A stretch of 34,598 nucleotides of DNA from assembly GCA_023299815.1 (NCBI GenBank), contig JALZWA010000302.1, forward strand, positions 1 to 34,598. The letters are read 5' to 3'. Every line of letters begins with the position of its first letter. Position 1 is the stretch's first letter. The notes under the pieces are model-generated. The model was given only the letters and a program-made list of their open reading frames with translations, searched no databases and was not told where the DNA came from. Position numbers and translations under genes: made by a program. Source of the stretch: Akkermansiaceae bacterium (GTDB taxonomy: Bacteria > Verrucomicrobiota > Verrucomicrobiia > Verrucomicrobiales > Akkermansiaceae). Shown here piece after piece: positions 1 through 34,598 of the stretch.

Positions 1-34
1 TGTCTTTGTAGGATTTTCCTTCTGGAGTGCTCAT
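1..34 (-). CDS. Possible 5' end of a CDS truncated by the window edge (MSTPEGKSYKD...)
   Basis: ATG (cat at 32-34) on the minus strand, open to the window edge, 11 codons only; no strong Shine-Dalgarno seen. Confidence 0.25.
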   Translation of the reverse strand, partial: MSTPEGKSYKD

Positions 35-177
35 AGCGCGCTATTTGGAAATAGGGCGGGACGCTAGGGGCATCAGGGGTTGAGGTCAAGGATCGGCAAG
101 TGGAAGGAGAGACAACTCTCAGATCCAACCCACCTCTTTTAAACCCGGCCAAAAGGTGCTGAGCTGCGGAAATCCAA

Positions 178-1122
178 TTATTCCACCGGGGCTTCCTCGA
201 CTACCTCCTCAGCCGGAACTTCCGGTGGATCCGGCTCCCCCTTCATCAGACGCGAGAATTCCGCAATCCATCCAGAAGCCTTAGAATGCTTAAGATTCTT
301 CTGTAAATGATCTAACATGCGCAAGGCCGCATCGCTCTGATTCCCGTATTTGAAGATGTCTCGTTCCATGGACCAGACAAGATCGAGCCTTCCATTCTGA
401 AGCCATTTTTCCATTGCAGGCTTCCGATCATCCTCTCCCTCACTGGTGAAAAGTTCGACCGAGAGACCTTCGTGCTCGATGCGCTTCACCCAGCCTTTTC
501 TCAGCATCGCCAGGCTCTCGGAATTCTGCCAAGGGGGGAGAATGATGTTCTCATACATCGAAGAAATATTGAGAGGGGCAAGCGACCAATTTTCAACGGT
601 CAGACCATCAAGATTATAGGCCTTCGCGAAGTGACAACCGAGCACGGACTGCTTCAATAGAGCGCTCTGACTCTCAAGAGTCTTGGCGTCTCCGAGAATA
701 TTCTCGATCATCGAAATCGCCTTGTCACTCATCTGAGAACGGTCAACACCCTTTTCAGAGGCCTCAATGGTCAGCAAAAGCCAGCTCAGCTGATAGCGCA
801 GCGCACGACGAAACCCCGGGCTATCGACCCGGTCCTTGTGCACCTTACGTCTCTCGCGAAAGTTCTTAGCGCTCTTCGCCTCGTCCTCGAAGTCCACTTT
901 TTCCCAGCACTGCTGCCAGAGGTCATTGGCCGCGGCATCACTCACGACCCCCGCACGAAAAGCGGTGATCGCAGCAGCGAAACGACTCTTTTTAGCTGAC
1001 TCAGACGACTTCTGGATTTCCTCCAGACGCTCTAGGAGTAATTGACGATCCACATCAGAGAGCTCTTGCGAGAGGGAAAAACCCGTGCTGAGAGCCAGTA
1101 AAAGGGCGACAAACTTCTTCAT
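178..1122 (-). CDS. Hypothetical secreted protein
   Basis: 314-aa ORF with Sec-type signal peptide (MKKFVALLLALSTGFSLSQ); acidic C-terminus; no family recognised. Confidence 0.75.
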   Translation of the reverse strand: MKKFVALLLALSTGFSLSQELSDVDRQLLLERLEEIQKSSESAKKSRFAAAITAFRAGVVSDAAANDLWQQCWEKVDFEDEAKSAKNFRERRKVHKDRVDSPGFRRALRYQLSWLLLTIEASEKGVDRSQMSDKAISMIENILGDAKTLESQSALLKQSVLGCHFAKAYNLDGLTVENWSLAPLNISSMYENIILPPWQNSESLAMLRKGWVKRIEHEGLSVELFTSEGEDDRKPAMEKWLQNGRLDLVWSMERDIFKYGNQSDAALRMLDHLQKNLKHSKASGWIAEFSRLMKGEPDPPEVPAEEVVEEAPVE

Positions 1123-1331
1123 TAAGGGATCTTCACAGATTGAGGCCGCTTTGAGAAGAATTTCCCTCGTTGCCTTATCATCAGTTTCTCAAGTAAGATA
1201 TTCCACGATCCGATCAACTCCTGTAGCCGTAAAGAAACCTCACCGACTTCTCACAAAGACCACGTGGATAATCCCCGATTCCGTAATTTTTTTCGTATCG
1301 CACGTATTCTAAAGTAATCATAAAACTTCAC

Positions 1332-3899
1332 ATGAAACGTCTCCTGCTCATTGCCCTTGCTAGCCCCCTTCTCGCGGATCAAGACTACCCCATCTACCAG
1401 AAGGGCTACCTCTCAAAAGAAGCCGCCCATCAGTCCATCGAGCTTCAAGACGGCTACTCTCTCCAGCTCGTCCTCAGCGACCCCCAGATTAAAGAGCCCG
1501 TCGCCATGGCTTGGGATGGAAATGGCGTCCTCTACGTCGTCGAAATGCGCACCTACATGCAAGACGCGGATGCGACCGACGAGCAAGCTCCCACCTCCCG
1601 CATCTCCCGCCATGAGGACACCAATGGCGACGGCGTCTATGACAAGCACAGTATCTACATCGATAACCTCCTCCTCCCCCGCATGGTCCTCCCCCTCGAT
1701 GACCGCATCATGGTCGGTGTCACCAACACCCTCGACCTCTGGACCTACCGCGACTCTGATGGCGATGGCGTCGCCGACGAAAAGGTCAAAATTTACACCG
1801 GCGGCAAGCGCGGTGGCAACATGGAGCACCAACCCTCCGGCCTTGTCTGGAATCTCGATAACTCCATCTACATCACCTATGATAACCGGAGCTACCGCTT
1901 CACTGATGAAAAGCTCGAAGTCCAGAAACTCCCCCGTGGAGGTGGCCAGTGGGGCATTGGAAAAGACGACGCCGGCCGCCTCTACTACTCCCGCGCCGGT
2001 GGAGAAGTCCCCGCCTTCTACTTCCAGCAACCCATCAAATACGGCGGCCTCGACCTCCCCGGACAAGAAGCAAAAGGCTTCCGTGAAGTCTTCCCCATCG
2101 CCAATGTCCCAGATGCCCAAGGCGGAGCCCGGCGCCTCCACCCCGGCGGCGGCCTGAATCACTTCACCGGCTGTGCTGGCCAAGGCATCTACCGCGGCGA
2201 CCGCCTCCCCGCTGACCTCAAAGGCGACCTCCTCATCCCCGAGCCCGTAGGACGCCTCATCCGCCGGGCAAAAGTCACCCGTGAAAACGGAAAAACTGTC
2301 CTCAGCAATGCCTACCCCGGCGCCGAGTTCATCCGTTCGAAAGACGTCAACTTCCGACCCCTCTGGTCCACCACCTCACCCGATGGCGCGATGATGCTCA
2401 TCGATGTCCACCGCGGCATCATCCAGCAAGGAAACTGGACCCGCCCCAAGTCCTACCTCCGTAGCGTCATCGACCAATGGGGCCTCGATAAAAATATCGG
2501 CAAAGGCCGAATCTACCGCCTCGTCCACGACACCTACAAAGCCGACAAACAGCCCCGCATGCTGGATGAATCCACCGCCCAGCTCGTCTCCCACCTCGCC
2601 CACCCCAACGGCTGGTGGCGTGACACCGCACAAAAGCTCATCATCCTTCGCAAGGACCGCAGCACCGTCACCCCCGCCCTGGAAAAAATGGCCCGCACCC
2701 ACCCCTCGGAGCTCGCCCGCCTCCACGCCCTCTGGACCCTTGAAGGCATGTCCCAGCTCCGCCCCGAGCTCGTCACCTTCGCACTCGCAGACCAGAGTTC
2801 CCTCGTCCGCACCAGCGCCGTGCAGCTCTCCGAGCCCTTCCTCACCTCCGGGAATCAAGCCGTCATCGAAACCCTCGCCTCCTCCCCTGCCCTCACCACC
2901 GACATCGAGATGATCATCCAGACCATCAACTCCATCGGCCTATCCGGCAGCCAGGACCCCAAGCTCAACGCCATCACCGACGCCCTCCTAGATAAGCATG
3001 CTGAAAATGAAACCATCCAAGGCATCACAAAACTCAAAGGATCAGCCGTCGCCGCACGTGAAGAACAAAAAGCACAAAAGCGCCTCGGCGCCGCCTTCTC
3101 CAAATCCATGGAACACGGAAAAGTCATCTACCAGCAACTCTGCTTCTCCTGCCATGGCGCTGATGGAAAAGGCACCCCCATGCCCGGCCTACCAGGCCAG
3201 CTCATCGCCCCCTCCTTCGTCAACAACCCACGCATCATTGGTGATCATGACTCCACCATCCGCACCCTCCTTCACGGACTCACCGGCGAGCTCGACGGCA
3301 GAGAATACGAAGGCCTCATGGTAGCCATGGCCTCCAATGACGACCAATGGATTGCCGACATCACCACCTACGTGCGTAATTCCTTCGGAAACAAATCGGG
3401 GGTCACCCACCCTCAAGACATCGCCGCATTACGGAAGCAACACGCCTCCCGCAAAGAACCCTGGACCCAAAGTGAGCTCGAAGACCTCACCCCACCCGTC
3501 CTCGCGAATCGTAAAGACTGGAAGCTCACTGCGAGCGACAACACAAAGGACCTCAACGGCTGTATCGATGACGACCCCAAGTCTCGCTACACCACCGGCT
3601 CCAGCATGAAGCCGGGAATGTGGATTCAGATCGAACTTCCAAAAGTCTCCAAGGTCACGACCGTCACGCTTGATAACACCCGCTCCGCCGGAGACTTCCC
3701 CCGCAAATACGAAGTGCAAGTCTCAAACGATGGCAGAAAATGGAGCCGCCCCGTTGCCAAAGGAAAAGGTGACGGCGCCGTCACCGAGATCGCCTTTGAC
3801 CCCACGGAAGCCAAGTTTGTCCGCATCACGCAGACCGGAAAGCACAAGCTCTACTGGTCCATCCACGAGCTTAATATCAACGGCAAGGAAATCAATTAG
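1332..3899 (+). CDS. PVC-type membrane-bound dehydrogenase with HEAT-like region, cytochrome c (CFSCH) and C-terminal F5/8 type C (discoidin)-like domain
   Basis: 855 aa; signal peptide; N-terminal beta-propeller-like region (EPVAMAWDGNGVLYVVEMRTY, HPGGGLNHFTGCAGQGIYRGDRLP); heme motif LCFSCHGADGKG; C-terminus WKLTASDNTKDLNGCIDDDPKSRYTTGSSMKPGMWIQIELPK resembles a discoidin domain. Confidence 0.9.
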   Translation: MKRLLLIALASPLLADQDYPIYQKGYLSKEAAHQSIELQDGYSLQLVLSDPQIKEPVAMAWDGNGVLYVVEMRTYMQDADATDEQAPTSRISRHEDTNGDGVYDKHSIYIDNLLLPRMVLPLDDRIMVGVTNTLDLWTYRDSDGDGVADEKVKIYTGGKRGGNMEHQPSGLVWNLDNSIYITYDNRSYRFTDEKLEVQKLPRGGGQWGIGKDDAGRLYYSRAGGEVPAFYFQQPIKYGGLDLPGQEAKGFREVFPIANVPDAQGGARRLHPGGGLNHFTGCAGQGIYRGDRLPADLKGDLLIPEPVGRLIRRAKVTRENGKTVLSNAYPGAEFIRSKDVNFRPLWSTTSPDGAMMLIDVHRGIIQQGNWTRPKSYLRSVIDQWGLDKNIGKGRIYRLVHDTYKADKQPRMLDESTAQLVSHLAHPNGWWRDTAQKLIILRKDRSTVTPALEKMARTHPSELARLHALWTLEGMSQLRPELVTFALADQSSLVRTSAVQLSEPFLTSGNQAVIETLASSPALTTDIEMIIQTINSIGLSGSQDPKLNAITDALLDKHAENETIQGITKLKGSAVAAREEQKAQKRLGAAFSKSMEHGKVIYQQLCFSCHGADGKGTPMPGLPGQLIAPSFVNNPRIIGDHDSTIRTLLHGLTGELDGREYEGLMVAMASNDDQWIADITTYVRNSFGNKSGVTHPQDIAALRKQHASRKEPWTQSELEDLTPPVLANRKDWKLTASDNTKDLNGCIDDDPKSRYTTGSSMKPGMWIQIELPKVSKVTTVTLDNTRSAGDFPRKYEVQVSNDGRKWSRPVAKGKGDGAVTEIAFDPTEAKFVRITQTGKHKLYWSIHELNINGKEIN

Positions 3900-3935
3900 A
3901 CAGCGGCGCGCTCGCGCAGCGCTAAATCCCCTATA

Positions 3936-4661
3936 ATGAGCGCCCTTAGAAACTACCAAAACGTCATTGTAGGATTCATCGTCGCCGCTGGCATTGCCAT
4001 CGGCGGCTTTTTTATCTCCAAGACCCTCTACAACGCAAAGGTTGCGCTCAACACCGCCGAAGCCAAAGGCCTCGCCGAGCGCCGCGTCCAAGCCAACCGT
4101 GCGAACTGGAGTATCAGCTTTGCCGTCAAAGGGAAAAGCCGTGATGAAATTCCAAACCTCTACCGCCAGGCCGAAGCGATTCAAAAGCGCCTCACCGCCC
4201 TTCTCAAAGAAAGCGGCTTCAGTGACGAAGAGATCACCCTCGGCATCATCGACTACGGCTCACGCCAATATCGAAATGAAGACCAAGTCCTCACCGACGA
4301 GGATCATTTCCTAAACGGATCCATCAGCATCGAGACCGAAAACGTCCACGCCGTCGCCCCCGCCCGTGGAATCGTAAACAAGCTCATCTCGGAAGGAATC
4401 AGCATCACCAACCGCACCCCGAAATACAGCTTCACCGGCCTCAATGCCATCAAGCCCGACATGCTCCGCGAAGCCACAAAAAATGCCCGCATCGCCGCGA
4501 ATGAATTCGCCTCAAATGCCGGAGTCGAAGTCGGCGGCATCCGCACCGCCCGCCAAGGCAGCTTCTTCATCCGAGACGCTGGTAGCGAAAGCAGCGACTC
4601 CTACAAGATCGAAAAAGACGTCCGCGTCGTCACCACCATCACCTTTTTCCTGACGGACTAA
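3936..4661 (+). CDS. SIMPL (DUF541) domain-containing membrane-anchored protein
   Basis: 241 aa; N-terminal TM helix; KGLAERRVQANRANWSISFAVKGKS...LTALLKESGFSDEEIT pattern of SIMPL proteins; starts 36 nt after the dehydrogenase. Confidence 0.8.
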   Translation: MSALRNYQNVIVGFIVAAGIAIGGFFISKTLYNAKVALNTAEAKGLAERRVQANRANWSISFAVKGKSRDEIPNLYRQAEAIQKRLTALLKESGFSDEEITLGIIDYGSRQYRNEDQVLTDEDHFLNGSISIETENVHAVAPARGIVNKLISEGISITNRTPKYSFTGLNAIKPDMLREATKNARIAANEFASNAGVEVGGIRTARQGSFFIRDAGSESSDSYKIEKDVRVVTTITFFLTD

Positions 4662-4681
4662 ATTCGTTCCATCCTCTCTCC

Positions 4682-4718
4682 AAAGCCTCACTTGAATCTA
4701 AAGTGAGGCTTTTTCTTT
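4682..4718 (+). terminator. Rho-independent terminator after the SIMPL gene
   Basis: Perfect 12-bp stem AAAGCCTCACTT (4682-4693) / AAGTGAGGCTTT (4701-4712), 7-nt loop, followed by a T-rich tract. Confidence 0.9.
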
Positions 4719-4746
4719 TGTAAAAACCACACATCCTCAGCGAGCC

Positions 4747-5499
4747 ATGGCCATCTTTGCAGAACACTTCGTAGAACAGGTCATCCTCAATCGTGAGACC
4801 GTCCCCTCATTTGAGAACTACCCCTTTCATCTCGACGCGGTCCGAACCCTCGACAGCCTTCTCTTTAATCCAAAGGTTACTTTTTTCGTCGGAGAAAATG
4901 GCTCAGGTAAATCAACCCTCCTCGAAGCCATCGCCGTAAAATACGGTTTCAATGCCGAGGGCGGCTCGAAGAACTTCAACTTCAGTAACCGCGCTTCACA
5001 CTCCGTGCTCCACCAGCACCTCACTCTCAGCAGAGGCATCCGCAGACCAAAAACGAGTTACTTTCTCAGAGCAGAGAGCTTCTTTAATGTCGCCACCGAA
5101 ATTGAGAATCTCGACCGTGAAGGAATGGGCCCCCCTATCATCGATAGCTACGGCGGGCAGTCCCTCCACGAGCAATCCCACGGGGAATCATTTCTCTCAC
5201 TCGTGATGCACCGCTTTGGGCCAGAGGGGCTCTACATCCTCGACGAACCCGAGGCCGCGCTCTCCCCCTCCCGACTTCTCGCACTACTCGTGAGAATTCA
5301 CGATCTCACTCAGCAGAACTGCCAGTTCATCATTGCCACCCACTCGCCGATCCTGATGGCCTACCCTGAGGCCACGATCTACTCACTCGGCGAAGACGGT
5401 GCGCAAGTCACCACGCTTGAAGACACCACTCACTGGTCTCTCACCGCGAGTTTCATGAGGAACCCGCAAGCGATCTTGGACGAACTCTTTGAGGAGTGA
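4747..5499 (+). CDS. Stand-alone AAA/ABC-type ATPase (predicted ATPase, COG3910-like)
   Basis: 250 aa; Walker A GENGSGKST; signature-like HGESFLSLV; Walker B LYILDEPEAALSP; downstream ATHSPILMAYP. Confidence 0.8.
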   Translation: MAIFAEHFVEQVILNRETVPSFENYPFHLDAVRTLDSLLFNPKVTFFVGENGSGKSTLLEAIAVKYGFNAEGGSKNFNFSNRASHSVLHQHLTLSRGIRRPKTSYFLRAESFFNVATEIENLDREGMGPPIIDSYGGQSLHEQSHGESFLSLVMHRFGPEGLYILDEPEAALSPSRLLALLVRIHDLTQQNCQFIIATHSPILMAYPEATIYSLGEDGAQVTTLEDTTHWSLTASFMRNPQAILDELFEE

Positions 5500-5513
5500 T
5501 CCCTGCCTCACGC

Positions 5514-6167
5514 TTATGCCGAGGCTCCGTCCGCGAGATTTTTCCCTCGGCCGAATCGTGCTCTGAGGGCTGCGATGCCTTTCCGGATTTTTCCCCACAG
5601 TTTGGTAGTGATGAACACCGCAAAGATACAGAAGAGGAGGAAGACAAAGAAGCCCACCACAGGCGAGATCGCCATGAGTCCCAGACCTCCCAGCACAAGG
5701 CCATCTTCCGTGACGCTAGCGACGGAGTTAGAGAAAGGCTCGGGCGAGAGGTTGATGAGGAGGCGGCCACCTGCCTTGAGGCTATGCGTGGCAAGAGTCG
5801 CGCCACCAGAGAGAAGTCCAGCCACGACGCTCATCGCGGGATCAAGTTCGCCCAGTGCCGTGAGCGCCAGCATGATGCCGCCGACAGGTCGCACGATGGT
5901 GTGGAGCGCGTCCCAGGCGGAATCGACCCACGGGATTTTATCGGCGAAGAACTCGATAAGAAAGAGCCCTCCCGAGACTCCCAAGATCCACGGGTCTCCC
6001 AGCACCGAGAATTGCTCATGAGCAGCCGCGAGATCGACCCAGCCGAAGCGCACCGCCGTGCCGGTGACAAAGACGGTGAGGTAGAGGTTCAGCCCGGAAA
6101 GGGTGGCGAATCCCAAGGCGAGGCCGAGTTGGGTAAGAAGGTCCATTTGAGATAAGAATAGCAGCAC
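5514..6167 (-). CDS. DUF4126-family integral membrane protein
   Basis: About 217 aa; GFATLSGLNLYLTVFVTG, ADKIPWVDSAWDALHTIVRPVGG and GGLLSGGATLATHSLKAGGR-like motifs; probable start at MDLLTQLG (about 6146). Confidence 0.8.
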   Translation of the reverse strand: MLLFLSQMDLLTQLGLALGFATLSGLNLYLTVFVTGTAVRFGWVDLAAAHEQFSVLGDPWILGVSGGLFLIEFFADKIPWVDSAWDALHTIVRPVGGIMLALTALGELDPAMSVVAGLLSGGATLATHSLKAGGRLLINLSPEPFSNSVASVTEDGLVLGGLGLMAISPVVGFFVFLLFCIFAVFITTKLWGKIRKGIAALRARFGRGKNLADGASA

Positions 6168-6208
6168 TCCGCGGAGGCGCGATGAGAAAGAACTAGCTGC
6201 TTTATAAC

Positions 6209-7537
6209 TCAGCGCGCTGAATTTTTTCGTCGATCAAAGAGTTGCTGAGCCTCATCGACATACTTGATCAGGGGGTCATCGGCGGGGACTTCCGCTTTTT
6301 CTAGCTCCTTTTTGATAAGGAGGTAGTCATCAAACTCGCCACTCTCTTCCTGCACTGTGGAAAGGTGATACCAGTCGAGGAGATCGACCAAGCGCTCGTA
6401 GCGGCGGCGCTCGGCCTCGCGGAACATCTTGAGGTTATCAAGCGCGCCCACGATGTGATCGCTCTTCTCGCCCGTGAGATCGGAGAGGATTTTGAGATAA
6501 CCGGCGATGACAGGCCGATAGGTAGGAAAGCTGCGATAGGACAGGCCTACGAGCATGTCAGAAGCTTGGCGGATCGCGCTGAGGCGGTCTTCATTTTTCT
6601 CCATCGCCATGACCTCGGGCCAAGCGTCGAGCTCGCGCACGACGAGTCGTCCATTTTCGTCTGGGAGGTAAAGTTTCAGCGAAGCGGCGAGTTCCTTCTC
6701 GGTGAGCTCGATGGTCATGGTCTGCGTCAGCGCAGGCGCAGCGAGCGCAGCCACCTGGGTGAGCCACCATTTCTCGAGGCCTTCACGCCCGAGGTTCACG
6801 TCAGGGAAATTTTTGCGGAGAAGCTCGATGGGCTCACCTTCGAAACCGGAAGCCTCGGCGAGGTAGGCATTCATTGATTTTTTGCCCTCGGGCTGAGCGA
6901 GGAGAGCCATCGTGAGCGCCCCTGAGGAAGCCCGAAAAAGCTCACGACTCAGGACGTCAAAGGAGCCCGTCTTTTCGACATCGATCAGCTTATCGATCGA
7001 CATCCACCCGCCATTATCTCGAAGCGCGGCATAGACAGCGCGCTCCCCTTTCTTCGCCTTCCAGGCTATCGCCTCCGCGATGCCATCAATGAGCCAGGGA
7101 AAGAGATTCAGATGCTCAGGGAGATCATCGGGAGAGACCTCGCGAATCCCCCGCTCGATGAGAAAGACCTCCAGGAGGGTGCGCTGGAGATCGTCACGCG
7201 GGTAAACCTCGGGTGCTGAAAGGCGGACGTTGATTTGGAAGCGAAAACGATCCTTCTGCTCAGGAAGAGTCAGCAGTTCTCGGCGGACCGCCCCGGGCTT
7301 CCCGGTGACAGGAGGATACAGCTCAATCACGATAGGGCTTGCTTGCCCCTCAGGAGATCCCACCAATGACTCGAGATCCCGAATCAGCGCCTCCGCACCC
7401 TGGATGACCTCTGTCCGCACCCGCGCCTCACTCCCATAGACCACGATCTGCCCAAGATTACTCTCACTGCGCCCGCGAGGGTCCTGCGCGAGCGCAGCAC
7501 CTAACAGGGAGCAAAAGATGAGAAGACGAAGAAGCAT
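6209..7537 (-). CDS. Hypothetical secreted protein, possibly a degenerate peptidase-MA-like fold
   Basis: 442 aa; signal peptide MLLRLLIFCSLLGAALAQ; LNLFPWLIDGIAEAIAWK resembles the 'PxWLxEGLAE' segment of gluzincin-like proteins, but no HExxH seen. Confidence 0.75.
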   Translation of the reverse strand: MLLRLLIFCSLLGAALAQDPRGRSESNLGQIVVYGSEARVRTEVIQGAEALIRDLESLVGSPEGQASPIVIELYPPVTGKPGAVRRELLTLPEQKDRFRFQINVRLSAPEVYPRDDLQRTLLEVFLIERGIREVSPDDLPEHLNLFPWLIDGIAEAIAWKAKKGERAVYAALRDNGGWMSIDKLIDVEKTGSFDVLSRELFRASSGALTMALLAQPEGKKSMNAYLAEASGFEGEPIELLRKNFPDVNLGREGLEKWWLTQVAALAAPALTQTMTIELTEKELAASLKLYLPDENGRLVVRELDAWPEVMAMEKNEDRLSAIRQASDMLVGLSYRSFPTYRPVIAGYLKILSDLTGEKSDHIVGALDNLKMFREAERRRYERLVDLLDWYHLSTVQEESGEFDDYLLIKKELEKAEVPADDPLIKYVDEAQQLFDRRKNSAR

Positions 7538-7670
7538 GTGATCAGGAAAGCGTCAGCGGGGGCTCTTTTATTACAGGAATTGCAGAAATTTCAAGGCGAG
7601 GACCAGCAGGGATCCGAGAGAGAGTCATGGGCAAGCGGAGGAACTGTCGTGTTTCTGATAATTTAGTGAG

Positions 7671-9494
7671 TTGAAAATCCTTTCAGACTTCACCTTTTCT
7701 ATCCAAATCGATAAGCCTCCCTTTGAAGTGCTAGAATTGAAAGATGTCTGCTTCACCATTCAGAAGGATGGGGAGCCTGTAAACTTAGTGGACCGTGCGA
7801 GTCTTGAAATTCCGCGGGGTCACTTCATGGCCATCGTGGGGCCATCAGGCTGTGGCAAAACGACTCTCTTGAAGACGATCGCGGGGCTCAATCCCGAATC
7901 AGACGGATCTCTCTGGTGGAATGGCCGGAACCTCTCAGAAGAAGGTGATTTGGAGCCTTGGGAGATCGGCTACGTGCCTCAATTCTCCATCGCTTATGAT
8001 GAACTCAGTGTCGATGAATCCGTGGAAATCGCGACCAAGCTCCGGGTGAAAACCCGTGATGCCAAAGATCTCGACAGCCGAATTGACCGCGTGCTTGACG
8101 AGAGCGGCCTCACCCCTATCGCGGACCGCCCCGTCAGTGTCCTTTCCGGTGGGCAGAAGCGCCGCCTCGGCCTCGCCATGGAGCTCGCCTCTGACCCCAA
8201 GCTTCTTCTCTGCGATGAGGTCACCAGCGGACTCGACCCCCGCTCGGAGCGCGAGATCGTCCACCTCCTTCACGACATTTCACGAAAAGAGGGCCGCATC
8301 GTCCTCTCGGTGACCCACTCACTCGCTCACCTGGAACTCTACGATTCTATCCTCGTTCTCCACGAGGGCCGCGTCGCCTACCACGGGCCGCCGGATATGA
8401 TGACGCATTATTTTGCGGTCGATCACAGCGAGCTCGTCTACCCACAGCTCGCCAAGCAAAACCCCGAGAAATGGCGCACCTCTTGGCTCAAGCACCAAGA
8501 AACCTACTACAAGAAGCTTAATAAGGTCCGCGACGAGCTCGTCTCGCAGGGGCGCCTCGCCCTTCCTACCGATGCGGCCACTCAAAAAATCACCGATGAA
8601 GATGATGAGGCAATCGTTGCCGAAGCTCCACCTGCCATCCGCGCACCGGGGGTGATCAGCCAGTTTGCCACCCTCTTAGCGCGCCGTTGGAAAATTTTCC
8701 TCCGAGACCGAGGACAAGTCATTCTTCAGCTCGCCATTCTCGTTTGCTTCCCGCTTCTAGTGATCCTTTTTGCGGAGCGCGGAAATGAACAAATGCGCCG
8801 CTTTATCGATGGCGGCAACTCGAACCTCCAAGAGCAATACGAGGCGCAGGCTGCAGTCCAGTCTGACCGCATGAAAGTCGGTGGTGCCGTCTCCGGCATC
8901 GTCATGTTCCAAGTCGTCCTCCTCTCCCTCATGGGGTCGAACAACTCCGCCCGAGAGATCGCCGGAGAGAGACAGATTTTGGAAAAGGAAAAATTCGGAG
9001 GCGTCAGGCCCGCAGCTTATCTCCTGAGTAAAATCGCCTTTTTAAGCACCCTCATCATTGTGCAATCGGTCTGGATGGCAACCTTTGTCGAGTTCTTCTG
9101 GCCCTTCCGGGGGGACTTCATGCAGCACCTCATTTTCCTCATCCTCGTCAATGGTGCCATGACCTCGGTCTGTCTCGGGATCTCCAGCCTCATGCGCACC
9201 GCTGAGCAAGCATCGCTCCTCTCGGTTTATCTCGTGGGCTTCCAGCTCCCTCTCTCCGGAGCCGTCCTCGCCCTTCCTCAGAATATCGAGATCCTCACCC
9301 GCCCCTTCATTTCCGCCTACTGGGCCTGGTCAGGAAGCGTGAAATCCCTCACCGGAGAGCACCTCACCGCCGTCAACTCAGTCGTCGAAACCGGGCTTTC
9401 AACCGCCAGTGTCTGCTTCTTCGTTCTCCTCATTCACATCTTCATCGGCCTCGTCGCCTCATGGATCGGCACGAGCCGTCACCAGTGGGATTGA
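7671..9494 (+). CDS. ABC transporter, ATP-binding domain fused to ABC-2-type (ABCG-like) permease
   Basis: 607 aa; Walker A GPSGCGKTT; signature LSGGQKRRLGLAMELASDP; Walker B LLLCDEVTSGLD; C-terminal TM helices. Start codon would be TTG at 7671; exact start uncertain. Confidence 0.88.
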   Translation: MKILSDFTFSIQIDKPPFEVLELKDVCFTIQKDGEPVNLVDRASLEIPRGHFMAIVGPSGCGKTTLLKTIAGLNPESDGSLWWNGRNLSEEGDLEPWEIGYVPQFSIAYDELSVDESVEIATKLRVKTRDAKDLDSRIDRVLDESGLTPIADRPVSVLSGGQKRRLGLAMELASDPKLLLCDEVTSGLDPRSEREIVHLLHDISRKEGRIVLSVTHSLAHLELYDSILVLHEGRVAYHGPPDMMTHYFAVDHSELVYPQLAKQNPEKWRTSWLKHQETYYKKLNKVRDELVSQGRLALPTDAATQKITDEDDEAIVAEAPPAIRAPGVISQFATLLARRWKIFLRDRGQVILQLAILVCFPLLVILFAERGNEQMRRFIDGGNSNLQEQYEAQAAVQSDRMKVGGAVSGIVMFQVVLLSLMGSNNSAREIAGERQILEKEKFGGVRPAAYLLSKIAFLSTLIIVQSVWMATFVEFFWPFRGDFMQHLIFLILVNGAMTSVCLGISSLMRTAEQASLLSVYLVGFQLPLSGAVLALPQNIEILTRPFISAYWAWSGSVKSLTGEHLTAVNSVVETGLSTASVCFFVLLIHIFIGLVASWIGTSRHQWD

Positions 9495-9525
9495 TTTCCC
9501 CTCAGATCTAACCTACTCTTACTTT

Positions 9526-9921
9526 ATGGCTCGCCGCGCAAGCTCAGGTGTTAACACACAAGGCCTCCTTATCGGAGCGCTCATCCTCCTCGTCCTCTTA
9601 GGCGGGGCCTATTGGTTTCTGAATCGTCAACCCAGCGCTTTTGATGCCAAGCCTGTCAGTGTCGGCCACGCGCAAGACAATGGCCGCAGCCTCGCCGGGA
9701 ACAAATATTCAGTCACCGGCATTCTCGTAGATCGAAAAATCAAAGACGAAGGCCAAATCGTAGCCCTCAAGGTCGATGAAAATGGCATCACCAAAATTCT
9801 TCCCGTCATGCTCGGCAAGGACCTCAAGACAGGAAACCTCAGCCTTCAGGAACAATATTCTTTTTTGATCCAGTTTAACAATGATGGCGTCGCGGTGGCG
9901 CTTGAAATGAAACAGATGTAA
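9526..9921 (+). CDS. Small membrane-anchored hypothetical protein (131 aa, likely start MARRASSG)
   Basis: The 9409 ORF start lies inside the ABC transporter CDS; the ATG at 9526 follows its stop and gives one TM helix (LLIGALILLVLLGGAYWFLN) plus a compact beta-rich domain. Confidence 0.75.
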   Translation: MARRASSGVNTQGLLIGALILLVLLGGAYWFLNRQPSAFDAKPVSVGHAQDNGRSLAGNKYSVTGILVDRKIKDEGQIVALKVDENGITKILPVMLGKDLKTGNLSLQEQYSFLIQFNNDGVAVALEMKQM

Positions 9922-9940
9922 CCCAGCCCCGCCCTGACCT

Positions 9941-11845
9941 ATGAAGAAGACTCTTTTCTCACTCGCCCTCTCGCTGAGCGCCCTGAACTCAGGAGCCCAA
10001 GTTTACACCCCGCCAGCAGGTGGCGGAAACAAATCGGGCGGCGGGACTCCCAGCGATACTCACACGCGGTCCCAGCCACAGAACAGCGGAAACCAAGGAT
10101 CGGTGCTCGGCAACGAAATCGGGGTCTACAATCCCGGCGAGGACACCATTTCATGGAATGGCAGCACCTTCTCCTCCAGCGATAACCGCCTTTTTGAGGC
10201 CCGCTTCCAGAAGTATCTCAACGAGCCTGAAGAAAGCTCAGAAGAAGCCACGGAATACCGCGACACCCTCCGCCAAATTCTCGATGCCCTCTCGCCTCAC
10301 CACAAAGGCGGCCCTTCTTTCGAGAAGGCCATCAACCTCCTCCCACGCGCCGCCTCCTATCCCGGCGATGCCCGCCTCTGTGACTCGCTGACCAATGCCA
10401 TCTACACCGCGACTTTAGCCAAAAAGGATGTCCGCCGCACCAAGACCCTCATGGAGTCTCAGGAGCGCGAAAAAAAGCGCCTCATCAAGGATGGCGACTG
10501 GAAGGCCCGCACTGACGCGGACCCAAATGTCGGCAAAACCACCACCGGAGCCGGCCAAGGCGAAGATGAAAATAAAGGGCAATCTGGGCAAGCGGTGCAA
10601 AGCGGTCGCGGAATCAACTCTCTCGAATACCTCGAGTATGTCCGCCGCATTGGCGAGATCGAAGCACTCAAAAAGACCCACCAATTAAAATCCGAGGTCA
10701 AGACCGAGCTTGCCAAGGTCCAGTATCAGGCCCTCATGCTTCAGTTCTTCATGCAGCGCCGCTTTGAGCACGTCCTCATGGCATCCCGCTTCTACAACCT
10801 GATCTGGAAAGATGGCGATGGCGCCCTCTACCTCGATGAAAAATCAGACGTCAACAAGCTCTTCACCGAGTCTGTCGGCACTAGCCCCACCGTCTCAACT
10901 CTCGACTCTCTCGCCAGCGAAGCCATCCGCGACGTTGATAAAGCCGTCTCCGCTTTCCTCTTCCTCGTGGAGAGCGAAGAGCTCGAATCAGCCTCCAAGC
11001 GCCTCGCCGAAGCCTACCTCGTGGGAGAATACATGCCCACCATCAACACCCTTCCCCGGGCCAAGAAGCGCAAGGTCCTCGCATTCGTGCGTGAAGCCTA
11101 CGTCCTTCTCAATGCCATCGATGTAAAAGACTACGCCGTAGCTTCCCAAAAAATCGCCACCCTGAAAGGCATGGCGAAAGACTTCGATTCCACCAAGGCC
11201 GAAGCCGCTGTGGCCACCTACAGCCGTGCCAGTGACATGCACATCAACCAGGCAAAAATTCACCTCGGAGCCCGCGACACCGAGAAGGCTAGCGAAGAAA
11301 TTCGAAAGGCCATGGAGATCTGGCCCCAGAATCCAAAGCTCGCAGAGTTCGACCAACTCGTGAATGCAGGCGGCACTCTAATCACCGCTCGCAACGACTT
11401 CGACCGTCTCTTTTCAGAATCCAATTACCGCGAGGTCATGAAGCGCCAATATGAATTCGCCCCCGCGATCAAAGGCGACGAGGACCGTGAAGCAAAGTTC
11501 CGCCAAGTGATCACTAATATCACCGAAATCGAACGAGCAGTCGAAGGCGCAAAGGAAATGACCCGCGTCGGACAGCCCTACGCTGCCTGGGAGAAGCTCG
11601 ACATCGTCCACGGTAAATTCCCAGACGATCCCGTGCTCAATCAACAAATGACCGAGCTCGCACCCAGCGTCGCAGACTTCACCGTAGCACTCCGCAATGC
11701 CGCAAACCACGAGCGCACCGACCAAGTCGGCTCCGCCCTCTCATGGTTCTATCAAGCAAAGCACCTCCACCCCTCAAGCTCGGTGGCTCAGGAAGGAATC
11801 GATCGCCTCTCGGACCGCGCCCTCGGCGTCGCTCCTACCAACTAA
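9941..11845 (+). CDS. Hypothetical secreted protein with TPR-like helical repeats
   Basis: 634 aa; signal peptide MKKTLFSLALSLSALNSGAQ; helical C-terminal region with HINQAKIHLGARDTEKASEEIRKAMEIWPQNPKLAEF typical of TPR. Confidence 0.8.
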   Translation: MKKTLFSLALSLSALNSGAQVYTPPAGGGNKSGGGTPSDTHTRSQPQNSGNQGSVLGNEIGVYNPGEDTISWNGSTFSSSDNRLFEARFQKYLNEPEESSEEATEYRDTLRQILDALSPHHKGGPSFEKAINLLPRAASYPGDARLCDSLTNAIYTATLAKKDVRRTKTLMESQEREKKRLIKDGDWKARTDADPNVGKTTTGAGQGEDENKGQSGQAVQSGRGINSLEYLEYVRRIGEIEALKKTHQLKSEVKTELAKVQYQALMLQFFMQRRFEHVLMASRFYNLIWKDGDGALYLDEKSDVNKLFTESVGTSPTVSTLDSLASEAIRDVDKAVSAFLFLVESEELESASKRLAEAYLVGEYMPTINTLPRAKKRKVLAFVREAYVLLNAIDVKDYAVASQKIATLKGMAKDFDSTKAEAAVATYSRASDMHINQAKIHLGARDTEKASEEIRKAMEIWPQNPKLAEFDQLVNAGGTLITARNDFDRLFSESNYREVMKRQYEFAPAIKGDEDREAKFRQVITNITEIERAVEGAKEMTRVGQPYAAWEKLDIVHGKFPDDPVLNQQMTELAPSVADFTVALRNAANHERTDQVGSALSWFYQAKHLHPSSSVAQEGIDRLSDRALGVAPTN

Positions 11846-12147
11846 GCCCCGAGCTTCTTCAGAACGTCGAAGGAATAGATCCCACTGCTGTGCCCGTCTG
11901 CCCAAAAGGGCTGCAGGGCATAGCCACCAACAAGCTGGAATTTCGTCATCGAGAAGCTACGCGCAGGATCGTGCTTCACCTTGGGCACCAGCACCTTTCC
12001 TGTGACATCCGGCTCACCCTTGCAAGCGGCACAGGGACAGTCTTTCCGCATGGCCTCCAGCGCAAGATAACTCTCGGAGCCATCGCCCCAAGCAAGAGCT
12101 AGTTCCGAGCCGATCACGACGGCATTTTTTAAAGAGATGGGATTCAT
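11842..12147 (-). CDS. DUF971 (GBBH-like) domain protein
   Basis: MNPISLKNAVVIGSELALAWGDGSESYLALEAMRKDCPCAACKGE...GGYALQPFWADGHSSGIYSFDVLKKL matches the DUF971 pattern; ATG at 12145-12147 overlaps the upstream TGA. Confidence 0.88.
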   Translation of the reverse strand: MNPISLKNAVVIGSELALAWGDGSESYLALEAMRKDCPCAACKGEPDVTGKVLVPKVKHDPARSFSMTKFQLVGGYALQPFWADGHSSGIYSFDVLKKLGA

Positions 12148-12848
12148 TTCTGAGAGGGATTCCAAACAGCCCGCGCACCAAAGATTGCCGAGCCCACGCG
12201 CACGATGGTCGAACCTTCCTCAATCGCAACTTCATAATCACCACTCATGCCCATACTCAATTCAGGCAGCGGCAAGCCCGAGCGCTCACGGAGATCTTCC
12301 TGCAAGTGGCGCATTTTTTCAAACCACGGACGCGCCTCTTCCGGGCTCTCAACCCGAGGCGGAATACACATCAAGCCCTGCCAGCGAAAATTACCCAGCC
12401 CACAAAGCTCATCAAGGTTCTCAATGAGTTTCTCCTGACTCAAACCACCTTTGCTCTCTTCATCCGCGAGATTCACTTCCAAAAAGACACGAGGCTGAAG
12501 CTCCAGCTCACCCGCAATCCGATCCGTAAAACGAGCAAGCTTCATCGATGAAATACTGTGAATCACCGGAAACAGCGGGAGCACCTTGCGAACCTTGTTA
12601 CTCTGCAAGGTTCCGATGAAATGCCACTCCAGCTCTTTCGCCAGCAAGGGAATCTTTTCCTCTCCTTCTTGAAGACGGTTTTCTCCAAAGAAAAGATGGC
12701 CCGTATCGACAGCCTCTTGCACGACCTCAGCAGGCCACGTCTTAGAGACGACCATCAGCTGCACCTGATCATCGCCACGGCCTGAGCGCTGCGCTGCCGC
12801 CACGACTTTCTCGTGAACCTGAGCGAGGTTGTCAGCGATGCTATTCAC
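12144..12848 (-). CDS. yggS: YggS/PLPHP-family pyridoxal phosphate homeostasis protein
   Basis: 234 aa; VQLMVVSKTWPAEVVQEAVDTGHLFFGENRLQE, WHFIGTLQSNKVRKVLP, MGMSGDYEVAIEEGSTIVRVGSAIFG; GTG start. Confidence 0.93.
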   Translation of the reverse strand: MNSIADNLAQVHEKVVAAAQRSGRGDDQVQLMVVSKTWPAEVVQEAVDTGHLFFGENRLQEGEEKIPLLAKELEWHFIGTLQSNKVRKVLPLFPVIHSISSMKLARFTDRIAGELELQPRVFLEVNLADEESKGGLSQEKLIENLDELCGLGNFRWQGLMCIPPRVESPEEARPWFEKMRHLQEDLRERSGLPLPELSMGMSGDYEVAIEEGSTIVRVGSAIFGARAVWNPSQK

Positions 12849-15040
12849 GGCTTTTTCAACGCGATCAAATCAAGAAGCACTTGAAGGCCTTCGCGCTTTA
12901 CTGCATCCAGTCCACTTGGCCATTCCGGAGTATCATCAAGGTCCTCGAGATCATCTTTTGCCACGCGCATGTGGCGCTGATCATCCTCCTCACGATTCAC
13001 CTCAGGGAGTTCCTCCGTCTCGAGATCATCAAGAGTCAGACGATAGATCGCGAACGACTTCTTATCCTTCTCCTCGAGCTCCGCGAAGCGAGTTCGACGC
13101 TCACGATTGCGCCCCTTGCGACGCGCTTCATTGACCTCAGTCTCGGCCTTTCGCTCAGCCTTATTCAGGGAAATACGGTTCTCTTGGATCCTCTTCTTAA
13201 TCCGGGCCATGTCCTCACGGGCATACTGGAAATCCTTGTCTTCCTTCAAGCGAGCTTCACTTTTCGCCACCAATGTTTTAATCGGCAGATTATCCTTAGC
13301 GAGCGGCTTAAAGTTAGAAGCAGGCTTAATAACATCATGCGCAAGGGCGTGGCGGGCATAAGCCTCACCGACCTCTAAAACGTCAGTAATCGCAGGAAGA
13401 TGCACATCTGGAACGACGCCATCATTCTGAGTCGAACTACCCGATGGACGATAATACTTCTGAATCGTCAGCTTAAGGCCCCCAGCCCGCTCACGATCGC
13501 TCCAAACCGGCAGATATCGCCCAATCGGTAGAATCTGCTGCACCGTCCCTTTCCCAAACGTGCTCGCACTGCCGACAACCACCGCACGATTGTAATCCTG
13601 TAAAGCACCTGCAAGAATCTCACTCGCAGAAGCACTCCCTTTATCAGTCCAAACCACCAGTGGGCCATCGTAGAGGGGCTTACGGAATCCCGCATTCAAC
13701 GACTCGGTTAAACCTCCCGTCTGCTTGATCTGCACCACCGAACTACGCCCGTTGAAAAATCCAGTCATCCTACGAACCTCGTCCAGCGAGCCTCCGCCAT
13801 TTCCTCGAATATCCAGAGCGAGCCCATCGATACCCTCTTTTTTCAAGCGCTTTATTAGCTGCTCAACGTGGGCTGAAACATTGCGAGAGCGATCATCGCG
13901 ATCGAAGTAGAATTGAGGAATCTTGATCACTCCCAGCTTCATTTCCTGATCCCCATTCTTGTAGACAAAAATCTCCGCCGCCGTGAGCTCCTCCTTCATG
14001 TCCACCTGCTCGCGGACAATCACAATGACCCGAGTCTCCCCCGCTGCACCGTCCGCTGGCTCCACTTTCAGCGCGACCTCTGTATTTTTCTCCCCCCGAA
14101 TCTTTTCAACGACCTTATCGATCGTCAAAAACATGATATCCGTCCAGTTTCCGTCATTCAGGGAATCGACAGCAATAACGCGATCGCCTAACTGAAGTTC
14201 ACCCGCCTTGTCTGCAGGGCCATTATTGACGATCCCCTCAATCTTAGTAGCGCCATCATCCTCTGCTCTGAGAAGAGCCCCTATTCCCACAAGTCGATTA
14301 CTAATATCGACATTGAACTGCTCACTCTCCCGAGCACTAAAATACTCGGTATGCGGATCATGGGAGCGCGCAACCGCACTCAGGAAATAATTTGCAACAT
14401 CTTCCGCATCTGCTTTTTCAACTCCTTGCAAAAATCGCTCATACCGCTGAGTCAGCTTCTCCCGAGCCGGAAGCTCATCCTTCAAGGGGCTATCTTTCCC
14501 CTGCTCCTTCGCCCGGGACTCAATGTCATCGCGCCGAAGCTGCTCAGAAAGAAGACCCGCCTCTAGCAGAAGCTTCACCTGACCATTTGCATCGGCCGTA
14601 TCTTTTGGCCAAGGCGCCTTCTCCCGATCCCTCATAATTGAGGCATCGCTCTCAAAAGTAAAATCCTCGTCTTTGAGAAGACTTTTAATGACCTCTACCC
14701 TCTCCTTAACACGTTCCTGATATCGTTGATGAACAACCTGCGCCATGGCAATCGCGCCCTTGCTGACCAAAAGATCAGTGACCTTGCTACGGTAGAGTTT
14801 ACTGAACTCGTCAATATCGTCTTGGACAAAATAAATCCGAGAGGGATCGAGATCGTGGAGATAATCATCAAAAATCCGAGCGCTCAGGTCCTCATCAAAC
14901 CTCATCCGAGCAAAGTGCCGGTTCTGAAGAAGACGCGTCACCTCCTCAGCAACCAAATCAAAGTCAGCAGCCTGAGAACTACAGCTAGGGAGGAGCCACA
15001 GAGCAGCGAAAGGAGCCAGAGCCCAACGGAGAGTTTTCAT
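12845..15040 (-). CDS. prc: Carboxy-terminal processing protease Prc/Tsp (S41 family, PDZ), predicted lipoprotein
   Basis: About 731 aa from MKTLRW; LLPSC lipobox; PDZ region; catalytic region GSASASEILAGALQDYNRAVVVGSASTFGKGTVQ; C-terminal Lys/Arg-rich Tsp-type extension. Confidence 0.92.
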   Translation of the reverse strand: MKTLRWALAPFAALWLLPSCSSQAADFDLVAEEVTRLLQNRHFARMRFDEDLSARIFDDYLHDLDPSRIYFVQDDIDEFSKLYRSKVTDLLVSKGAIAMAQVVHQRYQERVKERVEVIKSLLKDEDFTFESDASIMRDREKAPWPKDTADANGQVKLLLEAGLLSEQLRRDDIESRAKEQGKDSPLKDELPAREKLTQRYERFLQGVEKADAEDVANYFLSAVARSHDPHTEYFSARESEQFNVDISNRLVGIGALLRAEDDGATKIEGIVNNGPADKAGELQLGDRVIAVDSLNDGNWTDIMFLTIDKVVEKIRGEKNTEVALKVEPADGAAGETRVIVIVREQVDMKEELTAAEIFVYKNGDQEMKLGVIKIPQFYFDRDDRSRNVSAHVEQLIKRLKKEGIDGLALDIRGNGGGSLDEVRRMTGFFNGRSSVVQIKQTGGLTESLNAGFRKPLYDGPLVVWTDKGSASASEILAGALQDYNRAVVVGSASTFGKGTVQQILPIGRYLPVWSDRERAGGLKLTIQKYYRPSGSSTQNDGVVPDVHLPAITDVLEVGEAYARHALAHDVIKPASNFKPLAKDNLPIKTLVAKSEARLKEDKDFQYAREDMARIKKRIQENRISLNKAERKAETEVNEARRKGRNRERRTRFAELEEKDKKSFAIYRLTLDDLETEELPEVNREEDDQRHMRVAKDDLEDLDDTPEWPSGLDAVKREGLQVLLDLIALKKP

Positions 15041-15133
15041 AATCAAAGCCAATAGCTCCGCACAGAAGCTATCTACTTAAAACTCAACCAAAAGACACTC
15101 GCTGTCCAAGCCTTTTACGAGATACTGGGATAG

Positions 15134-15164
15134 AAAAAGGTGCCTTCCCGTGAGGAAAGGCACC
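15134..15164 (-). terminator. Rho-independent terminator after the OPX gene
   Basis: On the minus strand GGTGCCTTTCC...GGAAGGCACC followed by TTTTT; lies between the OPX stop (15190) and prc. Confidence 0.8.
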
Positions 15165-15189
15165 CAAAATTGAACAAAAGAAGGGAGAT

Positions 15190-15744
15190 CTACTTTCCGG
15201 CCCAATTCTTTTGAGGAACCTCGATGATGTCTCCGGGCTTCACTTGAATACCCTTCGCTTTGTCTTCCTTCAGATTGTAATTGAAGACTTTGCCAGATCG
15301 GAAAAGCTTCACTCGGGTAAGCGCACCAAAAGGAGTTCCTCCCCCTGCTGCTTGAATCGCTCCATACAAAGTCATTCCATTCATCCATGGTCTGGCTCCA
15401 GCTGATTGGACCTGTCCGCCAACCGTAAAGGTCTTAGCCGCGACGTTGGTGTCCGTTGGAACAATCACTGAAAAGCTCGAATTGGTGTAAATTCCAGCAC
15501 TTCGGTAAGCTGCTGAGATCGACTGCGCAAGCTGATCAGGAGTTCTGCCCGCAGCTCGCACGCTACCAATGATCCACATCCTAATCGTCCCATCTCCAGA
15601 AACCTGGTAAGTATTATTGAGACGGCTCTGCTCACTGGCAGGAAGCCCTGTTACAGAGATCGTCAAGGTTTGGTTCACTGAAATTTGCGCTCCAGCAAAC
15701 GTAATCGATAGGAATCCAATAAGGAGGGTAAGTAATTTTTTCAT
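15190..15744 (-). CDS. Short polysaccharide export (OPX/Wza-like) protein: Poly_export plus one SLBB domain
   Basis: About 185 aa from MKKLLTLL; signal peptide; YQVSGDGTIRMWIIGSVRAAGRTPDQLAQSISAAYRSAGIYTNSSFSVIV and FTVGGQVQSAGARPWMNGMTLYGAIQAAGGGTPFGALTRVKLFRSGK are typical of Wza-like proteins. Confidence 0.9.
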   Translation of the reverse strand: MKKLLTLLIGFLSITFAGAQISVNQTLTISVTGLPASEQSRLNNTYQVSGDGTIRMWIIGSVRAAGRTPDQLAQSISAAYRSAGIYTNSSFSVIVPTDTNVAAKTFTVGGQVQSAGARPWMNGMTLYGAIQAAGGGTPFGALTRVKLFRSGKVFNYNLKEDKAKGIQVKPGDIIEVPQKNWAGK

Positions 15745-15767
15745 ATTTTTGGGGTTCAAGACTAATT

Positions 15768-17933
15768 TTAGTAGAGATCGTCTTTCGATCCTGCAGGATT
15801 ATTCGATCCTGCAGTAGAAGAATGATCGATTGGAGCAGAAGTCGCTGGCGCGGCATTCTCATCCATCGCACTCGGTGCGTAGTAGGTGTAGTAACTCGTG
15901 TAATACTGATATTGACTGTCACTGCGGACATCCACGTTATTCAAGACAACGCCAATAACCTGTCCACCCACATTCTCCACCGCCTGCTTCACGCGAAGAA
16001 GCATGTTACGAGGAAGCTTACGATGCTGAACAACAACCATAGTCAGATCAACCTCACTTGCGAGCACGGCCGCATCACTCACTCCAAGAATTGGAGGTGA
16101 GTCTACCAATACAAGATCGAAACGCTGCTTCACGTCCTGCAATAGCTCTGACATCCGTCGAGAGTTCAAGATCCCGGCCGCATCAGCAGGAAGAATTCCT
16201 GAGGGCAGGAAGTAGAGATTGTCTACAGGTGTCTGAAGAATCACATCCTCAAGGGCCAAATCTGTGGTCAAATAGTTCGTCAATCCAACAGAATTATTAA
16301 TATCGAAGAAGGTGTGCAGTCGTGGGCGACGAAGGTCAGCATCGACCATCAGAGTCGTGTAACCTCCCTGAGCACAAACATAAGCAAGGTTGACCAAGGT
16401 CGTTGATTTACCTTCACCCGCTCCTCCTGAAACCACCGTAATGGAGTTGTCTTCAGGATTCTTGCGGTTGAATTCGATGTTCGTTCTAAGAATTCGATAA
16501 GCCTCAGCATCAGGGCTCATTCCGCTTTGCTTGTGAAGAACACCAACATCCTTGGGAATCACAGCGAGAACTGGGACCTGCAAATATCGCTCTACATCTT
16601 CAAGGCTCTTCACCGAGGTATCCAAGTGTTCAAGCAAGAACGCGATACCAACTCCAAAAATCAAGCCAACACCTGCACCGAGAACTAAATTCAGGGTGAC
16701 ATTAGGAAATACAGGATTTTTCGCTAAACGAGGAAGCTCATGAGCGGTAATAGGAGTCCTGGGCATTCTAAGGAGGACCCGCTGCTCCTGCTGCTGAATT
16801 TTCATCTGACGCAGCAGATCACGAGCCTGTTCATAGTCATCTTTCGCTGAATTATAATCGTGCTGCCGCATTGAAAGACTCACGGTGTCAGTTTTCTTCA
16901 CTTCAACAGTTTGCTCCATTCGCTCAACTTGCCGATCAATCAGGTTGATCCGTGTGTTCAAAACATCCTTCAACGAAGTCACAGCAGACCCAGCGTCTCT
17001 CATAAGATTTGACGCTCTTACCCTCAGTCCCTTCATTGTGGGGTGATTCGCTCCCAGTCCCTGAGCCGAGGCGTCATCCATTTCCCGGTTAGTCTGCAGA
17101 AATTGATCGTAAAAGACACTCACCTGATTTTCGGGAAGCTCCAAACCGGCAGCTGTCGGAATCATCTCCTCCGAACTCGTACTTACCAGCTTGTCGATCT
17201 GAATTTTCAAGCGATCACGATCCTGTTTCAGTTGCTCCAAGCGCTGTTGTGCATCCTGATACATTCTCTCTTCTGTTTGACCAACAGGACTCGAGCTACG
17301 TCCATCGAAGTAAGGAATACCATACTGCTGAATGAGAACAGTAAGCGCCTTCTGCTTATCGTTCACCACATCACCATGATTTTGGAGTTCGGTATCAAGA
17401 GCTTCAAGAGCCGACTCCGCACGTTGCATCTCAGTCCTATTTCGGCGAGTGATATAGGCATTCGTAATTTGCTGACAAATATCCTTGGCATCCTCTGCGT
17501 TGGCATGTCGAACTGATATTTCGATGAAATCGGTTCCTCTCTTCGGGCTAGCCCTCACAATTGAAGACAAAACTTGCAGCACTTCATCTTCATTCATATC
17601 CCATCGAGTAGTGAGATCTAAAGATTTTGCCGCCTCAGATACAGTTTGAGGAGCCGTAATCGTTTCGAACTCATTCTCAATGTAGTTCCTCGTCATTATA
17701 GATCCTGAATGACTTTGCGAACCACCTCCTGTTGGAGCAATGGCAAGCATCGAAGGATGCACCTGAACTACTGATGAACTCTGAAATTTCCGGGGCATTA
17801 CCGAAGTAATAACCGCAGCCGTCATGAAAACTAGTAGGAAGGTAAGAAGAATTACGCCATAGCGATTCTTGATAACCTGCCAGTAGTCTATGCTTCCGGC
17901 TGTGTCAGTTTGTTGTGGACCTGTAGATTGCAT
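15768..17933 (-). CDS. Wzc-like polysaccharide co-polymerase / bacterial tyrosine autokinase
   Basis: 721 aa; N-terminal Wzz domain, two TM helices, Walker A GGAGEGKSTT, A' LMVDADLRRPR, B LVLVDSPP, Tyr-rich C-terminal segment QYQYYTSYYTYY. Confidence 0.93.
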   Translation of the reverse strand: MQSTGPQQTDTAGSIDYWQVIKNRYGVILLTFLLVFMTAAVITSVMPRKFQSSSVVQVHPSMLAIAPTGGGSQSHSGSIMTRNYIENEFETITAPQTVSEAAKSLDLTTRWDMNEDEVLQVLSSIVRASPKRGTDFIEISVRHANAEDAKDICQQITNAYITRRNRTEMQRAESALEALDTELQNHGDVVNDKQKALTVLIQQYGIPYFDGRSSSPVGQTEERMYQDAQQRLEQLKQDRDRLKIQIDKLVSTSSEEMIPTAAGLELPENQVSVFYDQFLQTNREMDDASAQGLGANHPTMKGLRVRASNLMRDAGSAVTSLKDVLNTRINLIDRQVERMEQTVEVKKTDTVSLSMRQHDYNSAKDDYEQARDLLRQMKIQQQEQRVLLRMPRTPITAHELPRLAKNPVFPNVTLNLVLGAGVGLIFGVGIAFLLEHLDTSVKSLEDVERYLQVPVLAVIPKDVGVLHKQSGMSPDAEAYRILRTNIEFNRKNPEDNSITVVSGGAGEGKSTTLVNLAYVCAQGGYTTLMVDADLRRPRLHTFFDINNSVGLTNYLTTDLALEDVILQTPVDNLYFLPSGILPADAAGILNSRRMSELLQDVKQRFDLVLVDSPPILGVSDAAVLASEVDLTMVVVQHRKLPRNMLLRVKQAVENVGGQVIGVVLNNVDVRSDSQYQYYTSYYTYYAPSAMDENAAPATSAPIDHSSTAGSNNPAGSKDDLY

Positions 17934-17984
17934 TGAAGAGTGGTATTGGGTTTTACAGAAGATCTTGATGCTAGCCTAGACACA

Positions 17985-18025
17985 AGCAAAAAAGAACTCC
18001 CACAATGTAAAGACATTGTGGGAGT
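17985..18025 (-). terminator. Rho-independent terminator between the beta-barrel gene and wzc-like gene
   Basis: Perfect 12-bp inverted repeat ACTCCCACAATG (17996-18007) / CATTGTGGGAGT (18014-18025), 6-nt loop; on the minus strand followed by TTCTTTTTTG. Confidence 0.88.
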
Positions 18026-18052
18026 GAATTTGTTCAGATTTTTCTGAAATTT

Positions 18053-19282
18053 TTAGAAGGTCGCACGAACCCCAAGAGAGAAACGATTACGATCGTATTC
18101 TCTGTCGTCGATATCAGAACCAAGATCTTCGAAGTTGTAGGTTCCGTTAAGGTAAACATTTTCAGCGATACGGAGATCAAAGCCGACATAAGCATTGAAA
18201 AGGTCTTCGTCGACGTCAGAGACACCAACACCACCATCTTCGTAACTCAGGAATTGGTAATTGATTCCACCCTGTAACGAGAGTGCTTGAGAAACTCTGT
18301 AGTCAGCAGTCACTCCCACACGAAGGGTGTTTGAGTTGTCATAAACGTTACCACCGATCTGACGAGAGTAATCCTCACCGGAGTAGCGAACGTAGGAATT
18401 GAGTGAGAGTTGCTCGCTAACTTGTGACCTAAGAGCTGCCTCAACATTAGGGCTTGTCTCAGATCCACTGTTAGAGTTGTCAACGCTGCGGAATTGTGCT
18501 CCTGCACGCAGGATACCAACAGTGTTTGGACTGAAGCGGTGCTCAATACCAGCAAGGACAAAATGGTTTTGGCTGTCACCAATTCCACCAGCCGTGTTAC
18601 GATCAGAGTAACGATACGTCAAAGTTGCAACGGTCTGAGGAGACAGCTGGTAACGGAAGTCGTTATAGAATGTAATCGCCGAGACATCATTTGAGTTGAC
18701 GCTGTTATTGTCATAATTAACACCGTCAAAAATGATACCTGTGTATGTTCCAAGACGTTCAGTCCAACGGTAACCAACAGCATTATCACTGCTCCAGCGA
18801 GTGTATGCACCGACCTGACGAGCAGAAGTAGTTCCGACCGAATAGTTTGGCTCATATTCGAAACCAACCGAGTTACGACTGGAGAATCGGAGACGCTCGC
18901 TAATACGACGGGTCCAGTTAACTCGAAGGCTTCCGGTAGGAGTATCCTGATCTACTTCTGTGTCAGGATTCCCAATTCCATTACTGATGTCGAGATCATC
19001 GAGGTAGTAAACATATCCGACCTGAGCTGAAAACTCGAGACGGTCCTGAGGTGACTCACTTAAGAATGAAGCACCAACGTATGCATTAACGTAGGCTGTT
19101 CCGTTATCGTCCCCGTTCCCGATGGGAGTCGGGTTATCATCATAACCGATGGTAGCACCAACGGTCCATGTAAGAGGAATTGATTCTGAGGCCTCCTCAG
19201 CAGGGGCCAGATCAAAGAGTGTTTGAGCGCAGAGGCTGCTCGCAGAGAGCAGGCCGAGAGCGGTAATCGTAATTTTTTTCAT
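18053..19282 (-). CDS. Outer-membrane beta-barrel protein (polysaccharide-export associated)
   Basis: 409 aa; signal peptide; alternating amphipathic strands throughout; C-terminal RNRFSLGVRATF ends in aromatic F, typical of OMPs. Confidence 0.85.
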   Translation of the reverse strand: MKKITITALGLLSASSLCAQTLFDLAPAEEASESIPLTWTVGATIGYDDNPTPIGNGDDNGTAYVNAYVGASFLSESPQDRLEFSAQVGYVYYLDDLDISNGIGNPDTEVDQDTPTGSLRVNWTRRISERLRFSSRNSVGFEYEPNYSVGTTSARQVGAYTRWSSDNAVGYRWTERLGTYTGIIFDGVNYDNNSVNSNDVSAITFYNDFRYQLSPQTVATLTYRYSDRNTAGGIGDSQNHFVLAGIEHRFSPNTVGILRAGAQFRSVDNSNSGSETSPNVEAALRSQVSEQLSLNSYVRYSGEDYSRQIGGNVYDNSNTLRVGVTADYRVSQALSLQGGINYQFLSYEDGGVGVSDVDEDLFNAYVGFDLRIAENVYLNGTYNFEDLGSDIDDREYDRNRFSLGVRATF

Positions 19283-19340
19283 TAAGCTAATTGTTATCGT
19301 GTTTCAGACGTTATTATTTTATTAGGCTAAAATCCGAGAC

Positions 19341-19922
19341 CTAGTTAACAGGAGTCACTGACTGAGGAGTGCTAACTGGTGCGGATGTGAGAGGAAGACC
19401 GGCAGGAAGAAGAGGGAATCCACCTGGGCTACCTGGACGAGGGCCAACTGGATTCTCCGTGCCACCACCTGGGAAATCCAGAGGATTGGCGCTCGCTACG
19501 GGTGGGACAACGTCGCTACCTTTAGCAAGACCGCCTTTTTCAGAGTAGCCTTCGCCACCGGCAAAATCATACTTTTCAAGAACCGCTTGAACATTCGCTC
19601 CAGCATCAGGCGCGATTGCGATTGCGCACTGCGCAATAATTCTAAGCATTGAGGGAGCCTCGTTAATTGCCGCATCGACGATCTGAGCGACCATCTCTTT
19701 TTCAGCATTGGACGCGACAATGGCAGCCTTAACAACCTCGCATGCGCAAGATTCGTTAGCGGCGATTTGAGCAGCGACGATCTCAAGGACCTTCGAAGAG
19801 TCAGCGGCGACCGCTGACTTTACAGTATTGCTCAACTTGACGCAATCGATCGTGTCAGCTTGAGCGAGGGGAGCAGCTGCGAAGAGCAGTGCTGTCAGCG
19901 CGAATTTCAGCGTGTTTTTCAT
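19341..19922 (-). CDS. Hypothetical secreted Cys-containing protein with Pro/Gly-rich C-terminus
   Basis: 193 aa; signal peptide MKNTLKFALTALLFAAAPLAQA; Cys residues in IDCVKL, ESCACEV, AQCAIA; low-complexity tail PGGGTENPVGPRPGSPGGFPLLPAG. Confidence 0.75.
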   Translation of the reverse strand: MKNTLKFALTALLFAAAPLAQADTIDCVKLSNTVKSAVAADSSKVLEIVAAQIAANESCACEVVKAAIVASNAEKEMVAQIVDAAINEAPSMLRIIAQCAIAIAPDAGANVQAVLEKYDFAGGEGYSEKGGLAKGSDVVPPVASANPLDFPGGGTENPVGPRPGSPGGFPLLPAGLPLTSAPVSTPQSVTPVN

Positions 19923-19974
19923 TGTTTTGGGTTCTTTCTTTGGGTGAAAAAATTAATTTAAGTCTTTGCAGATA

Positions 19975-20045
19975 AGCGGGTAGAGGGAATCGAACCCTCA
20001 TGATCAGCTTGGAAGGCTGGAGCTTTACCATTAAGCTATACCCGC
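19975..20045 (-). tRNA. tRNA-Gly (anticodon TCC)
   Basis: Minus strand GCGGGTATAGCTTAATGGTAAAGCTCCAGCCTTCCAAGCTGATCATGAGGGTTCGATTCCCTCTACCCGC; 7-bp acceptor stem GCGGGTA/TACCCGC, T-loop GGTTCGATTCC, anticodon loop CTTCCAA; CCA not encoded. Confidence 0.95.
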
Positions 20046-20175
20046 GACTGTGGTGAGGGTTTTAAGCTTCTCATGGAAGCACTGCAAGCCTTTTTTGGGA
20101 TATTTAGAGAGAGTTTCTCCAAACCCCATCAGTCTAACGGCTTAGACATAAGCACTTTCATGATGGCGATACACT

Positions 20176-20931
20176 CTAGAGACCTGTCGGATGGTCCAAA
20201 AACACCGAGGAGACTGAGAACTTAATCACTATCTCTTCAGCGACTCGCCTCACCCCAAATGTCTCAGTCGCGTAATGCCCACCGTAGAGAAGATTGACTC
20301 CCAACTCCTCTGCTAGGGGAGAAGTCCAATGCGGCCCCTCACCAGTGATAAAGGTCCTTATCCCTTGGTTAGCGATGGCCCCGATCTCGGAACCCGCGCC
20401 CCCTGTGATGATTCCGATTCTCCCAGCCTTTGCTCCGCCATCACCCTGAGAGAAAACTTCCCCACCTAACAAACATGACAATTTCTCCCGAAGTTCACCA
20501 AGCGTCAGCTCGCTCGTCACCTGTCGCCCCAGACTAATCCCTTTCCAGGGGAAAAATGGAGTCGTCTCCTTAAATCCTAACCCCTCAGCTAGCAGAACGG
20601 CATTCCCCCATTCAGGATGCACATCGAGAGGGATATGCGAACTATAGATCGCTAAACCATGATCCATTGCCAATTTAATCTTTTGATAAAATGGACCCGT
20701 CATGGATTGAACCCCTTGCCAAAACAATCCATGATGCACGATTAAAAGATCCACCCCAGCAGCGATCGCCTTCTCGATCACCGGCAAACTAGCATCCACA
20801 GCAGCAGCGATCTTGGTGACCTCTCCTTGATTTTGAAGCTGAAGGCCATTATGCGCCGCCCCGTAATCAGGGATCTCGCTCGTATTGAGCTCTTTTTCTA
20901 AAAATTCTATAATTTCATCAAGGTTCGCCAT
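20176..20931 (-). CDS. Nif3-like dinuclear metal centre protein
   Basis: Start at MANLDEIIEFLEKELN; AAVDASLPVIEKAIAAGVDLLIVHHGLFW, IYSSHIPLDVHPEWGNA, GEGPHWTSPLAEELGVNLLYGGHYATETFGV are canonical NIF3 motifs. Confidence 0.93.
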   Translation of the reverse strand: MANLDEIIEFLEKELNTSEIPDYGAAHNGLQLQNQGEVTKIAAAVDASLPVIEKAIAAGVDLLIVHHGLFWQGVQSMTGPFYQKIKLAMDHGLAIYSSHIPLDVHPEWGNAVLLAEGLGFKETTPFFPWKGISLGRQVTSELTLGELREKLSCLLGGEVFSQGDGGAKAGRIGIITGGAGSEIGAIANQGIRTFITGEGPHWTSPLAEELGVNLLYGGHYATETFGVRRVAEEIVIKFSVSSVFLDHPTGL

Positions 20932-21286
20932 GCCCTGATTCAAGAGAGCAAAGCGACAATCGCCAATTCGAAACTTCAACAACTCGACGACGCATTCCAG
21001 CTCGGACTTTCACCGGCAACTGGGAACCCGCACTAAACCCATCCTTTTGAAATTTACTGAAGACGCCGCGCCCCATCACCCCCTCTGATGCCTTCCTTAC
21101 TCCCAAAAATTCACCAACAACTACCCGCTCTCCTCGCACACTCAAGCTAACTGGTAATTGTTCGTCTTCCGCCACCAATCGAAATTGCTTCCCGTAGACC
21201 ACGAATATCCCTCGACCGATCCGCCTCGCCCATCTAAAAACTCGCCATGTCCCACATGGAACACACTCTCGCGAGCGAAGCGACAC
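20918..21286 (-). CDS. Possible small CDS overlapping the Nif3-like start (hypothetical)
   Basis: 122-aa ORF; segment ...GRGIFVVYGKQFRLVAEDEQLPVSLSVRGERVVVGEFLGVRKASEG looks protein-like; overlaps Nif3 start by 14 nt and, at the annotated ATG, the divergent lpxC start. True start unclear. Confidence 0.35.
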   Translation of the reverse strand: MSLRSRECVPCGTWRVFRWARRIGRGIFVVYGKQFRLVAEDEQLPVSLSVRGERVVVGEFLGVRKASEGVMGRGVFSKFQKDGFSAGSQLPVKVRAGMRRRVVEVSNWRLSLCSLESGHGEP

Positions 21287-22551
21287 TAGAAGGCACCTCT
21301 CTTCACACTGGTGAAAAGGTCACTCTCACACTAAAGCCTGCCCCAGAAGGCTACGGCTTCAAATTTCGCCGTGTCGATCTCCCCGACAAGCCATTCATTG
21401 ATGCCGATGTCTCTAAAGTCCAGACCGTCGAGCGCGCCACCACTCTCGCTGAAGGATCGGTCAAAGTTCACACAGTAGAGCACGTCCTCTCCGCACTGGT
21501 CGGCCTCGGCATTGACAATGCATTGATCGAAATGGATGCCAATGAGCCCCCCATCGGTGATGGCTCCTCCCGCCCTTATGTGGAACTCATTCAAAAAGCC
21601 GGCCTACTCGAACAAAGCGTCCCTCGTCAGATTTGGGAAATTCGTGAGCCCATCCATATTGAAGTAGGCGACGGCTCCCTGATCACCATCGTTCCAGATA
21701 AGGAGTTCCGCGTCTCCGTCACCAACATCGGAAAAGACGGACGCTTTGTGCAGTATTTCTCCTCCGTTGTGAACTCAGAGACCTATATCAAAGAAATCGC
21801 CCCGGCTCGCACCTTCACCTTCTACGAGGACATCAAACCTCTCCTCGACAAGGGACTGATCAAAGGCGGCTCTCTTGAAAATGCTGTCGTCGTCAGAGGA
21901 GAAGAAATCATGTCAAAGGAGCCCATGCGCTTTAATAATGAATTCGCACGCCACAAGGCACTCGACCTCATTGGAGATCTCATGCTTTCTGGGAAAAAAT
22001 TCCTCGGCCACGTCATCGCCATTGCACCAGGCCACGGACCAAACACCGGTATGGCAGCGCTTATCAAAAAGGAATATGCCGCCATGCGCTCCATGGTCCC
22101 ACCACTCAAGCTACCCGAAGCTGAAGCGGTCCTAAAGACCGAGGATATTCTTAAGATCCTCCCCCACCGCTACCCCTTCCTTCTTATTGACCGAGTCACT
22201 GGCTTCTCTTCAGAAATGAAGTGCACCGCTATTAAGAACCTCACCATGAACGAGGAATTCTTCCAAGGCCACTTCCCGGGACACCCTGTCATGCCCGGTG
22301 TCCTTCAGCTGGAGGCAATGGCCCAGACCGCGTCGATTCTCATCATGCGCCTTCCCGACAATCAGGGGAAAATTGGCTACTTCCTCAGCGCTAACAACGT
22401 CAAGTTCCGCAAACCGGTCGTCCCTGGTGACACCCTTTTTATTGACGCTGAAATCACAAAGATGCGCCGCAACATCGGCCAAGCCGTGGCAACCTGCTCC
22501 GTCAATGGAGTCATCGTATCCAGCGCCGAATTAAAATTCGCCGTCATGTAA
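21247..22551 (+). CDS. lpxC-fabZ: Bifunctional UDP-3-O-acyl-N-acetylglucosamine deacetylase / 3-hydroxyacyl-ACP dehydratase (LpxC-FabZ fusion)
   Basis: 434 aa; LpxC motifs TVEHVLSALVGLGIDNA, FARHKALDLIGDL, GHVIAIAPGHGPN; then FabZ motifs ILKILPHRYPFLLIDRV, FFQGHFPGHPVMPGVLQLEAMAQ. Confidence 0.96.
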   Translation: MSHMEHTLASEATLEGTSLHTGEKVTLTLKPAPEGYGFKFRRVDLPDKPFIDADVSKVQTVERATTLAEGSVKVHTVEHVLSALVGLGIDNALIEMDANEPPIGDGSSRPYVELIQKAGLLEQSVPRQIWEIREPIHIEVGDGSLITIVPDKEFRVSVTNIGKDGRFVQYFSSVVNSETYIKEIAPARTFTFYEDIKPLLDKGLIKGGSLENAVVVRGEEIMSKEPMRFNNEFARHKALDLIGDLMLSGKKFLGHVIAIAPGHGPNTGMAALIKKEYAAMRSMVPPLKLPEAEAVLKTEDILKILPHRYPFLLIDRVTGFSSEMKCTAIKNLTMNEEFFQGHFPGHPVMPGVLQLEAMAQTASILIMRLPDNQGKIGYFLSANNVKFRKPVVPGDTLFIDAEITKMRRNIGQAVATCSVNGVIVSSAELKFAVM

Positions 22552-22585
22552 ACAATTCATTGAGAGTAACTTCAAACTCATTATT

Positions 22586-22624
22586 TGCCCCTCTCTGCTT
22601 TTCTTCAGAGAGGGGCATTTTATT
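22586..22624 (+). terminator. Rho-independent terminator after lpxC-fabZ
   Basis: Perfect 12-bp stem TGCCCCTCTCTG (22586-22597) / CAGAGAGGGGCA (22606-22617), 8-nt loop, then TTTTATTTT. Confidence 0.88.
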
Positions 22625-22770
22625 TTGATGGCTAGTCAATCAGGACTTCTTAACGAGAGATTTTTCCGTTCCCCAAAAGCCTCCTTTCGACTAGTAATCC
22701 CTCCTCCCAGCTTTTCACCTCCCGCCAGCCTATCTGTTAGGCTGCTAGAGAAGATTAACCCTCCCCCTCC

Positions 22771-24213
22771 ATGCTTTCCCGACTGCTCCTCATCGCGACC
22801 TCGTTTTTCGCTTTGGCAGCGCTTTGCGCCCATTTTTCTGGGAAATATTACCAAAGCGCCATCGAACAAGATCTCTCGAGCAAAGTAGAGGCCGTCTTGG
22901 AATCGCATGACCTTGCAGTCACTGCCATTCAGTTTACCGGACACCAACTCAACACCGAAAATCTGAGCCCGTCCATCGCCACCGAACTAGACAACATCAT
23001 CGGTGCCTACATCCCGCCCATTAAACCAATCCCCCACGAGACGGCATCGTGGATTTCGATCAGCGAGGGAAAAGATGACCTCATCACCGTCGCCGGGATA
23101 CTTCCCAGTCAAGATGACCGTGTCGCCATCCTTAATGCCGCTCGGCAAGCATCTTCCACTCAAGACCCCTCTCGAAAAATCTCAGATAACATTGAGATCA
23201 ACAGCCGAGCCATCCCACTGGGGCACCAATATCGACTCATCTCGCTCATCCCGCGCCTCCTCAACCAAGCCGACGGCGCCTCCCTCAGCACCCGTAACGG
23301 AGTCATTACCCTTCGCGGAATGCTCGACGACTCGTCACAAATCCCCCCTCTTCTTCGAGGCCTTCCTGCTGAATCTGCCTTCAAGATTCAGCCGCGACAA
23401 CACATTGATTTTAAGATCATTCGAAGTGCTGAAAAAATCACCCTGAGTGGCACCCTACCCAACGGGGCCGTGCGCGCCTCACTCCACCAACTCATAGAAT
23501 CAGCCAGCGACCAACCCACTATCCAGGACGAAACCACGGTCGCCTTACGGCCTGGTGGATCGTGGTGGAGCGACTACCCTGAGCAATTCCTCCCCGCCTT
23601 CCTTAATCACAGCTCTGGCCCTGCCGAACTCCACTTCCTTCCCCGGCAGATTCACGCCAGAGCCTCATTTCAGAAAAAAGAAGATCGCTCCACCATGATT
23701 CAGCTGATCAACAAGCTCCCTCTCCAGATTGTGCGGCAGATCAACCTCGAACTCCTCCCCCCACCTCCCACCGAGCCCGAACCAACCCCCATGCTCGCCG
23801 CGCTTGGCTCTGGGAACCAACTCTCCGGCAACCCTGAACCTTCAATACACCTCTCTTCCCCTGTCAGCAACAAGCCCACCCTCCCTGAGGGCAGCCCCTC
23901 AAATTTGCCCATCTTTTTTAATAAAAAGAGCACATACTTAAAACCCTCTGAATGGACCAAAGTTGAGCTGCTTGCACAACTCATCCTCAGCAACGAAGAA
24001 CCAGCGGTCCTCATCAGCGGCTCCAGCAGCTTTCAGGCGGACCCTCAAACAAATCAATCTCTCGCTCTTCTCCGAGCCAAAGAGGTTCGCAAGCGCCTCA
24101 TCAAGCTCGGCGTCCCGGCTAAAATCATGGAAACACGCGCCCTCCCATTTGATGAAAACATCACGGACCCCGCGAAAGGTCGCCGAGTAGAAATCTCGAT
24201 TCTCACCTCCTAG
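22771..24213 (+). CDS. Membrane-anchored BON-like / OmpA-like C-terminal domain protein
   Basis: 480 aa; N-terminal TM/signal; repeated BON-like segments (ISEGKDDLITVAGILPSQDDRVAIL, LSTRNGVITLRGMLDD, ITLSGTLPNGAVRASLHQLI); OmpA-like end FFNKKSTYLKPSEW...NQSLALLRAKEVRKRLIKLGVPA...GRRVEISI. Confidence 0.75.
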   Translation: MLSRLLLIATSFFALAALCAHFSGKYYQSAIEQDLSSKVEAVLESHDLAVTAIQFTGHQLNTENLSPSIATELDNIIGAYIPPIKPIPHETASWISISEGKDDLITVAGILPSQDDRVAILNAARQASSTQDPSRKISDNIEINSRAIPLGHQYRLISLIPRLLNQADGASLSTRNGVITLRGMLDDSSQIPPLLRGLPAESAFKIQPRQHIDFKIIRSAEKITLSGTLPNGAVRASLHQLIESASDQPTIQDETTVALRPGGSWWSDYPEQFLPAFLNHSSGPAELHFLPRQIHARASFQKKEDRSTMIQLINKLPLQIVRQINLELLPPPPTEPEPTPMLAALGSGNQLSGNPEPSIHLSSPVSNKPTLPEGSPSNLPIFFNKKSTYLKPSEWTKVELLAQLILSNEEPAVLISGSSSFQADPQTNQSLALLRAKEVRKRLIKLGVPAKIMETRALPFDENITDPAKGRRVEISILTS

Positions 24214-24224
24214 CCCAAATATTC

Positions 24225-24464
24225 ATGCACCCGCATCACACCCTTGCTACCGGAAAATGGTTCTTCACTCATGGTTTCGAGACAATGATCATTCTGGGAT
24301 TCTTCGTCTCCATCATTGCCTTCCTCATCGGACAAGTGCTCTGGCGCTCTAGCGGCCGACAATTACGCGACCTCAAACGGCTCAATAACTCGCTTCGCGC
24401 ACAACAAACCAAACTCCAGAAGGCAAACCGCAAGCTTACTGAACACCTCAGCCACCTCAGCTAA
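24225..24464 (+). CDS. Small single-TM coiled-coil protein (79 aa)
   Basis: TM helix MIILGFFVSIIAFLIGQVLW followed by RQLRDLKRLNNSLRAQQTKLQKANRKLTEHL coiled coil; 11 nt after the upstream gene. Confidence 0.65.
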   Translation: MHPHHTLATGKWFFTHGFETMIILGFFVSIIAFLIGQVLWRSSGRQLRDLKRLNNSLRAQQTKLQKANRKLTEHLSHLS

Positions 24465-24473
24465 AGAACTGCA

Positions 24474-24809
24474 ATGACACCCTTCTTCGCCATCATGGAG
24501 CACTCTGAAAAAGTGCCCTATCTTCTCTCGCTCTTCTTCCCAGTGGTCGCCTTCTTCTTTTTCGGCCTTGGCCTCTCCTATTGGCGAAACCAAAGTGACA
24601 TGAAGGATCTCAAAGAGGCCCGCACCCTCCACGAGGAGTTAGTCAAGGAACTCAGCCCCCTTGCCGCAGACCTAGAAAAGGTAAGCTCTCAGATCACATC
24701 ACCTCAGCCCAAAGCCCTTAGACTTCTTGCACAAGAGCCCAAGGGCACCCAGCAGCAGACCGAGAATTTCTCCCTGGAGGCAGTAGAGGACTCCCAGTTA
24801 GACCTCTAA
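24474..24809 (+). CDS. Small single-TM coiled-coil protein (111 aa)
   Basis: TM helix YLLSLFFPVVAFFFFGLGLSYW followed by charged helical region; 9 nt after the upstream gene. Confidence 0.65.
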   Translation: MTPFFAIMEHSEKVPYLLSLFFPVVAFFFFGLGLSYWRNQSDMKDLKEARTLHEELVKELSPLAADLEKVSSQITSPQPKALRLLAQEPKGTQQQTENFSLEAVEDSQLDL

Positions 24810-24892
24810 CCATAGAAGTTTTATTAACTTTCTCTTTATTTTTTAAAAAAGGCATTGATTATTAACTTTTGTTAGCTATTGTGCGTTCGTCT

Positions 24893-25405
24893 ATGAACGT
24901 TCACATTTCTACCTTCGCCCTCCTCGCTGCGACCTCCTTCAGCGCATCTGCATTTTCAGTCGATTTTACAGACCTCCTCGGCCAGACCATTCAAAATCCA
25001 ACGACCGCGAATGGAAACCCTGATCGCTTTGATCTAAACGTTCCCGGATATGGCTCCGTGACCATCTTAGCAAATCTTGGAGAAACTCTGACCGTAGGAC
25101 AATCGTTCTCAAACGACACCACATCGATCACCGCTCTCGAATTCAATGACGCCGATGCCGTCACCGTGCGGTTCAACGGCTTTCAAGCGATCAATGTCGA
25201 TTTTGACTTCGTCGGAGTAAGCTTTGGAGACGACTTTGATCTCAGTTTGGTCGGCGGCACTGACGATTTCCTCGTCGAGTTCGAAACCACCATCTCCGCT
25301 GGTTCTGCAGGCCTTCGCGAGATTAGCTTTGATGCCGTGCCTGAGCCATCTACCGCTCTTCTTGGTGGACTAAGCCTGCTCAGCCTACTTCGCCGCCGCC
25401 GCTAA
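24893..25405 (+). CDS. PEP-CTERM sorting-domain protein
   Basis: Start at MNVHISTFALL (signal peptide); C-terminus AVPEPSTALLGGLSLLSLLRRRR is a PEP-CTERM signal. Confidence 0.9.
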   Translation: MNVHISTFALLAATSFSASAFSVDFTDLLGQTIQNPTTANGNPDRFDLNVPGYGSVTILANLGETLTVGQSFSNDTTSITALEFNDADAVTVRFNGFQAINVDFDFVGVSFGDDFDLSLVGGTDDFLVEFETTISAGSAGLREISFDAVPEPSTALLGGLSLLSLLRRRR

Positions 25406-25427
25406 GAATCTCACACCAGAATATATC

Positions 25428-25460
25428 GCCCTCGCTCCTCCGGGAAGCGGGGGCTTTTTT
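25428..25460 (+). terminator. Rho-independent terminator after the PEP-CTERM gene
   Basis: Stem GCCCTCGCT (25428-25436) / AGCGGGGGC (25446-25454), one T-G wobble, then TTTTTT. Confidence 0.82.
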
Positions 25461-25474
25461 GTCTCTCCTATCAA

Positions 25475-25557
25475 TACCGCCGGCGGGAATCGAACCCGCA
25501 CGACCTAGGGTCAATGGATTTTAAATCCACAGCGTCTACCAATTCCGCCACGGCGGC
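25475..25557 (-). tRNA. tRNA-Leu (anticodon TAA)
   Basis: Minus strand GCCGCCGTGGCGGAATTGGTAGACGCTGTGGATTTAAAATCCATTGACCCTAGGTCGTGCGGGTTCGATTCCCGCCGGCGGT; anticodon stem GTGGA/TCCAT with loop TTTAAAA; long variable arm; CCA not encoded. Confidence 0.95.
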
Positions 25558-25661
25558 ATTTAATAAAGAGAGAAGTAAGCGCACCTCACTTCGAGGTGAT
25601 GACTTATAAGACGAACCTCACAGTGTCAACTCGTGGAAAGAAAATGACGAAGGTTAGACAC

Positions 25662-27275
25662 CTAGCGAGAGCCTGCAGCCTCAATCGCCACATTGAGCAG
25701 GATCTTCAATTCCTCATCACCTGAGCCCTTTGCTGCTCTGAGTGCAGGGACACTCTGCGAGGTGCCAATTCTACGTAGGAGAACCGCCGCCGCTTTCTTC
25801 ACTGAGAGAGGAGAGGATGTGATGTGATAAGCCAGTCGGCTTTCAGCCTGAGCTCCCATTGCCTGATACTGCTCGGACCAACTCGTCGGGTCTTTAACCC
25901 ACATACGATCGATCAGCGCGATTACGCTCGGAGAGCCACTGGCGATGAGATACTCCACGATGGATTTGGGGATTTCTTGATCATTATCACCCCTAACACC
26001 CATGATAGCTGCCACTTCAGTAGCGACCTCTTTATCCTGGGGAGCCCAAGTAGAAAGAGCACGCCCGATCGCAGAATCGATCTCTTTACCACTCTCCTTC
26101 TGACGAAGAAGTTCGAGAAACTTGGCAACAATATCAGGCTTATGACGGAGCGTGGAACCTGGAGGCATATCGGCGAGGCGCTTCACCGCATTCTCGATTC
26201 TCTCGATACTGATGTGATTCATCTCATTGAGATTTGCCTCCGAAAAACGTTCATTTAAGGGATCTGTCAGCTGCTGGAAAGAGTCGCCACCTGGTTCAGC
26301 AAAGAGACTCGTATCGATCTTAATATCGATCACTCGTTTCGAGGGGAGTGTCTTTACCCTTCCTAGCTCTGAGGACATCTCAGCGACTCGATCAAATGAC
26401 TCGGCAATGCCTGAGAGCACAATGAGACGAGCATTGCCGTTCTCTCGCTCGTAAGTCAGGACCGTGTTCGTCTTAGGAATAGAGAGCCTGCGCTCGAAGA
26501 ACTTCTCAAGATCGTAGACAACACTTGCTTTCACGGGGTGAAGATAAACCGCGACAACTCGCTGGCGCCCATCGATTCCTGCGTCCACGTTTGTCTCTTT
26601 TTGAATAGCTCGCTCCACAGTCCCGTAGCCCAGTCTGTTGAGGTAGCGATCCTGCTCTGTATCCAAAAGGTTGACCTCAGTCTCGATGGATTCTGCTGCT
26701 TTCTCACTCGCCGCAAACTCTCCATCAGATTTAGGTGTCATATGGACCGGTCTGAGAAGAATCATACCGATGACTCCAATGAAGAGGACGGTCGAAAGCA
26801 GAATGGCCCGATTCCGCCATGTCTTGGCTCCCGCCACAATGAGTCCACTTCCGATCAAGGAGACAAAGCCACCCAGTAGAAGCCGCTTGTTCATATCCAC
26901 ATCTTGAAAGACTTGGCCTTTACTCGATCCCAAAAAGAAGATCAACGCGAAGAGGGAGATCAAGATCACCCCAGCAGCCACGGCAAAACTTTGCGCTGGA
27001 GTGCTTGGCATGGTGTCACTTGCACTTACTTGGGGAGAATACTGAGCGCGCTGAAAGCTGACGGGAGCACCATCAACAGCCGGAGAGTGCCCGAGACGAT
27101 CAAGCAGAGCATCTTGATGCTCTCCAGGATAGAAGCGCTCTTTCTCGTGAACAATGGTGTGAATGTTGACCTCGAAGCGATGATCACAAGCACCACATTC
27201 CACGGTCTTTCCGGTAAGGTCGTCATTGGAGCGAAAGCTACGCTCACAGGCAGGGCACTGGATCTGAAGATTCAT
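25662..27275 (-). CDS. Zinc-ribbon (MJ0042-type) membrane protein with C-terminal HEAT-like region
   Basis: 537 aa; N-terminal IQCPACERSFRSNDDLTGKTVECGACDHRFEV; several TM helices in the middle; helical C-terminal region (VKKAAAVLLRRIGTSQSVPALRAAKGSGDEELKILLNVAIEAA). Confidence 0.8.
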   Translation of the reverse strand: MNLQIQCPACERSFRSNDDLTGKTVECGACDHRFEVNIHTIVHEKERFYPGEHQDALLDRLGHSPAVDGAPVSFQRAQYSPQVSASDTMPSTPAQSFAVAAGVILISLFALIFFLGSSKGQVFQDVDMNKRLLLGGFVSLIGSGLIVAGAKTWRNRAILLSTVLFIGVIGMILLRPVHMTPKSDGEFAASEKAAESIETEVNLLDTEQDRYLNRLGYGTVERAIQKETNVDAGIDGRQRVVAVYLHPVKASVVYDLEKFFERRLSIPKTNTVLTYERENGNARLIVLSGIAESFDRVAEMSSELGRVKTLPSKRVIDIKIDTSLFAEPGGDSFQQLTDPLNERFSEANLNEMNHISIERIENAVKRLADMPPGSTLRHKPDIVAKFLELLRQKESGKEIDSAIGRALSTWAPQDKEVATEVAAIMGVRGDNDQEIPKSIVEYLIASGSPSVIALIDRMWVKDPTSWSEQYQAMGAQAESRLAYHITSSPLSVKKAAAVLLRRIGTSQSVPALRAAKGSGDEELKILLNVAIEAAGSR

Positions 27276-27350
27276 TCGTTAAGGGTTAGGGGTATTCTTC
27301 CTGTTGTAGTCCTCCTTAACAACCTTTCCGTTCAAAAAAATAATAAAACC

Positions 27351-27977
27351 CTAAGTGTTTTCCGCTCCGGGAAGGTCGATTTTTGAAATCTCAGCCATGA
27401 TTCGGTCTGAAATCACTTGGTAGCCGTCTCGCCCCTTCACTGCGAGTTCCTCAGAGGTGAACTTAATCGGGTCACCCACCACGATGGTGATCGGGTGCAG
27501 GCGCAAGCGAGCGCTCCCTCGTGGGAGACATTCACGCGCACCAAAAAGACGCATCGGCTGCACAGTCGCTTTGCTCTTCGCAACAATGAGGCCGACTCCA
27601 GCTCCCGCAGGCCCGAGTTCGCCATCCAGCGTCCGCGCTCCTTCTGGAAAAACAACGACCCGTTCACCGCTGCGCAGAATTTTAATGATGCGCTTCAGGC
27701 TACTCATATCGGGCCGATCCTGATCCACGGGCACGGCATTCCACTTTGTGTAAAGCCATTTGAAGAAGCCTTTAAAGAGAGTCTTGCGAGCGAGGTAGTG
27801 GACCTCATCATCGTAGGCGATCCCGATAAGTGGCGGATCAAGAAAGCTCTCGTGATTCGAAGCAATCAGAACTCCGCCATCTTGAATGAGCTTCTCGCGG
27901 CCGATCACGCGATAGCCAAAAAAAGCGGTTGTCGCAGCGCGAAAAAAGGTGACGCCAATCCAGTAAATCGTCTTCAT
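27351..27977 (-). CDS. plsC: 1-acyl-sn-glycerol-3-phosphate acyltransferase (PlsC family)
   Basis: 208 aa; HX4D motif NHESFLDPP; FPEGARTLDG motif. Confidence 0.9.
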   Translation of the reverse strand: MKTIYWIGVTFFRAATTAFFGYRVIGREKLIQDGGVLIASNHESFLDPPLIGIAYDDEVHYLARKTLFKGFFKWLYTKWNAVPVDQDRPDMSSLKRIIKILRSGERVVVFPEGARTLDGELGPAGAGVGLIVAKSKATVQPMRLFGARECLPRGSARLRLHPITIVVGDPIKFTSEELAVKGRDGYQVISDRIMAEISKIDLPGAENT

Positions 27978-27983
27978 GAGAAT

Positions 27984-28640
27984 CTATGAGGGGTTTTGCC
28001 AACCAAGCTTCACCAGAGCCTGCCTCGCCGCATCCACAACTTCGTCGATCTGCAGTTCGGAGGAATCAATCACGATCGCTCCATCAGAAATCTTCAGTGG
28101 GGCGGTCTTCCGCTGACTGTCCTGCGCATCGCGCGCGGCCACCGCATCTGCTTCTCCATCTGCAGCACGGCGGGCACGGCGCACCTCCTCGGAGGCATCG
28201 ATATAGAGTTTGTAGGGAGTTTCGGGAAAGACCACGGACCCAATGTCCCGGCCTTCCATCACCACATCACTCGTCGTAAGATAATCGCGCTGGAGCTGGA
28301 CGAGGCGATCGCGCACTTCAGGAACGGCGGCGACATGGGAGACCGCATTATTGACCGCTTCCGAGCGAAGCTCTTCATTTAAAAATTGACCATTGATCGC
28401 GATCGTCGAGCGGCCCTCTTCCATTCCGCACGTGATCTCCATTCCCCCGAGCGAGCTGATGACAGCATCCGCATCCTGCGGGGAAATTTCATCTTTTAAA
28501 ATCTGCCATGTGACAGCGCGATACATCGCCCCTGAGTTCACCATGACCATGCCGAGAGAATCGGCGAGGCGCTTGGCGACGGTGCTTTTTCCGGAAGCGG
28601 CGGGGCCGTCAATAGCGACAGCGCGGTGGGTGGTGCTCAT
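27984..28640 (-). CDS. cmk: Cytidylate kinase
   Basis: 218 aa; AIDGPAASGKSTVAKRLADSLG, NSGAMYRAVTW, EGRDIGSVVFPE, KLYIDASEEVRRARRA. Confidence 0.95.
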   Translation of the reverse strand: MSTTHRAVAIDGPAASGKSTVAKRLADSLGMVMVNSGAMYRAVTWQILKDEISPQDADAVISSLGGMEITCGMEEGRSTIAINGQFLNEELRSEAVNNAVSHVAAVPEVRDRLVQLQRDYLTTSDVVMEGRDIGSVVFPETPYKLYIDASEEVRRARRAADGEADAVAARDAQDSQRKTAPLKISDGAIVIDSSELQIDEVVDAARQALVKLGWQNPS

Positions 28641-29950
28641 CGTTTACGAATGTCTTTAAGGTGATCGGCAAAGCCGGGGTAGGAAGTGTTAACACAGCCT
28701 GTGTCCTCGATCGTAGTAGTGCCGCTCTCGGCAAGAAGACCCGCCATTGCGAAGGCCATTGCGATGCGGTGGTCGCCGAAACTTTTCAACGCCGCTCCCT
28801 TAAGCGAGGCACCTCCTTGAATGATCATTCCGTCTTCGAATTCTTCCACCTCGACGCCCATTTCCCGAAGATTAGTAACGGTCGTCTCAATGCGATCCGT
28901 CTCTTTCACTCGCAGCTCCTCGGCATTGCGAATGGTCATCTTCCCTTTCGCAAGAGCGCCGGCTACAGCCAAAATAGGGACCTCATCGATGAGATTTGGA
29001 ATTTCTTCAGGCAGAATTTCGACCCCGTGGAGTTCTTGCCCCACAACTTCAATATTTCCGCGCGGCTCGCCCCCATCATCGTGAAGAACGACGTCTTTAA
29101 TATGCGCACCCATCCGGATGAGAACATTAATAAGGCCAGTCCGAGTCGGGTTAAGGCCGACATTGGTGATGAGAAGCTTCGAGCCTGGGCGACAAGCGGC
29201 AGCGACAATCCAGAAAGCCGCACTGGAAATGTCTCCAGGGACCACGACATCGCAGGAGCGAATCCGCTGCTGACCGTAGAGAGAAATGGTATTGCCCTCA
29301 GTCATAACGGTGACGCCAAAGGCATTAAGAAGCCGCTCGCTGTGATCGCGCGTCGTCGCAGGCTGGATCACCGTCGTTTTATCTGGCGCAAAAAGCCCCG
29401 CCAGCAGCACCGCACTCTTCACCTGCGCACTCGCCATCGGCATTTCATAAATGATTGATTCCAGCTCGCCGCCCGTGATGTGAAGTGGTGCGCAGCCTGG
29501 CTTCGCGCCACGCGCATCGAGCTTTGCTCCCATCTCCTCCAGCGGCTTCATAATCCGACCCATTGGGCGGGACGAGAGAGAGTCATCACCCGTGAGCACG
29601 CTATCGAACTTCTGCGCCGCAAGCACTCCCGCAAGCAGACGCATGCCCGTGCCTGAGTTTCCACAATCAAGCTCGACTGTTGGAGCACGAAGGGCGCCCT
29701 TACACCCGTGAATGATGAGATCCAGCGGAGCATCCTCAGTCCCGCGCTCCACCTCATATCGCACTCCTAACTGACCCATCGCACGAAGAGTGTTCACGCA
29801 GTCCTCACTAGGGAGAAAATTCTCAACCCGGCAAGGCCCATCGGACAATCCCGCAAGGATCGCCACGCGGTGGGAAATACTCTTATCACCCGGCACCGCC
29901 AGCTCCCCTTTGATCGCCTCAATTGGGCTTACCTTAATCGTGTCACTCAT
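28637..29950 (-). CDS. aroA: 3-phosphoshikimate 1-carboxyvinyltransferase (EPSP synthase)
   Basis: AVPGDKSISHRVAILAGL, LDCGNSGTGMRLLAGVLA, EELRVKETDRI, SFGDHRIAMAFAMAGL; TGA overlaps the cmk ATG. Start MSDT at 29950 or MTMSDT at 29956. Confidence 0.96.
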   Translation of the reverse strand: MSDTIKVSPIEAIKGELAVPGDKSISHRVAILAGLSDGPCRVENFLPSEDCVNTLRAMGQLGVRYEVERGTEDAPLDLIIHGCKGALRAPTVELDCGNSGTGMRLLAGVLAAQKFDSVLTGDDSLSSRPMGRIMKPLEEMGAKLDARGAKPGCAPLHITGGELESIIYEMPMASAQVKSAVLLAGLFAPDKTTVIQPATTRDHSERLLNAFGVTVMTEGNTISLYGQQRIRSCDVVVPGDISSAAFWIVAAACRPGSKLLITNVGLNPTRTGLINVLIRMGAHIKDVVLHDDGGEPRGNIEVVGQELHGVEILPEEIPNLIDEVPILAVAGALAKGKMTIRNAEELRVKETDRIETTVTNLREMGVEVEEFEDGMIIQGGASLKGAALKSFGDHRIAMAFAMAGLLAESGTTTIEDTGCVNTSYPGFADHLKDIRKR

Positions 29951-29963
29951 GGTCAAAAAAAAA

Positions 29964-30803
29964 TCAGCTCACCTCGTCTCTCGCGGCCTTCACCTGCACG
30001 AGATATTGCTTCAGCCCTTCATTGTCGGATTCCTCCAAAATAACAAGCATATCACGCAAGGACTGCTCCGCCTCGCGAAGGACATTTACCAAAGCCTCAC
30101 GGTTCTCGATCATGATCTCGGCCCACATCGCCGGATCGCCCGAAGCCACCCGACTCGTATCCCGGAACCCTCCTCCGGCAAGCTGCAGCGGATCTCCCAG
30201 CGCGAGCCCAACCTCTGCTGTCAGCACCGCCATCGCGTGCGGGTAATGACTGATCCGCGCCACCGCCCGATCATGCTCCTCCGCACCCAGACGACAAACT
30301 CGGCAGCCGAGACTTTTCCAAAATTCCTCCAGCGCGGCGAGCTCCTCCGCACCACCCTCATCATCATTCGTCAGGACACAGGCCGCTTCGCGGAAAAGAT
30401 CCCCGCGGGCTGCCTCGATCCCTGTCTGCTCAGACCCCGCCATCGGGTGACTCCCGATAAAACTTGCGCCGGACTCTTTTAAAAGTGACCCCACCTCCGC
30501 GTGCGGATGAACCTTCACGCTCCCCACATCCGTCACCAAGCAGCCCTTTTTTAAATGCGGTAGCATCTTTTCCACCAAGCCCGCCATCGCACCTACCGGC
30601 ACCGCGAGAATGATGAGATCCGCTTCTGACACCGCCGTCTCGAGAGACGTCGTCGCCCGCAGGCCCAGCACACACGTCGCAGCTACCCGCTCCTCACTTC
30701 GTCCCCAGAGAATCGCCTCCAGTCCGGCTTCCTGCGCCGCAAGCGCGACCGACCCTCCGAGCAAGCCCGGCCCAAGGATGGTCACTTTTTCAAATCTCAT
30801 CAT
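29964..30803 (-). CDS. tyrA: Prephenate dehydrogenase
   Basis: 279 aa; Rossmann VTILGPGLLGGSVALAAQEAG; VTDVGSVK; FIGSHPMAGSEQTGIEAA. Confidence 0.93.
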   Translation of the reverse strand: MMRFEKVTILGPGLLGGSVALAAQEAGLEAILWGRSEERVAATCVLGLRATTSLETAVSEADLIILAVPVGAMAGLVEKMLPHLKKGCLVTDVGSVKVHPHAEVGSLLKESGASFIGSHPMAGSEQTGIEAARGDLFREAACVLTNDDEGGAEELAALEEFWKSLGCRVCRLGAEEHDRAVARISHYPHAMAVLTAEVGLALGDPLQLAGGGFRDTSRVASGDPAMWAEIMIENREALVNVLREAEQSLRDMLVILEESDNEGLKQYLVQVKAARDEVS

Positions 30804-30834
30804 AAAAAAACCACGCCCTCTCTCGAAGGCGTGG
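30804..30834 (-). terminator. Rho-independent terminator after the poly-Ser lipoprotein gene
   Basis: CCACGCC (30811-30817) / GGCGTGG (30828-30834) inverted repeat; on the minus strand followed by a run of T residues. Confidence 0.75.
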
Positions 30835-30859
30835 CTGGAAGTTAAATGAATCAGGTCGC

Positions 30860-31405
30860 TTAGGGAACCCGGAACTTGTGCGTCGACTTATTCGGGTCTT
30901 CTGGGTCTACCACGAGACGTCCGCCGGGAATGCCACGCACATCCACCTCATTACCGGTGTAGGGATTCTTCACGAAACCCTTACGAGTTGCAGAAGCCGT
31001 AGGGTATTTTGATTTTTTCTTCACTACCACAGGAGGCTTGGGCTTGGGCTTCGAAGAGGAGGAGGAGGAAGAAGAAGAGGAAGAGGAAGAGGAAGAAGAA
31101 GAAGAAGACTTCTTCTTAGCTGCCTGCTTCTTGCGCCATGCCTCAACATCACGCTTCTTTCTATCAGCATCGCGCTTTTTCTGAGCAGCACTCTTTTTGC
31201 TCGAAGAACTCTTCTTCTTAGAAGACGTTGCTTTCTTCTTCGTAGAGGAAGAGGAAGAGGAAGAAGTTTTCTTCTTCGTAGGTGCAGCTTGCACTTTCTC
31301 AGCTACCTTCGGAGGACCCTCAGGAGTTAAAGGCGCACAACTCACGAAGAAAACTCCACTCAGGAGCATCAAGAAAAAATTGCGGAAGGAAATCATGGCT
31401 TTCAT
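30860..31405 (-). CDS. Ser/Lys-rich low-complexity lipoprotein with conserved-looking C-terminal module
   Basis: 181 aa; lipobox FFVSC; several poly-Ser/Lys tracts including 19 consecutive Ser; C-term GFVKNPYTGNEVDVRGIPGGRLVVDPEDPNKSTHKFRVP. Confidence 0.8.
   Translation of the reverse strand: MKAMISFRNFFLMLLSGVFFVSCAPLTPEGPPKVAEKVQAAPTKKKTSSSSSSSTKKKATSSKKKSSSSKKSAAQKKRDADRKKRDVEAWRKKQAAKKKSSSSSSSSSSSSSSSSSSSKPKPKPPVVVKKKSKYPTASATRKGFVKNPYTGNEVDVRGIPGGRLVVDPEDPNKSTHKFRVP
31052..31108 (-). repeat. Triplet-repeat tract (TCT/TCC) encoding 19 consecutive serines
   Basis: Plus strand reads as an uninterrupted GAA/GAG-type purine run; direct count gives 19 Ser codons. Confidence 0.9.
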
Positions 31406-31477
31406 GTCAGTAGTAATTTTAATTTAGGGGGGTGTCGGGGTGAACTGACGCCGAACTCATCGTAGGTATTACAAAAA

Positions 31478-32515
31478 ATGTCAAGCAAGCACAACCACAG
31501 CAACCGCTCGATTGCCCAATCCGTGCAACAATTCATCAAAGCCGAGGAGCATGAGCACTCTGATTTTGAAACCCTTGCTCAGCAACTCTTTAAAACTCAC
31601 TTCCAGCAAAACCTCCCCTACCAGCGCTTTTGTCGACACCTCCGCATCACCCCTGACTCGCTCTCCCACTCGCGCGACATCCCCGCCGTTCCCACCAGCG
31701 CCTTTAAGCTCCCAGACTTCCCCCTTTCCTCCGGAAAAGTCACCTTCCTCACCTCCGGAACCACCACCGAAACCCGCGGTGCACACCACTTCCCCGACAC
31801 CGAACTCTACGACCTCGCCGCACTCACCCACTGGCAGCAGCACCTTCCCGACCTCCCCCTTTATTTTCTCTCTCCCCCTCCCTGCCAGACACCCCAATCC
31901 TCCCTCACGCACATGTTTGGGCACCTCGATCGCTCACTCAATTCAGACGACTCAAAAAATGAGACCCCATTTTTACTCAGAGAATCTCACTTTGATCTCA
32001 CCCCTTTAGTCGATCTCCACCACCCCGTTATCCTCTCTGGCACCGCCCTCGCCTTCCTTCACCTCATCGAGTCTCACCACCCCATCCCCCTTCCAAAAGG
32101 CTCCCAACTCCTAGAAACCGGCGGGTATAAGGGAACCACCCGCACCCTCGCCAAGCCCCACTTCTACCGCCAGCTCAGCGACTTCTTCCAACTCCCCGAT
32201 GCCGTCATTCATAATGAATACGGCATGACCGAGCTCTCCTCCCAAGCCTACGCCAGCGGCTCAGAAGGCACCCACCGCTTCCCCCACTGGTGCCGCCACC
32301 AAATCATCTGTCCCCAGACCGGAAAAGAACTCCCCATCGGAGAAATGGGCTACCTTCAGCTCCACGACCTTGCCAACGTCCACAGCGTCGCCGCCATCCG
32401 CACCCAAGACTTCGCCATCTCTCACCCAAATGGCTCCTTCACCCTCATCGGCCGTGACCCCGGAGCCCTTCCACGAGGCTGCTCCCGCTCCAGTGACGAC
32501 TCACTCAGCAGGTAG
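31478..32515 (+). CDS. LuxE/acyl-protein synthetase-like adenylating enzyme
   Basis: 345 aa; TFLTSGTTTETRGAHHFPDTELYDLAAL, LLETGGYKGTTRT, VIHNEYGMTELSSQAYA, LHDLANVHSVAAIRTQD match the LuxE family pattern. Confidence 0.82.
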   Translation: MSSKHNHSNRSIAQSVQQFIKAEEHEHSDFETLAQQLFKTHFQQNLPYQRFCRHLRITPDSLSHSRDIPAVPTSAFKLPDFPLSSGKVTFLTSGTTTETRGAHHFPDTELYDLAALTHWQQHLPDLPLYFLSPPPCQTPQSSLTHMFGHLDRSLNSDDSKNETPFLLRESHFDLTPLVDLHHPVILSGTALAFLHLIESHHPIPLPKGSQLLETGGYKGTTRTLAKPHFYRQLSDFFQLPDAVIHNEYGMTELSSQAYASGSEGTHRFPHWCRHQIICPQTGKELPIGEMGYLQLHDLANVHSVAAIRTQDFAISHPNGSFTLIGRDPGALPRGCSRSSDDSLSR

Positions 32516-32535
32516 CGGTTTTTAAAAAGGCAACC

Positions 32536-33909
32536 CTAGCGACCACCTCTACCGCCTCCTCCACGGCGATCACCACCGCCGCGCTGAGGACTCGTGATTT
32601 CCGTCACCGTCGCTTCTGGTAAACCACTCGCTTCAATCCACTCCTTCGCCGCCGCCTGATCAACACGATACCAATCCTGAGCCACCTCTTTCACCGTCTC
32701 CTGACGGATCGACTCATCTTGAATCGTCTGAGCCCAATCCATCGCCGTCACCGGATCCTCACGAGACACACTCTCCGCATAAGCCCCTGCCGCCGCATCC
32801 CGCTCGAGCGACGCCGCTAAACCACCTAAAAACTCTCCTGCCGCCGTCGGATCCTCACGCGCCCAAGACTGCATTGCCTCCTCATAAGCCGCCGCCTTCG
32901 TCGCTCCGCTCAACTGATCTGCCCACTCAAGCACCGCCTGAGGATCTTCGCGCGACCACGAATCCGCCAAACGATCCACTGCACCCGTCGCTGCATCATC
33001 ATCGCCATACTTCACGAGCCACTCCGCAGCAGCCTCACGATCGTCCTGCATCAACTCCATCGTCAAGCGAGTCAGCGCCCCTGATTTCAAACTATCATCC
33101 GTCAGCGAATCCACCCAACTCTTCGCCGCATCCTCACCCTGCTCCAGCACCTCCCCCGCGATCATCCCCATATACATCTCCTGCGCACGACCGCCCTCCG
33201 TCGACATACTCTGCACAAAACTCATCGCCTCGCCCACCCCATTCACCAGCAAACCCTGGATCACCCCAAACCCCGCCATCCCCTTCTCCCGATCACCCTC
33301 GATCGTATCCAGATAAGCCGTCGCAGCTGCCCCATCCACCGTCGCCCAGCCAGCCAGCGCACCCATGATCTCTCCAAAAAGCTCACCCCCGCCACCACGA
33401 CCACCCCGCCACCCGCCATTCTCTCCAGCTTCCTCTGCCATCTCTCTCAAAGTCGCCACCGCTCCCGCGCCATCGATCCGCCCCCAAGCATTCGCAAGAA
33501 GCCGAAGCTCCGAGTCACCACCGCGACCAAATCCCCTTCCTCTCCGATTCTCACGCAGCGCCGAAAAAGCCGCCTCCGCATTATCGACCGTCAAATTCTC
33601 AATAAGAGCCGCCAGCATCTTCTGCCTCAACAAAGGATCATTCACCTCAGACAGCGCCTTCATCGCCGCCTTCATATCTTCAGCAGAAATCGTGCCCCCA
33701 GACATGTAGCGTGCCACAAAATCCTTCTCCGGACTCGATACAGAACCCCCGCCACCAGAACTCCGCGTCCTTGGCCGCTCGCCCACCTTAGTCGTCATAT
33801 CCTTCTCACTACTGGCAGTCGAATCCCCACCTGGGTTCGTCATCCAGCCAAGTCCAAATGCAGCTCCAGCCGTCACAGCCAGAAGAGGAAAAAGTGTCGC
33901 GTTCTTCAT
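32536..33909 (-). CDS. Secreted helical-repeat protein with Gly/Arg-rich segments
   Basis: 457 aa; signal/TM at N-terminus; repeated about 30-40-aa units ('SWSREDPQAVLEWADQL', 'SWAREDPTAAGEFLGGL', 'SVSREDPVTAMDWAQTI', 'DWYRVDQAAAKEWIEAS'); C-terminus GGGDRRGGGGRGGR. Confidence 0.8.
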   Translation of the reverse strand: MKNATLFPLLAVTAGAAFGLGWMTNPGGDSTASSEKDMTTKVGERPRTRSSGGGGSVSSPEKDFVARYMSGGTISAEDMKAAMKALSEVNDPLLRQKMLAALIENLTVDNAEAAFSALRENRRGRGFGRGGDSELRLLANAWGRIDGAGAVATLREMAEEAGENGGWRGGRGGGGELFGEIMGALAGWATVDGAAATAYLDTIEGDREKGMAGFGVIQGLLVNGVGEAMSFVQSMSTEGGRAQEMYMGMIAGEVLEQGEDAAKSWVDSLTDDSLKSGALTRLTMELMQDDREAAAEWLVKYGDDDAATGAVDRLADSWSREDPQAVLEWADQLSGATKAAAYEEAMQSWAREDPTAAGEFLGGLAASLERDAAAGAYAESVSREDPVTAMDWAQTIQDESIRQETVKEVAQDWYRVDQAAAKEWIEASGLPEATVTEITSPQRGGGDRRGGGGRGGR

Positions 33910-34004
33910 AAAATTAGAAATTTAAAAGCGCAGATCGAACTCACAGAACTCGCCCTGCCTAGCATCAAACCTCTACCTCCTCAAAAAGTTGCACTCTTTT
34001 AAAA

Positions 34005-34490
34005 AATGATCGAGCAAAGGACCAAAGCACCCTCACCCAATTCCCCACCGGCATCATGCGCAGCCGCTTCCATCCCACCGACGGCTAACTCTACGGCTAC
34101 AGCATGTTCGCCTGGGCCGCCACCCAACAAAAACCCGGCGGCTTCTACCGCATCCGAAAAACCGAGCACCCAGCCCACCTCCCCACCAAAATCCAAGCCA
34201 CCAAAACCGGAGTAAAAATCACCCTCTCCGACCAAATCAAAGAGGTCACCCCAGACAACTTCACCGTCAAAACTTGGGACCTAAAACGAACCAAAAATTA
34301 CGGCTCAAAACACCACAACGAGCGCCAACTAAAAGTCACCCACGCCCTTCTAACAGAAAACCAAATCCACCTCACCATCCCCCACCTAAAACCCACCTGG
34401 GGCATGTCCATCGAAATGACCCTCACCGATCAGTCAGGAAAAGAATTCACCCGCCTCATCCACAACTCCATTTTCCACCTTCCAAAATAA
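34005..34490 (+). pseudogene. Decayed C-terminal remnant of a large PVC secreted protein (DUF6797/heme-protein-like), with in-frame TAA
   Basis: Same frame reads ...TLTQFPTGIMRSRFHPTDG*LYGYSMFAWAATQQKPGGFYRIRKTEHPAHLPTKIQATKTGVKITLSDQI... with TAA at 34086-34088; no N-terminal portion upstream. Confidence 0.75.
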
Positions 34491-34598
34491 GCCACCCCCC
34501 CAAAAAAAACCTCTGCGTGAGCCCCTCCTCAACCAAGCCAATCGCCTCCTCAAGAATTCTTCACATAGATTCATGAAAATTACTGAGAATTCTTAAAG

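Follow-up and report, generated by a model that had tools for sequence, protein, structure and literature searches.

A predicted polysaccharide export cassette with a short OPX protein and a dedicated outer-membrane beta-barrel in Akkermansiaceae and other Verrucomicrobiota

The window analysed here, the whole stretch of 34,598 nucleotides of contig JALZWA010000302.1 from an Akkermansiaceae bacterium, harbours a four-gene cassette which probably makes up the export side of a Wzx/Wzy-type exopolysaccharide pathway using a composite outer-membrane translocon. We infer that the encoded proteins form a complex, that the beta-barrel functions as a pore, and that the cassette is paired with a synthesis locus linked to prs elsewhere in the genome. 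The four genes were re-located on the minus strand exactly where the first-pass annotation had placed them, between 19922 and 15190 (Table 1). The intergenic gaps measure 58 bp between p193 and the barrel, 119 bp between the barrel and the kinase, and 23 bp between the kinase and OPX. On the upstream side the cassette is accompanied by a tRNA-Gly, a gene assigned to the NIF3 family by Pfam scan, and a divergent lpxC, and on the downstream side by a tail-specific protease gene and a YggS-type gene. As had been reported before, no glycosyltransferase, Wzx or Wzy was detected among the 20 other window ORFs that were domain-scanned. The window also encodes a PEP-CTERM protein at 24869-25405.

Table 1. 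Features of the predicted export cassette, with positions counted along the window.
Feature	Position	Strand	Description
p193	19341..19922	-	secreted, 193 aa
Outer-membrane beta-barrel	18053..19282	-	409 aa, candidate outer-membrane pore
Hairpin, intrinsic-terminator-like, in the barrel/kinase gap	17996..18025	-	13 pairs and T-run
Wzc-type polysaccharide co-polymerase / BY-kinase	15768..17933	-	721 aa
Short OPX protein	15190..15744	-	184 aa, Poly_export and one SLBB
Terminator-like hairpin, 3' of the OPX gene, cassette end	15138..15165	-	12 pairs, 7 G-C, T-run

The OPX reading frame can be extended to 189 aa from an upstream TTG; the 184 aa are counted from an ATG. According to Pfam, the protein consists of Poly_export (residues 20-95, 48.9 bits against a cut-off of 28) and SLBB (104-176) alone, with Wza_C and GfcC absent, which is the composition of Class 3 OPX proteins (Saidi et al. 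2022). As the domains reach residue 176 of 184, 8 residues follow the last domain and there is no room for an outer-membrane alpha-helix. Class 1 (Wza) was rejected for this protein, the C-terminal alpha-helical membrane domain having no residues to occupy. A Sec-type signal peptide is present, and a lipobox is excluded because the sequence holds zero cysteines. Profile searches against the PDB matched PslD and Wza. The earlier description of a protein of about 185 aa with Poly_export and one SLBB, without lipobox and without a C-terminal helical membrane-spanning domain, is thus upheld. Its characterisation as unusually short is not, since short OPX proteins (280 aa or less) coupled to a barrel are common; PMC9601211 reports 453 of them.

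The barrel gene encodes a protein with Pfam domains OMP_b-brl and BBP2_2, both over cut-off, and a C-terminal Phe. The AlphaFold2 model, built on 23 orthologues, possesses 18 strands with a mean pLDDT of 82. A PDB search with the sequence profile gave weak partial matches to other barrels only. In the Foldseek comparison of the model, the Occ channels OccAB4 and OccK were nearest, followed by AlgE and BcsC. Because Occ uptake channels are placed above AlgE, fold similarity cannot choose between uptake and export, and it is the linkage to the co-polymerase that carries the argument. Our reading is that the barrel would supply the outer-membrane hole here, separate from the OPX protein.

The kinase scored 174.6 bits with TIGR01007, against a cut-off of 108. 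It possesses Walker A, A' and B motifs at residues 503, 531 and 609, a C-terminal tyrosine cluster at 675-685, and two transmembrane segments at approximately 23-48 and 408-426, which are the features of a BY-kinase of the PCP-2a (Wzc) type. About 360 residues lie between the two segments. Its profile matched CapB, Wzc, Etk and VpsO in the PDB. The Wzz profile used by Schwabe et al. (2022) is weak on the window kinase (17.9 bits against 25.5), while the Akkermansia-type orthologue passes with 29.3.

The conservation of the unit was examined at 80 named kinase loci, the best kinase matches from Akkermansiaceae metagenome-assembled genomes, Roseibacillus, Luteolibacter, Haloferula and others, a sample that favours orthologues. 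Among the loci with enough DNA, the barrel was found at 76 of 76, OPX at 79 of 79, and p193 in synteny at 68 of 71. In Akkermansiaceae and in further families of Verrucomicrobiales, the genes run p193-barrel-kinase-OPX, and the protease gene usually comes next. Many relatives carry an additional PDZ protein between OPX and the protease, which is absent from the window. A phylum-wide search revealed barrel matches in 90 of 195 genomes. Of these, 40 of the better-scoring loci were inspected; the barrel lies beside a BY-kinase at 39 of them, and 34 carry OPX as well. The remaining 6 are without an OPX match nearby; at loci of this kind the kinase gene is followed by another gene, for example one encoding a substrate-binding-like protein. 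A chance grouping is excluded, as synteny is conserved in the 80 named loci and across the phylum. The possibility that the barrel is a generic porin lacking conserved co-occurrence, named in the first-pass annotation as what would speak against an export role, did not hold at either set of loci.

A strong hairpin between barrel and kinase genes recurs in 24 of 27 relatives, and 10 of its 14 consensus pairs stay paired despite changes on both sides. The hairpin implies that p193 and the barrel may be transcribed largely apart from kinase and OPX, or that read-through would tune their ratio. An Rfam match to 5.8S rRNA, which spans the end of the barrel gene and the gap before the kinase, was under the gathering score and was discarded.

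The secreted protein p193 comprises a signal peptide, a six-helix domain at residues 27-118 and a disordered Pro/Gly-rich tail, with four cysteines at 27, 59, 61 and 99. In the AlphaFold2 model the six helices of about 14 residues reach a pLDDT of about 95, and the tail is low. No family was matched in Pfam or NCBIfam, and the fold search against the PDB found no relative, with nothing below E 0.9. The phylum-wide search did not find p193 outside Verrucomicrobiales. It is a Verrucomicrobiales-specific secreted companion encoded with the barrel.

Composite OPX/beta-barrel translocons have been published for Myxococcus xanthus (PMC9601211, PMC9603273), where EpsX and EpsY interact and stabilise each other (PMC9601211). 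Verrucomicrobia are not mentioned by name in the main text of either article, and one figure groups PVC phyla. Schwabe et al. (2022) recognise such translocons by a Poly_export OPX protein of at most 280 aa, with D1D2 architecture and without a membrane-spanning C-terminal alpha-helix, and by a barrel of at least 16 strands and a polysaccharide gene, each within five genes. In the window, the 184 aa OPX protein has the D1D2 architecture and lacks such a helix by Pfam coverage, the 18-stranded barrel (AlphaFold2) is encoded two genes away, and the BY-kinase co-polymerase gene is adjacent. The cassette thus resembles M. xanthus EpsY/EpsX (as well as ExoA/ExoB and WzaB/WzpB) in its D1D2 OPX protein without a membrane span, its 18-stranded barrel and its Wzc-like co-polymerase. 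It differs in that OPX is not a lipoprotein, p193 is added, the order is barrel-kinase-OPX, a terminator follows the barrel, and the synthesis genes are at another locus.

In Vibrio cholerae, unlike in the window, the synthesis genes cluster with the VpsN/VpsM export genes. VpsN/VpsM with VpsO is similar to the cassette as a short OPX/barrel couple with a BY-kinase (PMC9601211), and the kinase profile matches VpsO. Escherichia coli Wza-Wzc shares the co-polymerase kinase and the OPX domains D1 and D2; however, Wza crosses the membrane itself via an alpha-helical barrel, which the OPX protein of the cassette cannot do. The XrtA/PEP-CTERM exopolysaccharide system is similar in its short OPX protein, its tyrosine autokinase and an exosortase elsewhere in the genome. 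Membership in this system was rejected, as OPX (52.1 against 180, TIGR03027) and kinase (128.5 against 230.65, TIGR03018) are below the equivalog cut-offs.

Within a single genus of the family, four genomes that are complete or nearly so (G077, G080, G083 and G089) also carry the barrel-kinase-OPX genes, and there the barrel is preceded by a secreted protein with a length of about 224 aa. Identity between the window and this Akkermansia-type locus is 41% for the kinase, 32% for OPX and 29% for the barrel. At one such locus (L246), the kinase has 735 aa like Amuc_1413, with a G tract at codon 71, and the Akkermansia-type barrel has Gln at residue 134, the position altered in the published Q134P variant of Amuc_1412. 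Since kinase length, G-tract position and barrel Gln134 agree with the published data, we identify this locus as Amuc_1411-1414; the genus name is presumed. Akkermansia muciniphila Amuc_1411-1414 follows the same order of secreted protein, barrel, BY-kinase and short OPX protein as the window (PMC13055324, PMC13343947). It differs in that its 224-aa first gene product has no detectable homology to p193, and in that a phase-variable G tract is found in the kinase gene of Akkermansia but not in that of the window. Homology between p193 and the 224-aa protein was considered and is unsupported, with an hhalign probability of 0.2 and one short tail match at E 0.014.

Mucin binding was lost in A. 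muciniphila strains carrying an Amuc_1413 frameshift, which leaves the first 72 residues unaffected; a transposon mutant was reportedly a poorer coloniser (PMC13055324). In the same study, Amuc_1412 was interpreted as a Porin D/OpdK-like porin for the uptake of small molecules, and its Q134P change had no phenotype (PMC13055324). Another article describes amuc_1411-1414 as a separate predicted exopolysaccharide locus (PMC13343947). Given the linkage to the co-polymerase, Amuc_1412 would be an exit pore rather than an uptake porin.

The genome of the window, 88.6% complete, encodes three OPX proteins and two BY-kinases over cut-off. The second OPX protein, on contig C34, has 353 aa with Poly_export and three SLBB, the domains ending at 348; its locus is self-contained and of the exosortase type, having a kinase of its own and a neighbouring secreted protein that is barrel-like. 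The third is a 184-aa orphan on contig C151. Exactly one OPX protein, one BY-kinase over cut-off and one Bac_transf initiating transferase were found in each of twelve relatives (G003, G007, G012, G016, G018, G019, G024, G025, G030, G031, G033 and G035). In all twelve, the OPX protein and the kinase are those of the cassette and the transferase is located elsewhere, adjoining Wzy in 10. A full-length wza elsewhere that could serve this kinase did not emerge, given the kinase of its own beside the C34 protein, the size of the C151 orphan, and the lack of a second OPX protein in the twelve relatives. Genome G028, of the same family and 99% complete, is without OPX, transferase, Wzy and a kinase over cut-off, as expected if these had been lost together.

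A candidate synthesis locus, linked to prs, was found in the genus of the window. It possesses Wzy_C, a Bac_transf transferase (TIGR03025 over cut-off), an exosortase, an EpsI-like protein (DUF3485) and glycosyltransferases; the stretches of it that were read contained neither kinase, OPX nor barrel. In G014, G016, G019, G023 and G025, about 21 kb separate this locus from the cassette. The flippase is its weakest part: the genome search placed one (PF01943) at the locus in several genomes, yet that of L238, with 52 bits in this search, had no match in hmmscan. Some genomes also carry genes resembling CysN and CysD there, which, as a guess, would point to a sulfated polymer. The Wzy copy of the genome to which the window belongs is cut off at the end of contig C110, and the genome search found no initiating transferase in the assembly. 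Its absence is presumably due to a gap, as C110 breaks inside wzy and the assembly is incomplete, and this break may be the reason why the window resembles an orphan export cassette. From part counts and complementarity, we infer that the prs-linked locus is the most likely substrate source in the window's genus. The polymer, called as yet unassigned by the first-pass annotation, is no longer wholly so, this Wzx/Wzy locus being the best candidate. The pathway is probably a split Wzx/Wzy pathway, with the cassette for export and its synthesis half elsewhere. The prs-linked partner is not universal, since in the Akkermansia-type genome G080, where exosortase and EpsI still adjoin prs at a distance of about 68 kb from the cassette, neither transferase nor Wzy was found next to prs or in the approximately 195 kb read around the cassette.

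According to the proposed mechanism, a polymer made at the inner membrane would be handed to the BY-kinase/co-polymerase, and a phosphorylation cycle of the tyrosine cluster would govern how the complex assembles and how long the chains become. The D1D2 OPX protein would form a periplasmic ring that caps the co-polymerase, and the hole in the outer membrane would be formed by the 18-stranded barrel, not by OPX. In the window's genus the substrate would be the polymer of the prs-linked locus, with its transferase, Wzy, exosortase, EpsI, glycosyltransferases and, in some genomes, flippase.

The barrel could instead be an Occ/OprD-type uptake channel located by chance near polysaccharide genes, with OPX and kinase using another pore. 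The best Foldseek matches, the published interpretation of Amuc_1412 together with the lack of a phenotype for its Q134P change (PMC13055324), and the conserved terminator, which sets the barrel apart as a separate unit, agree with such a channel. However, the barrel adjoins the co-polymerase at 76 of 76 and 39 of 40 loci over the whole phylum, the twelve relatives have no other membrane-spanning OPX protein, so that something else must span, and EpsX-type export barrels likewise have 18 strands (PMC9601211). We consider an uptake channel improbable.

Two further alternatives concern the cargo. The cassette might export or tune several polymers from whichever synthesis locus is active, not that of the prs-linked locus alone. 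This would suit the Akkermansia-type genome, which retains the cassette without Wzy or transferase beside prs, and the fixed position of the cassette apart from variable synthesis genes. It is nonetheless rather unlikely, given the one transferase and one OPX/kinase set in twelve relatives, and second synthesis loci, such as that on C34, which bring their own kinase and OPX. Alternatively, the exosortase-dependent anchoring of PEP-CTERM proteins might require the exported polymer, surface protein display being the main output. The exosortase and EpsI of the prs-linked locus, kept beside prs in G080 too, and the PEP-CTERM protein of the window would fit this; however, OPX and kinase are far below the XrtA-system equivalog cut-offs, and we regard it as very unlikely. 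Export of the exopolysaccharide of the prs-linked locus through the OPX/barrel translocon remains the preferred reading. Its extension to a phylum-wide Verrucomicrobiota module, having a dedicated barrel exit and the new component p193, a fixed locus, a terminator split, and Amuc_1412 as the pore of a mucin-binding polymer, is more tentative and leans slightly towards the doubtful.

This type of exporter, the third for polysaccharides at the outer membrane, is already known and was shown in Myxococcus; the new elements are its extension to a single conserved locus across Verrucomicrobiota and the tie to the Akkermansia locus. A candidate synthesis locus can now be offered for an exporter that looks orphan in the window. 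The cassette is tied to a gut-commensal locus reported as required for mucin binding, and Amuc_1412 could be reassigned from uptake porin to export pore, as a testable proposal.

The genome that holds the window harbours a second, self-contained exopolysaccharide locus on contig C34 (L034 and L081), with genes for an exosortase, a kinase, an OPX protein of 353 aa with three SLBB domains, a secreted barrel-like protein of 485 aa, glycosyltransferases and an ABC transporter. Contig C151 of the same genome encodes an orphan short OPX, approximately 35% identical to that of the window. Its adjoining genes resemble ExbB/ExbD and TPR genes, and this contig has no kinase or barrel.

Among the phylum's more distant members, some (L269, L273, L280, L282, and L283) have their genes arranged as barrel-OPX-kinase rather than barrel-kinase-OPX. 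In relative G009, one open frame with tandem OPX-like repeats is present in addition to the regular cassette OPX. In most relatives, the genes for OPX and the S41 protease are separated by one for a secreted protein with a PDZ domain, about 230-280 aa long, which may be a functional partner of the protease. This protein is missing from G006 and from the genome of the window.

Features and their coordinates
Feature	Locus	Position	Length (aa)
Orphan OPX	C151 (L035)	10345-10899	184
OPX-like repeats	L060 (G009)	5746-7128	460
PDZ-protein gene (similar elsewhere)	L041	4092-4823	
PDZ-protein gene	L045	10330-11100	
PEP-CTERM protein	Window	24869-25405	178

The PEP-CTERM protein of the window is likely an exosortase substrate. 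Genes similar to cysD, cysN, and cysC lie inside the prs-linked loci, candidate partner synthesis loci, of two relatives (L238 in G002, L239 in G004), which would hint, as a guess, at a sulfated polymer.
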